Shown in pieces: positions 1 to 64,000 of a DNA stretch of 64,000 nucleotides. The DNA comes from Pseudomonadota bacterium (lineage in GTDB: Bacteria; Pseudomonadota; Alphaproteobacteria; Rhodospirillales; Magnetospirillaceae): the NCBI GenBank assembly GCA_021782815.1, contig JAJXUO010000006.1, positions 1 through 64,000 on the forward strand. Reading direction: 5' to 3'. The translations under genes were made by a program, and so were the position numbers. The notes beneath the pieces are model-generated. The model searched no databases, had not been told where the DNA came from, and saw only the letters and a list, made by a program, of their open reading frames with translations. Positions within the stretch are counted from its first letter, which is position 1; every line of letters begins with the position of its first letter.

Positions 1-168
1 GCATGTCCCCTCCGTGAATCGCTACAAGATATAGAGAATCACGACGAGTCAGCCGCCACAAGCCCCTTAACGCGAGTCATCCGTTTCAGCCGCTGGTATG
101 ACACTCTCTTTCGAGGCGCTCAGGGCTTAGTGGACACGCCTTTCTCCAGCGCCGAGAGGGAGGATGGT

Positions 169-1098
169 ATGCGTTTTCATTTCCCAAATCTCACCCGTCC
201 GAAAAAGGCCGCGAAGCACCTGTCTGCGGTGTTCCCGGACATTCCTCTGTCCATCTGCCAGCGGGCCGTCGCCGTGGCCTGCGGCTACCGCGACTGGCAT
301 GAGCTTGAGGTCAGCCACGGCGCCGCCGAGCCGATCGTGCTGGACGAGCAGCTGCCCGAGGGCGCCTTCCGTGAGCGGGCCATCGCCCTGTCGCGCAGCC
401 TGGCTGCGGCGTTGAACGTCCATGACGGCGACGTGCAGGCCGCGTTGCCCGACATGAGGCTGACCGGCAACCGTCCGTTCACCCGTGACGACCACGAATC
501 CATCCGCACGGCTTGCTGGCGGGCCGGGCCAATTCCCTGGGAGGCAGGTCGCCATCCTGGGGTGATCTTCCGCATCAAGAGCGCCGGTTTCACCAAGACC
601 GAACCCCATTGGTGGCGAAAATCCAGCCGGGCTGTTCGGTTTCTCGACCACTCGACGTCTAACGGCGCGTGCGCCACGTTCGAGGCCGTCGTCCCTCGCA
701 CCCGGATGGAAGACTTCGTGCCACGACGGTTCTGGTTGCCCTATGGCTGGATGGACATGGAGGATGGCAGCAGGGTGCTGTTTTCCCGCGACTATCTGCC
801 CCTGTGGCGAATTGCCGACGGCAAGGTGGAGCGGCTCAAGCCGACGGCCGAGGTGTATTCGTACCGTGACCGGCACTGGTTCAGTGAAAATGGACGGTGG
901 TCCTATGGGCCGCCGCGAGAGGCCGCTGAGCGGATGCTGGCGGAGTACGGCATCACGGCGCTTCCCCGGCTGGCCGACGTTCTGCCGATCATGATCCTGG
1001 GCGAGCATATCGACGTCAAAGGCGCCGCCAAAGTCCTGGATGGTGTCCGGGAACTGGATGCGGAGACCGAGACGATCGAACCTGTCTTTGGCACCTGA
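169..1098 (+). CDS. Hypothetical protein, function unknown
   Basis: Encodes about 309 residues. I chose the ATG at 169 because a GGGAGG ribosome site lies a few bases before it; a GTG 39 bases upstream in the same frame is possible but has no such site. The first 50 residues contain a basic, helical stretch (KKAAKHLSAVFP then ACGYRDWHELE) of a kind that opens many uncharacterised plasmid and island proteins. The rest is rich in Trp, Tyr and Arg and has no signal peptide, membrane segment or motif that I recognise. It stands alone and is followed by hairpins. I cannot assign a function. The gene call itself is fairly safe because of frame length and codon use. Confidence 0.7.
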   Translation: MRFHFPNLTRPKKAAKHLSAVFPDIPLSICQRAVAVACGYRDWHELEVSHGAAEPIVLDEQLPEGAFRERAIALSRSLAAALNVHDGDVQAALPDMRLTGNRPFTRDDHESIRTACWRAGPIPWEAGRHPGVIFRIKSAGFTKTEPHWWRKSSRAVRFLDHSTSNGACATFEAVVPRTRMEDFVPRRFWLPYGWMDMEDGSRVLFSRDYLPLWRIADGKVERLKPTAEVYSYRDRHWFSENGRWSYGPPREAAERMLAEYGITALPRLADVLPIMILGEHIDVKGAAKVLDGVRELDAETETIEPVFGT

Positions 1099-1111
1099 AG
1101 GAAAGTGGTGC

Positions 1112-1216
1112 CCGGGGGAGGCATGGGGCGTCTCCCCCGGCGACGACAGTGAAGTGCCCGACCCCAAAAAGTTGAAGCCGCAGGTTCCCTAGGGTTCCTG
1201 CGGCTTCTGCCGTTTT
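1112..1216. terminator. Two hairpins after the first gene; the second is a likely terminator
   Basis: A 9-bp hairpin (CCGGGGGAG, 1112-1120, with CTCCCCCGG, 1132-1140) is followed by a second one with arms GAAGCCGCAGG (1174-1184) and CCTGCGGCTTC (1197-1207), then TGCCGTTTT. The second has the stem and trailing Ts of an intrinsic terminator for the upstream plus-strand gene. Confidence 0.6.
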
Positions 1217-1281
1217 CGAGGGGCTATCCCCCTTACACCTCACTGTAGGGGCTGGGCCGGCGGCCGGGTTTTTTTTGAGCG

Positions 1282-1542
1282 TCAGGGCTTGTGGCGGCCG
1301 TCCTGCCACAGGCTGTCGAGTTTCCTGCGGATATCGGCCAGGCTGACCCGTCCGGCCAGATCCTTGGCCAGCCGCGCCACCATCCAGGCGCGGTGGGCCG
1401 CCTCGTCCATGCCGGCGGGGCGCTTCAGGCCGTGCGCGTAATCGCTGGCGGCCTGGCCGATCAGCCCCAGCAGTTCGGCGGCCCAGAAGGCGGCGCGCTG
1501 ATGGCCGTCGGGCTGCGGCGGCAGGGGGGTGCGTTCGGACAT
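1282..1542 (-). CDS. Small conserved-looking hypothetical protein (86 aa)
   Basis: An 86-residue soluble, mostly helical protein with no signal peptide and no recognised domain. It has Trp and charged residues spaced as in a small globular fold, and codon use like the neighbouring housekeeping genes. It is divergent from lepA, with about 140 bp between the two starts. No function can be given. The call rests on its clean frame and third-position GC, so it is less certain than the longer genes. Confidence 0.55.
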
Positions 1543-1683
1543 GGCCAGTCTCCCGATTTTTCCTTTATCTCCACGATTTTACCCCCATCCGGGCGGAGGG
1601 GAAAGGCGGACAACCATCTCCATCGTTGCTCTGACGGCGCTTTCCTCCTATCTTCCGGCAAAATCCATGGATGTTCAGGCCCG

Positions 1684-3486
1684 ATGACCGATCTCAAGCA
1701 TATCCGCAACTTCGCCATCATTGCCCATATCGACCACGGCAAATCCACCCTGGCCGACCGCTTGATCCAGAAATGCGGCGGCATCGAGGAACGCGAGATG
1801 CGCGAGCAGATCCTGGATTCCATGGATATCGAGCGCGAGCGCGGCATCACCATCAAGGCGCAAACGGTGCGCCTGGCCTATCAGGCCAGGAACGGCGAAA
1901 CCTATCAGCTGAACCTGATGGACACCCCCGGCCATGTGGACTTCGCCTACGAGGTCAGCCGCTCGCTGGCCGCCTGCGAAGGCTCGTTGCTGGTGGTGGA
2001 CGCCAGCCAGGGGGTGGAGGCGCAAACCCTGGCCAATGTCTATCAGGCCATCGACAACAACCACGAGATCGTGCCGGTCTTGAACAAGATCGATCTGCCG
2101 GCGGCCGAGCCCGAGCGCGTCAAGCAGCAGATCGAGGACGTGATCGGTCTCGATACCAGCAACGCGGTGATGATTTCGGCCAAGACCGGCATCGGCATCG
2201 AGGATGTGCTGGAAGCCCTGTGCGCGCGCCTGCCGCCGCCCGAAGGCGACGCCGATCTGCCGTTGCAGGCCCTGCTGGTGGACAGCTGGTACGACAGCTA
2301 TCTCGGCGTGGTCAATCTGGTGCGGGTGAAGAACGGCGTGATGCGCAAGGGCCAGAAGATCCGCATGATGGCCACCGGCGCCAGCTATCAGGTCGACAGC
2401 GTCGGCTACTTCACCCCGAAAATGGTGCAGGTGGAGGCGCTTTATCCCGGCGAAATGGGCTTCATGCAGGCCAGCATCAAGGCGGTGGCCGATTGCCAGG
2501 TGGGCGATACCATCACCGACGAGCGCCGTCCGGCCGAAACCGCCCTGCCCGGTTTCAAACCCAATGTGCCGGTGGTGTTCTGCGGCCTGTTCCCGGTGGA
2601 TGCCGCCGATTTCGAGGATCTGCGCGAAAGCCTGGCCAAGCTCAGGCTGAACGATGCCAGCTTCGAATACGAGGCCGAAACCTCGGCGGCGCTGGGCTTC
2701 GGCTTCCGCTGCGGCTTCCTGGGGCTTTTGCACCTGGAAATCATCCAGGAACGGCTGGAGCGGGAGTTCAATCTCGATCTCATCACCACCGCGCCGTCGG
2801 TGGTCTACAGGATCTATCTGACCAACGGCGAGGAATTGCATCTGCACAACCCCGCCGACATGCCGGAAGTGACCAAGATCGAGAAGATCGAGGAGCCCTG
2901 GATCAAGGCCACCATCATGGTGCCCGACGAGTATCTGGGCCCGATCCTGCAATTGTGCACCGAGCGGCGCGGCCAGCAGCTCGACCTGACCTATGCCGGC
3001 AACCGCGCCATGCTGGTCTATAAGCTGCCTCTGAACGAAATCGTCTTTGATTTCTACGACCGCCTGAAATCCATCAGCCGCGGCTATGCCAGCTTCGACT
3101 ACGAGCTCGACAGCTACGCCGAGAGCGATCTGGTCAAGGTCTCCATCATGGTCAATGCCGAGCCGGTGGACGCCCTGGCCTTCATCGCCCATAAAAGCCA
3201 GGCCGAGGCGCGGGGCCGCTCCATCTGCACCCGCCTCAAGGAGCTGATCCCCAGGCAGATGTTCCAGATCGCCATCCAGGCCGCCATCGGCGGGCGCATC
3301 GTGGCCCGCGAAAGCATCAGCGCCCTGCGCAAGGACGTGCTGGCCAAATGTTACGGTGGCGATATCAGCCGCAAGCGCAAACTTCTGGAAAAGCAGAAGG
3401 AAGGCAAGAAGCGCATGCGCCAGTTCGGCAAGGTGGAAATTCCGCAATCGGCCTTCCTTGCCGCCCTGAAAATGGGAGATAATTAG
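1684..3486 (+). CDS. lepA: Elongation factor 4 (LepA), ribosome back-translocating GTPase
   Basis: 600 residues, the usual LepA length. LepA is a translational GTPase that acts on stalled or mistranslocated ribosomes. The G-domain motifs are all visible: AHIDHGKST near residue 14, DTPGHVDF near 80, NKIDLP near 135. They are followed by the EF-G-like domains and a basic C-terminal tail ([19 protein letters not shown]) typical of LepA. The start at 1684 gives [19 protein letters not shown], the family N-terminus; the frame is open further upstream but without homology. The next gene begins 27 bp after the stop, so the two may be co-transcribed. Confidence 0.97.
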
Positions 3487-3513
3487 CTTTTCCATCCTTA
3501 AAGGAGGAAAGCC

Positions 3514-3870
3514 ATGGTGGAACGGGTTGTGGCCACGGCGGAGGCCGCGGCGCTGATCGGCCGTCTGCGCCAGACATTCGGCCCGCTGGTCTTCCATATC
3601 TCCGGCCATTGCTGCGGCGAGGGCAATACCCCCATCTGTCTGCGCCAGTCCAGTTATCACGCCAAGAGCGACGATGTGCTGATCGGCGCCCTTGAGGGCG
3701 CGCCGTTCTATGTCACGGCGGCCATGGCCGAATATTGGGCCTACAGTCAGCTCATGGTGGGGGCCGAACCCTCGGACGCCGACGGGTTCTCGGTGGAAAC
3801 GGCGCTGGATATGCGCTTCACCCTGGACCAGCGCCTGTTTACCGACGAGGAAGCCGCGGCGCTGAGCTGA
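3514..3870 (+). CDS. DUF779 family protein
   Basis: 118 residues matching the DUF779 family: a GPLVFHISGHCCGEG segment with a Cys pair, then a PFYVTAAMAEYWAYSQL segment. A strong AAGGAGG ribosome site precedes the ATG. DUF779 genes usually lie beside aldehyde dehydrogenases and are thought to assist or regulate them, but the biochemical role is not known. Here it follows lepA and no aldehyde dehydrogenase is adjacent, although an aldo/keto reductase and a zinc alcohol dehydrogenase lie 2-3 kb downstream. The family call is firm and the role is open. Confidence 0.8.
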   Translation: MVERVVATAEAAALIGRLRQTFGPLVFHISGHCCGEGNTPICLRQSSYHAKSDDVLIGALEGAPFYVTAAMAEYWAYSQLMVGAEPSDADGFSVETALDMRFTLDQRLFTDEEAAALS

Positions 3871-3901
3871 TTTCGCTCCCTCGAACGCAGCGAATACCGC
3901 T

Positions 3902-4546
3902 TCAAATCCTCACCGCGCCGCTGGCCAGGGCCGCCTCCAGCAGATCCAGGGCCTGGGCCAGTTTTTCGTCGATGATGTGCAGATATTGCTTCCAGTCGGC
4001 CACGTGGGTCAGGTCGGTGGCGCCGTCGGAAATGCCGCGCAGGCCGATCAGCGGCAGATCGAACTGCCGGCAGGCGCGCCACACCGCGAAACTTTCCATG
4101 TCCACCATGTCGGCGTCGATGGCGTCGTAGGCCACGCCCGACACCAGGGCGCCGCCGGTGGACAGGCTGGCGGCGGGCAGGCCGGGAATGCGGTGCGCCA
4201 GGTCGATCACGGCGGGGTAGGGCGCCAGCGGGGTCTGGCCCTTCTCGAAGCCCACCACCGAGGCGTCCATATCGCGATAAGAAAGGGCGGAGACCTGGAA
4301 GATTCCGGTTTGCGGCAGGCGGCGCGAGCCGGCCGAGCCCAGGCTGACCACCAGATCGGGCAGGGCCCGGCGCGCCGCCCGTTCGGCCAGATGGGCGGCG
4401 AGGGTGACGGCGGCCTCCACCGGACCGATGCCGATCATCAAGGGCTGGATGCGGGCCGCCAGATGCGGGCCATATTCGGCGGGGGCGGCCATGACATAAA
4501 GAATTTCGGGCAAGGGATCCGCTTTCAGTCCGGGTTGAAAAGACAT
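3902..4546 (-). CDS. 5'-methylthioadenosine/S-adenosylhomocysteine nucleosidase-like phosphorylase-family protein
   Basis: About 214 residues of the purine nucleoside phosphorylase fold (PNP_UDP_1). Such enzymes cleave the N-glycosidic bond of methylthioadenosine or S-adenosylhomocysteine in methionine salvage. Visible features are LVVSLGSAGSRR (phosphate/ribose loop), DADMVDMESFAVW with the Glu that contacts the ribose, and LRGISDGATD with the catalytic Asp. I chose the ATG at 4546, which shares one base with the stop of the upstream LysR gene (TGATG), so translation is probably coupled. Substrate specificity cannot be told from sequence alone. Confidence 0.8.
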   Translation of the reverse strand: MSFQPGLKADPLPEILYVMAAPAEYGPHLAARIQPLMIGIGPVEAAVTLAAHLAERAARRALPDLVVSLGSAGSRRLPQTGIFQVSALSYRDMDASVVGFEKGQTPLAPYPAVIDLAHRIPGLPAASLSTGGALVSGVAYDAIDADMVDMESFAVWRACRQFDLPLIGLRGISDGATDLTHVADWKQYLHIIDEKLAQALDLLEAALASGAVRI

Positions 4547-5439
4547 CAGCCGCGATGGCGCAGGGCCTCCACCAGCAGGGTGAAGGCCGGTGAGGCCTGG
4601 CGGCGGCTGGGATAATAAAGATGGTAGCCCTGGAAGGGGGCGCACCAGTCGTCCAGCACCCGCACCAGACGGCCGTCGCGCAATGGATCGGCCACCATGT
4701 CGTCGGGGAGATAGGCCAGGCCGAAGCCCTTGAGGGCGGCATCGAGGATCTGGGTGGTGGAACTGAAGATGAGCTGGCCGTCCACATGCACGGTCAAGTC
4801 CTGGCCGTTCTTCTCGAATTCCCAGGGTAACAGGCTTTTATAGGTGGGCAGGCGCAGATTGATGCAGGCATGGCCGGTGAGGTCGCGCGGGGTGCGCGGC
4901 GGCGGCTGGCGGGCGAAATAGGCCGGGGCGGCCACCACCGCCATGCGCAGATCGGGGCCGATGCGCACGGCGATCATATCCTTGGCCACCAGCTCGCCAT
5001 GGCGCACCCCGGCATCGAACCGTTCGGCCACGATATCGGTCAGGCCGTAATCCACCACCACCTCCACCTTGATGTCGGGATAGTCGGGCAGAAAGCGGGC
5101 CAGCTTGGGCCAGAGCAGGCTGTTGGCGGCATGTTCGGCGGTGGTGATGCGGATGGTGCCGGCGGGTTTGTCTCGCAGGGCGCTCACGGCCGCCAGTTCC
5201 GCCTCGATCTCGGCGAATTTCGGGGTCAGACTGTGCAAAAGCCGCTCGCCGGCCTGGGTGGGGGCCAGGCTGCGGGTGGTGCGGGTGAGCAGGCGCAGGC
5301 CCAGGCGGGTTTCCAGGGCGCGGATGGTATGGCTCAGGGCCGAGGGCGTCAGCCCCAGCTGCGCGGCGGCGCGGGTGAAACTTCCGGCGCGCGCCACCGC
5401 CAGAAAGGCTTGCAGATCGTGCAGGGTGTCGCGCGCCAT
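4546..5439 (-). CDS. LysR-family transcriptional regulator
   Basis: 297 residues. The N-terminal winged helix-turn-helix is clear (FLAVARAGSFTRAAAQLGL, then SALSHTIRALETRLGLRLL, residues about 12-60), followed by a substrate-binding domain to the C-terminus. It is transcribed divergently from the aldo/keto reductase at 5544, the classic arrangement in which LysR proteins control their neighbour. Its stop overlaps the start of the nucleosidase gene. The 104-bp divergent region holds an ATGAA/TTCAT dyad. The inducer is unknown. Confidence 0.93.
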   Translation of the reverse strand: MARDTLHDLQAFLAVARAGSFTRAAAQLGLTPSALSHTIRALETRLGLRLLTRTTRSLAPTQAGERLLHSLTPKFAEIEAELAAVSALRDKPAGTIRITTAEHAANSLLWPKLARFLPDYPDIKVEVVVDYGLTDIVAERFDAGVRHGELVAKDMIAVRIGPDLRMAVVAAPAYFARQPPPRTPRDLTGHACINLRLPTYKSLLPWEFEKNGQDLTVHVDGQLIFSSTTQILDAALKGFGLAYLPDDMVADPLRDGRLVRVLDDWCAPFQGYHLYYPSRRQASPAFTLLVEALRHRG

Positions 5440-5441
5440 TG

Positions 5442-6539
<1,098 letters not shown>

Positions 6540-6542
6540 GCG

Positions 6543-6600
6543 TCTCATCCCGGTCGGCACTTGATTTGACCCAACGGGTCAAATCATGCCGAGACGGTAT
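6543..6600. repeat. Short palindromic repeat, family 2, copy 1
   Basis: The core GATTTGACCC (6563-6572) and GGGTCAAATC (6576-6585), with a 3-bp spacer, is nested in a longer imperfect dyad (TCGGCA...TGCCGA). A second copy with the same core and the same CGGTAT edge lies at 47123-47176. It sits between the stop of the aldo/keto reductase and the start of the alcohol dehydrogenase. Confidence 0.75.
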
Positions 6601-6623
6601 CATTAATGAAAGGACCGCACGCC

Positions 6624-7670
6624 ATGACCGTGAAAGCCTACGGCGCCATCGCCAAGGATAAGCCCCTCGAACCCATGACTATTCACCGCCGCGCTCCCGG
6701 TCCGCACGATGTGCAGATCGAGATCGCCTATTGCGGCATCTGCCACTCCGACCTGCACACCGTGCGCTCGGAATGGCCCGGCACCTTGTACCCTTGCGTG
6801 CCGGGGCACGAGATCGTCGGCCATGTCTCGGCGGTGGGCGGCCATGTCAGCCGCTTCAAGGTGGGCGATACCGTGGGGGTGGGCTGCCTGGTGGACAGCT
6901 GCCAGACCTGCCCCTCCTGCGGCGAGGGCCTGGAACAGTTCTGCGAGCACGGCTTCACCGGCACCTATAATTTCCCCACCCCCGATGCACCCGGCCATAC
7001 CCTGGGCGGCTATTCCCAGCGCATCGTGGTCAGCGAAAACTTCGTGCTGAAGATCGGCCATCCGGCGGCGCAGCTGGCGGGGGTGGCGCCGCTCCTGTGC
7101 GCCGGCATCACCACCTATTCGCCGTTGCGGCACTGGCAGGCCGGGCCGGGCAAGAAGGTGGGCGTGGTCGGCATCGGCGGGCTGGGCCATATGGGCATCA
7201 AGCTGGCCCATGCCATGGGGGCGGAAACCGTGGCCTTCACCACCTCGGAGTCCAAACGCCAGGCCGCCCTGGCCTTGGGCGCCGACACCGTGGTGGTTTC
7301 GCGCCATGCCGACGAGATGAAGGCCCATGCCGGCAGTTTTCATTTCATTCTCGATACGGTTGCGGCCAGCCATAACCTCGACGCCTATCTCACCCTGCTG
7401 AAGCGCGACGGCACCCTGTGCCTGGTGGGCGCCCCCGATCACGCCCACCCCTCGCCGGATGTCTTCAACCTGATCCTGGGGCGGCGCGCCATCGCCGGCT
7501 CCCTCATCGGCGGCATCGCCGAAACCCAGGAAATGCTGGATTTCTGCGCCGAGAAGGGCATCGTTTCCGAGATCGAAATGATCACCCCGTCGCAGATCGA
7601 CCAGGCCTACGACCGCATGCAGAAAAGCGACGTCAAATACCGCTTCGTCATGGACATGGCGGCGCTGTAA
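6624..7670 (+). CDS. Zinc-dependent NAD(P) alcohol dehydrogenase, cinnamyl-alcohol/YahK type
   Basis: About 348 residues of the medium-chain dehydrogenase family; reduces aldehydes or oxidises alcohols. CGICHSDLH carries the catalytic zinc ligand Cys near residue 33, and GHEIVGHV the His-Glu pair. The structural-zinc loop has its Cys residues in DSCQTCPSCGEGLEQFCE. GIGGLGHMGIKLAHAMGAE is the Rossmann cofactor loop. I prefer the ATG at 6624, preceded by AAAGGA, over the in-frame ATG at 6606. The stop codon TAA is also the left target duplication of a MITE-like repeat. The pattern matches YahK/AdhC proteins; the substrate is not known. Confidence 0.9.
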   Translation: MTVKAYGAIAKDKPLEPMTIHRRAPGPHDVQIEIAYCGICHSDLHTVRSEWPGTLYPCVPGHEIVGHVSAVGGHVSRFKVGDTVGVGCLVDSCQTCPSCGEGLEQFCEHGFTGTYNFPTPDAPGHTLGGYSQRIVVSENFVLKIGHPAAQLAGVAPLLCAGITTYSPLRHWQAGPGKKVGVVGIGGLGHMGIKLAHAMGAETVAFTTSESKRQAALALGADTVVVSRHADEMKAHAGSFHFILDTVAASHNLDAYLTLLKRDGTLCLVGAPDHAHPSPDVFNLILGRRAIAGSLIGGIAETQEMLDFCAEKGIVSEIEMITPSQIDQAYDRMQKSDVKYRFVMDMAAL

Positions 7671-7818
7671 GAGCAAGTCGCGGTGAGCAGGGCTCATCGC
7701 GACGCCGGTTAGGAGCCAGGCGACGCGCGGCTGAAGCCGCGTTAGGCAAGGGGTCTGGAAGACCCCGTCCGTCGCTTGAGGGACTCCGGTGATCGGGTCC
7801 GATCAACGGGGTTTGGTA
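7671..7818. mobile_element. MITE-like element, copy E (divergent)
   Basis: A 148-bp relative of the TACCAA/TTGGTA family in the orientation of copy C. The left end has decayed to GAGCAA but the right end reads TTTGGTA. It is flanked by TAA (7668-7670, the stop codon of the dehydrogenase) and TAA (7819-7821). Internal hairpins are kept: GTCGCGGTGAG pairs with CTCATCGCGAC, and GGGGTCT with AGACCCC. The sequence between stems differs strongly from the other copies, so it is an old or separate subfamily. Confidence 0.75.
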
Positions 7819-7828
7819 TAAGCGCAAG

Positions 7829-7862
7829 ACGGCCACCGGAGCGATCCGGCGGCCGTTTTTTT
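7829..7862. terminator. Intrinsic terminator with GCGA tetraloop
   Basis: Arms ACGGCCACCGGA (7829-7840) and TCCGGCGGCCGT (7845-7856) with loop GCGA are followed by seven Ts. It terminates the dehydrogenase transcript. It is almost identical to the hairpin at 12116-12143. Confidence 0.85.
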
Positions 7863-7869
7863 GACATGG

Positions 7870-8298
7870 TTACGTCCGGACCCCCAATGTGATCGGCCTG
7901 GAGCCGATGGCGGCGCCGGAAACCGAGTCAATGGCCACCGGTTTGACCTCGAGCCCGGTTTCGCCATCGAAGAATCGTACCGAGGCCTGGCGGTCCCGAT
8001 GGCGCAAGGCCCAGGCGCCGATCATCACGATGATCGGCATGAACGCTCGCCCTGCCTCCGTCAGCACATATTCATCGCGGGGCGGGTGCTCGGAATAGCG
8101 ACGCTTTTCCAGCAGTCCCTCTTCCGTCAAGGCCGCTAACCGCCTGGTCAGAATGGTCGGCGCGATTCCCAGATTCTTGCGGAATTGATCGAAACGGGTC
8201 AGCCCCTGGCTGGCATCTCGGAGGATCAGAAAGCTCCAGCTGTCGCCGGCGCAGGCCAAGCCGCGCGCGATGGGACAGGGATCGTCGGTGAGAGTCAT
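7870..8298 (-). CDS. HxlR-family transcriptional regulator
   Basis: 142 residues of the HxlR winged-helix family: CPIARGLACAGDSWSFLILR near the N-terminus with one Cys, FDQFRKNLGIAPTILTRRL as the recognition region, and EYVLTEAGRAFMPI as the wing. HxlR proteins often sense electrophiles or redox state through the N-terminal Cys. It is divergent from the SDR at 8403, and the region between them holds a TTTGATA/TATCAAA dyad that fits a shared operator. I chose MTLTDD at 8298; longer in-frame starts lack family similarity. Confidence 0.9.
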   Translation of the reverse strand: MTLTDDPCPIARGLACAGDSWSFLILRDASQGLTRFDQFRKNLGIAPTILTRRLAALTEEGLLEKRRYSEHPPRDEYVLTEAGRAFMPIIVMIGAWALRHRDRQASVRFFDGETGLEVKPVAIDSVSGAAIGSRPITLGVRT

Positions 8299-8312
8299 CA
8301 AGTCAGTCTCTT

Positions 8313-8335
8313 TTTGATATCGACTTAGTATCAAA
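8313..8335. promoter_or_regulatory. Candidate HxlR operator
   Basis: TTTGATA (8313-8319) and TATCAAA (8329-8335) form a perfect 7-bp dyad with a 9-bp spacer, 14 bp from the HxlR start and 67 bp before the SDR start. Overlap with both promoters would allow autoregulation and control of the SDR. Confidence 0.5.
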
Positions 8336-8402
8336 TCGATAGTAGCATCTTTTCCATCAGAGCTCCAGTGGGAGCGCAACCATGATGACAGGAGTGAAAA
8401 AC

Positions 8403-9206
8403 ATGAGCAATTCACCCAAGGGAACCGCTTTGGTGACCGGCGCCTCCGGGGGGATCGGGGCGGTTTACGCCCAGCGCCTGGCGCAACGGGGATGCGACCT
8501 GATCCTGGTGGCCCGCAGCAAGGACCGTCTGCACGAGCACGCCGCGCGTATCAAGGCGGAGAGCGGCCGCACGGTGGATATCCTGGTGGCGGACCTGAGC
8601 ACGGCGGACGGGATCGCCACCGTTGCCGGGCGCCTGGAGCAGGATGCCTCCATCACCCTTCTGATCAACAATGCCGGGATGATGCTGCCGGGCGCCTTCC
8701 TCGATAACGACGCCAAGGGGACCGTCGACCTCATCACACTCAATGTCACGGCGCCCACCTTGCTGGCCTCGGCGGCGGCCAAGGTTTTTTTGGCGCGCAA
8801 GCAGGGGGCGATCGTCAATATCGGTTCGGTGGTCAGCCTCCTTCCCGAGATGTTCGGCGGCGCCTATGGCGGCTCGAAGGCTTATATCCTGAACCTGTCG
8901 CAGTCCTTGGCGGCGCAGTTGAAGGACGGTGGAGTGCATGTGCAGGCGGTGCTGCCGGGGCCGACGCGGACCGGTATCTGGACTCAGAACGGCCTGGACC
9001 CGGACGCCATGATGCCCGGTAAAATCATGGCCGCCGAAGATCTGGTGGAGGCCGCCCTGGCCGGTTTGGACGCCGGTGAGACGGTGACCATTCCCAGCCT
9101 GCCGGATGAAGCGCTTTGGGCGCAGTTCGAAGCGTCCCGCTTCGGGATGGCTCCGCATCTGGCCCAGCGCGACATCGCGGCGCGCTACCGGGCGGGTAAT
9201 GTTTGA
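8403..9206 (+). CDS. Short-chain dehydrogenase/reductase (SDR)
   Basis: 267 residues, classical SDR. Rossmann motif TGASGGIG near residue 14, NNAGMM near 85, catalytic Ser in NIGSVVSLL and the YGGSKAY motif (Tyr-x3-Lys) near 155-160. An ACAGGAG ribosome site supports the ATG at 8403 over the ATG at 8382. It is divergent from the HxlR regulator and probably under its control. The sequence does not tell which carbonyl compound it reduces. Confidence 0.92.
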   Translation: MSNSPKGTALVTGASGGIGAVYAQRLAQRGCDLILVARSKDRLHEHAARIKAESGRTVDILVADLSTADGIATVAGRLEQDASITLLINNAGMMLPGAFLDNDAKGTVDLITLNVTAPTLLASAAAKVFLARKQGAIVNIGSVVSLLPEMFGGAYGGSKAYILNLSQSLAAQLKDGGVHVQAVLPGPTRTGIWTQNGLDPDAMMPGKIMAAEDLVEAALAGLDAGETVTIPSLPDEALWAQFEASRFGMAPHLAQRDIAARYRAGNV

Positions 9207-9261
9207 CCACAGGCCGGCCGCCCTGGCGGCTAGGGGGCGATCAACCGTTTTTCGCGGAACG

Positions 9262-9290
9262 GGAGGTTGCGGCGACCGTCCGCAACCTCC
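9262..9290 (+). promoter_or_regulatory. Perfect hairpin in the proA leader
   Basis: GGAGGTTGCGG (9262-9272) and CCGCAACCTCC (9280-9290) form an 11-bp stem with a 7-base loop, ending 32 bases before the proA start. No T-run follows, so it is not a standard terminator. It may affect mRNA stability or translation. Confidence 0.5.
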
Positions 9291-9322
9291 ATGCCGTCGC
9301 TGCCCTTGAGGGAAGACCTTCC

Positions 9323-10573
9323 ATGGAAACACCGGATTGGTTGCTGATGGCCACGGAGGCGGCGCGCCGTGCGCACCGGGCCCTTTCTTTTTCGGCGCGG
9401 CACGAAAGGGATGCGGGGTTGCGTGCCGTCGCCGATCTGCTGCGGCAGCGCGCCGCCGCGATCCTGTCGGCCAACAGCCGGGATCTCTCGTCTTTTTCGG
9501 GCTCGGAGGCCTTTCGCGACAGGCTGGTTTTGAGCGATCAGCGTATCGAGGCCATGGCGGCGGGGTTGGAGGCCATCGCGCGGCTCGAGGATCCCCTGGC
9601 CCGATCCCTGGGCGCGTGGGTCAGGCCCAACGGCCTGGTCATCCGTCGCGTGCCGTCGGCCATCGGCGTCATCGCCATGATTTATGAAAGCCGTCCGAAT
9701 GTCGGCATCGATGCCGCCGGTCTGACCCTGAAATCCGGCAACGCCTTGATCCTGCGCGGCGGTTCGGAAAGCGTTCACAGCACGACGATGCTGGTGCGTC
9801 TCTTTCGCGAGGGTCTGGCATCGGTGGGATTGCCCGAAAACGCCGTACAGATGGTTCCCGGCCGCGATCGCGGGCTGGTGGGGGATCTGCTGGCCGCGCA
9901 GGGGCTGATCGATTTGATCATTCCGCGCGGCGGAAAATCCCTGGTGGAACGGGTGCGGCGGGACTCCAAGGTTCCGGTTCTGGCCCATGCCGAAGGCGTG
10001 AACCACACCTATATTCATCGTTCGGCCAAGCCCGCCATGGCGCGCGCAATCGTGATCAACGCGAAAATGCGCCGGCCCTCGGTTTGCGGCGCCACCGAAA
10101 CCGTGCTGATCGATCGGGAGATCGCCGCCGCGATCTTGCCGGATTTGCTGGAGGACCTCGGGCGATTGGGGTGCGGTTTTCGTGTCGACGCGGCGACGCA
10201 AGCGGTGAGGCCGGGGTTGACGTTGGCCACCGAGGCGGATTTCCGCACCGAATGGCAGGATGCGGTGCTGTCCATTGCCCAGGTCGAGGGCCTGGACGCC
10301 GCCATCGCCCATATCAATGGCTATGGCAGCCACCACACGGATGCGATCATCGCCGAGGACGAAGGGGTGGCGCGGCGCTTTCTCGCCGCCGTGGACAGCG
10401 CGGTTACGCTCTGGAACGCCTCGACCCAGTTCAGCGATGGCGGCGAGTTCGGCTTTGGTGCGGAAATCGGCATCGCGACGGGCCGCCTGCATGCGCGGGG
10501 CCCGGTTGGCTTGGAGCAGCTCACCAGCTTTCGCTATCTTGTCGAGGGCACCGGGCAAATCCGCGCGGTGTAG
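9323..10573 (+). CDS. proA: Gamma-glutamyl phosphate reductase (glutamate-5-semialdehyde dehydrogenase)
   Basis: 416 residues, standard for ProA, which reduces gamma-glutamyl phosphate to glutamate semialdehyde with NADPH in proline synthesis. YESRPNVGIDAAGL and LKSGNALILRGGSES mark the cofactor region; MRRPSVCGATET holds the catalytic Cys; NASTQFSDGGEFGFGAEIGI is the C-terminal signature. The ATG at 9323 starts METPDWLLMATEA, which fits the family. The partner proB is not in this window; proA is often found apart from proB or beside nadD in related bacteria. The neighbouring SDR ends 116 bp upstream, separated by a hairpin. Confidence 0.95.
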   Translation: METPDWLLMATEAARRAHRALSFSARHERDAGLRAVADLLRQRAAAILSANSRDLSSFSGSEAFRDRLVLSDQRIEAMAAGLEAIARLEDPLARSLGAWVRPNGLVIRRVPSAIGVIAMIYESRPNVGIDAAGLTLKSGNALILRGGSESVHSTTMLVRLFREGLASVGLPENAVQMVPGRDRGLVGDLLAAQGLIDLIIPRGGKSLVERVRRDSKVPVLAHAEGVNHTYIHRSAKPAMARAIVINAKMRRPSVCGATETVLIDREIAAAILPDLLEDLGRLGCGFRVDAATQAVRPGLTLATEADFRTEWQDAVLSIAQVEGLDAAIAHINGYGSHHTDAIIAEDEGVARRFLAAVDSAVTLWNASTQFSDGGEFGFGAEIGIATGRLHARGPVGLEQLTSFRYLVEGTGQIRAV

Positions 10574-10590
10574 CCCTGTCGTCCAGCGGG

Positions 10591-10619
10591 GCGGGGGGAT
10601 GGGGTTTCCATCCCCCCGC
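10591..10619. terminator. Shared hairpin between convergent genes
   Basis: GCGGGGGGATGG (10591-10602) and CCATCCCCCCGC (10608-10619) form a 12-bp stem, then ATTATT. It lies between the stop of proA and the stop of the convergent iron-sulfur protein, so it can serve both directions. Confidence 0.6.
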
Positions 10620-10624
10620 ATTAT

Positions 10625-11923
10625 TCAGCCGGGAAAACAGCGGCCGAACTCCTTGAGCCTGGTGGGAGAGCCTTGCAGACGGATGCGGCCCCGTAGCAGT
10701 TCCCAGGGGAGTTTGCGGTCATGCCGCAGGAAGCCCAGCCAGGCTTCGCTGTCGGCCCGGACCACCAGATCGGCCTTGCCCTCCAAACCGGGCCGCACGG
10801 AAATCGTTTGATCGCGGATCTCCACCGTGGCGTCCAGAGTCTCCTTGCCGTGGAAACGGAAATGGTAGCGGGCGGCGATGCCGTGGGAGCGGCCACGCTG
10901 AAACACCAGGGGCAGCATGGTCATCAGATTGGCGATCGAGGTCGGGCTGCGGCCGCTGCCGATGCGGCGGAGGGTTTTGTGGGGATAGGTCGCGGCGACA
11001 TGGGCTTCGGCGTCCGAGCCGGGCACCACGAACACCGTTTCGACCCGTGCCCGCAAGGGGCCGACCACCTCGCGGAAGTGGGGCTTGCGATCGGCCAGGA
11101 AGCCCGGAGCCTCGTCTCCCGCCGGGCAGACGGCGACGCAATAATCGCAGTGGGTGTTGGCCTCGTATCCCAGGCTCTGCCACCAGGACAGGGTTTCGGC
11201 ATCGCTCACCCGCCGCCGGTAATCGTGGCGGTTTCTGGAATCCGCCAGGGTATGCACCCATTCGACGAAGCCGTTGACCTTTTCCCGGTAGTTATGGGTC
11301 ATGCAGCTGCCGAAATCGAAATGGCCATCTTTCGCAATGGCGCCGGTGGGACAGGCCACCGCGCACAGGTTGCAGTCGATGCAGGGGGATTGGGGCAAAG
11401 GGCGCCCCGTTTCCGTGGCGGTCAGGGGAAGATCGAGGGCGATGGCGCCCAGATAAAAGGAGGCGCCGAAACGGGGATGCAGCACCATGCGGTTCTTTCC
11501 CATCACCCCCAGTCCGGCCTCCTCGGCCAGGATCTTCAGGGGCACGATGAAGGGTGGACCATCGCTGCGGCCGAATTCAAAAGGAAAGAGCCCCGAAATC
11601 CCCAGCGAGCGAAGACCGGCCTCTTCCAGGCTGCGCACCGTTTTATGGATGATGTCCTTGACGTCGTGGCCGCCGGCGGTGAATTCGGCCGAGGCAATGC
11701 TGCGCATGGAGGCGCGGAGGGCGTGGCGGTTGAGCCGGCGGGCGAAGACCATGAAGCTCCGGACCCAGGGGATGGCCTTCAGAATACCATCCCGCTGCCC
11801 GTCCAGGCGGGGGCGGCTCAACGCGACGAACGCGACGTCGTCGGCACCGGCCGCCAGGCAGGCGGCCCGGATGGCCTCCAGACTGGGGGGCTGTGGGGCG
11901 GCAACGGACAGGTCATGGGACAT
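10625..11923 (-). CDS. QueG-like 4Fe-4S protein with C-terminal SCP2-like domain
   Basis: 432 residues. The central part resembles epoxyqueuosine-reductase and reductive-dehalogenase-type iron-sulfur proteins, with two cluster motifs, CIDCNLCAVACPTGA and CDYCVAVCPAG, about 80 residues apart. The last 110 residues (from about ATYPHKTLRRIG) look like an SCP2 sterol-carrier lipid-binding domain. True QueG proteins have a different C-terminus, so this is probably a redox enzyme on a hydrophobic substrate rather than tRNA-queuosine synthesis. I chose the ATG at 11923, preceded by AAAGGAG. Two AGTCACTATC repeats lie upstream. Confidence 0.7.
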   Translation of the reverse strand: MSHDLSVAAPQPPSLEAIRAACLAAGADDVAFVALSRPRLDGQRDGILKAIPWVRSFMVFARRLNRHALRASMRSIASAEFTAGGHDVKDIIHKTVRSLEEAGLRSLGISGLFPFEFGRSDGPPFIVPLKILAEEAGLGVMGKNRMVLHPRFGASFYLGAIALDLPLTATETGRPLPQSPCIDCNLCAVACPTGAIAKDGHFDFGSCMTHNYREKVNGFVEWVHTLADSRNRHDYRRRVSDAETLSWWQSLGYEANTHCDYCVAVCPAGDEAPGFLADRKPHFREVVGPLRARVETVFVVPGSDAEAHVAATYPHKTLRRIGSGRSPTSIANLMTMLPLVFQRGRSHGIAARYHFRFHGKETLDATVEIRDQTISVRPGLEGKADLVVRADSEAWLGFLRHDRKLPWELLRGRIRLQGSPTRLKEFGRCFPG

Positions 11924-11976
11924 CTCGCGCACTCCTTTGGGGCGGTGCCGGTGTCAGGTCACGACGGCGCCGCCCT

Positions 11977-12018
11977 AGTCACTATCATTATGAAAGTCAT
12001 AAGGCGGCAGTCACTATC
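11977..12018 (-). promoter_or_regulatory. Direct repeats AGTCACTATC upstream of the iron-sulfur gene
   Basis: AGTCACTATC occurs at 11977-11986 and 12009-12018, 32 bp apart (about three helical turns), 54-95 bp before the start of the minus-strand gene. Their position suggests a regulator-binding pair. The regulator is unknown. Confidence 0.4.
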
Positions 12019-12109
12019 GTTTTGCAAGTTATTTCATGGGCGGTATCTCCCCGCCGGTCACGCGCCCGGTCGCAACGGTCACACTTGCCCCCGGAGAGCG
12101 GTGATGAGC

Positions 12110-12148
12110 AAAAAAACGGCCGCCGGAGCGATCCGGCGGCCGTTTTTT
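12110..12148. terminator. Bidirectional terminator, probably gyrB's original one
   Basis: ACGGCCGCCGGA (12116-12127), loop GCGA, TCCGGCGGCCGT (12132-12143), with seven As before and six Ts after, is a bidirectional terminator. Removing the element at 12164-17289 would place it about 20 bp after the gyrB stop codon, so it very likely ended the gyrB transcript before the insertion. Confidence 0.85.
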
Positions 12149-12163
12149 GCGGGTAGATCCGCT

Positions 12164-12300
12164 TGTGAGATTCCGCAAAAATGAGGACGGCGCCACCCTG
12201 GACGTCGCAGAAACCCTAGAGGGCGATGTCATAAAAATGAGGACGACTCTCACATAAAGTGAGGATTCCAGGTGGTGATTGTCACTATAAATGAGGACAA
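12164..12300 (+). repeat. Left end of the element: four ATGAGGA-type repeats
   Basis: Inward-facing copies: AAAAATGAGGAC (12177-12188), TGTCATAAAAATGAGGACG (12227-12245), ACATAAAGTGAGGATTC (12252-12268) and TGTCACTATAAATGAGGACA (12280-12299). Such arrays are binding sites of TnsB-type transposases in related elements; here this is inferred from layout. Confidence 0.8.
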
Positions 12301-12388
12301 CCCCAGGCCCAGTCGTCGTTGTCAACATTTTGTCCGAGCAGCAAGGAAACGATGGTGACGGGCGCCCGGCGTGGATGCCCACGGTCTA

Positions 12389-12402
12389 CTCGTGTAAATT
12401 GA
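12389..12402 (+). promoter_or_regulatory. Shared 14-bp promoter/operator element, left copy
   Basis: CTCGTGTAAATTGA ends 28 bp before the ATG at 12431. The identical sequence occurs on the minus strand at 17097-17110, 27 bp before the SIR2 start. Similarity extends a little upstream (CCACGG). It may be a common -10 region or operator. Confidence 0.65.
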
Positions 12403-12430
12403 CGTGATCGTAGCGAGGGGGCGCAGGGGG

Positions 12431-13522
12431 ATGGCCGAGATCATCAGGAGACATCCGGAAACCGGGGAACTTTTCCGTCCTCATCAATTCCGGGATGGCC
12501 TGTACCGAGTTGCCGACCCGACCCTCGGCAGCAAGAAGCACCATGCCGAGAACCAGATCCCGGCCGCCGAGCAGGAGATCGCTGGATATGTCCGGCGCGG
12601 CTTCCACCTGCGCATGCGGGGCGAACTGAACGGCCAAGTCAACCTGGTTCGGCCCGAGGAGATCAAGATCATCGGGGACAGCCGGGTAGCGGCACCGATG
12701 GCCCCCGGTGAACCGTCGAAGGTCGAGCCTGCGTCGATGCCTCCGGCACCTGCTTCAGCCCCGCTTGTCATCTCGCCCGGCGGGATGCTGCCGCTCCACG
12801 GCCGCATCACCTGTGCGGATTGCTTCCCCGACCGACGCGCCCAATGGGGGGAGACGACGCTGGAACGTGCCGGATGGCGGCTGACCAACAATCCCATGGC
12901 CTGGGGCGGCCAGCGGCCTGAGATCCTGGTGCTCGGCTTCTCGAAAGGAGCGACGCAGGACGCCGCCATCCTGATCAAGCGCCATGAGGACGTGGCCTTC
13001 GCGCGGGGCCGTAAGGCTCTCGGACGAATCCTCGATACCCTTGGCCTGCTCCCGGCTGGTGGATCGGTCGATGACCTGATCGCTGAACCCGACGGCCCGA
13101 TGGCGTTCGGGTCGTTGGTTCGCTGTTCAGTAGCCAAGTCCGACGGCAAAGGCGGCTGGTTCCAGAGCGGTGGCGACATCCTCGGGTCTTGCCTCGCCGA
13201 CCAATCCTTCGGCGACATCATCAGCAACTGCATCCGCCGCTATCTGGCCGATCTGCCCGCCTCCTTGAAGCTTGTGGTGATGCTCGGCAACGGCGCCGGA
13301 TACATCGACGGCTGTCGGCGGGCGATTGCGAGCGTGCGGCCTGGGATCAGGTCAGTGAACGACGTGGCCTACGGTGACGACCAGGTGATGTTCGTCCACA
13401 CCATCCACTTCGCCGCGCAGGGGCGTCTGGTGCCGGAATGGTGCGACGCCAACGAGGGCACGCAAGCCCAGAAGCGGAAGCTCGCGCAGCAGGCCATCTC
13501 TGAGTGGGGCGCCCAGCCTTGA
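12431..13522 (+). CDS. Cargo protein of unknown function with a UDG-like C-terminal half
   Basis: About 363 residues (an in-frame GTG at 12404 is an alternative start). Residues 1-80 are a basic N-terminal region, followed by a Pro/Ala linker near 90-120. From about 125 the order of motifs recalls the uracil-DNA-glycosylase superfamily: ILVLGFSKGATQ, then GRKALGRILDTLGLL, then FGSLVRCSVAK, then a Cys before a helix, LKLVVMLGN, and VMFVHTIHFAAQG near the end. The key UDG residues are not clearly conserved, so activity is not claimed. It converges on the SIR2-HerA operon and shares its upstream 14-bp element, which suggests a joint function. The fold assignment is tentative. Confidence 0.65.
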   Translation: MAEIIRRHPETGELFRPHQFRDGLYRVADPTLGSKKHHAENQIPAAEQEIAGYVRRGFHLRMRGELNGQVNLVRPEEIKIIGDSRVAAPMAPGEPSKVEPASMPPAPASAPLVISPGGMLPLHGRITCADCFPDRRAQWGETTLERAGWRLTNNPMAWGGQRPEILVLGFSKGATQDAAILIKRHEDVAFARGRKALGRILDTLGLLPAGGSVDDLIAEPDGPMAFGSLVRCSVAKSDGKGGWFQSGGDILGSCLADQSFGDIISNCIRRYLADLPASLKLVVMLGNGAGYIDGCRRAIASVRPGIRSVNDVAYGDDQVMFVHTIHFAAQGRLVPEWCDANEGTQAQKRKLAQQAISEWGAQP

Positions 13523-13668
13523 CCGAGAGCTTCTGGGTGTGGCGGGCTATCGGCAAGGCCAAGGCCATCGCGGACCACCAGCAGGCACTCGCTGACGTCC
13601 ATAAACGTCTCTCCCTCCTGCATGCCCAGGTGCAGCGCTCGCTGGCCGACGATGAGGGGCTGGGCTGA
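13519..13668 (+). CDS. Possible 49-aa protein coupled to the upstream gene
   Basis: A TTG start at 13519 overlaps the preceding TGA stop (TTGA), a typical coupling arrangement. The frame runs 49 codons to TGA at 13668. It is rich in Ala, Leu, Gln and charged residues and predicted as a single helix (for example HQQALADVHKRLSLLHAQVQ). There is no recognised homology, and the start codon is weak. It may be a small accessory subunit or a chance frame. Confidence 0.4.
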   Translation: MTESFWVWRAIGKAKAIADHQQALADVHKRLSLLHAQVQRSLADDEGLG

Positions 13669-13737
13669 TCTGGCCGTCGCCGCCTGAGGCCAGCGCAGTA
13701 CAACGCGGCGTCGTCTTTTATGGACGACCCAAGGGCA

Positions 13738-15738
13738 TCATTGCTCCGCCAGCCAGGTGCCGATGGCCGCAGCCACATTGAATACTTCCGCGTCCTCCCC
13801 CTTCAGCGACCAAGAGCGGAAGGGGGCAGGGCTACGGCTGCTTGGATACCGTTCGGGTGGATGGATGCGGACCCTTGCCGGGATGTTGAAGGCGCTGCCG
13901 AGAACAATGCCTTCGCCCGGTGCCAGCACAGTCACCTGATCGAGCAGGCGCCTTGATTGGCTGGGCACGATGCTCCGGAAGTGTTCGATGTCATCAGGAT
14001 TTTGCAGCCTGTGCATCACGAAATTGGCGCACTGGCTGATGATGGTGGGGCTGATTTCGCTGGGGCGTTGACTGGCCACCATTAGCGACAGACCAAACTT
14101 CCGACCTTCCTTGGCAATCCGCTCGAAGGCATCCCTGGAGATAGCGATGCCCCGGTCTTCGTCTTGTCGGCGAGGACGCACATAATTGTGGGCCTCCTCC
14201 AGCACAATTACCCAAGGCGCCTGAAACCGTCGTTCGGCGGCAGCGTGTTCCCGTAACTCCAGCAGGACGCGACCAATGACGCCGCAGACATAGGGCAGCA
14301 CCTCCTGGGCGACCATCGACAGGTCGACCACGGTGATTGGGCCGGTTCCTTGGCCGATGCCAAGCCCTGCGATCCACTTGCTAAAATCGGCGATGTCAAC
14401 GTCCTCGAAGTTGAGTAGCGGGCGCCAGCGCCGATCGGCTAGGCGATTCCTCATTCTCAGCATCAGGCCCCGCAGATACTGCTCAACATTGGTCTCAGCT
14501 TCGCCGGATTTCGCCGCATCCAACAGAGTTTGAGGATCGTGAAGCACCGACAATGAGAACGGGATGGGCTTGTCTGATGAAGCCTGGCGAGCTAGGTCGG
14601 CCTCCTTGAGCAACGGGGTGAGGAGGTCTCGAAGCGTATAGAGGTCATCGATAAGAGGCTTCTCATGTTCCCCGAGGGTAGCTGAATCGACCGAATGCAG
14701 CTGCTTTATGGTGCCATGCACCCTCAGGGCGACCTCTCTCTCCTTCCCAACCTTCAAATGCGTCTCAGCGAACGAATAGAAAGATTGCCACTGCCCCCAG
14801 GCGTTGCGGCCCTTGTACGGCCTCGTTCCCGCGATGGTTTCGATCATTGCGCCAAGACTGTTCAGGCCAAAGCCCAGGTCGGAAGGTCTGCCCTGCTCGG
14901 CCGTGGCCCCACCCTTCGCCATGGACCACATGTTCTTCAGCACGGGTTCCTGAACCTGTTCCGTCGCCGAAAGCCAGCCGCAAACCTCTCGTGCGTTGAG
15001 GAGCCAGATGGGGACGCCAAATTCCTCGCCATTGACGTACATACAATTTGGCTCCGGCGTGCACGTCCTATCGAAGGCGGTCCCGTATTCCCCATTGATG
15101 TCTAGAATGAAGAAGCGGGCCTGATCCCCTCCCGTCAATTTCACTGCCGACTGGATCAAAGCAGCGATTGAGCAGGACTTTCCCGATCCGGTGTTTCCGA
15201 CGACTGCGAGAGGCCTGGAGAAGAGATCGTTGTAAGACCCCACTACGGGCTGCCCGATTGCCATCGTCGGCAGGCCGATCGAGAGTTCATTGTCGAAGGC
15301 GCTGGGATCTTCTCCCGCTGGCACGTTCCGCTTTGGCGCCGAAGACAGCACCGTGCCAATCAGGTTTCCCGCGATTACCTCTGCCGGGGTGTCGAGGGTC
15401 GGGAGAACGGAGATGCCGGGGTCGAATGCGTAACCGCCGTGCTTGGCCTTCACCGTGCCAAGCAGTTGGATGGTGGCGACTCGCCTCGGCTTGGTCAGTT
15501 GCAGCGACAGATCGCTGTCGGCTGGGTCCCAGGTCTCCTGAGCATCAAGGTCGGTGACCACCCCCACAGCTATCTCCCCGGCTCCAAGATCGAAGCCGAG
15601 ATAGGAATTGATGGCGATGACGGTGTGGGCGCCTTCCATGCCAGCGCGAACCGGACTTCGCACCGCATCGGCTAACTCGACCTTGATCTTCGGGCCATGG
15701 ACGCCGACCACGTACCCGACGGCAGCGGGACGGGTCAT
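13738..15738 (-). CDS. herA: HerA-type hexameric ATPase/DNA translocase of a SIR2-HerA system
   Basis: 666 residues. An N-terminal HAS-barrel-like beta region (about 1-150) is followed by the HerA/FtsK-type ATPase: Walker A GNTGSGKS near residue 180, FILDINGEYG, Walker B WVIVLEEAHNYV near 512, then VASQRPSEISPTIISQCANF with sensor and arginine-finger residues. HerA forms hexameric rings that move or unwind DNA. In SIR2-HerA defence systems it assembles with SIR2 into a large complex with NADase activity, and sometimes nuclease activity, after phage infection. Its start overlaps the SIR2 stop by 4 bp (ATGA), so the two are co-translated. It converges on the plus-strand cargo gene. Confidence 0.9.
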   Translation of the reverse strand: MTRPAAVGYVVGVHGPKIKVELADAVRSPVRAGMEGAHTVIAINSYLGFDLGAGEIAVGVVTDLDAQETWDPADSDLSLQLTKPRRVATIQLLGTVKAKHGGYAFDPGISVLPTLDTPAEVIAGNLIGTVLSSAPKRNVPAGEDPSAFDNELSIGLPTMAIGQPVVGSYNDLFSRPLAVVGNTGSGKSCSIAALIQSAVKLTGGDQARFFILDINGEYGTAFDRTCTPEPNCMYVNGEEFGVPIWLLNAREVCGWLSATEQVQEPVLKNMWSMAKGGATAEQGRPSDLGFGLNSLGAMIETIAGTRPYKGRNAWGQWQSFYSFAETHLKVGKEREVALRVHGTIKQLHSVDSATLGEHEKPLIDDLYTLRDLLTPLLKEADLARQASSDKPIPFSLSVLHDPQTLLDAAKSGEAETNVEQYLRGLMLRMRNRLADRRWRPLLNFEDVDIADFSKWIAGLGIGQGTGPITVVDLSMVAQEVLPYVCGVIGRVLLELREHAAAERRFQAPWVIVLEEAHNYVRPRRQDEDRGIAISRDAFERIAKEGRKFGLSLMVASQRPSEISPTIISQCANFVMHRLQNPDDIEHFRSIVPSQSRRLLDQVTVLAPGEGIVLGSAFNIPARVRIHPPERYPSSRSPAPFRSWSLKGEDAEVFNVAAAIGTWLAEQ

Positions 15739-17069
15739 TCGGACTCCCCTTCCTTCGCTTGGGCCAGGGTCTTTTCCAGCTTCCGCAAGGCAACGAAGTC
15801 GTCAAGCCAACGCACATTCGGCAGGAGGTTTAGCGCGAAGTCGTCGAAGGTGGCGATCGACGGCGGGTTTGTCTGCGTTGTGGCGGAAAGCAGGTAGGCT
15901 CGTTCTCCGGCTGCTTGATACCGTTCAAGGTGATCCATGGTCGCGTCGCCCGGCACAGGATCGACGACGAGCAGCACCAGGCCAGGGTTGGCCATCGCAT
16001 CGTCGATGATCCGGTTGATATGGCGGTCGCCGAAGCCGTAACCGGAAACGATCAGGAAGGTTTGGGGTTGGGCCAGTCGGGAGCCGAACGCCCGAAACAA
16101 GTGCGCATACGGAAGATCAAGAGTTTGCGCGAACTTGTTGGCCGTGGGCAAGATGGCAACCTCGCTGCCCAATTGCTGCTCTATCTCCCTGAGGCGGAAC
16201 AGCCGTTCCCGCGCGGTCCCAGCAGACCGTCGCCAACTGATCAGGTCGCCGAGGGCACCATGGCGCTGGATGGTCTCGGCGCCCTTGCTGAACCAGCTGA
16301 TCGATCCATGGATCTTGAATAGCTGCGCGTATTTATCGAACCGGCGGACGCGCCCTTCGGCAACGTCTCCTGGAAAATAGATGTCGAGGCCGTAGGAGGA
16401 TGGGTCGAATTTCGGCCGAGACCGCCCAACGAAGCCGTCGGCGTACTGGGCGCCGAGATCATCCAGCGCCTGCTCGATGAGGGTGTCGTAATTGGTCGTG
16501 TAAACGTGGAGGCGGCCAAGGGTCGGATCTCGCGCCATCAACTTGCCGAAGAAGGCATGATGGCCCGTTGTGTCTTCCAGCAGGGCCGGAAGTTCGAGAG
16601 CGCAGTAGGCCATGATGGCGGTGCGGAGGTCTTTGAGGAAACGATTGAGGTCGTCGACCGTAATCCCTGGGGCGCCGTGAAGGTCCAGTTTCTGGACGGG
16701 GCCGCCCTCCGCTCGCAGGATGTAAGAGGCGTTGGCGATGAAGCTGAGCCATTCCTCGAAGCCAACCTTACGGCCGAATCCGTCTGCCATTAGCCGTTGG
16801 TTGACGATCCCTTGCAGTGCTGCGTCGGCATCTTTCTCATAGGCAGCGCTCAGAAACTCAAGTACCGCTTTTTCCAGTCCGCCCATGAGTTTTCCTTCAT
16901 GGGCGACCGAACATCCCGCGCCCATGAGAGCCGCGACGTTCTCCATGCGAAGCCACTGGGAAAGCATGGCCTGGATGCGCTGCAGAGCCAGTTCAGGCGT
17001 CAATCCTGCGAGGAGATCTTGGTCGCGGCTGACCAAGCGATAGCTTATGGATTCGGTAAAGGCTGCCAT
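15735..17069 (-). CDS. SIR2-like NAD-dependent defence protein
   Basis: 444 residues of the SIR2_2 type. Motifs in order: ALMGAGCSVA near residue 50 (NAD-binding GAG), YTTNYDTLIEQAL near 193, FKIHGSISWF near 253 with the catalytic His, and VSGYGFGDRHIN near 343. Bacterial defence SIR2 proteins hydrolyse NAD+ and stop infected cells. It is first in the operon with HerA. I chose the ATG at 17069, with AAGGGA 8 bases upstream; the GTG two codons earlier sits too close to that site. Upstream lies the 14-bp element shared with the cargo gene at 12431. Confidence 0.9.
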   Translation of the reverse strand: MAAFTESISYRLVSRDQDLLAGLTPELALQRIQAMLSQWLRMENVAALMGAGCSVAHEGKLMGGLEKAVLEFLSAAYEKDADAALQGIVNQRLMADGFGRKVGFEEWLSFIANASYILRAEGGPVQKLDLHGAPGITVDDLNRFLKDLRTAIMAYCALELPALLEDTTGHHAFFGKLMARDPTLGRLHVYTTNYDTLIEQALDDLGAQYADGFVGRSRPKFDPSSYGLDIYFPGDVAEGRVRRFDKYAQLFKIHGSISWFSKGAETIQRHGALGDLISWRRSAGTARERLFRLREIEQQLGSEVAILPTANKFAQTLDLPYAHLFRAFGSRLAQPQTFLIVSGYGFGDRHINRIIDDAMANPGLVLLVVDPVPGDATMDHLERYQAAGERAYLLSATTQTNPPSIATFDDFALNLLPNVRWLDDFVALRKLEKTLAQAKEGESE

Positions 17070-17096
17070 GGTCACGATCCCTTGGACACTCTCGCA

Positions 17097-17110
17097 TCAA
17101 TTTACACGAG
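17097..17110 (-). promoter_or_regulatory. Shared 14-bp promoter/operator element, right copy
   Basis: The reverse strand reads CTCGTGTAAATTGA, identical to 12389-12402. It ends 27 bp before the SIR2 ATG. Having the same element at nearly the same distance from both converging units argues for shared control. Confidence 0.65.
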
Positions 17111-17242
17111 AGTGGCCGTGGCGTAACGGCAACTGTGCCCATAGAGGGCACCGTCCATGGCTTGGTAAGGATTCAGAGTCCTTCCGAAGGCCGGAATCTA
17201 TCAGCTGCAACCTAAAAATGAAAATAAGTGTTGTGTCGCCAC

Positions 17243-17289
17243 CCTCCTCATTTTATCTGACGATTCCTCGTTTATTGTGGAATCTCACA
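17243..17289 (-). repeat. Right end of the element: terminal repeat and two GAGGA-type motifs
   Basis: On the minus strand the end reads TGTGAGATTCC, then ACAATAAACGAGGA (17265-17278), then a second copy AGATAAAATGAGGAGG (near 17243-17258). Orientation is inverted relative to the left end. The right end has fewer repeats than the left; such asymmetry is normal for Tn7-like elements. Confidence 0.78.
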
Positions 17290-17294
17290 CCGCT

Positions 17295-20931
<3,637 letters not shown>

Positions 20932-20949
20932 GGGCTTGGTCTCCGGGGC

Positions 20950-22068
20950 TTACACGCGCATGGGCATGAGAACGTAAACGGCGCTGGAATCCGCCACTTC
21001 CCGCACCACGGTGGGGCTGGCGGCGTCGGCCATGGCGAAGCGGGCGGCATCGCCCTCGATCTGGGCCAGAATGTCCATCAGGTAGCGCGAGTTGAAGCCG
21101 ATCTCCATGGCCTCGGCGCCGTAGGCGGCCTCCAACTCCTCGGTGGCGCTGCCGCTTTCCGGGCTGGAGGCCGACAGGGTCAGGCCGCCGCCATACACCG
21201 CCAGCTTGATGGCCCGCGACTTCTCGGTGGAAATGGCCGACACGCGGTCCACCGCCTGGGCGAAGCTCTTGCAGTCCACTTCCAGGATCTTGTCGTTGTT
21301 TTCCGGGATCACCCGTTCGTAATCGGGGAAGGTGCCGTCGATCAGCTTCGAGGTCAGCACCGCATTGTCGAAGGCGAAGCGGATCTTGCTGTCGGACAGC
21401 GACACCACCACGTCCTGGGCGGCTTCCTCGATCAGCTTCCGCAGTTCGTTCACGGTCTTGCGCGGCACGATCACCCCGGTCATGCCGGCGGCGCCCTCGG
21501 GCAGCGGCACCTCGACGCGGGCCAGGCGATGGCCGTCGGTGGCCACGGCGCGCAACACCGGCACCCCGCCGGAGGTGGCGGCGTGCAGATAAATGCCGTT
21601 CAGATAGTAGCGGGTTTCCTCGCTGGAAATGGCGAAGCGGGTGCGGTCGATCAGGCCCTTCAGCTCTTCCGCCGACAGGGTGAAGCTGTAGGGCAGCTCG
21701 CCGCCCGACATCACCGGATAGCCGTCCACCGGCAGGGCCTGCAAGGTGAATTTCGAGCGGCCCGAACGCAAGGTCAAAAGGCCGGACTCGGCATCCTGCT
21801 CCAGCTCCACCTGCGAGCCGTCGGGCAGCTTGCGCACGATCTCGTAGAAGGTATGGGCCGGGGCGGTGGTGGCGCCGGGGCGGATCACGTCGGCGCCCAC
21901 GGCCTCGACGATATCCAGATCCATGTCGGTGGCGTTCAGGGCCACCTGGCCGTCGCGGCCCTCGATCTTCACATTGGACAAAATCGGAATGGTATTGCGC
22001 CGCTCGACAACACTTTGAACATGGCTCAGGGACTTCAGCAGGGCTGCGCGTTCAATGGTCAGTTTCAT
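20950..22068 (-). CDS. dnaN: DNA polymerase III beta subunit (sliding clamp)
   Basis: 372 residues starting MKLTIERAALLKSLSHVQS, the family N-terminus; the frame is open 19 codons further upstream without similarity. The three repeated clamp domains are present and the protein ends VYVLMPMRV, the usual PMR-type end of DnaN. The dimer ring tethers polymerase to DNA. It follows dnaA with 143 bp between them; that gap contains a weak CCCCTT/AAGGGG hairpin (22126-22142) and probably a dnaN promoter. Confidence 0.97.
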   Translation of the reverse strand: MKLTIERAALLKSLSHVQSVVERRNTIPILSNVKIEGRDGQVALNATDMDLDIVEAVGADVIRPGATTAPAHTFYEIVRKLPDGSQVELEQDAESGLLTLRSGRSKFTLQALPVDGYPVMSGGELPYSFTLSAEELKGLIDRTRFAISSEETRYYLNGIYLHAATSGGVPVLRAVATDGHRLARVEVPLPEGAAGMTGVIVPRKTVNELRKLIEEAAQDVVVSLSDSKIRFAFDNAVLTSKLIDGTFPDYERVIPENNDKILEVDCKSFAQAVDRVSAISTEKSRAIKLAVYGGGLTLSASSPESGSATEELEAAYGAEAMEIGFNSRYLMDILAQIEGDAARFAMADAASPTVVREVADSSAVYVLMPMRV

Positions 22069-22211
22069 AGCGGTCCATTGCGGTCTTGCGGCTATCCGCG
22101 ATTGATCACAGGCGCGTCGCCGCACCCCCTTTCCTCAAGGGGCGACAGTATAGCACAAGCTGTTGCTTTCAGAAGCGCTTTGAGCAGTTATGCCTGGGCA
22201 ATCGGCGCGGT

Positions 22212-23585
22212 TCAGCTTTCCAGCATGCGGCGCAGAAGTTCGATGTCCTCGGCGAACGAGGTGTCGCCGTTGCGCAGTTCCTCGATCTTCTTCACGGCGT
22301 GCATTACCGTGGTATGGTCGCGGCCGCCGAATTTGCGGCCGATTTCCGGCAGCGAGCGGCTGGTGAGCTGTTTGGAGAGATACATGGCCACCTGGCGCGG
22401 CCGCGCCACCTGGCGGGCGCGGCGGGCCGAATGCATGTCGGCGACGCGGATATTGAAATGCTCCGCCACCTTCTTCTGGATTTCCTCGATGGTGATGCGG
22501 CGGTCGTTGGCGCGCAACAGGTCGTGCAGCACCTCCTGGGTGCTTTCCAGGGTGATGTCGCGGCCCACCAGCTGGGCATGGGCCACCACGCGGTTCAGGG
22601 CGCCTTCCAGCTCGCGCACATTGCTGGTGATCTTGTGGGCCAGGAACTCCGCCACCTTCACCGGCACGTGCACGCCCATCTGCTCGGCCTTGGAGCCGAT
22701 GATGCCGAGGCGCAGCTCGTAGCTGGTGGCATGGATGTCGGCCACCAGGCCGCAGCCCAGGCGCGAGCGCAGGCGCTCCTCCATGCCCTGCAGATCCGAG
22801 GGCGACTTGTCGGCCGAGATGATGATCTGCCGCCCCTGGTCCACCAGCGAATTGAAGGTGTGGAAGAACTCCTCCTGGGTGGAATCCTTGCCGCCGATGA
22901 ACTGCACATCGTCGATCATCAGCACGTCCACCGAGCGGAACTGCTCCTTGAAGGCCATGGTGTCCTGGAAGCGCAGCGCCCGCACGAAGCGGTACATGAA
23001 TTTTTCCGCCGACAGATAGATCACCGAGCGGCGGGGATTGCGTTCGCGGATATGCCAGGCCACGGCATGCATCAGATGGGTCTTGCCCAGGCCGACGCCG
23101 CCATAGAGGAACAGCGGATTGAACGACACCACATCGGATTCCGCCACGCGGCGGGCGGCGGCGTAGGCGAACTCGTTGGGCTTGCCCACCACGAAATTGT
23201 CGAAGGTGTAGCGCGGATCCAGCGGCGCGCCGATATCCTCGTTGACGTTGACCGGCTCGCACGGCGCGGCGGCCTGGGCGGGCAGGGGCCGGACAGCGGC
23301 CTGGGCGGCGGGCTGGGCCGCCTTGGCGGCGGTGGGCAGCACCACCACGTCGAGCCCGGTGACCGAGGCGTCCTCTTTCGACCACAGCGACTGGATGCGT
23401 TCGCCGTAATGGGTCACCACCCAGTCGCGCAGGAAGCGGGTCGGCACCGAGATGCGCACCACGCCGTCGTCGATTTCCAGCAGGGACAGCGGATTGAGCC
23501 AGCTTTTGAACGCGGCTTCGCCGAATTCGTCCCGCAGGCGTCCGCGGATCCGGGTCCATATCGCGCTGGAAATCTCGTTGCTCAC
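22212..23585 (-). CDS. dnaA: Chromosomal replication initiator DnaA
   Basis: 457 residues; AAA+ initiator that binds DnaA boxes and opens the origin. Domain I opens with WTRIRGRLRDEFGEAAFKSW. A Pro/Ala linker is near 85-105. Domain III has Walker A GGVGLGKTHL, Walker B VLMIDDVQFI and the sensor-1 region IIISADKSPSDL. Domain IV carries the signature IGRKFGGRDHTTVMHAVKKI. All key residues are intact. The gene heads the dnaA-dnaN-recF-gyrB cluster and is 385 bp from rpsT. Confidence 0.98.
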   Translation of the reverse strand: MSNEISSAIWTRIRGRLRDEFGEAAFKSWLNPLSLLEIDDGVVRISVPTRFLRDWVVTHYGERIQSLWSKEDASVTGLDVVVLPTAAKAAQPAAQAAVRPLPAQAAAPCEPVNVNEDIGAPLDPRYTFDNFVVGKPNEFAYAAARRVAESDVVSFNPLFLYGGVGLGKTHLMHAVAWHIRERNPRRSVIYLSAEKFMYRFVRALRFQDTMAFKEQFRSVDVLMIDDVQFIGGKDSTQEEFFHTFNSLVDQGRQIIISADKSPSDLQGMEERLRSRLGCGLVADIHATSYELRLGIIGSKAEQMGVHVPVKVAEFLAHKITSNVRELEGALNRVVAHAQLVGRDITLESTQEVLHDLLRANDRRITIEEIQKKVAEHFNIRVADMHSARRARQVARPRQVAMYLSKQLTSRSLPEIGRKFGGRDHTTVMHAVKKIEELRNGDTSFAEDIELLRRMLES

Positions 23586-23881
23586 CTCGGAAAACCCTCG
23601 ATCCTACGGTCTGGCGGCGCCTGTCCGTCCTGTCTCGTTCATCCCGGCGCGAATGGACGGCGCACCTTTATTGGGATAAGGGAAATCCACAATAACGGTG
23701 CACAATAACCCTGCGTTCTCCCGCGGATGCGAAATCTGCGGGAAGAGGAACGGAAACGGCGGAGAAGAGCCCCCCATGGAGCCCAAGAAGCCGACTTTAT
23801 CCGCGCCGGAGCCGGACGGCAAGCGGACCGAAAAGCGAACGGCGAAAATTTTTTGGCCTGATGCTTCTCTTGCCGGCAGCA
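23586..23881. promoter_or_regulatory. dnaA upstream region; weak candidate origin/regulatory site
   Basis: There is no convincing gene between dnaA and rpsT. The region is locally AT-rich. On the dnaA strand it holds two tandem TTATTGTG motifs 13 bp apart (plus-strand TCCACAATAA at 23686-23695 and TGCACAATAA at 23699-23708), each containing a partial DnaA-box match. Many alphaproteobacterial origins lie elsewhere (near hemE), so this may only autoregulate dnaA. Confidence 0.35.
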
Positions 23882-23920
23882 AAATGGCCACGCCCGCTAT
23901 TTTCGCGGGCGCGGCCATTT
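23882..23920 (-). terminator. rpsT terminator
   Basis: ATGGCC-A-CGCCCGC (23884-23897) pairs with GCGGGCG-C-GGCCAT (23905-23918). On the minus strand the hairpin follows the rpsT stop by about 50 bases and is trailed by TTTTGC. Confidence 0.75.
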
Positions 23921-23970
23921 ATTCCGATCTCCAGTCGAGCAAGCCCGGCGGCCCTAAGGCCGCGCGCGGC

Positions 23971-24231
23971 TTACAGCGACTTGATACGGGCGGCCAGGCG
24001 CGAGATCTTGCGCGCGGCGGTGTTCTTGTGCAGCACGCCGGCCTGGGCGCCGCGCATCAATTCCGGCTCGGCGGCGCGCAGGGCCTCGGCAGCCTGCGCC
24101 TTGTCGCCACCGGCGATCAGCAGTTCCACCTTCTTGACGAAGGTGCGGATGCGGCTGACGCGGGCACGGTTGACTTCGGTGCGGCGCTCGGTCTGGCGGA
24201 TGCGCTTCTTAGCCGACGAATGATGAGCCAT
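23971..24231 (-). CDS. rpsT: 30S ribosomal protein S20
   Basis: 86 residues, highly basic, beginning [17 protein letters not shown] and ending with an Arg/Lys-rich helix, the S20 pattern. S20 binds the 5' domain of 16S rRNA. It is a single gene with its own terminator, between dnaA and a hypothetical gene on the other strand. rpsT next to dnaA is common in alphaproteobacteria. Confidence 0.96.
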
Positions 24232-24476
24232 GAGTTAAACCTGCTTCAAGGATAAGAGAAATCGGAAGGCGCGTTTATAAGACCGCTTTCGCGCCGGCGT
24301 CAAGGGGCGAATCGTGATTCGCCTCAATCGTTTGGCGGACGATCTTCAGAAAGCCGGGAGAAGGCCGGGAGCGCGCGGCCGGAAACCCTCCGGCGGGGCC
24401 GGGGCGGCGGGTTCTGCAGACTGTGCCGCAGGCCATCCGCGCGGGATGGCGCACAACCTGTTCCAAGGAGGATCCC

Positions 24477-24971
24477 ATGCCCACAGTGACCGTTGGAAAT
24501 TTCGTTCTCGACTACACCTTGCGGACCAATGCCGAACCCGGCAACGATATCCAGTTCGGCATGGACTTCACGGTGCGGCAGAGCAAGTCGCCGTTGCCGT
24601 TGATGCAGCTGATTTATCCGGCCACCAGCGTCGGCACCAACGTGGCCGGCCAGTGGAACGTGGACAACCACCAGGCCCCCGCCAGCGGTGCCCAGTGCCT
24701 GGTGTTCGCCAATGCCGACGGCGGCGTCATCACCGACATTCCCACCGAGCTCAGCAAACGGAACCTGGGCGTGCGGTCGACCAAGTTCGCCATCTACCGG
24801 GTGGATCTCGGCAAGAACGCCGTGCAGGTGGCCGGGGTGACCTTCGGCTACAGCATCGATACCAGCGCCGCGATGCCGATCACCACCTTCACCGCCATGC
24901 AGGCCGTCAGCCTGCCCAACGATCAGAAGCAGGTGGTGTTGGCCAAGTGCGGTTCCGTCAAGTTCCAGTAA
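24477..24971 (+). CDS. Hypothetical beta-rich protein (164 aa)
   Basis: The start at 24477 has a strong AAGGAGG site (about 24465-24471). The 164 residues have no signal peptide and look like mostly beta structure (repeated alternation such as VTVGNFVLDYTLRTN, ITTFTAMQAVSL). No family is recognised. It is a single gene between rpsT and enoyl-CoA hydratase. Its TAA stop is shared with the left target duplication of MITE copy A. Function unknown; the gene call is firm thanks to the ribosome site and codon use. Confidence 0.75.
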   Translation: MPTVTVGNFVLDYTLRTNAEPGNDIQFGMDFTVRQSKSPLPLMQLIYPATSVGTNVAGQWNVDNHQAPASGAQCLVFANADGGVITDIPTELSKRNLGVRSTKFAIYRVDLGKNAVQVAGVTFGYSIDTSAAMPITTFTAMQAVSLPNDQKQVVLAKCGSVKFQ

Positions 24972-25116
24972 TACCAAATTGCAGTGATCGGAACCGATCA
25001 CTGCACCCTCACGCGCCGGGCGGGTTTCTCCGAAACCCTTGGCTTCGCGCCATTAGGCGCGCGTCGCCTTGCTCCTAACCGGCGTCGCGATGAGTCAAAC
25101 TTATCGCGACTTGGTA
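24972..25116. mobile_element. MITE-like element, copy A
   Basis: 145 bp with inverted ends TACCAA/TTGGTA and target duplication TAA (24969-24971 and 25117-25119). It has hairpins near both ends (TGCAGTGATCGG with CCGATCACTGCA; GTCGCGATGAG with a complement carrying one change) and smaller ones inside (GGGTTTC/GAAACCC). It encodes no protein. It starts at the stop codon of the hypothetical gene. Confidence 0.85.
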
Positions 25117-25126
25117 TAAGGCGCCG

Positions 25127-25160
25127 GCCCGCCCCGGCGACGGGTGTCGCCGGGGCGGGC
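25127..25160 (-). terminator. Strong hairpin after enoyl-CoA hydratase
   Basis: GCCCGCCCCGGCGAC (25127-25141) pairs perfectly with GTCGCCGGGGCGGGC (25146-25160), giving a 15-bp stem, 7 bases after the stop of the minus-strand gene. It lacks a T-run but probably ends or stabilises that mRNA. Confidence 0.55.
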
Positions 25161-25167
25161 GCGGGGA

Positions 25168-25944
25168 TCAGCGGTTCTTGAAGTTGGGCTGGCGCTTCTC
25201 GGCGAAGGCGGCCATGCCCTCCTTCTGGTCCTCGGTGGCGAACAGGGCGTGGAACAGGCGGCGCTCGAACTGCACGCCCTCGGCCAGGGTGGTCTCATAG
25301 GCCTTGTTCACGCATTCCTTGGCGGCCAGGGTGGCGACGCGGCCCATGGAGGCGATGCGCTCGGCCACCTTGAGGGCCTCGTCCAGCAGTTCGGCGGTGG
25401 GGACCACGCGGCTGACCAGGCCGCAGCGTTCGGCCTCGGTGGCGTCGATCAGGCGACCGGTCAGCACCATTTCCATGGCCTTCGACTTGCCGACGAAGCG
25501 GGTCAGGCGCTGGGTGCCGCCGGCGCCGGGAATGATCCCCAAGGTGATTTCCGGCTGGCCGAACTTGGCATTGTCGCCGGCCAGGATGAAGTCGCACATC
25601 ATGGCCACTTCGCAGCCGCCGCCCAGGGCGAAGCCGGCCACCGCGGCGATCACCGGCTTGCGCACCTTGGTCACCGCTTCCCAGCCCTTGGTGATGAAAT
25701 TGCCGAGATAGCAGTCGGTGAAGCTCTTGGCGGACATTTCCTTGATGTCGGCCCCGGCGGCGAAGGCCTTCTCGCTGCCGGTGATGACGATGGCGCCGAT
25801 CTCGTCGTCGGCCTCGAAGGCGTCCAGGGCCTGACCCAGTTCGGCCACCAGGGCGCTCGACAGGGCGTTCAGCGCCTTGGGACGGTTCAGGGTGATCAGG
25901 CCGACATGGCCCTTGGTTTCGACGATAACGTTTTCGTAGACCAT
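25168..25944 (-). CDS. Enoyl-CoA hydratase (crotonase type)
   Basis: 258 residues; hydrates trans-2-enoyl-CoA in fatty-acid beta-oxidation. The oxyanion-hole segment [11 protein letters not shown] is near residue 65. Both catalytic glutamates are present, in [12 protein letters not shown] and in [31 protein letters not shown] at the N-terminus is typical of FadB-like and ECHS1-like enzymes. It stands alone between the rpsT region and a small exported protein; beta-oxidation partners are not in the window. The precise acyl specificity is unknown. Confidence 0.93.
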
Positions 25945-25981
25945 GAAAGGCTCCCCTCGCGTGATATCTGTATCTGTTGGG

Positions 25982-26356
25982 TTAACGCGGCTCGACCGAG
26001 AAATGCACCGTCAGCGGACGGCGGCTGCCGTCCACGGTGATGCGCAGGCGCTCGGTATCGCGCCGATAGCTGCCGTCGGCCTGACGGCTCCAGCCCAGGG
26101 CGGGCAGGGTCTGGCTGTAAAAGCCGGTAACCGCCGCCACCGTGGTGTCGCCGTCGGCCGTGGCGTCGATAATGCGGCCGCCGGGGCTGTCGAACAGCAC
26201 CCCGCCCGGATGTTCCACCAGGCCGGGGGCCAGGGGCAGATCCTCCAGTTCCGACAAATAGGCCTGGTCGGCCCGGGCCGGCGCGGCCAGAACCAGGAAC
26301 AGGCAGGACGCCAGAACGGCGCAGGGACGACGCAGATGCAGCATGAACTCTGTCAT
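25982..26356 (-). CDS. Small exported protein of unknown function
   Basis: 124 residues with a signal peptide (hydrophobic [14 protein letters not shown] then APARA, cleavage expected near residue 30), so probably periplasmic. The mature part has a mixed alpha/beta pattern ([26 protein letters not shown]). Genes of this kind often sit between mutM and enoyl-CoA hydratase in Rhodospirillales, but no function is established as far as I know. It follows mutM by 25 bp and is probably in the same transcript. Confidence 0.65.
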
Positions 26357-26381
26357 ATCATCACCGTCCGGTTGAGGTCAC

Positions 26382-27212
26382 TTAAACTTGCCGCTTGTCA
26401 CAATAATATGTCGAGCGGCCCGCCTGGGTGATGCGGCGGATGCCCTCCTTGCAGGTGCAGCCGGGGCAGGGGCGGCCCTCGCGGTCGTAGACGGCGAAGG
26501 CGTGCTGGAAATAGCCCAACTCGCCCGAGGGCTGGCGATGGTCGCGCAGCGACGATCCGCCCGAGGCGATGGCCTCGGCCAGCACCGCCTTGATGGCGGC
26601 CACCAGGGCGGCGGTTTCGGCGGGCCGCAGGCTGGAGGCCGGGCGGGCGGGGTGCAGACCGGCGCGGAACAGCGCCTCGCTGGCATAGATGTTGCCGATT
26701 CCGGCCACCACCTTTTGATCCAGCAGCGCCACCTTGAGGGGGCTCCCCCGTCCGGCCAGCGCCGCCGCCAGCACCGCCGGGGTGAAGGCGGGATCCAGGG
26801 GTTCGGGGCCGAGGGCGGCCAGCAGCGGGTGGCGATCGAGATCGGCGGCGGCCACCAGATCCATCAGGCCGAAGCGGCGGGCGTCGTTGAAGGTGACGCG
26901 GCCGCCGTCGTCGGTGTCGATCACCACATGGTCGTGCTTGCCGGGCGGCGTCGCGTCGGCCCGGCCCACCAGCATGCGCCCCGACATGCCGAGATGGCAG
27001 AGGACCACCCAGCCGTCGTCCAGATGCCAGCACATGTATTTGGCCCGCCGGGAGAGGGCGGTCACGGTGCGTCCGCTCAGGCGGCGGGCGAAATCGGGGG
27101 GAAAGGGGCGGCGCAGATCGGGGCGGCGCACCTGGGCCGAGACGATCTTGCGTCCCTCCAGGGCTTGTGCCACGCCACGGCACACCGTTTCCACTTCGGG
27201 AAGTTCAGGCAT
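26382..27212 (-). CDS. mutM: Formamidopyrimidine-DNA glycosylase (Fpg/MutM)
   Basis: 276 residues; removes 8-oxoguanine and other oxidised purines. It begins [10 protein letters not shown] with catalytic Pro2, Glu3 and Glu6. [10 protein letters not shown] holds the conserved Lys, HLGMSG follows, and the helix-two-turn-helix contains [15 protein letters not shown]. The C-terminal zinc finger is odd: CPGCTC and YYCDKRQV give three of the expected four Cys, with Arg where the last Cys normally stands. The preceding bases hold a tandem of a dispersed repeat. The enzyme is otherwise complete. Confidence 0.95.
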
Positions 27213-27293
27213 GACCCCAGCATGACCCCGCCGCCGTTCCCGTTCAATAAGGAAACCGGAAGGGGGCCCGCCGCCAGAGGGAGATAGAGCCCG

Positions 27294-27580
27294 GAAGCCG
27301 CATCGCGGCTGACTAGCGCATTGAGCGCGCCGGAGCGTTGCCGGAGCGAAAGCGCAGGCATAAGTGAGGACAAGCCAAGCTGGCGGCACGCCAGCGCCCG
27401 GCGCTTGAGGGACATATGGAACCGGCGCAGCCGGTGACTAGCCCGTTGAGGGCGCCGGAGCGTTGCCGGAGCGCTTGCGCGGAGGCATAAGTGAGGACAA
27501 GCCAAGCTGGCGGCACGCCAGCGCCCGGCGCTTGAGGGACAAAAAATGAAATTATCCCGGCGCCTGAGGGACATATGGAA
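27294..27580. repeat. Dispersed repeat family 3: two tandem units and a fragment
   Basis: Two head-to-tail units of about 120-125 bp (27294-27419 and 27420-27540) share GCCGGAGCGTTGCCGGAGCG, GGACAAGCCAAGCTGGCGGC and CCCGGCGCTTGAGGGACA. A short third piece (CGGCGCCTGAGGGACATATG) lies at about 27558-27577. An inverted copy occurs at 44290-44415. Each unit contains several small hairpins. The units lie between mutM and purH; no coding frame is convincing. Confidence 0.8.
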
Positions 27581-27619
27581 AAGGACAGGGCACCCGGCGG
27601 CGCCCCGTCCATTCCGGTG

Positions 27620-29197
27620 TCAGTGGCGGAAATGGCGCATGCCGGTGAAGACCATGGCCAGGCCCTTTTCATCGGCGGCGGCAATCACCTCGGCGTCGCG
27701 CATGCTGCCGCCCGGCTGGATGATGGCGGTGGCGCCGGCATCCGCCGCCGCCAGCAGGCCGTCGGCGAAGGGGAAGAAGGCGTCGGAGGCCACCACCGAG
27801 CCGATGGTGCCGGGCTGGTCCAGCTTGGCGGCCTCGGCGGCCTCGCGGCTTTTCCAGGCGGCGATGCGCGAGCTGTCCACCCGGCTCATCTGCCCGGCGC
27901 CGATGCCCACGGTGACGCCCTCCTTCACATAGATGATGGCGTTGGACTTCACATGCTTGCAGACGCGGAAGGCGAACAGCAGATCCTTCAGCTCCTGCTG
28001 GGTGGGCTGGCGCTTGGTCACCACCTTGAGGTCGTCCAGGGCCACGCGGCCGGAATCGCGGCTTTGCAGCAGATAGCCGCCGGCGATGGTGCGCAGGGTC
28101 ATGGCCTGTTCGGCCGGATCGGCCAGGCCGTGCGTCAGCAGCAGGCGCAGGTTCTTCTTCTTGGCGAAAATGGCCCGCGATTCGGCGTCGGCGTCGGGGG
28201 CGATCACCACCTCGGTGAACAGCTTCGAGATTTCCTCGGCGGTTTCGGCGGTCAGCGGCCGGTTAAGGGCGATGATGCCGCCGAAGGCGGACACCGGATC
28301 GCAGGACAGCGCCTTCAGATAGGCGTCCTTCATGGAGGCGCCGGAGGCCACGCCGCAGGGGTTGGCGTGCTTGATGATGGCCACGGTGGGCTCTTCGAAT
28401 TCCGACACCAGCTCGAAGGCGGCATCGGTATCGTTGATATTGTTGAACGACAGTTCCTTGCCCTGCAGCTGTTCGGCGGTGGCCACGCCGGGGCGGGCCT
28501 TGCCGGTGACGTAAAGGGCGGCCTGCTGGTGCGGGTTCTCGCCGTAGCGCAGGGTCTGCTTCAGTTCGGCGCCCACCGCCACGCGGCGGGGGAAGGTATC
28601 GCCGATCTGGGCGGCCATCCAGCCCGAGATGGCGGCGTCGTAGGCGCCGGTGCGGGCATAGGCGGTGGCGGCCAGCTTGACGCGGGTGGCCTTGCTGGTG
28701 GCGCCGCCCTGGGCGCGCATCTCGTCCATGATCAGGGCGTAATCTTCGGTGTCCACCACCACGGCCACGTGGTCATGGTTCTTGGCGGCGGCGCGGATCA
28801 TGGCGGGGCCGCCGATGTCGATATTCTCGATGCAGTCATCCCAGGGCGCGCCCTGGGCCACGGTGGCCTCGAAGGGATAGAGGTTCACCACCAGAAGATC
28901 GATGGGGGCGATGCCGTGTTCGGCCATGGCCTGTTCGTGCTGGGCATTGCCGCGAATGCCCAGAAGCCCGCCATGCACCTTGGGGTGCAGGGTCTTCACG
29001 CGGCCATCCAGCATTTCGGGGAAACCGGTATGCTCCGAGACGTCCTTCACCGGCAGGCCGGCATCGCGGATGGCTTTGGCGGAGCCGCCGGTGGACAGAA
29101 GCTCGACACCCTGGGCCACCAGGAAGGCGGCGAAGTCGATCAAGCCGGATTTGTCGGAAACGGAAATGAGCGCGCGGCGAATAACGGGTTCGGCCAT
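27620..29197 (-). CDS. purH: Bifunctional AICAR transformylase/IMP cyclohydrolase
   Basis: 525 residues; performs the last two steps of purine synthesis (AICAR to FAICAR to IMP). The N-terminal MGS-like cyclohydrolase domain has [15 protein letters not shown] and [16 protein letters not shown]. The C-terminal transformylase has [11 protein letters not shown] and [13 protein letters not shown]-like segments, and [20 protein letters not shown] near the end. The start [12 protein letters not shown] at 29197 fits the family. It is 98 bp downstream of the nucleotide-sugar dehydratase gene on the same strand. Confidence 0.97.
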
Positions 29198-29295
29198 GGT
29201 AATCCCCAATGGGTAGGACAGCGATAAGACGGAAGATCGCCGGGGATATAGCACGATCGGCCGCCGATCGCCACGGTGGAAGGAGGGGGGTAAAG

Positions 29296-31206
29296 TCAGC
29301 CCTGACCGGCGTTGCCGGTATATTCGGGCACCAGGGCGCGCAGACTGGTCATGGCGGCGGCAAAATCGCGGCCCCGGCAGGCGGCTTCCAGGCGGTCCAG
29401 CTCGGCGGCGATGGCGGCGTGCTCGCTGGCGCGCACGGCGGCCACCAGAATGCCGCCCATGCCGGTGGGCACCGGCGGTTCGGCGCCGTGGAAGATTTCC
29501 TCGAACAGTTTCTCGCCCGGGCGCAGGCCGGTGAAGGTGATGGCGATATCCTGATCGGGGCGCAGGCCGGCCAGACGGATCATCTGCCGGGCCAGATGCA
29601 CGATCTTTACCGGCTCGCCCATATCCAGCACGAAAATCCGCCCTTGATAGCGGTCGGCCTGCTGCACGCCTAAGGTGGCGGCCTGCAGCACCAGTTCCAC
29701 CGCCTCGCGGATGGTCATGAAATAGCGGGTCATGTCGGGATGGGTGACGGTGATGGGCCCGCCCGCCGCCAGTTGTTTCTGGAACAGCGGCACCACCGAG
29801 CCGGTGGAGCCCAGCACATTGCCGAAGCGCACGGTGACGAAGCGGGTGCCGCCGCCCGCCATGTCCATGGCCTGGCAATAGCGCTCGGCCATGCGTTTGC
29901 TGGCGCCCATGACATTGGTGGGGTTGACCGCCTTGTCGGTGGAGATCAGCACCATCAGCGAAACGCCATGGGCGGCGCAGGCATCGGCGACGATACGGGT
30001 GCCCACGGCGTTGGTCAGGCAGCCGTCCAGGGGATTGCCCTCCACCATGGGCACATGCTTGAGGGCGGCGGCGTGAAACACCAGCTCGGGCCGGTGCGCG
30101 GCCATGATCTCGGTGATGCGGGCGCGGTCGCGCACATCGGCGATCAGCGGCAGGCGGGCCAGGGCGGGATGGCGCAGGCCCAGTTCCTGATCGATGGTGT
30201 AAAGGGCGAATTCCGAGGCCTCGGCCAGCAGCAGCAGGGCCGGACCGCAATCGCTGATCTGGCGCACCAGTTCCGAACCGATGGAGCCGCCGGCGCCGGT
30301 GACCAGCACCCGCTTTCCGGCGATCAGGCCGGTGAGGCCGGAGCGGTCCAGCACCGTTTGCGGACGGCCCAGCAGATCCTCCACCGCCACCGGCTTGATC
30401 TCCATGCGGTCGGCCACGCCGTCCTTGAGATCGGTCAGGCGCGGCAGCCGGGCCAGGGGCAGGCCCAGGGCGTCGGCGCGGTCGAAGAGATCGCGCACCA
30501 GGCCGCCGTCCAGATCGTCCTCGGTCAGCACCAGCCGTTCCGGCGCCAGGCCCTTGGCCGTCAACTCCGTCACCGCCTCCTCCAGCCCGTCGCACAGGCC
30601 CAGGATGGTCACGCCGTGCATGCCCTGGCCCACCTGGGCTTTCTTGGTGGTGAGGATGCCGACGGCGCGGTACTGGGCGTCGCCCTGCTGGGTGGCGCGG
30701 ATGAAAAGATCGGCGCCGTCGCCCGAGCCCACCAGCAGCACCGGAATGCGGCGGGTGCCGTTCTCCTCGCGCTGGCGTTCCAGCCGGAGATCAAGGCGGC
30801 GGTCGCGCAGTACGCGGTAGATGAAGCGCGGCCCGCCCAGCAGGGCCAGCAGCACGAACCAGTTGATGCCGAGGAGCGAACGCGGCAGATCGTTCAGCCG
30901 GGTGAACAGGAACAGCACCGGAATGAAGATCAGCACGCTTAAGGTGGCGGCGCGGGTCAGGGCCAGAAGATCGGTGGTGGAGGCATAGCGCCACACGCCG
31001 CGATAAAGGCGCAGCGACAGGAACACCGAGGCCGCCGTCAGGGTGAAAAGACCGGTGGCCAGGGCCAGATTGCCCAGGGTCCAGTCGGCGCGCATCTGCT
31101 GGCTGCCCAGGCGCAGCCACAGGGACAGCAAAAACGACAGCGCCGCCATCACGGTATCGTGGGCGAAGGCGACGCGGGCGCGGCTTATGACGGGCGATCT
31201 GAACAT
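29296..31206 (-). CDS. Membrane nucleotide-sugar 4,6-dehydratase (PglF/WbpM/CapD family)
   Basis: 636 residues. Four membrane helices occupy about residues 15-125 (for example [16 protein letters not shown]). A CoA-binding-like Rossmann region follows, and then an SDR domain with [15 protein letters not shown] near residue 300, [12 protein letters not shown], and [17 protein letters not shown] holding the family's Met-x3-Lys variant of the Tyr-x3-Lys motif. Such proteins convert UDP-GlcNAc to a 4-keto-6-deoxy sugar for surface polysaccharides or glycosylated proteins. No other polysaccharide genes adjoin it; LPS genes lie about 23 kb away. Confidence 0.92.
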
Positions 31207-31331
31207 AAGGTGCGGACCTTAGCCCGGAATTTGGGCACTGTCATCTCCGGCATCATGGCCCGGCGCCCTTTTCCATCGCGGCGGCGCGGGCTACACTCCC
31301 CAACAGGATGTGTTTCACAAGGAGACGGCAT

Positions 31332-32528
31332 ATGGCGGACACCGTTCCGGACTCGGACATGGCCCCGAACGGCGGCGCGGCCAAGGCGCGCCGGGCCCGA
31401 CGGTTCCGCATTTTCGGCGCGGTGCTGGCGGCGGCGGCGCTGATCGGCGGCGGCGTCTGGCTGATGACCCATAACGAGGAGGAAACCGACGACGCCTTCG
31501 TCGAGGCCGACGTGGTGCAGGTGGCGCCGCAGGTGGGCGGACCGGTGGCGGCGCTCTATTTCACCGATAATCAATGGGTGAAAAAAGGCCAGCCGCTGCT
31601 GGATCTGGATCGCCGCGACACCCAGGCCGCCTTCGACGCGGCGCGGGCGGCGGTGGACGTGGCCCGGGCCCAGTTGGGGGCGGCTCAGGCCGATCTCGAA
31701 CTGACCCGCGCCACCAGCGGCGCCGCTTTGGCGGGCGCCGGTCATGCCCTGGCCCAGGCCCGTGAACAGCAGGCCGAGGCGGGGCAGCAGGTCCTGGCGG
31801 CGGAAGCCGAGGCCGAACGCGCCGCCGCCGACGCCAAACGTTACGACGCGTTATTGAAATCCACCTTCGCCTCGCGTCAGCGCTACGAACAGGCCCTGGC
31901 CGACGCCCGCGCCTCGAAGGCGCGCTGGAAGGCGGCTCAGGCGGCGGCGGCGGCGGCCCAGGCCCAGCGGGCCCAGGCCCGCGCCAAATTGACCGACGCC
32001 GAGGCGGCTCCCACCCGGGTGGCGCTGAAGGCGGCTCAAGCGGCGGTGGCCAAGGCGCAAGTGGAACAGGCCGAGGCCGCCCTGCGCCAGGCCGCACTGA
32101 ACCTCTCTTACACCCATGTGCTGGCGCCCCAGGCCGGGCGTATCGCCAAACGCGCCGTGGCCGTGGGGGATGTGGTGCAGAAAGACCAGATTTTGACCGA
32201 GTTGGTTACAGAACCGCAATGGGTGGTGGCAAACTTCAAGGAAACCCAGCTAACCCGCATGAAACCGGGGCAACCGGTGCGCATCACGGTGGATGCCTTC
32301 CCCGGCCATGTCTTCAAGGGCCGGGTCGACAGCATCCAGCCCGGCAGCGGCGCCCGCTTCGCCTTGCTGCCCACCGAAAACGCCACCGGCAATTACGTCA
32401 AGGTGGTGCAGCGGGTGCCGGTGAAGATCACCTTCGACGATCCGTCCGATCCCCTGCTGCGCCGTCTGGTTCCCGGCATGTCGGTGGAGCCGGTGGTGGA
32501 TGTCGGCTTTGATCCGACGGCGAAATGA
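31332..32528 (+). CDS. EmrA/HlyD-type membrane fusion protein of a drug efflux system
   Basis: 398 residues with one N-terminal membrane helix (FRIFGAVLAAAALIGGGVWL, about 22-41). DDAFVEADVVQVAPQVGGPV begins the lipoyl-like domain, then comes a long Ala/Gln-rich coiled coil (about 105-250), and LSYTHVLAPQAGRIAKRAV closes the lipoyl half. It bridges an inner-membrane pump to an outer-membrane channel. AAGGAG at 31319 supports the ATG at 31332. Its stop overlaps the start of the MFS pump by 4 bp (ATGA), so the two form one unit. No outer-membrane channel gene is adjacent. Confidence 0.92.
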   Translation: MADTVPDSDMAPNGGAAKARRARRFRIFGAVLAAAALIGGGVWLMTHNEEETDDAFVEADVVQVAPQVGGPVAALYFTDNQWVKKGQPLLDLDRRDTQAAFDAARAAVDVARAQLGAAQADLELTRATSGAALAGAGHALAQAREQQAEAGQQVLAAEAEAERAAADAKRYDALLKSTFASRQRYEQALADARASKARWKAAQAAAAAAQAQRAQARAKLTDAEAAPTRVALKAAQAAVAKAQVEQAEAALRQAALNLSYTHVLAPQAGRIAKRAVAVGDVVQKDQILTELVTEPQWVVANFKETQLTRMKPGQPVRITVDAFPGHVFKGRVDSIQPGSGARFALLPTENATGNYVKVVQRVPVKITFDDPSDPLLRRLVPGMSVEPVVDVGFDPTAK

Positions 32529-34114
32529 GCGAGGATCTCGGCCATAGCAAAGCCGGGGTCAATCCCTGGCTGGTGGCGCCGGTGGTGGCGCTGGCGGCGT
32601 TCATGGAGGTGCTGGACATCTCCATCGCCAACGTCTCGCTGCAGCATATCGCCGGGGATCTGTCGGCCGGGCAGGACGAGTCCACCTGGGTGCTCACCTC
32701 CTATCTGGTGACCAACGCCATCGTGCTGCCCATCTCGGGCTGGCTGTCGTCGGTGATGGGCCGCAAGCGCTTCTTCCTGGCCTGCATCGCCGGTTTTTCC
32801 ATCAGTTCGCTGCTGTGCGGCCTGGCTCCCACCCTGGCCCTGCTGATCACCGCCCGCGCCGTGCAGGGCCTGACCGGCGGCGGGTTGCAGCCCTCGGCCC
32901 AGGCCATCCTCGCCGATACCTTTCCGGCCCGGCAACGGGGCATGGCCTTCGCCCTTTACGGCATGTCGGTGGTGTTCGCCCCGGCCATCGGTCCCACCCT
33001 GGGCGGCTGGATCACCGATACCGCCAGCTGGCGCTGGGTGTTCCTGCTGAACGTGCCGGTGGGGGTGGTGCTGTCGTGGCTGGTGACCATGATGGTGGAG
33101 GATCCGCCGCACATGGTGGAAACGCGGGAGCGCAAGCTGTCGGAGGGCATCCGTATCGACTATCTCGGCTTCCTGCTGCTGGCCCTGGGGCTGGGGCTGT
33201 TGCAGGTGGTGCTGGACCGGGGCGAACAGGACGACTGGTTCGCCTCGCCCTTCATCTTCTGGAGCAGCGCCGTCTCGGCGGTGTCGCTGGTCTCGTTCGT
33301 GCTGTGGGAACTGGGGCAGGACGATCCCATCGTGCATCTGGATTTGTTAAAGAGGCGGAACTTCGGTCTGTCGAACCTGCTGATGTTCCTGCTGGGCTTC
33401 GTGCTGCTGGGCAGCACCGTCCTGCTGCCGGCCCTGGTGCAGCGCCTGTTCGGCTATACCGCCACCGATGCCGGGCTGGTGATCACCCCGGGCGGCTTCT
33501 CCATCATGCTGCTGATGCCGCTGGTGGGGCGGCTGGTGTCGGTGGTGGATCCGCGCTGGATCATCGCCACCGGTCTGGCCGTTACCGCCGGGGCGCTGTT
33601 CTATATGACCGGTTTCGACCTTTCCACCGATTACCAGCATTTCATGCTGGCCCGCATCTATCAGGCCATGGGGCTGGCGCTGCTGTTCATTCCCATCAAC
33701 ACCCTGGCCTATGTGGGGTTGGAACGGGCGCACAGCTCCTCGGCCTCGGCCCTGATCAACATGTCGCGCAATCTCGGCGGCAGTTTCGGCATCTCGCTGA
33801 CCATCAGCTATCTGTCGCACCGCAGCCAGGAGCATATGACCTATCTGGCCTCCCATGTGGTCTCGGCCAATCCGGCCACGGCCACGTGGCTGGCAAGCTT
33901 AAGTCATCGTTTCCTTCTGACCGGAAAAACTGCATCCGAAGCCAGCGGCCAGGCTTTGGCGCAAATTGCCGCCGTGGTGGGGCGTCAGGCGCAGATGATG
34001 GGCTTCATCGACGATTTCGCGGTGCTGGGCACCCTGTTTATCATATTGATTCCATTCGTTTTTATGATGACCCCCAGCCGTGCCGGGGAAACTGCGCCCG
34101 TAGATGCGCATTAG
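32525..34114 (+). CDS. EmrB/QacA-type (DHA2) MFS drug:proton antiporter
   Basis: 529 residues with 14 predicted membrane helices. LDISIANVSLQHIAGDL (helix 1), WVLTSYLVTNAIVLPISGWL, and GRKRFFLACIAGFSISSLLC (motif A region) are DHA2 hallmarks; WRWVFLLNVPVG is the family's motif after helix 5. Substrates are probably lipophilic drugs or metabolites exported together with the membrane fusion partner upstream. No regulator is adjacent. Confidence 0.93.
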   Translation: MSEDLGHSKAGVNPWLVAPVVALAAFMEVLDISIANVSLQHIAGDLSAGQDESTWVLTSYLVTNAIVLPISGWLSSVMGRKRFFLACIAGFSISSLLCGLAPTLALLITARAVQGLTGGGLQPSAQAILADTFPARQRGMAFALYGMSVVFAPAIGPTLGGWITDTASWRWVFLLNVPVGVVLSWLVTMMVEDPPHMVETRERKLSEGIRIDYLGFLLLALGLGLLQVVLDRGEQDDWFASPFIFWSSAVSAVSLVSFVLWELGQDDPIVHLDLLKRRNFGLSNLLMFLLGFVLLGSTVLLPALVQRLFGYTATDAGLVITPGGFSIMLLMPLVGRLVSVVDPRWIIATGLAVTAGALFYMTGFDLSTDYQHFMLARIYQAMGLALLFIPINTLAYVGLERAHSSSASALINMSRNLGGSFGISLTISYLSHRSQEHMTYLASHVVSANPATATWLASLSHRFLLTGKTASEASGQALAQIAAVVGRQAQMMGFIDDFAVLGTLFIILIPFVFMMTPSRAGETAPVDAH

Positions 34115-34482
34115 GCGGAACCGCGCGTTTCGGCCTCAATAAAACGGCATTTTATGGAAATTGGCGGCAAATGCAGTTGTATCGGCGCTGTGGCTGAACC
34201 GCATGTGTAACGATTTATTAAGAATTGCCTGCGCATGCAGTACAACGCCCCGGGGAAGGCGATTCCGCCTGCACATGCGGTTGATCTTCTTCTAAAATAT
34301 TGATTTAAAAAGAAAGTCTGTGGTGGCCCATCCTGGCGGCAGTGGAGCGCCGCCCGGTGTCTGGCGGCGAAATGTGTCTATTTTTAAAAAAATCATGATG
34401 CGAAAATGGAGAAGACAGGTAATTATAACAAAGTATGATTGCCCCTCAGACATTCGGGGGGCGGTGGTGCTGAGGAGACGTC
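34115..34482. other. 368-bp intergenic region, AT-rich, with two near-identical 14-mers
   Basis: No gene is seen. It contains CCTGCGCATGCAGT (34228-34241) and CCTGCACATGCGGT (34268-34281), 40 bp apart. An AT-rich stretch (34290-34435) follows that could hold the promoter of the response regulators. Confidence 0.5.
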
Positions 34483-34926
34483 ATGACGGGCGAGAGCGCG
34501 GCTCGGTTCAATATCCTGCTGGTCGAGGACGAGGCTGCGGACGCCTGTCTGGTGCGTCTGGCGCTGCGCGATCGTCAGGAAACCTCCATTCTGCATCATG
34601 TCACCGACGGTTCGGAGGCGCTGGCCTTCGTCCAGCACAAGGGTGATCGTTATCTGGATGCGCCCCGGCCCGAGCTGATCCTGCTGGATCTCAATATGCC
34701 GCGCATGAACGGACGGGAGTTTCTGCGGCATTTCCGCGGCGACGACAGTTTCCGCGATATTCCGGTGGTGGTGTTTTCCACCTCGGAATATGAGCGCGAC
34801 AAGGAAAGCTGCGCCGCCCTGGGGGCCGATGATTTCGTCACCAAGCCGGTGGATATCGATGATTTCATCGCCGCCGTGCAAAATATTGAAAATCGTTGGC
34901 GCCACAGCGCCCGAACCCCGGCCTAG
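34483..34926 (+). CDS. Stand-alone response regulator, Rcp1/CheY-like (first of a pair)
   Basis: 147 residues, a single receiver domain with no output domain. ILLVEDEAADACLV carries the acidic pair, ILLDLNMPRMNG the phosphorylated Asp near residue 68, VVVFSTSEYERD the Thr/Ser switch, and DFVTKPVDID the conserved Lys. The spacing of the acidic region matches the Rcp1 type that pairs with phytochrome-like kinases. A very similar paralog follows 39 bp later. Two sensor kinases with a DLQEP-type phosphoacceptor region are encoded in the window (36141 and 50188) and are possible partners. Confidence 0.92.
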   Translation: MTGESAARFNILLVEDEAADACLVRLALRDRQETSILHHVTDGSEALAFVQHKGDRYLDAPRPELILLDLNMPRMNGREFLRHFRGDDSFRDIPVVVFSTSEYERDKESCAALGADDFVTKPVDIDDFIAAVQNIENRWRHSARTPA

Positions 34927-34965
34927 CGCCGTATCACTTCACAGTATGTTCCGGGAAGAGAGAGG

Positions 34966-35406
34966 ATGACCGCGCGCGCCGATTTCCAGATCCTGCTGGT
35001 GGAAGACGACCCGGCCGACGCTTATCTGGCGAAAACGGCCATTCGCGATTCCAAGGTGGTCAGCGACGTGCATCACGTCTCGAACGGCGATCAGGCCCTG
35101 GATTTCCTCTATGCCCGCGGCGCCTTCACGCAGGCGCCGCGTCCCGATCTGGTGCTGCTCGATCTCAACATGCCGGGCCGTAACGGCCGCCAGGTGCTGG
35201 CCGAGATGAAGGGCAGCCCCGCCTTGAAGGAAATTCCCGTGGTGATTCTCACCACCTCGGATGCCGTGACCGATATCCGCGACTGCTACGGCGCCGGCGC
35301 CAACAGCTTCGTCACCAAGCCGGTGGATCTCGACGGCTTTCTGGCCGCCATGCGCTCCATCGAGGATTATTGGTTCGCCGTGGTGCGTCTGCCCACGAAA
35401 GTCTGA
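34966..35406 (+). CDS. Stand-alone response regulator, Rcp1/CheY-like (second of a pair)
   Basis: 146 residues, paralog of the preceding gene. ILLVEDDPADAYLAK, LVLLDLNMPGRNGRQVL with the phosphoacceptor Asp, VVILTTSDAVTDI and SFVTKPVDLDGF with the conserved Lys complete the receiver domain. There is no output domain, so it acts by protein contact. The pair probably arose by tandem duplication and is co-transcribed. It converges on phaR, whose stop is 37 bp away. Confidence 0.92.
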   Translation: MTARADFQILLVEDDPADAYLAKTAIRDSKVVSDVHHVSNGDQALDFLYARGAFTQAPRPDLVLLDLNMPGRNGRQVLAEMKGSPALKEIPVVILTTSDAVTDIRDCYGAGANSFVTKPVDLDGFLAAMRSIEDYWFAVVRLPTKV

Positions 35407-35443
35407 CCCCGGCGGGCGGCCCCGCCGGAGGTCCGGCACCGGG

Positions 35444-35986
35444 TCAGGCCTTGGGTTTGCCCTGCCCCATCATCTGTTCCTGCAACGCCTTCAGACGGTT
35501 CTGAAATTCGGCCATGGTGGACTCGGCGGGATTGCCGGCGGCGCCATAGAACGGCGCGAACATCTTCATGGCGTTTTCAAACAGGGTCATGTTCTGCTTG
35601 TTCAGCTCCTCCAGCGGATTGAAGGGGAACAGGCCCTGCATGTATTGGCGCATCTGTTCCTCGTTGCGCTGGAAGGCCTGCATGCTGACCTCCAGATAAC
35701 GCGGCAGCAGGCCGCCCAGGGAATCGCCGTAGAAGCCGATCAACTGGCGCAGAAAGCCGATGGGCAGCAGGTTCTGTCCGCCCTTGGATTCCTCTTCCAC
35801 GATGATCTGGGTCAGCACCGACCGGGTGATGTCCTCGCCCGTCTTGGCGTCGAAGACCACGAAATCCTCGTTGTTCTTCACCATCTGGCACAGATGGTCC
35901 AACGTGACGTAACTGCTGGTCGCCGTATTGTACAAGCGGCGATTGGCATATTTCTTGATCGTAATCGGCTTGGCGCTGCTTGTCAT
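35444..35986 (-). CDS. phaR: Polyhydroxyalkanoate synthesis repressor PhaR
   Basis: About 180 residues. ITIKKYANRRLYNTATSSYV, near the N-terminus, is the PHB accumulation regulatory (DNA-binding) domain, followed by VVFDAKTGEDITRSVLTQII and then the PHB-binding domain with GFYGDSLGGLLPRYLE. PhaR binds PHB granules and represses phasin and synthesis genes when polymer is low. The start MTSSAKPITIKK at 35986 has only a weak ribosome site. phaC, phaA and phaB are not in the window, so it acts on distant genes. It suggests PHB storage in this organism. Confidence 0.93.
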   Translation of the reverse strand: MTSSAKPITIKKYANRRLYNTATSSYVTLDHLCQMVKNNEDFVVFDAKTGEDITRSVLTQIIVEEESKGGQNLLPIGFLRQLIGFYGDSLGGLLPRYLEVSMQAFQRNEEQMRQYMQGLFPFNPLEELNKQNMTLFENAMKMFAPFYGAAGNPAESTMAEFQNRLKALQEQMMGQGKPKA

Positions 35987-36140
35987 CGGATCAGGGCTTT
36001 CTCGTGCGGGCGATGGGTGAAGCGGTGGCGATGAAAGGCAAGATAACATCTTTGCCTGGAAAGTGTATCAGTCCGAACCGCTTATGACCAGAAAGCAGGG
36101 ACGGGCAAAGGTTTGGGCGGGCTTTCCCCGCGCCCGGCGA

Positions 36141-37970
36141 TCAAAGGGCCGCGGGCAGATCCAGCATCAGGCGGCAGCCGCCCCCGGGCGCGTCGGCGAT
36201 GACGGCGCTTCCGCCGACGCTTTCCGTCACGCGGCGGGCGATGGCCAGGCCGATGCCGGTGCCCTCGCCGTCCCCCGTCAGGCGCTCGAACACCCGGAAC
36301 ACCTGCGCGCGGTAGTGCGGTTCGATGCCCGGCCCGTTATCGTCGATATAAAGCCGGACCCGCGTTTCGTGCCGTTCGCCGTGCACACTGATGCGCAGGG
36401 CGGGCGCCGCCGCGCCGGACGGACGGGCATGGAGAAGGGCATTGTCCAGCGCCACCTCCAGGAGGTCGATCAGGCGGGGGCGGTCCAGCCGCACCGGCGG
36501 CAAATCCCCCGAACGCACCTCGGCTCCGGCCGCCGTGATGCGCTCCGCCAGGGCGGCGACCACTTCGGACAGCACCGTTCCGGTCTCAAGGGCGGTGATC
36601 GTGCCCCGCGGCTGATCGGCGGCCAGATAGCGCTGCACGTCGGACAGCAGCGCCTTTTGCCGCCGGGCCTGCCGGCCGATGAAGTCCAGGGCGAGACGGG
36701 CGTCCGGATCCTCCAGCCGTCCGGCCAGCAGGCTGGTCAGACGGTCGGCGTAACGGGCGATGCGGGCCGCCGGTTCCTGCAGGTGATGGGCGGTCACCTC
36801 GGTGAAACGTTGCAGATCCTGGCTGGATTGCCGCAGCTTGTCCTCCAGCGCCACCCGTTCGGTGATGTCGCGGGTCACCTTGGTGAAGCCGAGCAGTCGG
36901 CCGGTCTCGTCGCGGATGGCCGAGATGACCACGTCGGCCAGGAAACGCCCGCCGTCCTTGCGCAGGCGCCAACCCATATCCTCGGTGTGGCCGCGGGCCT
37001 CGGCTTCGGCCAGAAGCTGCGCCGGGCGCCCGGCGGCGATGGCGGCGGAGGGATAGAAGGCGGCGATGGAGCGCCCGAGAATCTCAGCCTCCTCATAGCC
37101 TTTCAGCCGTTTCGCGCCGTTGTTCCACGACATGACGCGGCCTTCGGGGTCCAGCATGAGGATGGCATAATCCTCGACATTTTCCGTCATCAGGCGGAGG
37201 CGGGATTCGCTGGCGGCCAGACGGCGGTTGGTTTCCAACAGCCGTTGCCGGGCCTCGATGAGGAAGATCCGCATCAGGATTCCGATGGAGGTCGCCGCCG
37301 TCACCGCGCAGGCGGCGCGCACCACCTGCACCGGCATACCGGTCAGGGCCTGGAACAGGGTCTGATTGATCCACGGCGCCAGGGCCGCGGGGCCCGCCGG
37401 GCCGATCAGGCCGCCCGCCACGGCATAGAGGACGAAACTGCCCGCCGCCACATTGCCTGACCAGAGAATCAGCCGGCGGTCGGGGAGGCTTTCCACCCAG
37501 GCGATGCAGCGCCGGCAATACAGCGCCAGGCCCAGCCCGGTCAGGAGGCTGCCGGGCAGACCGCACAGCAGGCGGGCCCAGATTTCCAGGGCCAGCGGCC
37601 AGGGGGCGGTGCCCAGGCCGAGAAGCAGCGCCGCGCCCACCGGCGCGGCCAGCAGCCAGGGCGCGGTCAGCCAGCGGGGCGGCCCGCCGGCAATCCGGAT
37701 CAGCCGCCGGCCGAAGTCGAGCAGCGGCAGGAAGGACAGCAGCAGGAGCAGAGCGCGGGCCTGCGGCTGGTCGGGCCCGTCGCCATGGACGGCGCGCCAC
37801 AGGTCCATCCATTCCCGGAAACCATGCAGGAAACCGAAGGCGGCCAGCAGCCACAGCGCCCGGCCCAGTTCCGGATGACTGTGGTCGTCGTAACGGAGAA
37901 CAATCACCAGCCCCATGGCGAGGAAGGCGAGACCATAGAGCAGAAACACCACATCCATCGGCACGGGCAT
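36141..37970 (-). CDS. Membrane PAS sensor histidine kinase
   Basis: 609 residues. Seven or so hydrophobic helices fill residues 1-235 (an unnamed membrane sensor region). A PAS domain is at about 255-375 (ENVEDYAILMLDPEGRVMSW), then HisKA with the phosphoacceptor in TAHHLQEPAARIARYADRL near residue 392, and a HATPase with DNALLHAR, DDNGPGIEP and GTGIGLAIARRV. The HLQEP form resembles phytochrome-type kinases that use Rcp1-like regulators, which are encoded 1-3 kb away. A MITE lies about 25 bp upstream of the start and may alter its promoter. The signal is unknown. Confidence 0.9.
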   Translation of the reverse strand: MPVPMDVVFLLYGLAFLAMGLVIVLRYDDHSHPELGRALWLLAAFGFLHGFREWMDLWRAVHGDGPDQPQARALLLLLSFLPLLDFGRRLIRIAGGPPRWLTAPWLLAAPVGAALLLGLGTAPWPLALEIWARLLCGLPGSLLTGLGLALYCRRCIAWVESLPDRRLILWSGNVAAGSFVLYAVAGGLIGPAGPAALAPWINQTLFQALTGMPVQVVRAACAVTAATSIGILMRIFLIEARQRLLETNRRLAASESRLRLMTENVEDYAILMLDPEGRVMSWNNGAKRLKGYEEAEILGRSIAAFYPSAAIAAGRPAQLLAEAEARGHTEDMGWRLRKDGGRFLADVVISAIRDETGRLLGFTKVTRDITERVALEDKLRQSSQDLQRFTEVTAHHLQEPAARIARYADRLTSLLAGRLEDPDARLALDFIGRQARRQKALLSDVQRYLAADQPRGTITALETGTVLSEVVAALAERITAAGAEVRSGDLPPVRLDRPRLIDLLEVALDNALLHARPSGAAAPALRISVHGERHETRVRLYIDDNGPGIEPHYRAQVFRVFERLTGDGEGTGIGLAIARRVTESVGGSAVIADAPGGGCRLMLDLPAAL

Positions 37971-37994
37971 GCGGCCTTCGTCCTTTACGCCTGA

Positions 37995-38139
37995 TACCAA
38001 ATTGCAGTGATCGGAACCGATCACTGCACCCTCATGCGCCGGGCGGGTTTCTCCGAAACCCTTGGCGTCGTGCCTGATGGCGCGCGTCGCCTTGCTCCTA
38101 ACCGGCGTCGCGATGAGTCAAACTCATCGCGACTTGGTA
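37995..38139. mobile_element. MITE-like element, copy B
   Basis: 145 bp, TACCAA/TTGGTA ends, target duplication TGA (37992-37994 and 38140-38142). It has the same hairpins and nearly the same sequence as copies A and D. It lies in the 5' region of the sensor kinase, the one copy not touching a stop codon of a called gene. Confidence 0.85.
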
Positions 38140-38158
38140 TGAGACAATCCGCTTCGGG

Positions 38159-39958
38159 TCAGCTCCATTTGCTGGCGTAGCCGCGCGGGGTGTAAATCCA
38201 GTCGCGGCCGCCGTGACGCAAGGCGCGGCTTTCGGAATTGCCCACCAGCACCAGGGTCAGCATGTCCACATCGTCGGCCGAGAGCGCCTCCAGGGTGGTG
38301 ATGCGCACGCTTTCGCCCTCGCGGCCCAGATTGCGGGCCAGCACCACCGGGGTTTCGGCCGGGCGGTGCCGCAGCAGGGCGGCGCGGGCCGCCGGCAACT
38401 GATCGCGGCGGCGCTGGCTGACCGGGTTGTAAAAGGCGATGACGAAATCCCCTTCCGCCGCCGCCGCCACCCGCCGCTCGATCACCGCCCACGGCGTCAG
38501 CAGGTTGGAGAGGGAAATGGTGCAGAAATCGTGGTTGATGGGGGCGCCGGCCCGGGCCGCCGCCGCCTGCAGCGCGGAAATGCCGGGGGCCACCATAACC
38601 TCGATGCGGTTCCAGGCCGGGTTGTTTTCCACGTCCAGCAGTTCGAACACCAGGGTGGCCAGGGCGTAGATCCCGGCATCGCCGGAACAGACCAGGGCCA
38701 CGCTGCGGCCCTCGGCGGCCAGGTCCAGGGCCTGGCGGGCCCGGGCCTCCTCGGCGCCCATGGTGCCGTCGTGGCGGATCTTGCCCCGGCAGGCCTCGCC
38801 CAGCAGATCGAGATAAAGGCCATAGCCCACCAGATCGGTGCAGGCGGCGATGATGCGGCTGACCTCGGGGGTGCGCCAGCCCTCGGTGCCGGGACCGATG
38901 CCCACCACGAACAGCCGGCCCCGCGCCCGGCCGACGGCGGCGGCGTCGATGGCGGCGGCCTTGGCCACGGCGCAGGTGGCGCGGGCCGATTTGGTCTTGG
39001 GCAGCACCAGGGCGCCCTCGGGCCCCGCCGCCGCCAGGGCCGCGCCTTCCGCCACGCCGTGACAACCGGTTTCGCGGAACACCACCTCCGACGGCGTAGC
39101 GAGACGCGGCGCCTGCGCCTCCAACTCGGCCGGGGTGAAGAAGCGGGCGGGCACGCCGAGTTCGGCGGCCAGGGCCTGCACCGCCGTCTCGTCGGCCTTG
39201 AGATCCAGCGAGGCCACCACCGCCACCGCCTCGGCCGACAGGCCGGCCTCGTCGAGGGCGCCGTGCACCAGGGCCGACAGTTCGGCGGCGTCGCAGCCGC
39301 GCTCGCAGCCCACCCCCAGGGCCAGCACCGGCGGATGCAGGATCAGTTCGTCGTCGCCCATGACGGCGTGATCGGTCACCCGGACGCCCAGGGCCCCGCT
39401 CTCGCCCAGGCCGGGCGCGTTCAGCCAGTCGGCCTGTCCGGCCTCCACCTCCAGTCGCACCGGCTCGCCGGCCAGCAGGGCGGCGGCCACCGGCTTGGCG
39501 GCGTCGGGATTGGCCACCCGCCAGCCCTGCGGCGGCTCGTCCAGGGCCAGGCCCAGGGCCACGTCGCCGGCGGTGGTCAGGGCGGCCTGGCCATCCAGGG
39601 CCCGGGCCAGGGTCTGGGCCAGGCGGTTGGCGCCATGATGGCCGCCCAGCAGCGGCACCACCGCCGCGCCGTCGGGCGATACCGCCAGCACCGGCGGCTC
39701 GGCGGTCTTGTCGGCGAGCAGGGGGGCCAGGGCGCGGATCAGAATGCCGGCGGCGCACACTCCCACCAGGGCGGTGCCCTGGGCGAACAGGGCGGCGAGA
39801 TGGGACCGGGTGTCGGTAAAGGGCACGTCGGCGTCGGCGATGCGGCCGGCCAGACCGTGCAGACGGGCGCCGGGCAGGGCGGCCACGATGCGCCGCGCCG
39901 TGGCGAGACCGGCCTCGCTCACGGCGATGACGGCGATGGGGGAAGGGGTCATATCCAC
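38159..39958 (-). CDS. CbiG-CobJ fusion (cobalt-precorrin-5A hydrolase domain + precorrin-3B C17-methyltransferase)
   Basis: 599 residues. Residues 1-345 resemble CbiG (LGGHHGANRLA near residue 100, then GVGCERGCDAAELSALV and GCHGVAEGAAL), which opens the lactone of cobalt-precorrin-5A. From residue 346 (LFVVGIGPGTEGWRTPE) it is CobJ/CbiH, an SAM-dependent methyltransferase that contracts the ring (CSGDAGIYALA, IAFYNPVSQRRRDQL). The same fusion occurs in several alphaproteobacteria. It is last in the operon and overlaps cobI by 10 bp. Confidence 0.9.
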   Translation of the reverse strand: MDMTPSPIAVIAVSEAGLATARRIVAALPGARLHGLAGRIADADVPFTDTRSHLAALFAQGTALVGVCAAGILIRALAPLLADKTAEPPVLAVSPDGAAVVPLLGGHHGANRLAQTLARALDGQAALTTAGDVALGLALDEPPQGWRVANPDAAKPVAAALLAGEPVRLEVEAGQADWLNAPGLGESGALGVRVTDHAVMGDDELILHPPVLALGVGCERGCDAAELSALVHGALDEAGLSAEAVAVVASLDLKADETAVQALAAELGVPARFFTPAELEAQAPRLATPSEVVFRETGCHGVAEGAALAAAGPEGALVLPKTKSARATCAVAKAAAIDAAAVGRARGRLFVVGIGPGTEGWRTPEVSRIIAACTDLVGYGLYLDLLGEACRGKIRHDGTMGAEEARARQALDLAAEGRSVALVCSGDAGIYALATLVFELLDVENNPAWNRIEVMVAPGISALQAAAARAGAPINHDFCTISLSNLLTPWAVIERRVAAAAEGDFVIAFYNPVSQRRRDQLPAARAALLRHRPAETPVVLARNLGREGESVRITTLEALSADDVDMLTLVLVGNSESRALRHGGRDWIYTPRGYASKWS

Positions 39959-40650
39959 GCTTTGCCTCGTTTATGCACCAGAATCAGGGCGAAATAGGGG
40001 GCGCCGCGCCGGGCGGCCTCGTCCAGCGGCAGCAGGGCCTGGCCCGGCTGGCCGGCCCGTTCCACATAGCGGGCGCAGCCGGTCAGCTCCAGGCGCTCCA
40101 GCACCCGCAGCACCTTGGGCAGATGGCGGCCCAGTTTCATGATCACCGCCGCCTCGGCGGCCCGCAGCAGCTGCTCGATCTCGGCTTCCGGGCGGGGGGC
40201 GGGGATCACCACCAGGGCGTCGTCGCGCGCCGTCAGCGGATGCCCGGCCACGGCGGCGCAGGCCATGGGCGAGGCGATGCCGGGCACCACCTGCACCGGG
40301 AAGCGCTGGCCCAGACGGGCGAACAGATAGGCGAAGGAGCCGAAGAAGAAGGGGTCGCCCTCGCACAGCACCGCCACGTCGCGGCCCGCCGCGAGATGGG
40401 CGGCGATGGCCTCGGCGCCGGCGTCGTAGACCTCGTCGGCGCGGCGCTCGGGGTCGAAGGCCATGCGCAGGGCGATCTCCTCGACGCCGGGGGCCAGATG
40501 CGGCGCGGCGATGGTGCGGGCCAGACTGTCGCCCTGCAGGGGCGCCGGATAGGCCACCACCGGCACGGCGGCCAGCAGACGCGCCGCCTTCAGGGTCAGA
40601 AGCTCGGGATCGCCGGGGCCCACGCCCAGGCCGTAAAGGGTGCCGCTCAT
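39949..40650 (-). CDS. cobI: Precorrin-2 C20-methyltransferase
   Basis: 233 residues of the tetrapyrrole methylase family. GTLYGLGVGPGDPELLTLKA opens it, CEGDPFFFGSFAYLFARL is the SAM-binding segment typical of CobI/CbiL, and VVPGIASPMACAAVAGHPLT follows. It methylates carbon 20 of (cobalt-)precorrin-2. The start at 40650 overlaps the cobL stop by 4 bp, and its end overlaps the CbiG-CobJ start, so the operon is tightly coupled. Confidence 0.94.
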   Translation of the reverse strand: MSGTLYGLGVGPGDPELLTLKAARLLAAVPVVAYPAPLQGDSLARTIAAPHLAPGVEEIALRMAFDPERRADEVYDAGAEAIAAHLAAGRDVAVLCEGDPFFFGSFAYLFARLGQRFPVQVVPGIASPMACAAVAGHPLTARDDALVVIPAPRPEAEIEQLLRAAEAAVIMKLGRHLPKVLRVLERLELTGCARYVERAGQPGQALLPLDEAARRGAPYFALILVHKRGKAWI

Positions 40651-41843
40651 GGCTTTTGTCCAACATAGTGGGTCACGGGGCGCAGCGGCTGCCAACCGTG
40701 GAAGCGGCCCACCGCTTCCAGGCGGCTCACCGCCAGGCGGATCATCTCGCCGCCGTGACGGGCCTGCCAGGCCAGCAGCAGCGCCTCGCTTTCGGCGGTA
40801 ACGCTGTTGGCCGCCAGCCGTCCGCCCGGCGGCAGCGATGCCCAGGCCCGGCGCAGCAGATCGTCCGAGGTCAGGCCGCCGCCGATGAACACGGCGTCGG
40901 GGGCGGGGGTCAGCCCGTCGAGGGCCCTGGGCAGGGTGCCGGCCACGATCTCCAGCTCCGGCACCCCCAGGGCGGCGGCGTTGTGGGCGATCAGGGCGCG
41001 CCGCGCCGCGTCGCGCTCTACCGCCACGGCCCGGCCGCCGGCCCGCATCCATTCGATGGCGATGGAGCCGCAGCCGGCGCCCAGATCCCACAGCACCGCG
41101 CCCGGCCACGGGGCCAGCGCGGCCAGGGTGACGGCGCGCGTCTCGCGCTTGGTCAGTTGGCCGTCATGGCGGAACAGGGCGTCGGGCAGGCCGGGCACCA
41201 GCGGCTGGACCGGTCCCCGTTCCAGGGCCACGGCGATGGTATTGAGATCGGCCCCCGGCGCATGGGGCCAGGCCTCGGCCGATCCCTCCAGGCGGCGTTC
41301 GGCGGCGCCGCCCAAATGTTCCAGCACGGTGAGGCGGGCGCTGCCCCAGCCCCGCTCGCGCAGCAGCGCCGCCAGCAGGGCCGGGGTGTGGCGGTTCTCC
41401 GACAGCACCAGCAGACGGGCGCCGGGATGGAAATACAGCGGCAGCGCCAGCAGCGGGCGGCCGTGCGCCGTCAGGCAGCGGCAGTCCTGCAGGGCCCAGC
41501 CCAGGCGGGCGGCGGCCAGGGAAAAGGCGCCGGGATGGGGCAGGATGGTCATTTCCCCGGGCGGCACCAGGCGGGCCAGGGTGGCGCCGACGCCGAACCA
41601 TTGCGGATCGCCGCTGGCCAGCACGCAGACGCGCCGCCCGCGCCGTTCCAGCAGGCGCGGCAGGCTGTCGGCGAAGGGGCTGGCCCAGGGCATACGGTCG
41701 GCGCCGCTCTCCGGCAGCAGGGCCAGATGGCGGCTGCCGCCCACGATCAGCTCGGCGCTGTCCAACAGGGCGCGGGCCGCCGGGGCGAGGCCGTTCAGGC
41801 CGTCGTCCCCCAGGCCGATCACCGCCAGCCAGGGCGGGGTCAT
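40647..41843 (-). CDS. cobL: Precorrin-6Y C5,15-methyltransferase (decarboxylating), CbiE-CbiT fusion
   Basis: 398 residues. The N-terminal half is CbiE-like (WLAVIGLGDDGLNGL, VCVLASGDPQWFGVG, ILPHPGAFSLAAARLGW). The C-terminal half from about residue 230 (QLTKRETRAVTLAAL) is CbiT-like, with the SAM motif LWDLGAGCGSIAIEWMR. The enzyme methylates C5 and C15 and removes the acetate carboxyl. Starting at 41843 it overlaps the cobH stop by 4 bp. Confidence 0.94.
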   Translation of the reverse strand: MTPPWLAVIGLGDDGLNGLAPAARALLDSAELIVGGSRHLALLPESGADRMPWASPFADSLPRLLERRGRRVCVLASGDPQWFGVGATLARLVPPGEMTILPHPGAFSLAAARLGWALQDCRCLTAHGRPLLALPLYFHPGARLLVLSENRHTPALLAALLRERGWGSARLTVLEHLGGAAERRLEGSAEAWPHAPGADLNTIAVALERGPVQPLVPGLPDALFRHDGQLTKRETRAVTLAALAPWPGAVLWDLGAGCGSIAIEWMRAGGRAVAVERDAARRALIAHNAAALGVPELEIVAGTLPRALDGLTPAPDAVFIGGGLTSDDLLRRAWASLPPGGRLAANSVTAESEALLLAWQARHGGEMIRLAVSRLEAVGRFHGWQPLRPVTHYVGQKP

Positions 41844-43129
41844 GACGCCTCCCCGGCCAGGGCGTTCACCGCCGCCGCCGCCATGGCGCTGCCGCCGCGC
41901 CGTCCCAGCAGGGCGATATGCGGCAGCCCGGCGGCGGCCAGGGCCTCCTTCGATTCGGCGGCGCCGACGAAGCCCACGGGAAAGCCCAGGATGGCGGCCG
42001 GACGCGGGCCGCCGTTCCGGATCATCTCCAGCAGATGGAACAGGGCGGTGGGGGCGTTGCCGATGGCCACCACCGCGCCCTCCAGATGCGGGCGCCACAG
42101 GTCCACGGCGGCGGCGGTGCGGGTGGTGCCCAGCCGCTGCGCCAAAGGCGCGGTGCGGGCGTCGTTCAACAGGCAATGCACGGGGCTGCCCGCCGTCAGG
42201 CGGCGGCGGATGATGCCGTGCGCCACCATCTCCACATCCACCAGCAGCGGCCGTCCGGCGGCCAGGGCGGCGCGGCCCGCGTCGGCGGCGCCGGGGGCGA
42301 AGCTGAGATCGGCGGCGATTTCCGGCATGCCGCAGGCATGGATCACCCGCACCGCCACCTCCTGCTCCAGGGGGGCGAAGGCGGCGAGATCGGCCTCGGC
42401 GTGGATGATGGCGAAGGATTTGTCGTAGATGGCGGCGGGATCGCGCAGATAGGGCGGCGGTGCCGCCTCGCCGTCCGGGGCGGTGAGGCCCAGCAGCCAG
42501 CCCTCGGCGTGCAGCACGGCGGCGCGGGTTGCATCGTCGAGGCCGGGATCGGCGGCGAACAGCGGCCCCAGCCGCCCGGCCTGGTCGAGACGGCAAAGCT
42601 GGGTCAGGCGGGCCATGGGATCGCTGTCGGCCTGCGGCAGTTCGGCCACCAGCACGGTGCCGGGGGCCGGGCGCTCCAAAGCGGCCAGACCGGTTTCGAA
42701 CGGCCAGACCTTAAGGGCCCCGGTCAGTTCCGGATGGTCGCGCAGCTGTTGCAGACAGGCGATGGCGGCAAGGTTCGGCCCCGCCGCCGTCTGTCCCGAA
42801 CGGCGTTCGGCAAGGCGCGGCGGCCAGGATCGGTCGGCAAGCGCGGCCTCGTCCCGGGCGGCGCGCCGCCACAGGGCCTGCCAGTCGGCCCGGCGGGGAT
42901 CAAGGTCGGCGCAGGCCGTCGCCGCCGCGCCCAGCGGAAAATCGCAGGCCAGAAGCACGGTCAGGCCGCGCGCCGCCAGCTCCGACAGCGGCGCCAGCAG
43001 GGCGTCGCGGGCGGCGGCGGCCTCGATCCGGCCGATGATCTGATCGGGGCGGCCGGGTTGCCGCAAGGCCATGGACCAGCCGCGTCCCTGACGGTGAATC
43101 GCCACCGCGACGGCATCGAACAGCGCCAT
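41840..43129 (-). CDS. cobH: Precorrin-8X methylmutase with an extra ~220-aa N-terminal domain
   Basis: 429 residues, about twice the usual CobH/CbiC length. The methylmutase begins near residue 226 (YLRDPAAIYDKSFAIIHAEA) and contains RVIHACGMPEIAADL with the active-site His, LVDVEMVAHGI, and LGFPVGFVGAAESKEAL. The N-terminal part (LTVLLACDFPLGAAATAC, LKVWPFETGLAAL) does not match any cobalamin enzyme that I recognise; it loosely recalls DUF429-type RNase-H-fold proteins. CobH moves a methyl group to form hydrogenobyrinate. It starts 11 bp after cbiX and overlaps cobL by 4 bp. Confidence 0.88.
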   Translation of the reverse strand: MALFDAVAVAIHRQGRGWSMALRQPGRPDQIIGRIEAAAARDALLAPLSELAARGLTVLLACDFPLGAAATACADLDPRRADWQALWRRAARDEAALADRSWPPRLAERRSGQTAAGPNLAAIACLQQLRDHPELTGALKVWPFETGLAALERPAPGTVLVAELPQADSDPMARLTQLCRLDQAGRLGPLFAADPGLDDATRAAVLHAEGWLLGLTAPDGEAAPPPYLRDPAAIYDKSFAIIHAEADLAAFAPLEQEVAVRVIHACGMPEIAADLSFAPGAADAGRAALAAGRPLLVDVEMVAHGIIRRRLTAGSPVHCLLNDARTAPLAQRLGTTRTAAAVDLWRPHLEGAVVAIGNAPTALFHLLEMIRNGGPRPAAILGFPVGFVGAAESKEALAAAGLPHIALLGRRGGSAMAAAAVNALAGEAS

Positions 43130-43140
43130 GGGGCCGGGCC

Positions 43141-44133
43141 TCAGTGATCGTGATCATGATCACGGGCATGATCGTGATCATGCCCGTGGGAATGGCCGTG
43201 GTGATGACCGTGGTGATGATCGTGGCCGTGGTGGTGGTCGTGATGCGGGTGGGCATCGGTGCCGATGCCCACCACATGGTGGTGGTGGCCGGCCTGGGCC
43301 TGGCCCACCTCGTGTTCGCGGCCCAGCACCTGTTCGCGGTATTTGCACAGCTGGCAGTTCATGGCCGGATTGCCGTCGCGCATTTCCTCCAGCCGCTCGA
43401 CGAAGGCGTCGATCACCAGATCGTGGTCCCTGAGGTAGGGGGCCTTCAAAAACTCGATGTCGGGATAGAGGGCGGCGGCCTCGTCGGTCCAGTCGTAGAT
43501 GCGCTTGACCAGGATGCCGGTGAACAGGAAATAGGGAAAGACGATGATGCGCTTGAAACCCAGCTTGGCGGCACGGGCCAGCCCGGCGTCCACCAGGGGC
43601 GCGGTCACGCCGGAATAGGCGGTTTCGGCCCAGCCGAAGCCCATGCCTTCCCACAGCATGCGGGTAACCTTGCTGATGTTGGAATTGGCGTCGGGGTCGT
43701 TGGTGCCGCGCCCCACCACCATCAGCAGGGTGTCGGCGCGGGGCATCTTGCGGGTCGAGGTCCGCTCGGCGCTTTCGATGCGTTCGGCGGCCACCCGCAG
43801 CAGCTTGGCGTCCACCGCCAGATCGCGGCCGTATTTCACCTCAATGTCGGGATTCTCGGCGGCGAAGCTGTTGATCTCCCACGGCAGATCGTTTTTGACA
43901 TGGCCGGCGGCGAACAGCATGGCCGGTACCGCCAGGATGCGTTCGGCGCCACGCGCCTTCAAGGCCTCCAGGCCGTCGCGGATCACCGGACGGGCGAATT
44001 CGAGAAAACCGCTTTCCACATCCTCGTGGGGGAACCGCTGGCGGAAATGCCGGGCCAGCAGGTTGAACTCTTCCACGGCCTGGGCATCGCGGCTGCCGTG
44101 GCCGCAGATCATAATGGCGGTTTTCTTCGTCAT
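43141..44133 (-). CDS. cbiX: Sirohydrochlorin cobaltochelatase CbiX, His-rich C-terminus
   Basis: 330 residues, long CbiX type. Two similar chelatase halves are visible (MICGHGSRDAQAVEEFNLLA near residue 8 and VVGRGTNDPDANSNISKV near 138). The end carries MNCQLCKYREQVLG, which may bind a cluster or metal, followed by a roughly 45-residue tail of His, Asp and Gly that could store cobalt. It inserts Co2+ into sirohydrochlorin, the first committed step of the early-cobalt (anaerobic-type) route, and heads the operon. A TATAGT -10-like box lies about 80 bp upstream of the start. No cobalamin riboswitch was recognised. Confidence 0.93.
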   Translation of the reverse strand: MTKKTAIMICGHGSRDAQAVEEFNLLARHFRQRFPHEDVESGFLEFARPVIRDGLEALKARGAERILAVPAMLFAAGHVKNDLPWEINSFAAENPDIEVKYGRDLAVDAKLLRVAAERIESAERTSTRKMPRADTLLMVVGRGTNDPDANSNISKVTRMLWEGMGFGWAETAYSGVTAPLVDAGLARAAKLGFKRIIVFPYFLFTGILVKRIYDWTDEAAALYPDIEFLKAPYLRDHDLVIDAFVERLEEMRDGNPAMNCQLCKYREQVLGREHEVGQAQAGHHHHVVGIGTDAHPHHDHHHGHDHHHGHHHGHSHGHDHDHARDHDHDH

Positions 44134-44465
44134 GGCGCCTGGTCCTTGCCTCTGGGCGTTGATGTTTAAGGGCTGTCGGCTGGTCAATGGCCTCCGGCCA
44201 ACGGGACCGGCACTATAAAGACCCGCGCGGCTTTTGTCTCCCCGGTTGACGGAGCCATCGAGCGGGCGCGACGGCTCCGGTTTGTTTTATATGCCCCTCA
44301 GGCGCCGGGCGCTGGCGTTCCGCCAGCTTGGCTTGTCGCTTTTGCCTCCGCGCAAGCGCTCCCGGCAACGCTCCGGCGGCCTCAATGGCCTAGTCAGCCG
44401 CATGAAGCGGCTTCCAAGTGTCTCCCCGGTTGACGGCAGGGCTCGGGAGAGCCCATTCTGCCGCC
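44134..44465. other. Divergent region between cbiX and cobD
   Basis: No gene. On the minus strand it holds a possible cbiX promoter (TATAGT, 44212-44217). It also has a 17-bp direct repeat GTCTCCCCGGTTGACGG (44236-44252 and 44420-44436), a GC-rich hairpin (GGAGCC...GGCTCC, about 44251-44278), and an inverted copy of dispersed repeat family 3. Confidence 0.6.
44290..44415 (-). repeat. Dispersed repeat family 3, inverted copy
   Basis: The reverse complement matches the units at 27294-27540 over about 120 bp (shared GACAAGCCAAGCTGGCGG and CGCCAGCGCCCGGCGC). It lies between two 17-bp direct repeats, upstream of cobD. Confidence 0.75.
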
Positions 44466-45455
44466 ATGTTCCCCTTGTCCGAAAGCTCCGCGGCGTTCCA
44501 TCCCCTGCTCATTCTGGTGGTGGCGCTGATGATCGACGCCGTGGTGGGCGATCCGCCCTGGCTGTGGCGGCGCCTGCCCCATCCGGTGGCGCTCATCGGC
44601 GGGGCCATCGCCCTGCTGGAGCGCAAGCTGAACCGCGACAGCCGCCCCGGCTACGACCGCCGGGTGCGCGGCGCCCTGGTGGCGGTGCTGCTGGTGGCGG
44701 CGGCGGTGGGCGTAGGCATCGGCGTGGTCGCCTTGCGCCGCAAAACCGGCTGGGGCGGGCTGGTGGAACTGGCCCTGACCTGGGCGCTGATCGCCCAGCG
44801 CAGCCTGTTCGACCATGTGCGGGCGGTGGCGGTGGCCCTGGAGCGCGAAGGGCTGGCGGGCGGACGGCGGGCGGTGGCCCGCATCGTCGGCCGCGATCCC
44901 GACAGCCTGGACGCCGCCGGGGTGGCCCGCGCCGCCATCGAATCCTGTGCCGAGAATTTCGCCGACGGCGTGGTGGCGCCGGTGTTCTGGTGTCTGCTCT
45001 TCGGCCTGCCCGGCCTGCTGGCCTATAAAACGGTGAACACCCTGGACAGCATGATCGGCCACCGCTCCGAGCGCTACCGCGATTTCGGCATGGTGTCGGC
45101 GCGGCTGGACGACGCCATGAACCTCATTCCGGCCCGGCTGGCCGGGGCGCTGCTGGCCCTGGCGGCGCTGTTCGTGCCGGGCGGCCGGCCGCTGGCGGCC
45201 TGGCGGGTGATGCTGCGCGATCACGGCCATCACCGTTCCCCCAATTCCGGTTGGCCCGAGGCGGCCATGGCCGGCGGTCTGGGCCTGGCCCTGGCCGGGC
45301 CGCGCCGCTATCCCGGCTATGTGGCCGACGAGGCCTGGATCGGCCAGGGCCGCAGCCAGGCCACCAGTCTCGATATCCGCCTGGCCCTGATGTGCCTGGT
45401 GGTGGCCTGCCTGCTGAACGGCGGACTGGTGCTGGTCCTGCTGCTGGCCGGCTAA
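44466..45455 (+). CDS. cobD: Adenosylcobinamide-phosphate synthase (CobD/CbiB)
   Basis: 329 residues, integral membrane protein. LILVVALMIDAVVGDPPWLW near the N-terminus, the conserved AIESCAENFADGVVAPVFW, and YKTVNTLDSMIGHRSERYRD plus RDHGHHRSPNSGWPEAAMAG are CbiB signatures. It joins aminopropanol phosphate to the corrin ring. I chose the ATG at 44466 because upstream in-frame residues come from a repeat. Its TAA stop is the left target site of the rearranged MITE copy F. It is divergent from the cbiX operon. Confidence 0.94.
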   Translation: MFPLSESSAAFHPLLILVVALMIDAVVGDPPWLWRRLPHPVALIGGAIALLERKLNRDSRPGYDRRVRGALVAVLLVAAAVGVGIGVVALRRKTGWGGLVELALTWALIAQRSLFDHVRAVAVALEREGLAGGRRAVARIVGRDPDSLDAAGVARAAIESCAENFADGVVAPVFWCLLFGLPGLLAYKTVNTLDSMIGHRSERYRDFGMVSARLDDAMNLIPARLAGALLALAALFVPGGRPLAAWRVMLRDHGHHRSPNSGWPEAAMAGGLGLALAGPRRYPGYVADEAWIGQGRSQATSLDIRLALMCLVVACLLNGGLVLVLLLAG

Positions 45456-45532
45456 TAGCAAATCCCGTTGATCGGACCCGATCACCGGAGCCCCTCACGC
45501 GGCATCAGCCGCGCGTCGCCGGTTAGGAGCCT
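45456..45532. mobile_element. MITE-like element, copy F (rearranged remnant)
   Basis: It begins TAGCAA directly after the TAA stop of cobD, then matches the reverse complement of copy E (CCGTTGATCGGACCCGATCA). It then loses about 40 bp and ends with GGTTAGGAGCC in inverted orientation relative to the full copies. No right end or right TSD remains. Confidence 0.6.
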
Positions 45533-45741
45533 CTTTTTCTCCTGCGAAAATTTTATTATTGTTCGCCAGTCAAATCCATGGATTGGCGGGGGCCATTGCA
45601 TGGATTAGCCAATATTCATGGAATGGTGGCGGGAAAATACAGGTGTATTGCCTATATTTTATTCCAATCACTGTTTTGCACATTTTGTGAACATCGACGG
45701 AGCGTCTCAGAGAGCGCCCCGCAGCGGGAGGATATGATCCG
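45533..45741 (+). promoter_or_regulatory. amt upstream region
   Basis: AT-rich (45540-45700) with repeated ATGGAT/ATGGAA motifs (about 45574-45625) that form partial dyads. TGGCGGGGGCCATTGCA resembles a sigma-54 promoter but with the two elements one base too far apart. Ammonium transporters are commonly nitrogen-regulated, so this is the likely control region. Confidence 0.4.
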
Positions 45742-46974
45742 ATGAGTGCGACAGCGACGGGCATGGACGTATTATTCATCTTGCTGGGGGCGGTGATGGT
45801 TCTGGCCATGCATGCCGGATTCGCCTTTCTGGAAGTGGGGACGGTGCGGCGCAAGAATCAGGTCAATGCCCTGGTGAAGATCATCACCGATTTCGCCATG
45901 TCCACCTGCGCCTATTTCTTCATCGGATATTCCGTGGCCTACGGGGTGAACTTCCTGGTGTCGGCCAAGGCCCTGACCGGCGGCGCTCCGGGGCTGTTCG
46001 CGCCCAAGGGCTACGATCTGGTCAAGTTCTTCTTTCTGGCCACCTTCGCCGCCGCCATTCCCGCCATCATCTCGGGCGGCATCGCCGAACGGGCCCGCTT
46101 CTGGCCGCAGATCTGCGCCACCGCCCTGCTCACCGCGCTGTGCTATCCCACCCTGGAAGGCATGATGTGGGGCAGCCGCTTCGGCGTGCAGGCCTGGATG
46201 CTGTCCACCTTCGGGGCGCATTTCCATGATTTCGCCGGCTCGGTGGTGGTGCATGCCTTCGGCGGCTGGGTGGCGCTGGGGGCGGTCAGCCTGTTGGGGC
46301 CGCGCATGGGCCGCTATCGCAAGAACGGCACGGGGGTCAACATTCCGCCGTCCAACATCCCCTTCCTGGCCCTGGGCGCCTGGGTTTTGTCGGTGGGCTG
46401 GTTCGGCTTCAATGTCATGAGCGCCCAGAAGCTGGACGGCATTTCCGGCCTGGTGGCCCTGAATTCGCTGATGGCCATGGTGGGCGGCATTCTGTCGGCC
46501 CTGCTGGTCAGCCGTAACGATCCCGGCTTCATCCATAACGGCGCCCTGGCCGGGCTGGTGGCGGTGTGCGCCGGGTCCGACGTCATGCATCCCCTGGGGG
46601 CGCTGGCCACCGGCGCCATCGCCGGGGTCCTGTTCGTGTGGGGCTTCAACCAGTGTCAGACCAAGTGGAAGATCGACGATGTGCTGGGGGTGTGGCCGCT
46701 GCACGGTTTTTGCGGCGCCTTCGGCGGCATCGCCTGCGGCCTGTTCGGCCAGGAGGCTCTGGGCGGCCTGGGCGGGGTGTCGCTGCCGGCGCAGATCACC
46801 GGCACCCTGCTGGGCGTCGGGATGGCCCTGATCTCGGGCTTCGGCGTTTACGGCCTGCTGCGGGCCACTCTCGGCCTGCGTCTGTCGGAAGAGGACGAAT
46901 TCCGTGGCGCCGATCTGTCGCTGCATCGCATCGGCGCGTATCCGGAAGAGGAGATCACCGGTTACGAGGAGTGA
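45742..46974 (+). CDS. amt: Ammonium transporter (Amt family)
   Basis: 410 residues and 11 membrane helices. GFAFLEVGTVRRKNQVNALVK replaces the usual Amt N-terminal region and no signal peptide is present. The channel's twin histidines are in FHDFAGSVVVHAFGGW and VWPLHGFCGAFGGI. A GGGAGG site lies 10 bases before the ATG. No glnB or glnK partner is adjacent, unlike the usual glnK-amtB pair. The TGA stop is also the left target duplication of MITE copy C. Confidence 0.93.
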   Translation: MSATATGMDVLFILLGAVMVLAMHAGFAFLEVGTVRRKNQVNALVKIITDFAMSTCAYFFIGYSVAYGVNFLVSAKALTGGAPGLFAPKGYDLVKFFFLATFAAAIPAIISGGIAERARFWPQICATALLTALCYPTLEGMMWGSRFGVQAWMLSTFGAHFHDFAGSVVVHAFGGWVALGAVSLLGPRMGRYRKNGTGVNIPPSNIPFLALGAWVLSVGWFGFNVMSAQKLDGISGLVALNSLMAMVGGILSALLVSRNDPGFIHNGALAGLVAVCAGSDVMHPLGALATGAIAGVLFVWGFNQCQTKWKIDDVLGVWPLHGFCGAFGGIACGLFGQEALGGLGGVSLPAQITGTLLGVGMALISGFGVYGLLRATLGLRLSEEDEFRGADLSLHRIGAYPEEEITGYEE

Positions 46975-47119
46975 TACCAAGTCGCGATGAGTTTGACTCA
47001 TCGCGACGCGGGTTAGGAGCAAGGCGACGCGCGCCTGATGGCGCGAAGCCAAGGGTTTCGGAGAAACCCGCCCGGCGCATGAGGGGGCGGTGATCGGTTC
47101 CGATCACCGCAATTCGGTA
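46975..47119. mobile_element. MITE-like element, copy C (opposite orientation)
   Basis: 145 bp, reverse orientation relative to A, B and D, ends TACCAA/TCGGTA, target duplication TGA (46972-46974, the amt stop; and 47120-47122). Its 24-bp end hairpin reads GCGGTGATCGG/CCGATCACCGC: both arms changed together relative to copy A, so pairing is kept. Confidence 0.85.
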
Positions 47120-47122
47120 TGA

Positions 47123-47176
47123 GACCGGTCGGCCCTTGATTTGACCCGACGGGTCAAATCATTGGCCGGGCGGTAT
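47123..47176. repeat. Short palindromic repeat, family 2, copy 2
   Basis: GATTTGACCC (47138-47147) and GGGTCAAATC (47151-47160) with a 3-bp spacer and flanking partial dyad, as at 6543-6600. It lies directly beside MITE copy C and overlaps the 3' end of rimI. Confidence 0.75.
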
Positions 47177-47606
47177 GGTCGACGCCAAGATCCTTGCGCA
47201 GCACCAGGGCATCGGTGACGCCTCCGTAATAACGGGGGCGCCGTCCCACCGTGTGAAAGCCGTGGGCGGCGTAGAGGGCCTGTCCGGCGGCATTGTCGGC
47301 CGCCACTTCCAGAAACAGGGCGGCGGCGCCCCGAACCCGGGCCTCGGCGGCGGCGGCGGCCAGCAGGCGGGCGCCGAGACCGGCGCGGCGGTAGGGCGGC
47401 AGCACCAGGATGGTCAGCACCTCGGCCTCGTCGGCGGCGGCGCGGCAGAGCACGAACCCTTCCGGCCGCGCCTCTCCCGCCAGGAAGCCGTAACTGCCGG
47501 GCAGGGCCAGCAGATCGGCCATGGCCTTGGCGTCCCAGGGTTCCTTGAAACAGACGTGATGCATGCCGGCCATCAGCGCGGCATGGGCCGGGGAGAGCGG
47601 CGTCAT
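47154..47606 (-). CDS. rimI: Ribosomal protein S18 alanine N-acetyltransferase-like GNAT protein
   Basis: 150 residues of the GNAT fold. LTILVLPPYRRAGLGARLL is the acetyl-CoA loop (motif A), and AALFLEVAADNAAGQALYAAHGF is the RimI-like end. RimI acetylates the N-terminal Ala of S18. It overlaps tsaB by 4 bp, the common tsaB-rimI pairing. The last seven or so residues and the TGA stop come from the palindromic repeat, so the native C-terminus was probably replaced. The start at 47606 is set by the overlap. Confidence 0.88.
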   Translation of the reverse strand: MTPLSPAHAALMAGMHHVCFKEPWDAKAMADLLALPGSYGFLAGEARPEGFVLCRAAADEAEVLTILVLPPYRRAGLGARLLAAAAAEARVRGAAALFLEVAADNAAGQALYAAHGFHTVGRRPRYYGGVTDALVLRKDLGVDHTARPMI

Positions 47607-48283
47607 GCGGCGGGGGCTCCCGGCGGCAGGGTGACGTCGGGCGGACGCAGGTACAGCGGGTCCGGCGGCAGGGCGGTGCCGGCCCGCCACCGCGCCAGGG
47701 CCAGGGCGGCGACGATGCGGGCGTCGGGCAGCGGCGGCGCCGACGACAGCCGGGCGCCGGGCAGGGCGGCGGCCAGGCGTTCGCCGGCATCGCCGGCGAT
47801 CAGCACCGGCCCCTCGGCCAGGCGGGCCGCCGCCTCGGCCATCAGGGCCCGGGGCGGGGCCAGGGGGGTGAGATCGGCGGCGAAGGGTTGGAGGAACAGA
47901 TCCTCGCGCTTGCCGTCCACCGCCACCAGCAGGGTCTGCCCCCGCCGTTCCACCTCGGGCACGCCGTGGGCCACCGCTTCGCAGCTGGTCACCCCCGCCA
48001 CCGGCAGTCCGGCGGCGAAGGCCATGCCGCGCGCCGTCGCCAGGGCGATGCGCAGGCCGGTGAAGCTGCCGGGCCCCACCACCACGCCGATCAGGCCGAG
48101 CTCCGGCCAGTCCAGCCCGGCCTCGGCCATCACCTCGGTGATCATCGGCAGCAAAACCTCGGCCTGACCGCGCGCCAGCGTGCGGAAGCGGGCGGCGCGG
48201 ACGGCGCCCCCGGCCAGAACGGCGGCGGAACAGGCGGTGGTGCTGCAATCGAAGGCCAGAACGGCGGGATCGGCGGAGGGCAC
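47603..48283 (-). CDS. tsaB: tRNA threonylcarbamoyladenosine biosynthesis protein TsaB
   Basis: 226 residues of the ASKHA fold. VLAFDCSTTACSAAVLAGG is the phosphate-1 motif, and GVVVGPGSFTGLRIALATARG is the TsaB signature. It forms the TsaBD complex needed for t6A in tRNAs. It is followed with 4-bp overlap by rimI, and divergent from the dipeptidase at 48357 with 73 bp between. The rest of the t6A machinery (tsaC, tsaD, tsaE) is not in the window. Confidence 0.95.
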   Translation of the reverse strand: MPSADPAVLAFDCSTTACSAAVLAGGAVRAARFRTLARGQAEVLLPMITEVMAEAGLDWPELGLIGVVVGPGSFTGLRIALATARGMAFAAGLPVAGVTSCEAVAHGVPEVERRGQTLLVAVDGKREDLFLQPFAADLTPLAPPRALMAEAAARLAEGPVLIAGDAGERLAAALPGARLSSAPPLPDARIVAALALARWRAGTALPPDPLYLRPPDVTLPPGAPAA

Positions 48284-48356
48284 GGGATTTTTTCCTTATA
48301 CAGGGCGGCGGCGCGGCTATACTGCCGCCAACTTTCCGTTTTCGCAAAGGTCCGAC

Positions 48357-48914
48357 ATGGCCCTGGTTCCCATCACCGCGCCCGACTACGACGTCGATCT
48401 GTCCATCGCCTACGCCACCGCCGACAATTTCACCGGCGCTCCGGTCTATGCCCGGCCCGATTGCTGGCTGCATGCCGATGCCGCCGCCTGTCTGCGTCAG
48501 GCCGTCACCCTGGCCCGGCCGCTGGGCCTGCGTCTGAAGATCTTCGACGCCTTCCGCCCGTCCGAGGCGCAGTGGCGGCTGTGGGAGCATACCCCCGATC
48601 CCGAATTCCTGGCCGATCCGCGCAAGGGCTCGCCCCATTCGCGCGGGGTGGCGGTGGATCTGACCCTGGTGGACGCCGCCAGCGGCCGGGAACTGGACAT
48701 GGGCACCGGCTTCGACGCCTTCACGCCGCTGTCGCATCACGCCTCCACCGCCATTCCGGTGGAGGCCCAGCGCAACCGCCTGCTGCTCATGGGGCTGATG
48801 ACCGCCGCCGGCTGGGATTTCTATCGCAATGAGTGGTGGCACTACCAGCTGTTCAACGCCCGCGCCGCCTATCCTCTGTTCAGCGACAGCGCCCTGCCGG
48901 TTTCCATGATGTAA
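48357..48914 (+). CDS. D-alanyl-D-alanine dipeptidase (VanX/DdpX family)
   Basis: 185 residues. SPHSRGVAVDLTL holds the zinc ligands (S-x-H-x-x-G-x-x-x-D pattern), EWWHYQL the catalytic Glu and the third zinc His. KIFDAFRPSEAQ is conserved in the family. It cleaves D-Ala-D-Ala, recycling peptidoglycan fragments, and has no obvious signal peptide, so it is probably cytoplasmic. It is a lone gene 42 bp upstream of rlmN. No vancomycin-resistance genes accompany it, so a recycling role is the simpler reading. Confidence 0.9.
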   Translation: MALVPITAPDYDVDLSIAYATADNFTGAPVYARPDCWLHADAAACLRQAVTLARPLGLRLKIFDAFRPSEAQWRLWEHTPDPEFLADPRKGSPHSRGVAVDLTLVDAASGRELDMGTGFDAFTPLSHHASTAIPVEAQRNRLLLMGLMTAAGWDFYRNEWWHYQLFNARAAYPLFSDSALPVSMM

Positions 48915-48956
48915 ATCCTCTTGCAAGCGGGGGGGCTGGCCCCCTATGTAACCGCC

Positions 48957-50090
48957 ATGAGCGACATCTCGAAAAAATCCCTGGTCGGCCTCTCGCGCGA
49001 GCAGCTGGCGGCCGAAATGGCGGAGATCGGCGAAAAGCCGTTCCGCGCCAAACAGCTGTGGCACTGGATCTATCACCAGGGCGAAACCGATTTCGCGGCC
49101 ATGACCACCCTGGCCAAGCCCTTGCGCGAAAAGCTGGCCGAGCATTTCGTGGTGCGCCGTCCCGAGGTCTCGCGCATGCAGACCTCCACCGACCGCACCC
49201 GCAAGTGGCTGCTGAAATTCGCCGACGGCAACGAGGCGGAGACGGTCTATATCCCCGAGGAGGATCGCGGCGCCGTCTGCGTGTCCTCGCAGGTGGGCTG
49301 CACCCTGACCTGCCGCTTCTGCCATACCGGCACCCAGATGCTGGTGCGCAACCTGACGGCCGAGGAAATCGTCGGCCAGTTCATGGTGGCCCGCGATTCC
49401 TACGAGGAATGGCCCAGCCCCATGGACGGCGGCCGGCTCATTTCCAATATCGTGCTGATGGGCATGGGCGAGCCGCTGTTCAATTACGACAATGTGGCCC
49501 AGGCCCTGAAGATCATCATGGACGGCGAGGGGATTTCCGTCTCCAAGCGCCGCATCACCCTCTCCACCTCGGGCGTGGTGCCGATGATGCGCCGCTGCGG
49601 CGAGGAACTGGGGGTCAATCTGGCGGTCAGCCTGCACGCGGTCAACGACGAGGTGCGCGACCGCATCATGCCCATCAACAAGAAATATCCCCTGGCCGAG
49701 CTGATGCGGGCCTGCCGCGACTATCCCACCAACAATGCCCGGCGCATCACCTTCGAATATGTCATGCTGAAGGGGGTGAACGACAGCCTGGCCGACGCCC
49801 GCGCCCTGGCGAAACTGGTGGAGGGCATTCCCGCCAAGTTCAACCTCATCCCCTTCAACAAATGGCCGGGGGCCGAGTTCGACTGTTCCGACATGGGACA
49901 GATCCGCAAATTCTCGGATTTCCTCTTCGAACAGGGCTATTCCGCCCCCATCCGCCAGCCGCGCGGCAGCGATATCCTGGCGGCTTGCGGCCAGTTGAAG
50001 AGCGAGTCCGAACGCATCCGCTGTTCGCGGCAGAAGGAACGTCTGGCCGCCGGCATCGACGACGAACACGCTGTGGCGCCGCAAAATTAA
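48957..50090 (+). CDS. rlmN: 23S rRNA/tRNA adenine-C2 methyltransferase RlmN
   Basis: 377 residues, radical SAM. The cluster Cys are in [14 protein letters not shown] (C-x3-C-x2-C), [13 protein letters not shown] is the family GEPL motif, and the C-terminal [14 protein letters not shown] contains the second catalytic Cys. It methylates A2503 of 23S rRNA and A37 of some tRNAs. I chose [13 protein letters not shown] at 48957; the frame extends upstream without homology. Confidence 0.96.
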
Positions 50091-50100
50091 TTTTATTTCA

Positions 50101-50136
50101 GCCCGGCCGGTTTGTGGAGACGAGCACCGGCCGGGC
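50101..50136 (+). terminator. Hairpin after rlmN
   Basis: GCCCGGCCGGT (50101-50111) pairs with ACCGGCCGGGC (50126-50136); 14-base loop, no T-run. It lies 10 bases after the rlmN stop. Confidence 0.5.
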
Positions 50137-50187
50137 AGTGTATCGTGACCGCCGTCGTCAATAAAATTCCTTGCCGGAACATTGCGC

Positions 50188-52080
50188 GTGCGGGCTTTTC
50201 TCAGAGTTGGTCACCGGATCGCCTTCGGCTACCTGCTGCTGCTGTTTCTGGTGGCGGCGGTGGGCTTCTGGGGATTCCTCTCGGCCAGCCGGGCGGTGGA
50301 TAAGACCCGCGGCATCTACGAGCACCCTTTCACCGTCATCAACAGCTTGAGCGACGCCCGCCGCGATATCCTGCTGACCAACCAGCGGCTGCTGTTTCTG
50401 CTGGCCTATCCCCAAGAGCTCAATCATTCCGGCCTGGGCAGCGAAGTGGCCCGCCTGGAAAGGAATGTGGATGCGGCGCTCAATGTCAGCTTCGATCATT
50501 ACCAGGGCCCGCCGCAGGATGTGAAAAGCCTGGCGCTGGCCTGCGGCAACTGGCGCATTCTGGCCGACAGCATCACCGCCCCGATGATTCGCGGCGATCT
50601 GGCGGCGGCGCGCGACCTTTACCGCGAGCACGGCGCCGCGCAGTTGCAGGCGGTGCTGAACGCCATCGACACCATGCAGGCCTTCGCCCGCGAGCGTGCC
50701 GAGCAGGTGCGGGGATCCAGTCAGACCGCCCTCGGCCAGCAGAAATACGATCTGCAGCGCATGCTGGCCCTGGCGCTGCTGCTGGGCGGCGGCGCCTTTC
50801 TGATGGTGTTGCGCTCCATCATCGTGCCGCTGGGCCGCCTGCGCCGTTCCCTGGCCGCCCTGTCGCGCGGGCAGCTCGAAATGGTGACGGCCGATACCGG
50901 CCGCATCGATGAAATCGGCGATATCGCCCGTGATCTGGAGGAGCTGCGCCAGACCCTGGCGGTCAAGCAGCAGACCGACCTTAAATTCCAAACCATTTTC
51001 CGCAACAGCCCCGATTTGATCGCCATCGTGCGCAAGGACGACGGGCGGCTGATCGACGTCAACGACGGTTTTTCCCGCCAGCTGGGCCTGAGCCGCGACG
51101 AGGCGGTGGGCCAGTCGCTGGCCGAACTCCAGGTGTGGTCCGATCCGCAGGACAATGCCGCCATTCTGAAAGCCCTCAACCGCTCGCACCACCTGTCGGA
51201 TCTGCGTACCAGCCTGCGCCGCCGCGACGGCAACCGCCTGACGGTGGTGATGTCCATCGAACAGATCCTGCTGGATCAGCAGGAATGCCTGATCATGCTG
51301 GCCCGCGATATCACGCGGCAGAAGCTGGAAGAGGAAACCATGCATCACATGCTGGACGAACTGGCCCGCTCCAATGCCGAGCTGGCCCGCTTCGCCCAGC
51401 TGGCCTCGCACGATCTGCAGGAGCCCACCCGCAGCATCTGCGCCTATGCCCAGCTTTTGGAGCGGCGCTACCTGCCGCAGCTGGACGAGGAGGGGGTGGA
51501 GTGCCTCAATTATCTGATCGAGGGCGCCCAGCGCATGCGCGATCAGATCAACGGCCTCAGCACCTATTCCCAGGCGGCGGCCCATGCCCAGAGCTTCCAT
51601 GCCGTGGATATGGAGCAGGTGGTGCAGGCGGTGCTGGCCGATCTGGGTCCGGCCCTGCGCGACGGCAAGGCCGAAATCGTGCGGGAAACGCCGCTGCCCC
51701 AGGTGCAGGGCGACGCCCGCCAGTTGCGCCAGCTGATGCTGGCCCTGCTCAGCAACGCCCTGAAGTTTCAGCCGCCGGGACAGGCGGCGGAGGTGCGTTT
51801 GCGGGCCCGCCGCGATGGGGCGCACTGGCAGATCACCGTGCAGGACAACGGCATCGGCATTCCCGAGGCCCAGCGCCACGCCGTGTTCGACATGTTCCGC
51901 CGCCTGCACGGCCAGAACCGTTATCCCGGCACCGGCCTGGGTCTGGCCCTGGCCAAGCGCATCGTCGAGAATCATCACGGCCGCATCTGGATCACCACGC
52001 CGGCCGGCGGCGGCGCTTCGCTGCACCTGACCCTGCCCCCGGCCGAAGAGGGCGCCGATGTCGCCCCCGCCCTGCCGTAG
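50188..52080 (+). CDS. Sensor histidine kinase with HAMP and PAS domains
   Basis: About 630 residues. TM1 is at about 10-35, a periplasmic helical sensor at 35-190, TM2 at 192-208 (LALALLLGGGAFLMVL), HAMP to about 265, PAS at about 270-380 (SPDLIAIVRKDDGRLIDVN), then LASHDLQEPTRSICAYAQLL with the phosphoacceptor His near 406, and HATPase with LLSNALKFQ, DNGIGIPEAQRH and GTGLGLALAKRI. It is the DLQEP type that pairs with Rcp1-like regulators such as those at 34483 and 34966. The start is uncertain: GTG at 50188 or TTG at 50182. Confidence 0.9.
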   Translation: MRAFLRVGHRIAFGYLLLLFLVAAVGFWGFLSASRAVDKTRGIYEHPFTVINSLSDARRDILLTNQRLLFLLAYPQELNHSGLGSEVARLERNVDAALNVSFDHYQGPPQDVKSLALACGNWRILADSITAPMIRGDLAAARDLYREHGAAQLQAVLNAIDTMQAFARERAEQVRGSSQTALGQQKYDLQRMLALALLLGGGAFLMVLRSIIVPLGRLRRSLAALSRGQLEMVTADTGRIDEIGDIARDLEELRQTLAVKQQTDLKFQTIFRNSPDLIAIVRKDDGRLIDVNDGFSRQLGLSRDEAVGQSLAELQVWSDPQDNAAILKALNRSHHLSDLRTSLRRRDGNRLTVVMSIEQILLDQQECLIMLARDITRQKLEEETMHHMLDELARSNAELARFAQLASHDLQEPTRSICAYAQLLERRYLPQLDEEGVECLNYLIEGAQRMRDQINGLSTYSQAAAHAQSFHAVDMEQVVQAVLADLGPALRDGKAEIVRETPLPQVQGDARQLRQLMLALLSNALKFQPPGQAAEVRLRARRDGAHWQITVQDNGIGIPEAQRHAVFDMFRRLHGQNRYPGTGLGLALAKRIVENHHGRIWITTPAGGGASLHLTLPPAEEGADVAPALP

Positions 52081-52152
52081 GCCTTGCCTCCGTCCGCCGT
52101 TCTCCTATACTCGGCGGCAGTTTCGTTCCCTCATCCGAAGGCGCGTTTTTCC

Positions 52153-53364
52153 ATGAGCGATATCAAGAAAGTCGTCCTGGCCTATTCCGGCGGCCTGGAC
52201 ACCTCGATCATTCTCCGCTGGCTGCAGGACCAGTATCAGTGCGAGGTGGTGACCTTCACCGCCGATCTCGGCCAGGGCGAGGAACTGGAGCCGGCCCGCA
52301 AGAAGGCCGAGCTGATGGGCATCAAGCCCGAGAACATCTTCATCGACGATCTGCGCGAGGAATTCGTGCGCGATTTCGTCTTCCCGATGTTCCGCGCCAA
52401 CGCTCTTTATGAAGGCGTCTATCTGCTGGGCACCTCCATCGCCCGCCCCCTGATCGCCAAGCGCCAGATCGAGATCGCCAATCAGGTCGGCGCCGACGCC
52501 GTGGCCCACGGCGCCACCGGCAAGGGCAACGATCAGGTGCGCTTCGAGCTGGGCTATTACGCCCTGAAGCCGGAAATCAAGGTGATCGCCCCCTGGCGCG
52601 TGTGGGATCTGAACAGCCGGACCGCCCTGCTGGATTTCGCCGAAAAGCACCAGATTCCCATCGCCAAGGACAAGCGCGGCGAGGCTCCCTATTCCACCGA
52701 CGCCAACCTTTTGCATATCTCTTACGAGGGTAAGGCGCTGGAAGATCCGTGGGTCGAGCCCAACGAGGATATGTTCACCCGCTCGGTCAGCCCGGAAAAG
52801 GCTCCGGAAACCCCCACCTATGTGGAAATCGAATTCGAGAAGGGCAACGCCGTGGCCATCGACGGCGAGCGTCTGTCGCCCGCCGTCCTGCTGACCCGGT
52901 TGAACCAGCTGGGCGGGGCCAACGGCATCGGCCGCCTCGATCTGGTGGAAAACCGCTTCGTCGGCATGAAGAGCCGCGGCGTTTACGAAACCCCCGGCGG
53001 CTCGGTGCTGATCGTGGCGCACCGCGCCATCGAAAGCCTGACCCTGGATCGCGGCGAGGCGCATCTGAAGGACGAGCTGATGCCGCGCTACGCCGAGCTG
53101 ATCTATAACGGCTTCTGGTGGAGCCCGGAACGCCAGGCCATCCAGACCATGATCGACAAGGTCAGCGAAAACGTGGAAGGCACGGTGCGCCTCAAGCTCT
53201 ACAAGGGCAATGTCACCGTGGTGGGCCGCAAGTCGCCGAAGTCGCTCTACCGCCTGGATTACGTCACCTTCGAGGCGGATTCGGTCTACAACCAGCGCGA
53301 TGCCGAAGGCTTCATCAAGCTGAACGCCCTGCGCATGCGTCTGGCCAAGATGGCGCGCGGCTGA
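52153..53364 (+). CDS. argG: Argininosuccinate synthase
   Basis: 403 residues, standard length. [19 protein letters not shown] is the ATP-pyrophosphatase P-loop near the N-terminus. [14 protein letters not shown] and [18 protein letters not shown] contact citrulline and aspartate. It makes argininosuccinate from citrulline and aspartate in arginine synthesis. It is followed by a textbook terminator, and argH is not adjacent. The start [14 protein letters not shown] at 52153 fits. Confidence 0.97.
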
Positions 53365-53389
53365 GCCGCTCTCCGCCGGTCTTTCTGAG

Positions 53390-53424
53390 AAAAGCCCCCT
53401 TCCGCGTGCGGAAGGGGGCTTTTT
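53390..53424 (+). terminator. argG terminator
   Basis: AGCCCCCTTCCGC (53393-53405) pairs with GCGGAAGGGGGCT (53408-53420), with As before and Ts after, 25 bases after the argG stop. Confidence 0.9.
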
Positions 53425-53502
53425 CGTTGCGCGGCATCTTGTTCGCGGCGGCCCCCTGCGATATCTTAACAAGTTCTTAACCTGCCTATCGGGGGCGTTC
53501 GG

Positions 53503-53937
53503 GTGGTTTCGAAACTGGGGTCTTCCTCAACCGCTGCGGTCGATGTCCGCGCGGCCGCTCTGGCGGCCGCCGCTCAGGGCAGGGTGGGGGCGTCTCCGGC
53601 GGTGCAGGGCGGGGGCGCGGGCGCCGCGCCGGTGGCGCCGACACCGGCCGACAGCGGCGATCAAACCCCGGTTCCGGCCCCGCAGGGCGACGGTGCCGGC
53701 GGCGGCGGCGATACGCAAGGCGGCGCCGCCTCCCTCACGCTGCCGCCCGCCGCCTATGGGCAGATGCTGTCGGCGCAGGAAAGCGGCGCCGCCACGCTGG
53801 TCTCCACCGCCTTGCGCGCCACCGGCGCCTATGCCGCGACCACGGCGCTTACCAGTCCGACCCTGGCCGAGGACATGCACATGCCCGGCCTGCCCCCCAC
53901 CCTGGCTTCGGGGCGGCGGCTCGACCTATCGGTTTGA
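53503..53937 (+). CDS. Hypothetical low-complexity Ala/Gly/Pro-rich protein
   Basis: 144 residues from a GTG start, rich in Ala, Gly and Pro (for example AAALAAAAQGRVGAS). No domain or signal peptide is recognised, and much of it is probably disordered. Its end overlaps the end of the convergent glycosyltransferase by 12 bp. The upstream region TTAACAAGTTCTTAACC could hold a promoter. High GC can create such frames by chance, so it may not be a real gene. Confidence 0.4.
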   Translation: MVSKLGSSSTAAVDVRAAALAAAAQGRVGASPAVQGGGAGAAPVAPTPADSGDQTPVPAPQGDGAGGGGDTQGGAASLTLPPAAYGQMLSAQESGAATLVSTALRATGAYAATTALTSPTLAEDMHMPGLPPTLASGRRLDLSV

Positions 53938-54693
53938 GCGCAGGCTGTCGGCGTCGTACTTGGCCTTGAGGTGCGACACCAGCGGATAAAGCGCCGCGAA
54001 CAGGGCGATGAGGAAGCCCAGCCCGCCTTCCCGCCAGCCGCCGCGGCTGACATAGCAACGCCAGAAACGGCTGACGATGCGCCGCACATTGTGCGGCCCC
54101 GAGCCGATATCGCCCGAGTCCAGCAGATCCTTGGCGCGGGCGGTGGAATAACGGTCGAAGCGGGTGATCATGTCGCTGATGTCGCGGTCGACATAATGCT
54201 GAATGCGGTTCTGCAGGGACGGGCCCTTCTTTCCCACCAGGGTCAGGCGGGGATGCACCCGCTCCATGCCCCAGCGTTTGGCCTCCTTGCGGAACAGGCC
54301 GGGATAGGCCGGTTTGCCGAAGCTGGCCCCCCAGCCCCGCCGCACCAGCCGCGCGCCGATCCAGTTGTCCACCGGAATATCGTGATAGGCGAAGGCCGAG
54401 CTTTCGCTCACCCGGCGCAGTTCCGCCGCCAGCGCGGGCGTCACATGCTCGTCGGCATCCACTTCCACGATCCAGTCGCCGGAGCAGGCCTCGATGCCGG
54501 TGTTGCGGCGCGGCCCTTCCAGATCCCAGCTCCCTTCCACCAGATGGCTGGTATAGCGCTGGGCGATGGCCTTGGAGCCGTCGCTGCATTTGTCCAGCAC
54601 CACCACGATCTCGTCGGCGAAGGCCAGCTTGTCCAGACAGGCGGCCAGACGCTCCTCTTCATTGTGGATCACCACCAGGGCGGAGAGGGTCAT
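53926..54693 (-). CDS. Family 2 glycosyltransferase (LPS core type)
   Basis: 255 residues. LSALVVIHNEEERLAACLDK is the GT2 start, and IVEVDADEHVTPALAAEL the DxD region. The pattern resembles WaaE/KdtX-type enzymes that add glucose to LPS core heptose. It follows gmhB with only 2 bp between, which supports a role in heptose-containing LPS core. The donor and acceptor are inferred, not shown. I chose MTLSALV at 54693. Confidence 0.85.
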   Translation of the reverse strand: MTLSALVVIHNEEERLAACLDKLAFADEIVVVLDKCSDGSKAIAQRYTSHLVEGSWDLEGPRRNTGIEACSGDWIVEVDADEHVTPALAAELRRVSESSAFAYHDIPVDNWIGARLVRRGWGASFGKPAYPGLFRKEAKRWGMERVHPRLTLVGKKGPSLQNRIQHYVDRDISDMITRFDRYSTARAKDLLDSGDIGSGPHNVRRIVSRFWRCYVSRGGWREGGLGFLIALFAALYPLVSHLKAKYDADSLRSNR

Positions 54694-54695
54694 GA

Positions 54696-55250
54696 TCAGG
54701 GGCTCCCAAGCGAACGTTCGATGAAGGCGGCGGCGGCGGGCAGGTCGTCCACCACCAGGGCGGCGGCGCATTTGTCCTCATGGGCCCGGCCGTGTCCGGT
54801 GCGCACCAGGATGCCGGTGGCGCCCACGGCGCGGGCCAGCTCCATGTCCACGGTCTTGTCGCCCACCAGGAAGGCCTGGGCCGGGTCGAAACCCAGCTCG
54901 GCCACGGCCTGATCCACCATGCCGGGCAGGGGTTTGCGGCAGTCGCAGTCCTCGTCCGGGGCATGGGGGCAGAGATAGATGCCGTCGATGACGACGCCGA
55001 AGGCGGCCAGCAAGGCCCGCAGGCGCTGATGGATGCGCTCCAGGGTCTCCAGGGTGAAATAACCGCGGCCGATGCCCGACTGATTGGTGATCACCGCCAG
55101 GCCGAGGCCCAGATCCTGCAGGCGGCGCAGGGCCGGGCCGACGCCGGGATAAAGCTTCATCTGTTCCGGATCGGACAGATAGTGCTTTTCCACATTGATG
55201 GTGCCGTCGCGGTCCAGCAGGACGAAACGGCGGGGCGGGGCGGCGGGCAT
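54696..55250 (-). CDS. gmhB: D-glycero-beta-D-manno-heptose 1,7-bisphosphate 7-phosphatase
   Basis: 184 residues, HAD superfamily. FVLLDRDGTINVEKHYLSDP is motif I with the nucleophilic Asp. TNQSGIGRGYFTLE is motif II. YLCPHAPDEDCDCRKPLPGM is the zinc-binding loop specific to GmhB, and FLVGDKTVDMELARAVGA is the third motif. It acts in ADP-heptose synthesis for LPS. It is just upstream of a glycosyltransferase and downstream of rsmB on the same strand. The ATG at 55250 is chosen over a longer frame. Confidence 0.94.
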   Translation of the reverse strand: MPAAPPRRFVLLDRDGTINVEKHYLSDPEQMKLYPGVGPALRRLQDLGLGLAVITNQSGIGRGYFTLETLERIHQRLRALLAAFGVVIDGIYLCPHAPDEDCDCRKPLPGMVDQAVAELGFDPAQAFLVGDKTVDMELARAVGATGILVRTGHGRAHEDKCAAALVVDDLPAAAAFIERSLGSP

Positions 55251-55263
55251 GGCGGACGGTCCG

Positions 55264-56556
55264 TTACAGGCGTTGCAGGCGGGCGGCGTAGAAGCCGTCC
55301 ATACCACCATTTTCCCCCAGATGATAGGGCAGGCAGCGCAGATCGCCGGCGGGGGTGATCAGCTCGGCCAGGCCGCCCACCTCGGCGGCGGCGATGGGGC
55401 GGCGGCGCAGCGGGGCGCCGCCTTGCAGCAGCGCCTCGATGCGGGCGGCGCCCTCCTCGGGCTGCAGCGAGCAGGTGCAATAGACCAGCAGCCCGCCCGG
55501 CGCCAGCATGGCGGCGGCGGCGGCCAGCAGCCGGTCCTGGGTCCGGGTCAGCTTGACCACGTCCTCGGGGCGTTTCAGCCACAGGGCGTCGGGGTGGCGG
55601 CGCAGGGTGCCGGTGGCCGAGCAGGGGGCGTCCAGCAGCACGGCGTCCAGCGGCGCCGGCGGGGTCCAGGCGGCGGCATCGGCGGTCTCGATGCGGGCGC
55701 TCAGTCCCAGCCGGGTCAGGTTGGCCGACAGACGGCGGAGGCGCCGTTCCGACCGGTCGAGGGCGAAAACCTCGGCGCCGGCGGCGGCCAGCTGCGCCGT
55801 TTTGCCGCCGGGCGCGGCGCAGAGATCGGCCACCCGTTTGCCGCGCACATCGCCCAGCAGGCGGGCGGGCAGGGCGGCGGCGGCGTCCTGCACCCACCAG
55901 GCGCCGTCGTCGTAGCCGGGCAGGGCGGTGATGGCGCCGCCCGGAGCGCGCCGCAGGCTGCCGGTGGGCAGGAGAACCGCCTCCAGGCGGTCGCGCCAGG
56001 CCTCGGCCTCGCCCTTGACGGTGAAATCGAGGGGCGCCTCGCTGAGATGGGCGTGGGCGATGGCGCGGCAGGCCTCTTCGCCATAGGCGGCGTTCCAGCC
56101 GTTCCACAGCCAGTCGGGGGTGTTCAGCCGTTCGGCGTCCTGCCCGGCCAGCAGGGTCTGGCCGTCGCGCCCCAGGCGGCGCAGCACGGCGTTGACCAGT
56201 TTGGCATGGCCGGTCAGACCGGCGGCGCGGGTCATCTCCACGGCGGTGTCCACGGCGGCATGCCCGGCCACGCCCAGAAACAGCAATTGGCAGGCCCCCA
56301 GGCGCAGGATGTCCTCGGCCCAGGCGGCGCGGGGCGGCAGCGGCTCTTTCAGGCAGTGGGCCAGCAGGGCGTCGATCTGGCCCAGGCGGCGCAGGGTGGT
56401 GGCGGCCAGCAGGCGGGCGAAGGCGCGGTCGCGCTCGGCCAGATCGCCGAGATCCAGAGCGTCGTCCAGGGGCTGGCGCTGGCGCAGCACCGCCGCCAGG
56501 GCTTCGACGGCGGCGGCGCGGGCGCCGAACTGCGCGCGGGACAGGGAAAGCTTCAA
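55264..56556 (-). CDS. rsmB: 16S rRNA (cytosine-967-C5)-methyltransferase RsmB
   Basis: 430 residues. An N-terminal NusB-like RNA-binding domain (about 1-130) is followed by the Rossmann methyltransferase: VADLCAAPGGKTAQLAAAGA (SAM), DAVLLDAPCSATGTLRRHPD with one Cys, and LLVYCTCSLQPEEGAARI with the second catalytic Cys. I favour a TTG start at 56556 because an AGGAG site lies 7 bases before it; an ATG 17 codons upstream is possible. It is 13 bp upstream of gmhB on the same strand, so the two may be co-transcribed. Confidence 0.92.
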   Translation of the reverse strand: MKLSLSRAQFGARAAAVEALAAVLRQRQPLDDALDLGDLAERDRAFARLLAATTLRRLGQIDALLAHCLKEPLPPRAAWAEDILRLGACQLLFLGVAGHAAVDTAVEMTRAAGLTGHAKLVNAVLRRLGRDGQTLLAGQDAERLNTPDWLWNGWNAAYGEEACRAIAHAHLSEAPLDFTVKGEAEAWRDRLEAVLLPTGSLRRAPGGAITALPGYDDGAWWVQDAAAALPARLLGDVRGKRVADLCAAPGGKTAQLAAAGAEVFALDRSERRLRRLSANLTRLGLSARIETADAAAWTPPAPLDAVLLDAPCSATGTLRRHPDALWLKRPEDVVKLTRTQDRLLAAAAAMLAPGGLLVYCTCSLQPEEGAARIEALLQGGAPLRRRPIAAAEVGGLAELITPAGDLRCLPYHLGENGGMDGFYAARLQRL

Positions 56557-56649
56557 AGGGGGACTCCTGCCGGATCGGCCGGCTTGCAACATCGGGGCGG
56601 CAGGCATAACTATGCCTTAACCGCGCCACATGCAATCAGGGACCAGAAG

Positions 56650-56814
56650 ATGAGCGAGACGCCGCCCGTGGACGAGACCCCGCCAACCCCGAACGAGACG
56701 GCCAAGGCGCCGCCGCCCGCCGCCGGTAAACCGGTCGAGCATGGCGGCCCCAAGGGGCCGGAGCCCACCCGTTACCAGGATTGGGAGCGGGGCGGCCGCT
56801 GTGTGGATTTTTAA
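56650..56814 (+). CDS. SDHAF4-like DUF1674 protein (54 aa)
   Basis: A 54-residue protein ending GPEPTRYQDWERGGRCVDF, the DUF1674/SDHAF4 signature; the N-terminal part is Pro-rich and disordered. Family members help flavinated SdhA assemble into succinate dehydrogenase, so this is probably a succinate dehydrogenase assembly factor. The sdh operon is not in the window. The TAA stop shares the TTAA sequence with the stop of the convergent hydrolase (56811-56814). The ATG at 56650 has a weak upstream site. Confidence 0.85.
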   Translation: MSETPPVDETPPTPNETAKAPPPAAGKPVEHGGPKGPEPTRYQDWERGGRCVDF

Positions 56815-57617
56815 GCCGGACGCGCGCTCCGCACCTCGGCGATGAACGGCAGCAGCGCCGCCAGCACCCGGTCGGGGTGTTGCAGATGCGGGCTGTGGCC
56901 GCAATCCTCGATGACCACGGCACGCCCCTGGCCGGGGGCGAGGCGGGCCACGATGCCGTCGATCTGGCGCAGGGTGGCATATTCGTCCTGGCGGCCTTGC
57001 AGGGCCAGCACCGGCACGCGGATGCGCGCCATTTCGGCTTCAACGTTCCAGGCGCGGAACTCCGGCCGCTGCCAGGTTTCGGCCCAGGCGGCGAAGGTGT
57101 CGGCGGTTTTCTCGCCGTGATATTTGGCCAGCCCGGCATGCAGTCCGCCCGGCTTGGCGGCATGATAGGCGGCATGGGCCTGGCGGATGCCCTCCAGGGT
57201 GACGTCCTCCACGAAAATATGCGGGGCCATGGCGATCACCGCCGCCAGGCCGGGCGGCGGGGCCAGAGCCGCCGACAACAGGGCGATGCTGCCGCCGTCG
57301 GAATGGCCCACCAGCAGCGGCTGCGCGATGCCGAGCCGGGACAACAGCGCCGGCAGCGGGCCGGTGGCCTCTTGCTGCAGATAGTCGAAGGGGCGGGGCA
57401 GGGTCAGGGGATCGGAACGGCCATAGCCCAGGCGGCTGTAGACCACGCCGCCGCAGCCGCTGGCCGCCACCAGCCGGGCGGGAAAATCGCGCCATTGCCG
57501 GATCGAGCCCAGGCCTTCGTGCAGAAAGACCAGGGTGGGGGCGTCGGCGCGCTCCGGCGCTAGCCATTGCACGTCCAGCATTCCGCCCGGCAGGGCCATC
57601 AAGTGCGCTTCGTTCAT
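56811..57617 (-). CDS. Alpha/beta hydrolase
   Basis: 268 residues. VFLHEGLGSIRQW is the oxyanion region, LVGHSDGGSIALL the nucleophile elbow (G-x-S-x-G), and DCGHSPHLQHPD carries the catalytic His near the end. The fold is clear but the substrate (ester, lactone or C-C bond) cannot be told. I chose MNEAHL at 57617. It shares its stop region with the DUF1674 gene and is divergent from the malyl-CoA lyase. Confidence 0.88.
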   Translation of the reverse strand: MNEAHLMALPGGMLDVQWLAPERADAPTLVFLHEGLGSIRQWRDFPARLVAASGCGGVVYSRLGYGRSDPLTLPRPFDYLQQEATGPLPALLSRLGIAQPLLVGHSDGGSIALLSAALAPPPGLAAVIAMAPHIFVEDVTLEGIRQAHAAYHAAKPGGLHAGLAKYHGEKTADTFAAWAETWQRPEFRAWNVEAEMARIRVPVLALQGRQDEYATLRQIDGIVARLAPGQGRAVVIEDCGHSPHLQHPDRVLAALLPFIAEVRSARPA

Positions 57618-57730
57618 GCTGTCCTCATCGGTGTTCAACCCGCAGTGTGCCGAACGGGCGGGAAAGCGCAAAAGTTTTTAGCGCGTTGGAGCGGGCGGCC
57701 GTGGGGGGCGCGCATCGCGCCAGCGCGGCA

Positions 57731-57760
57731 TTGACTTTCCTGCCGCACTGCGGCAAATAA
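57731..57760 (+). promoter_or_regulatory. Promoter with dyad in the spacer, upstream of malyl-CoA lyase
   Basis: TTGACT (57731-57736) is a good -35 box and CAAATA (about 57754-57759) a possible -10. Between them TGCCGCA (57741-57747) and TGCGGCA (57749-57755) form a perfect dyad around one base, a position suited to a repressor or to a MerR-like activator. Confidence 0.5.
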
Positions 57761-57823
57761 CATTCTTTCTTATTTTGCGCCGCATGCGCACGAATATGAT
57801 CCCTTGCTGAAAGGTTTGCCGCC

Positions 57824-58873
57824 ATGTCCATCAAGCCGCCCAAGAAATTCTTCGAGCCGTTGGCCATCGGCGCGCCCCAGCCCTACCGCGAGATCCCGGT
57901 GGCCCTGGAACGCATGATCCATTTCTTCCCGCCCCATGTGGAGAAGATGCGCGCCAAGCTGCCCGACATGATCGCCCAGGTGGACGTGATTCTGGGCAAC
58001 CTGGAAGACGCCATTCCGGCCGACGCCAAGGAAGCCGCCCGCCAGGGCTTCATCGCCGCGGCCCAGGCCAACGATTTCGGCGCCACCGGCCTGTGGACCC
58101 GCGTCAATTGCCTAAACTCCCCCTGGTTCCTGGACGACGTGACCGAGATCGTCGCCGCCGTCGGCGATAAGCTCGACGTGATCATGCTGCCCAAGGTGGA
58201 AGGGCCGTGGGACATCCATTTCCTTGATCAGCTGCTGGCCCAGTTGGAGGCCCGCCACGGCGTGAAGAAGCCGATCATGATCCACGCCATTCTGGAAACC
58301 GCCCTTGGCGTGGCCAATGTCGAGGCCATCGCCAGCGCCAGCCCGCGCATGCACGGCATGAGCCTGGGGCCGGCCGATCTCGCCGCCAGCCGCGGCATGA
58401 AGACCACCCGCGTCGGTGGTGGCCATCCCTTCTACGGCGTGCTGGAGGATGCCCGCGCCGATCAGGCCGTTCGCACCCTTTATCAGCAGGATCTGTGGCA
58501 TTACACCGTGGCCAAGATGGTGGACGCCTGCCAGGCCAACGGTATCAAGGCCTTCTACGGCCCCTTCGGCGACTTCGCCGATGATGCCGCCTGCGAGGCC
58601 CAGTTCCGCAATGCCTTCCTGCTGGGCTGCGTCGGCGCCTGGTCCTTGCATCCCAAGCAGATCGAGATCGCCAAAAAGGTCTTCAGCCCCGATGTGACCG
58701 AGGTGCTGTTCGCCAAAAAGATCCTGGACGCCATGCCCGACGGCACCGGCGCGGTGATGATCGACGGCAAGATGCAGGACGACGCCACCTGGAAACAGGC
58801 CAAGGTGATGGTGGATCTGGCCCGTCGCGTCGCCGCCCGCGATCCCCGTCTGGCCGAGGCCTACGGTCTGTAA
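57824..58873 (+). CDS. Malyl-CoA/beta-methylmalyl-CoA lyase family protein (HpcH/HpaI aldolase)
   Basis: 349 residues of the citrate-lyase-beta-like TIM barrel. [18 protein letters not shown] holds a metal-binding acidic residue, [20 protein letters not shown] carries the conserved Glu, and [14 protein letters not shown] the Asp. [15 protein letters not shown] is typical. Such lyases cleave malyl-CoA to acetyl-CoA and glyoxylate, or condense them, as in the ethylmalonyl-CoA pathway. (3S)-citramalyl-CoA is also a possible substrate. It is a single gene with its own promoter and terminator. Confidence 0.85.
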
Positions 58874-58883
58874 ACCGTCCGGC

Positions 58884-58920
58884 ATACGCCGCCCGGGCAC
58901 AACCGGGCGGCGTATTCCCT
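58884..58920 (+). terminator. Terminator after malyl-CoA lyase
   Basis: ATACGCCGCCCGG (58884-58896) pairs perfectly with CCGGGCGGCGTAT (58903-58915), 13-bp stem, followed by TCCCTCTTTT. Confidence 0.8.
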
Positions 58921-58997
58921 CTTTTCCTGCGTGCGTAAAACTCCTATCCTGGAGGCGAAAGTCGGTCGTTCCCGGCATAACTCCGTCCGGTGCCTCC

Positions 58998-60119
58998 ATG
59001 TCCGTCCGTTCCGAACACTGGCTGTCGTTTCTCGCCATCGATGGCGACACGCTCGACGCCCTGGCCGCTTTTTCGGCTCTGCTGCCGCCGCACATGGACG
59101 GCATCATGGAGGCGGTCTATGCCCGCATCGCCGTCAATCCGCAGGCGGCGGCCCTGTTTCCCTCGGCGGACTCCATGGCCCGGGCCCGCGAACGACAGAA
59201 ACGCCACTGGCTGGAGCATGTCTTCGCCGGCCGTTTCGACGAGGCCTATCTCGCCGCCACCCGCGCCATCGGCGAAACCCATTACCGCCTGGGCGTGGAC
59301 ATGCTCTATTACGTCGGCGCCTATTCCGTGGTGCTGGGCGAGCTGACGGCCCTGGTGCCGCGCCTGCTCCCCGATGACGCCGTGCGCCAGCAACAGGTGC
59401 TGGAGGCTCTCAACCGTGCCATTTTCCTGGATATGGGATTGGCCACCTCGGTCTATTACGACATGCAGGTGGGGGCGGTGGAGGAAATGTCCAACGAGCT
59501 CAATTTCAGCCTGGCCCGTGCCGGCGAGTTCCGCGACAACGAAACCGGCCGCCACCTGATGCGCATGAGCCGCATGTGCCATGCCCTGGCTCTGGCCCTG
59601 GGCCGCGACGCCAAATGGGCCACCATGCTGAAAATCGCCAGCCCGCTGCACGATGTGGGCAAGATCGGCATTCCCGATGCCGTGCTGCTGAAGCCCGGCC
59701 GCCTCGATGCCGAGGAGATGGAGGTGATGCGGGCGCACCCGGCCATCGGCGGGCGCATCATTCCCGATCATCCGGCCGAGGTGATCCGCATGGCCCGGCG
59801 CATTTCCCTGACCCATCACGAACGCTGGGACGGCAGCGGCTATCCCGCCGGACTGATGGGCGAGGAAATTCCCCTCGAGGGGCGCATCGCCGCCATCTGC
59901 GATGTCTACGACGCCCTGGCCTCGGCCCGGCCCTATAAACAGCCCTGGCCGCAAGAGCGCATCATCGCCCACTTGCGGGAAAACAGCGGCCGCCATTTCG
60001 ATCCGGCCCTGGTGGAACGCTTTCTCGCCATCCTGCCCCAGATCGACGAGATCCAAAGGATCTACGCCGACCGGGACGAGGCGGCCGGAACCGCCGTGCC
60101 GTCTACCGGCACCGGCTGA
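58998..60119 (+). CDS. Globin-coupled HD-GYP protein (predicted c-di-GMP phosphodiesterase)
   Basis: 373 residues. The first 150 look like a protoglobin sensor domain: helical, with ETHYRLGVDMLYYVGAY carrying the candidate proximal His. Residues about 175-350 are an HD-GYP domain: SPLHDVGKIGIPDAVLLKPG with the HD pair near 217 and THHERWDGSGYPAGLMGE with the GYP motif near 281. HD-GYP enzymes degrade c-di-GMP; a heme globin would make that depend on O2 or NO. Most globin-coupled sensors known to me carry a GGDEF domain instead. It is a single gene whose end overlaps the convergent crotonase by 17 bp. Confidence 0.9.
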   Translation: MSVRSEHWLSFLAIDGDTLDALAAFSALLPPHMDGIMEAVYARIAVNPQAAALFPSADSMARARERQKRHWLEHVFAGRFDEAYLAATRAIGETHYRLGVDMLYYVGAYSVVLGELTALVPRLLPDDAVRQQQVLEALNRAIFLDMGLATSVYYDMQVGAVEEMSNELNFSLARAGEFRDNETGRHLMRMSRMCHALALALGRDAKWATMLKIASPLHDVGKIGIPDAVLLKPGRLDAEEMEVMRAHPAIGGRIIPDHPAEVIRMARRISLTHHERWDGSGYPAGLMGEEIPLEGRIAAICDVYDALASARPYKQPWPQERIIAHLRENSGRHFDPALVERFLAILPQIDEIQRIYADRDEAAGTAVPSTGTG

Positions 60120-60864
60120 AATCGGGGGCGCGCTTTTCGCGGAAGGCGGCCACCGCCTCCTTCAGCTCGGCCGATTTCAGGCAATCGACGAAACGCTCGG
60201 CTTCCCGGGTAATGCGGGCCGGCACCTCTTCCGGGGCCGCCTTCAACAGCGCCTTGGTCCAGGCCATGGCCTGGCGCGGCTTGGCGGCCAGACGGGCGGC
60301 CAGCGCCAGGGCGGCGTTCTCCAGGTCGGCGGCGGGCACGATACGGTTGATCAGGCCGGCGGCCAGGGCCTGTTCGGGGCCGAAGGGATCGCCCAGCATC
60401 AAAAGCTCGGCGGCGCGGGCATGGCCGGCCAGGCGCGGCAGCAAGAGGGTCGAGGCCGCTTCCGGCACCAGACCCAGATTGATGAAGGGAAACTGGAAGC
60501 GGGCGCTCTCGGCGGCCAGTACCAGATCGCAATGCAGCAGCATGGTGGAGCCGATCCCCACCGCCGCGCCGTCCACCGCCGCCAGCAGCGGTTTTTTGCT
60601 GGAGGCCAGGGCTTGCAGGAAGCGTTCCAGCGGCGTGCCGAACAGGGTGGAGAGGGTTAGGAAATCCCCGAGATCGTTGCCGGCCGAGAAATCCGCGCCG
60701 CCGCACAGCATCTGCACCCCCACCGCCGCGTCGTCGCCGCCCGCCGTCAGGGCGTCGGCCATGGCGCCGTACATCTCCAGGGTCAGGGCGTTCTTCTTGT
60801 CGGGGCGGTTCATGCGGATCACCTGCACGCCGTCCGCCACCGTCACCTGTACCAATTCGCTCAT
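60103..60864 (-). CDS. Enoyl-CoA hydratase/isomerase family protein
   Basis: 253 residues of the crotonase fold. DFSAGNDLGDFL is the first oxyanion loop and VPEAASTLLLPRLAGHARAAEL holds the second catalytic Glu. The first Glu of true hydratases (GGGcE) is missing: the corresponding segment is AVGIGSTMLLHCDL. This pattern is closer to enoyl-CoA isomerases (PaaG/ECI-like) that use one Glu. It is not linked to other beta-oxidation genes and is divergent from accA. Confidence 0.9.
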   Translation of the reverse strand: MSELVQVTVADGVQVIRMNRPDKKNALTLEMYGAMADALTAGGDDAAVGVQMLCGGADFSAGNDLGDFLTLSTLFGTPLERFLQALASSKKPLLAAVDGAAVGIGSTMLLHCDLVLAAESARFQFPFINLGLVPEAASTLLLPRLAGHARAAELLMLGDPFGPEQALAAGLINRIVPAADLENAALALAARLAAKPRQAMAWTKALLKAAPEEVPARITREAERFVDCLKSAELKEAVAAFREKRAPDFSRCR

Positions 60865-60989
60865 GGATCGCTCTCTCTTCTGGATGTTTCCCTATACGAC
60901 TATCTCTTAACGTTAGGTGCAGTTCAATCAGCAAAGCAACCTGAGCCTCCTCTTCCCAGGGCGGTCCGCCTGTGGTACAAGCCCCGATC

Positions 60990-61943
60990 ATGAACTTTCT
61001 CGATTTCGAAAAGCCCATCGCAGAGCTTGAGGGCAAGATCGAAGAGTTGCGGCATTTAAGCGACTCCGATGAGATCAACATCGCCGAAGAGATCAACCGT
61101 CTCCAGGTGAAGGTCGACAAGCTGCTGCGATCCACCTACGGCAAGCTCAGCCCCTGGCAGAAGGCGCAGGTGGCGCGTCATCCCGACCGCCCGCATCTGA
61201 CGGATTATATCGCCCGTCTGATCACCGACTTCACGCCGCTGGCGGGCGATCGGCTGTTTGCCGAGGACAAGGCCATCATCGGCGGCCTGGGCCGCTTCCG
61301 CGGCCGCTCCGTGATGGTGATCGGGCACGAGAAGGGCAACGATACCGAAAGCCGGGTGCGGCATAATTTCGGCATGGCCAAGCCGGAAGGCTACCGCAAG
61401 GCCCGCCGCCTGATGGAAATGGCCGATCACTTCCATGTGCCGGTCATCACCCTGGTGGATACCGCCGGCGCCTTTCCCGGCGTCGAGGCCGAGGCGCGCG
61501 GCCAGGCCGAGGCCATCGCCCGCTCCATCGAAACCTGCCTTGATATCCGCGTGCCGCTGATCTCGGTGATCATCGGCGAAGGCGGCTCGGGCGGCGCCAT
61601 CGCCCTGGCCAGCGGCAACAGCGTGCTGATGCTGGAACATTCCATCTATTCGGTGATCAGCCCCGAGGGCTGCGCCTCGATCCTGTGGCGTTCGGGCGAA
61701 GCCGCCAAGGATGCCGCCGAGGCCCTGCGCCTCACCGCCCAGGACCTGCACAAGCTGGGCGTGATCGACGAGATCATTCCCGAGCCCCTGGGCGGGGCGC
61801 ACCGCAATCCCGAACAGGCCATCGACGCCCTGGCCGACCGCCTGGACGACACCCTGAAGGCCCTGCTGCGGCAGGAGGGCGGCATCTTGCGCGCCCGCCG
61901 TCGCGACAAGTTCCTGGAGATGGGCAAGCTCGGCCTGGCCTGA
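60990..61943 (+). CDS. accA: Acetyl-CoA carboxylase carboxyltransferase alpha subunit
   Basis: 317 residues, standard Acc[21 protein letters not shown] opens it. [40 protein letters not shown], and [21 protein letters not shown] form the carboxyltransferase core, and [20 protein letters not shown] follows. With AccD it transfers CO2 to acetyl-CoA, the first step of fatty-acid synthesis. A clean terminator follows. accB, accC and accD are not in the window. Confidence 0.97.
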
Positions 61944-61963
61944 GCGCGCCTCTTCCCCTTTTG

Positions 61964-61991
61964 AAAACGCCGCCTTTCAGGCGGCGTTTTT
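61964..61991 (+). terminator. accA terminator
   Basis: AAACGCCGCC (61965-61974) pairs with GGCGGCGTTT (61980-61989), 5-base loop, followed by further Ts, about 20 bases after the accA stop. Confidence 0.88.
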
Positions 61992-62407
61992 CTTTGTGGC
62001 GTTCGCCCTTCTTTACGGCGAACAATTCTCAATCCCGCCCTAATCTCGCCATAGTCATTTTCTATTCTTCTCAGCATGGTGATGACGGGAAACGGTCGCC
62101 TGCCCCCTTCAGGCGGCATCGAACACCCCAACGGATGCCAACCGTGCCCATCGTCACTGTCCGCTTGCGGTTCTCGTTGTCTTCCCGCAGGCGGACGTGG
62201 TTCGCACCGCACCGGTTTTCGCGCCCTCCCCTGGCGTGCCCCCCAGAAAACCATCCGGTGACGGACTATGATCAAGACTGCGGCGGGACCGGACGCAAAG
62301 GGTGCCCCCAACCCTTCCGGCCCGCCGTTTCTTGCTCCTCTGCAATGTCATGCCATGCTCCGTAAAGGCCGCTTTCCCCTCCCCCGGGAAAGCGGCCGAT
62401 TCGCTTT
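61992..62407. other. 416-bp intergenic region, no convincing gene
   Basis: Short frames exist but none with a ribosome site or coding signs. It contains partial dyads (CACCGGTTTT near 62209 with AAAACC-ATCCGGTG near 62247-62261) and, close to the end, GGCCGCTTTCCC/GGGAAAGCGGCC (about 62367-62395), which may stop the minus-strand gene at 62408. Confidence 0.45.
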
Positions 62408-63058
62408 TCAGAGTCCGCACAGACGGTAAGGCCCCACATCCAGGTGCATGTGGCCGCGATGAAAGACGTTGTAATCGGGGGTCAGCACCACGCTGAACAG
62501 ACCGCAGGCCCCTTTGGCCACATCGTGCAGAAAAGCCGCCTTGTCGCCGGGCACGAACCAGTCGCGCCGCACCGAGATGACGGAGCCGTCCTCCAGTTCG
62601 AAGCCGGTGATGTCGATGGCTTTGCCGAAAGCGTGCTGCGATAGCCGGCGGCGGCGGCGCGAGCTGCGCTCGTCGCGGCAATTATAGGTGCCCACATTGG
62701 CGATGCGGCGCACGCGTTGGCGGAAATAGCGCCAGGCGGCGGGCTGCACCACCCGTAGCTCGTAGGCATCCAGGGTCGCGGCCAGATGGCAGGTCATCAG
62801 CAGCGGGCGGCTCCACGCCACGTCGTCGCGGCGCAGACGGATGGCGCCCTGGATGCCGCACCGGCCGGGCCGCCCCCAGTCGCGGACCCGGTCGTAGCGC
62901 ACATGCTGCTGATCCAGTGTCCACAGGCAGGCCGCCAAAGAGCCGTCTTGCGGCGGCACCGGCGGCGGAGACGGCGGCGGCGCTTCGCCGGCGCAGGCCG
63001 TCAGAGCGGCCAGCACCATCGCACATGCCCAAACCCGCCACCCTGCTGCCGCCACCAT
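62408..63058 (-). CDS. Extensin-like family lipoprotein
   Basis: 216 residues with a lipoprotein signal (VWACAMVLAALTACAG; Cys after LTA), then a Pro-rich linker and an extensin-like C-terminal domain: RLSQHAFGKAIDITGFEL, GACGLFSVVLTPDYN, and RGHMHLDVGPY, where the His/Asp residues resemble those of D-Ala-D-Ala carboxypeptidase folds. Such proteins are thought to act on the cell wall, but the reaction has not been defined for this family. It is on the same strand as yceI, 57 bp apart. Confidence 0.88.
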   Translation of the reverse strand: MVAAAGWRVWACAMVLAALTACAGEAPPPSPPPVPPQDGSLAACLWTLDQQHVRYDRVRDWGRPGRCGIQGAIRLRRDDVAWSRPLLMTCHLAATLDAYELRVVQPAAWRYFRQRVRRIANVGTYNCRDERSSRRRRRLSQHAFGKAIDITGFELEDGSVISVRRDWFVPGDKAAFLHDVAKGACGLFSVVLTPDYNVFHRGHMHLDVGPYRLCGL

Positions 63059-63115
63059 GCCTCTCCCGCTTTCCGCCCCTCCTCACTGGTAAGGAGGCGT
63101 GTCATGCCGGGAAGT

Positions 63116-63679
63116 TTAGCGGCGCGTGGCGATTAAGGCGATATCCAAACCGACGGTGCCGCCGACGAAGGTGGTGGCGCTCCAGGCGCCCTCGCCCACA
63201 TGATAGGCGGTACGGTCGATGGCGAGCTTGCCCGCCACCGCCGCCTGATTGCCGTTCAGGGTCAGGGTGAAAGGCAGCACCACATCATGGCTGATGCCCT
63301 TGATGGTCAGGCTGCCCACCGCCTCGAAATGGCCGGGAGCGGTCTGACGGAAGCTTTTGGCCACGAACCGCGCCTGCGGATAGGCCTTGGCGTTGAACCA
63401 GTCCGATTGCGGCAGCGCCTCGTCCTTCTGCGCATCGCCGGTCTGGGCGCTGGCGGTGTCGATCACCACCTCGGCATGGCCGTCGGCCGGATGGGCGGGA
63501 TCGAAGGCGATGGTCGCCGTCCACTGGGTAAAGCGCCCTTGGAACGTTTCTCCGGCCTGGGTGCCGGTAAAGGTCAGGTGGCTTTTCGCCGGATCGACCT
63601 GCCAATCGGCGGCTTGCGCCGGGACAAGAGGCAACAGCAGGGCCAGCGCTCCCCACACGGCAACGCGCTTCAACAGCAT
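63116..63679 (-). CDS. YceI family periplasmic protein
   Basis: 187 residues, signal peptide MLLKRVAVWGALALLLPLVP with AQA cleavage. WQVDPAKSHLTFTGTQAG and the closing region TAYHVGEGAWSATTFVGG are YceI hallmarks of a lipocalin-like barrel that binds isoprenoids or other lipophilic ligands. An AAAGGA site lies 9-10 bases before the ATG. The upstream gene on the same strand is cytochrome b561, a common partner; a MITE copy lies between them. Confidence 0.93.
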   Translation of the reverse strand: MLLKRVAVWGALALLLPLVPAQAADWQVDPAKSHLTFTGTQAGETFQGRFTQWTATIAFDPAHPADGHAEVVIDTASAQTGDAQKDEALPQSDWFNAKAYPQARFVAKSFRQTAPGHFEAVGSLTIKGISHDVVLPFTLTLNGNQAAVAGKLAIDRTAYHVGEGAWSATTFVGGTVGLDIALIATRR

Positions 63680-63695
63680 GATGTGAATTCCTTTA

Positions 63696-63840
63696 TACCA
63701 AATTGCAGTGATCGGAACCGATCGCTGCACCCTCATACGCCGGGCGGGTTTCTCCGAAACCCTTGGCTTCGCGCCATCAGGCGCGCGTCGCCTTGCTCCT
63801 AACCGGCGTCGCGATGAGTCAAACTCATCGCGACTTGGTA
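63696..63840. mobile_element. MITE-like element, copy D
   Basis: 145 bp, TACCAA/TTGGTA ends, target duplication TTA (63693-63695 and 63841-63843). The right TTA is the reverse complement of the TAA stop of the cytochrome b561 gene. It lies inside the probable b561-yceI operon, directly before the yceI ribosome site. Confidence 0.85.
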
Positions 63841-64000
63841 TTAGAGCTTGATCCAGCGCGGCAGCATGCGCCGCAGCACGTCGTCCTTCAGCAGAACGTG
63901 ATGGCGCAACGCCGCTCCCGCATGCCCGGCCAGCACGATCATCAGCAGCGTGGCCGTGCCGGAATGCAGGGTTGCCAGCGCCTCGAACACCGGTTTCTTG
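63841..64000 (-). CDS. Cytochrome b561 family protein, C-terminal part (continues past the window)
   Basis: 53 codons to the TAA stop at 63841. The frame reads a membrane helix (ATLLMIVLAGHAGAALRHH, with His residues that could bind heme), then VLLKDDVLRRMLPRWIKL, the family's usual C-terminal end. It belongs to the bacterial b561/Ni-hydrogenase b-type cytochromes that reduce periplasmic or quinone partners. The rest of the gene lies outside the window. Confidence 0.88.
   Translation of the reverse strand, partial: KKPVFEALATLHSGTATLLMIVLAGHAGAALRHHVLLKDDVLRRMLPRWIKL

What the first reader, a model, noticed from the sequence alone, without database searches (positions are those of the whole stretch)
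24969..25119. A 145-bp MITE-like family with 3-bp TNA target duplications
Full copies: 24972-25116 (TAA), 37995-38139 (TGA), 46975-47119 (TGA), 63696-63840 (TTA) and a divergent one at 7671-7818 (TAA). Each has TACCAA/TTGGTA-type ends, and the 3-bp flanks match on both sides while differing between copies, so they are true duplications. TNA duplications of 3 bp are known for the IS1031 group of the IS5 family, a possible mobiliser.
Basis: seen in the sequence. Interest (0 to 1): 0.75.

Follow-up and report, generated by a model that had tools for sequence, protein, structure and literature searches.

The report
Stop-codon-loving mini-transposon of an IS630
A 145-bp non-coding mini-transposon, present in over a hundred copies in a Magnetospirillum-like bacterium, duplicates three bases (TNA) when it inserts, often lands exactly on gene stop codons, is probably moved by an IS630-type transposase, and has itself become the landing site of a probably RNA-guided IS110 element.

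Summary
In detail: all five copies are at the stated places with matching TNA flanks. The genome holds 155 core matches. Of 66 complete copies examined, 56 have identical 3-bp flanks, all TNA (shuffles average 22). Sister genome G001 shows one clean empty site with a single TNA. The proposed mobiliser, IS1031 of IS5, is not supported: the IS5-type genes found here show no such ends, whereas IS630-family elements of Alphaproteobacteria have TACC...GGTA ends and identical TNA flanks in 25 of 53 loci. In relative G036 the best pair of IS630 and MITE ends agrees at 16 of 18 bases (range 12-16). Two genes split by such IS630s read through only if exactly 3 bp were duplicated, not the textbook TA. 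Twenty-six of 54 copies sit exactly on a called stop codon, against 46 of 440 non-coding TNA sites; TAA/TGA are TNA, so insertion rebuilds the stop. At least four copies carry an IS110 whose non-coding end holds a 7-nt guide matching the MITE core. A 3-bp repeat at IS630 elements is in print in passing; this MITE family was not found in print.

The parts
24969..24971 (+). left target duplication TAA; also the stop codon of the ORF 24423-24971
24972..25116 (+). MITE copy 1, 145 bp, ends TACCAA...TTGGTA
24980..25005 (+). left sub-terminal hairpin TGCAGTGATCG/CGATCACTGCA; pairing kept by double changes across subfamilies
25058..25080 (+). conserved interior core CGCGCGTCGCCTTGCTCCTAACC; in other copies the target of an IS110 element (junction at GCTC/CTAACC, here about 25074/25075; CTA, i.e. 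TAG on the other strand, stands at both junctions)
25084..25110 (+). right sub-terminal hairpin GTCGCGATGAGT/ACTTATCGCGAC
25117..25119 (+). right target duplication TAA
37995..38139 (+). MITE copy 2, TGA/TGA; intergenic, not on a called stop codon
46975..47119 (-). MITE copy 3, TGA/TGA; left TGA is the stop codon of an ammonium transporter gene (45742-46974)
63696..63840 (+). MITE copy 4, TTA/TTA; right TTA is the stop codon (TAA on the minus strand) of a cytochrome b561 gene; empty in G001 with a single TNA
7671..7818 (-). divergent MITE copy 5 (148 bp, one end degenerate), TAA/TAA; left TAA is the stop codon of a zinc alcohol dehydrogenase gene (6606-7670)

Best explanation
A non-autonomous element (MITE) mobilised in trans by an IS630-family transposase of a group, common in Alphaproteobacteria, that differs from textbook IS630: its ends begin TACC and it makes a staggered cut at TNA, duplicating 3 bp instead of TA. 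Shown: the TNA duplication (56 of 66 copies, one clean empty site), ends shared with IS630 elements that have the same TNA flanks, and a reading-frame test of the 3-bp rule on two genes split by such IS630s. Because TAA and TGA (and TTA/TCA for the other strand) are all TNA, an insertion at a stop codon rebuilds the stop; half of the non-coding copies sit exactly there. Inferred: movement in trans by this very group, and that copies survive at stop codons mainly because they are harmless there. A second mobile element, an IS110 with a bridge-RNA-like guide matching the MITE core, uses the MITE as its landing site.
For: TNA flanks identical in 56 of 66; empty site in G001. Contigs C38 and C56 of this genome begin inside an element with ends TACCAACCTGCACTGA; in IS orientation both outer flanks read TAA, so they could be the two ends of one copy. 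C56 carries 34 aa that match the end of the Sphingobium IS630 transposase at 22 of 33. 25 of 53 IS630 loci have TACC ends and identical TNA flanks (TACC was required by the search, the TNA identity was not). In G036, which has 16 MITE cores, the IS630 of L227 (1165 bp, TTA/TTA; NF033545 match) agrees with the G036 MITE right end at 16 of 18 bases, with the 148-bp MITE left end at 16 and the 145-bp MITE right end at 15; all ten L227 end pairs compared lie at 12-16. Two genes split by such IS630s (L268 LacI, L260 ABC permease) stay in frame only with a 3-bp duplication. PF13358 and NF033545 matches for the Sphingobium element. Stop-codon excess 26 of 52 non-coding copies against 46 of 440 sites. 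IS110 guide: 7-nt match to its own target in 3 of 3 elements, at most 4 when swapped.
Against: No complete IS630 of this group is assembled in this genome: a protein search found none, and the two contig-end fragments match the 145-bp MITE ends at only 12-14 of 18. The 34-aa fragment alone gave no NCBIfam match. Ten of 66 copies have non-identical flanks. Only one empty site is clean. Of 53 IS630 loci, 5 have a TACC pair with non-identical flanks (L231, L234, L242, L269, L271) and in 23 no pair was found. The 16 of 18 agreement is the best of several pairs.
Confidence: 0.86

Rival explanations
1. The MITE is moved by an IS5-family element of the IS1031 group.
For: IS5-type genes exist in the genome.
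Against: No TACC...GGTA pair with TNA flanks around the PF01609 loci, also with longer stretches for two of them; the PF13340 element has other ends; no PF13586 match. The draft assembly is incomplete, so absence is not proof.
Confidence: 0.05
2. Ordinary IS630 chemistry: the duplication is TA, the element is CCAA...TTGG, and the target is TNATATNA.
For: TA lies next to CCAA/TTGG in the good copies; TA is the rule for ISY100 (PMC2170065, passages).
Against: The G001 empty site is CCTTCAGAGC, without TATNA; both split genes lose the frame under this model.
Confidence: 0.02
3. The elements are REP/BIME-like hairpins spread by a RAYT (Y1) transposase.
For: Palindromic ends, intergenic location, two 39-bp single-hairpin forms (L070, L084), target of an IS110 as REPs are.
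Against: 3-bp duplications that vary together on both sides, and terminal inverted repeats shared with a DDE transposon. RAYT genes were not searched for.
Confidence: 0.03
4. The stop-codon excess is active targeting (a wider target motif, or coupling to the 3' end of genes), not only survival of harmless insertions.
For: Stop codons are favoured even over TNA within 60 bp downstream (26:11 against 46:67, odds 3.4, p 0.0016); pooled target sites show A/T at N in 80% against 16% and G at -3 in 54% against 27% of all TNA sites of the window. Three of 17 plasmid IS630s with ends lie exactly on an annotated stop codon.
Against: Selection against other sites gives the same picture; sites just downstream of genes are also enriched (11 of 26 against 67 of 394, p 0.003); gene calls are my own and the background is one 64-kb window.
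Confidence: 0.3

Closest known systems
IS630 family / Tc1-mariner (ISY100, PMC2170065, passages)
   Same: DDE_3 transposase, ~1.1-1.2 kb here, short inverted repeats
   Different: duplicates TNA (3 bp), ends begin TACC; ISY100 duplicates TA
IS630-type ISDrpg7/8 of Deinococcus radiopugnans (PMC10017437, passages)
   Same: reported 3-nt direct repeats TGA/TAA/TCA; inverted repeat begins TAC
   Different: inverted repeat TACGGACTCCGATTAA; no MITE and no stop-codon analysis in the passages seen
Tourist MITEs of PIF/Harbinger, and IS1031 of IS5 (recalled, no call)
   Same: 3-bp T-N-A duplications, high copy number
   Different: transposase of the IS5 lineage; here IS630
REP elements and IS621/IS110 (PMC11208160, passages)
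   Same: hairpin repeats used as RNA-guided IS110 targets
   Different: here the target is a MITE with target duplications

Membership tests
MITE | short, no transposase gene, terminal inverted repeats, multi-copy | tested here: met
   101-199 bp among 66 complete copies, TACCAA/TTGGTA, 155 core matches
MITE | target duplication and empty sites | tested here: met
   56 of 66 identical TNA; one clean empty site in G001, a second site inconclusive
MITE | ends shared with an autonomous element in the same genome | tested here: inconclusive
   own IS630 fragments 12-14 of 18 with the 145-bp form; relative G036 up to 16 of 18
IS630 family (the mobiliser) | IS630-type DDE transposase | tested here: met
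   PF13358 over its cut-off; NF033545 matches of both ORF halves, each under the whole-protein cut-off of 100 bits
IS630 family (the mobiliser) | 2-bp TA duplication | tested here: not met
   TNA, 3 bp; flanks and frame test
IS1031 group of IS5 | IS5-type transposase with matching ends in the genome | tested here: not met
   draft genome, not every IS5 profile searched
REP/BIME with RAYT | no target duplication | tested here: not met
   duplication present
REP/BIME with RAYT | RAYT gene in the genome | not tested
   no search made
IS110 (parasite of the MITE) | DEDD transposase | tested here: met
   PF01548, PF02371, NF033542
IS110 (parasite of the MITE) | bridge RNA with left and right target guides | tested here: inconclusive
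   left guide 7 nt in 3 of 3; right guide not identified

The most novel reading that the evidence does not exclude
A lineage of IS630 transposases has changed its stagger from TA to TNA and thereby made stop codons its natural, self-repairing targets; its MITEs decorate gene ends genome-wide with conserved hairpins, and an RNA-guided IS110 has in turn programmed itself onto these MITEs, giving a two-tier system of harmless insertion.
Probability: 0.3. Interest if true: 0.72.

Novelty: new variant of a known kind. Interest (0 to 1): 0.55.

Why it matters
A 3-bp target rule inside a superfamily known for its 2-bp (TA) rule lets one ask how the stagger is set. The coincidence of TNA with stop codons is a simple, testable way for a transposon to insert next to needed genes without harm. 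The IS110 that reads the MITE as an address gives a natural example of a guide following another mobile element.

Tried and rejected
Autonomous IS5/IS1031 partner: searched by PF01609, PF13340, PF13586 and by ends; not supported. The repeat in which contigs C72 and C79 end and C41, C30 and C71 begin first looked like the autonomous partner because it shares the MITE's last 42 bp; it is an IS110 inserted inside the MITE. Rfam: no family at gathering score in the window. Plasmid blastn with the MITE or with the IS110/MITE junction: no match. A first end pattern with wrong spacing found one place only. A general inverted-repeat search around IS630 genes gave mostly noise and was replaced by a search that requires TACC ends, so IS630s with other ends would be missed. 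Copy 46975 as an empty site: inconclusive. Paper searches for IS1031/TNA MITEs, MITEs in Magnetospirillum, IS5 groups, MITE plus stop codon, IS630 plus TNA, IS630 plus 3 bp, IS630 plus TA, IS630 plus stop codon and IS630 in Paracoccus listed no paper that I recognised as describing this family; of the listings I read passages of three papers, and most subscription papers are not held.

Full report
Observation. The window lies on contig 58 of a 3.44-Mb draft genome in 118 contigs. The interior core has 155 matches at up to 1 mismatch in this genome; 3 of the 98 other genomes in the relatives set have it (16, 4 and 1 matches), and the same-genus G001 has none. In a class-wide sample 1 of 384 other genomes has a single match. 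Diverged relatives (about 75-82% identity to the copy at 46975) also appear in G002, G010 and G036, so the exact-core counts understate the spread.

Duplications. Of 66 distinct complete copies, 56 have identical 3-bp flanks, all TNA; the shuffle mean is 22.3 and the maximum 38 of 20,000. Of the ten others six are TNA on both sides with different N, three of these because copies stand head to tail on a shared TNA (L085, L096 twice); four are not TNA pairs. G001, about 90% identical in DNA, has the empty form of copy 63696 with a single TNA; the site of copy 46975 is empty too but too different to read.

Anatomy. Each end has a 6-bp inverted repeat followed by a hairpin; the interior has two more hairpins and a conserved core. 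The RNA fold of copy 1 is -74.3 kcal/mol, z -7.9. Over 47 distinct rows, pairs of the left, right and two inner hairpins change on both sides while staying paired in 55, 32, 39 and 18 cells and are broken in 30, 28, 9 and 0; the 6 pairs of the terminal repeat have 2 and 23, and the 8 remaining pairs of the fold have 0 double changes and 56 breaks. The alignment was not fitted to the structure, but the structure comes from one of its rows. Complete copies measure 101 to 199 bp, mostly 145-148 and 172, the longer ones by a 27-bp module; two 39-bp single-hairpin forms have non-identical TNA flanks.

Mobiliser. Contigs 38 and 56 begin inside an element with ends TACCAACCTGCACTGA; in the orientation of the IS both outer flanks are TAA, and the two pieces hold ten residues of the start and 34 of the end of an IS630-type transposase. 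Searches of plasmids and relatives brought 53 IS630 loci that I analysed: 25 have TACC ends with identical TNA flanks, 5 have such ends with non-identical flanks, and in 23 no pair was found (a 54th, L272, was dropped). In G036, which has the MITE, the IS630 of L227 is flanked TTA/TTA and its left end agrees with the MITE right end at 16 of 18 bases (other pairs 12-16). For L268 (LacI) and L260 (ABC permease), leaving out the element and 3 bp gives an open gene, while the TA model gives stops. ISY100 duplicates TA (PMC2170065, passages); one Halomonas element duplicates TTAA and its authors say related elements duplicate only TA (PMC3606827, passages); Deinococcus IS630 members with TGA/TAA/TCA repeats are mentioned in PMC10017437 (passages). 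So the 3-bp rule is not wholly unreported.

Stop codons. With a codon-usage gene caller trained on the window, 54 copies with usable flanks (2 of 56 dropped for short flanks) divide into 26 exactly on a stop codon, 11 within 60 bp downstream of a gene, 15 other intergenic and 2 coding. Non-coding TNA sites in the pre-insertion window divide into 46, 67 and 327. The excess holds for TWA sites (19 of 41 against 13 of 128) and for TSA sites (7 of 11 against 33 of 312). In the window four of five copies lie on a stop codon: of an ammonium transporter, a zinc alcohol dehydrogenase, a cytochrome b561 and an ORF without a Pfam match. Among 17 plasmid IS630s with ends, three lie on annotated stops (LysR, mobile mystery protein B, HipA); the plasmid gene table is incomplete.

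IS110. Contigs 72 and 79 end, and contigs 41, 30 and 71 begin, inside an IS110-family element inserted in the MITE core at GGTTAG/GAGC. Four of them show a left junction with the MITE, so at least four copies are occupied. The non-coding left end has CGGTTAG, identical to the left target; the relatives in G036 and G001 have CAAGTAG and GTATCAG at the homologous place, each identical to its own target, and no guide matches another target, read from the core, over more than 4 nt. This fits the left target guide of bridge RNAs (PMC11208160, passages); no convincing right guide was found. In G001 the IS110 target is the end of another TNA-flanked hairpin element.

Verdict. An ordinary kind of object (a MITE) with an uncommon target rule, a clear stop-codon bias and a probably RNA-guided parasite.

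Noticed in passing
window 44285-44421: Another repeat family (more than 30 matches in G001, partly in tandem) that shares the module CCCTCANGCGCCGGGCG-hairpin-CTTGGCT with the interior of the MITE.
   Followed up: partly
window 6545-6612 and 47120-47182: Short palindromic elements of the type [T]ACCGGTCGGC...GGTA, the first with TCA on both sides: possibly a second small TNA family; the one at 47120 abuts MITE copy 3.
   Followed up: partly
L138, L129, L130, L144, L146 (G010, G003): Miniature IS110 derivatives (TAG|CCGCCCACCGGCG...GTTTCTTTC|TAG in L138), L138 placed on what looks like a TAG stop codon.
   Followed up: no
L133 (G001): An IS110 relative inserted at the end of a different TNA-flanked hairpin element (TCA-TACCGGCC...GGTA-TCA).
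   Followed up: partly
L125, L126, L200 (starts of contigs 94, 106, 118): Multi-copy IS5-type element with a GGCCGTGAACTCATAA end that breaks the assembly.
   Followed up: no
L054 (Aurantimonas MAG) 5328-5470: A lone diverged relative with TAA-TACCAACCTGCGGTGA at one end, in a genome of another order by its label.
   Followed up: no
L078, L083, L107, L114 and others: 27-bp module GTGCCTGATGGCGCGCTTTGCCTCACC added once or twice (25 bp in L078) inside the MITE, giving 172-199 bp forms.
   Followed up: partly
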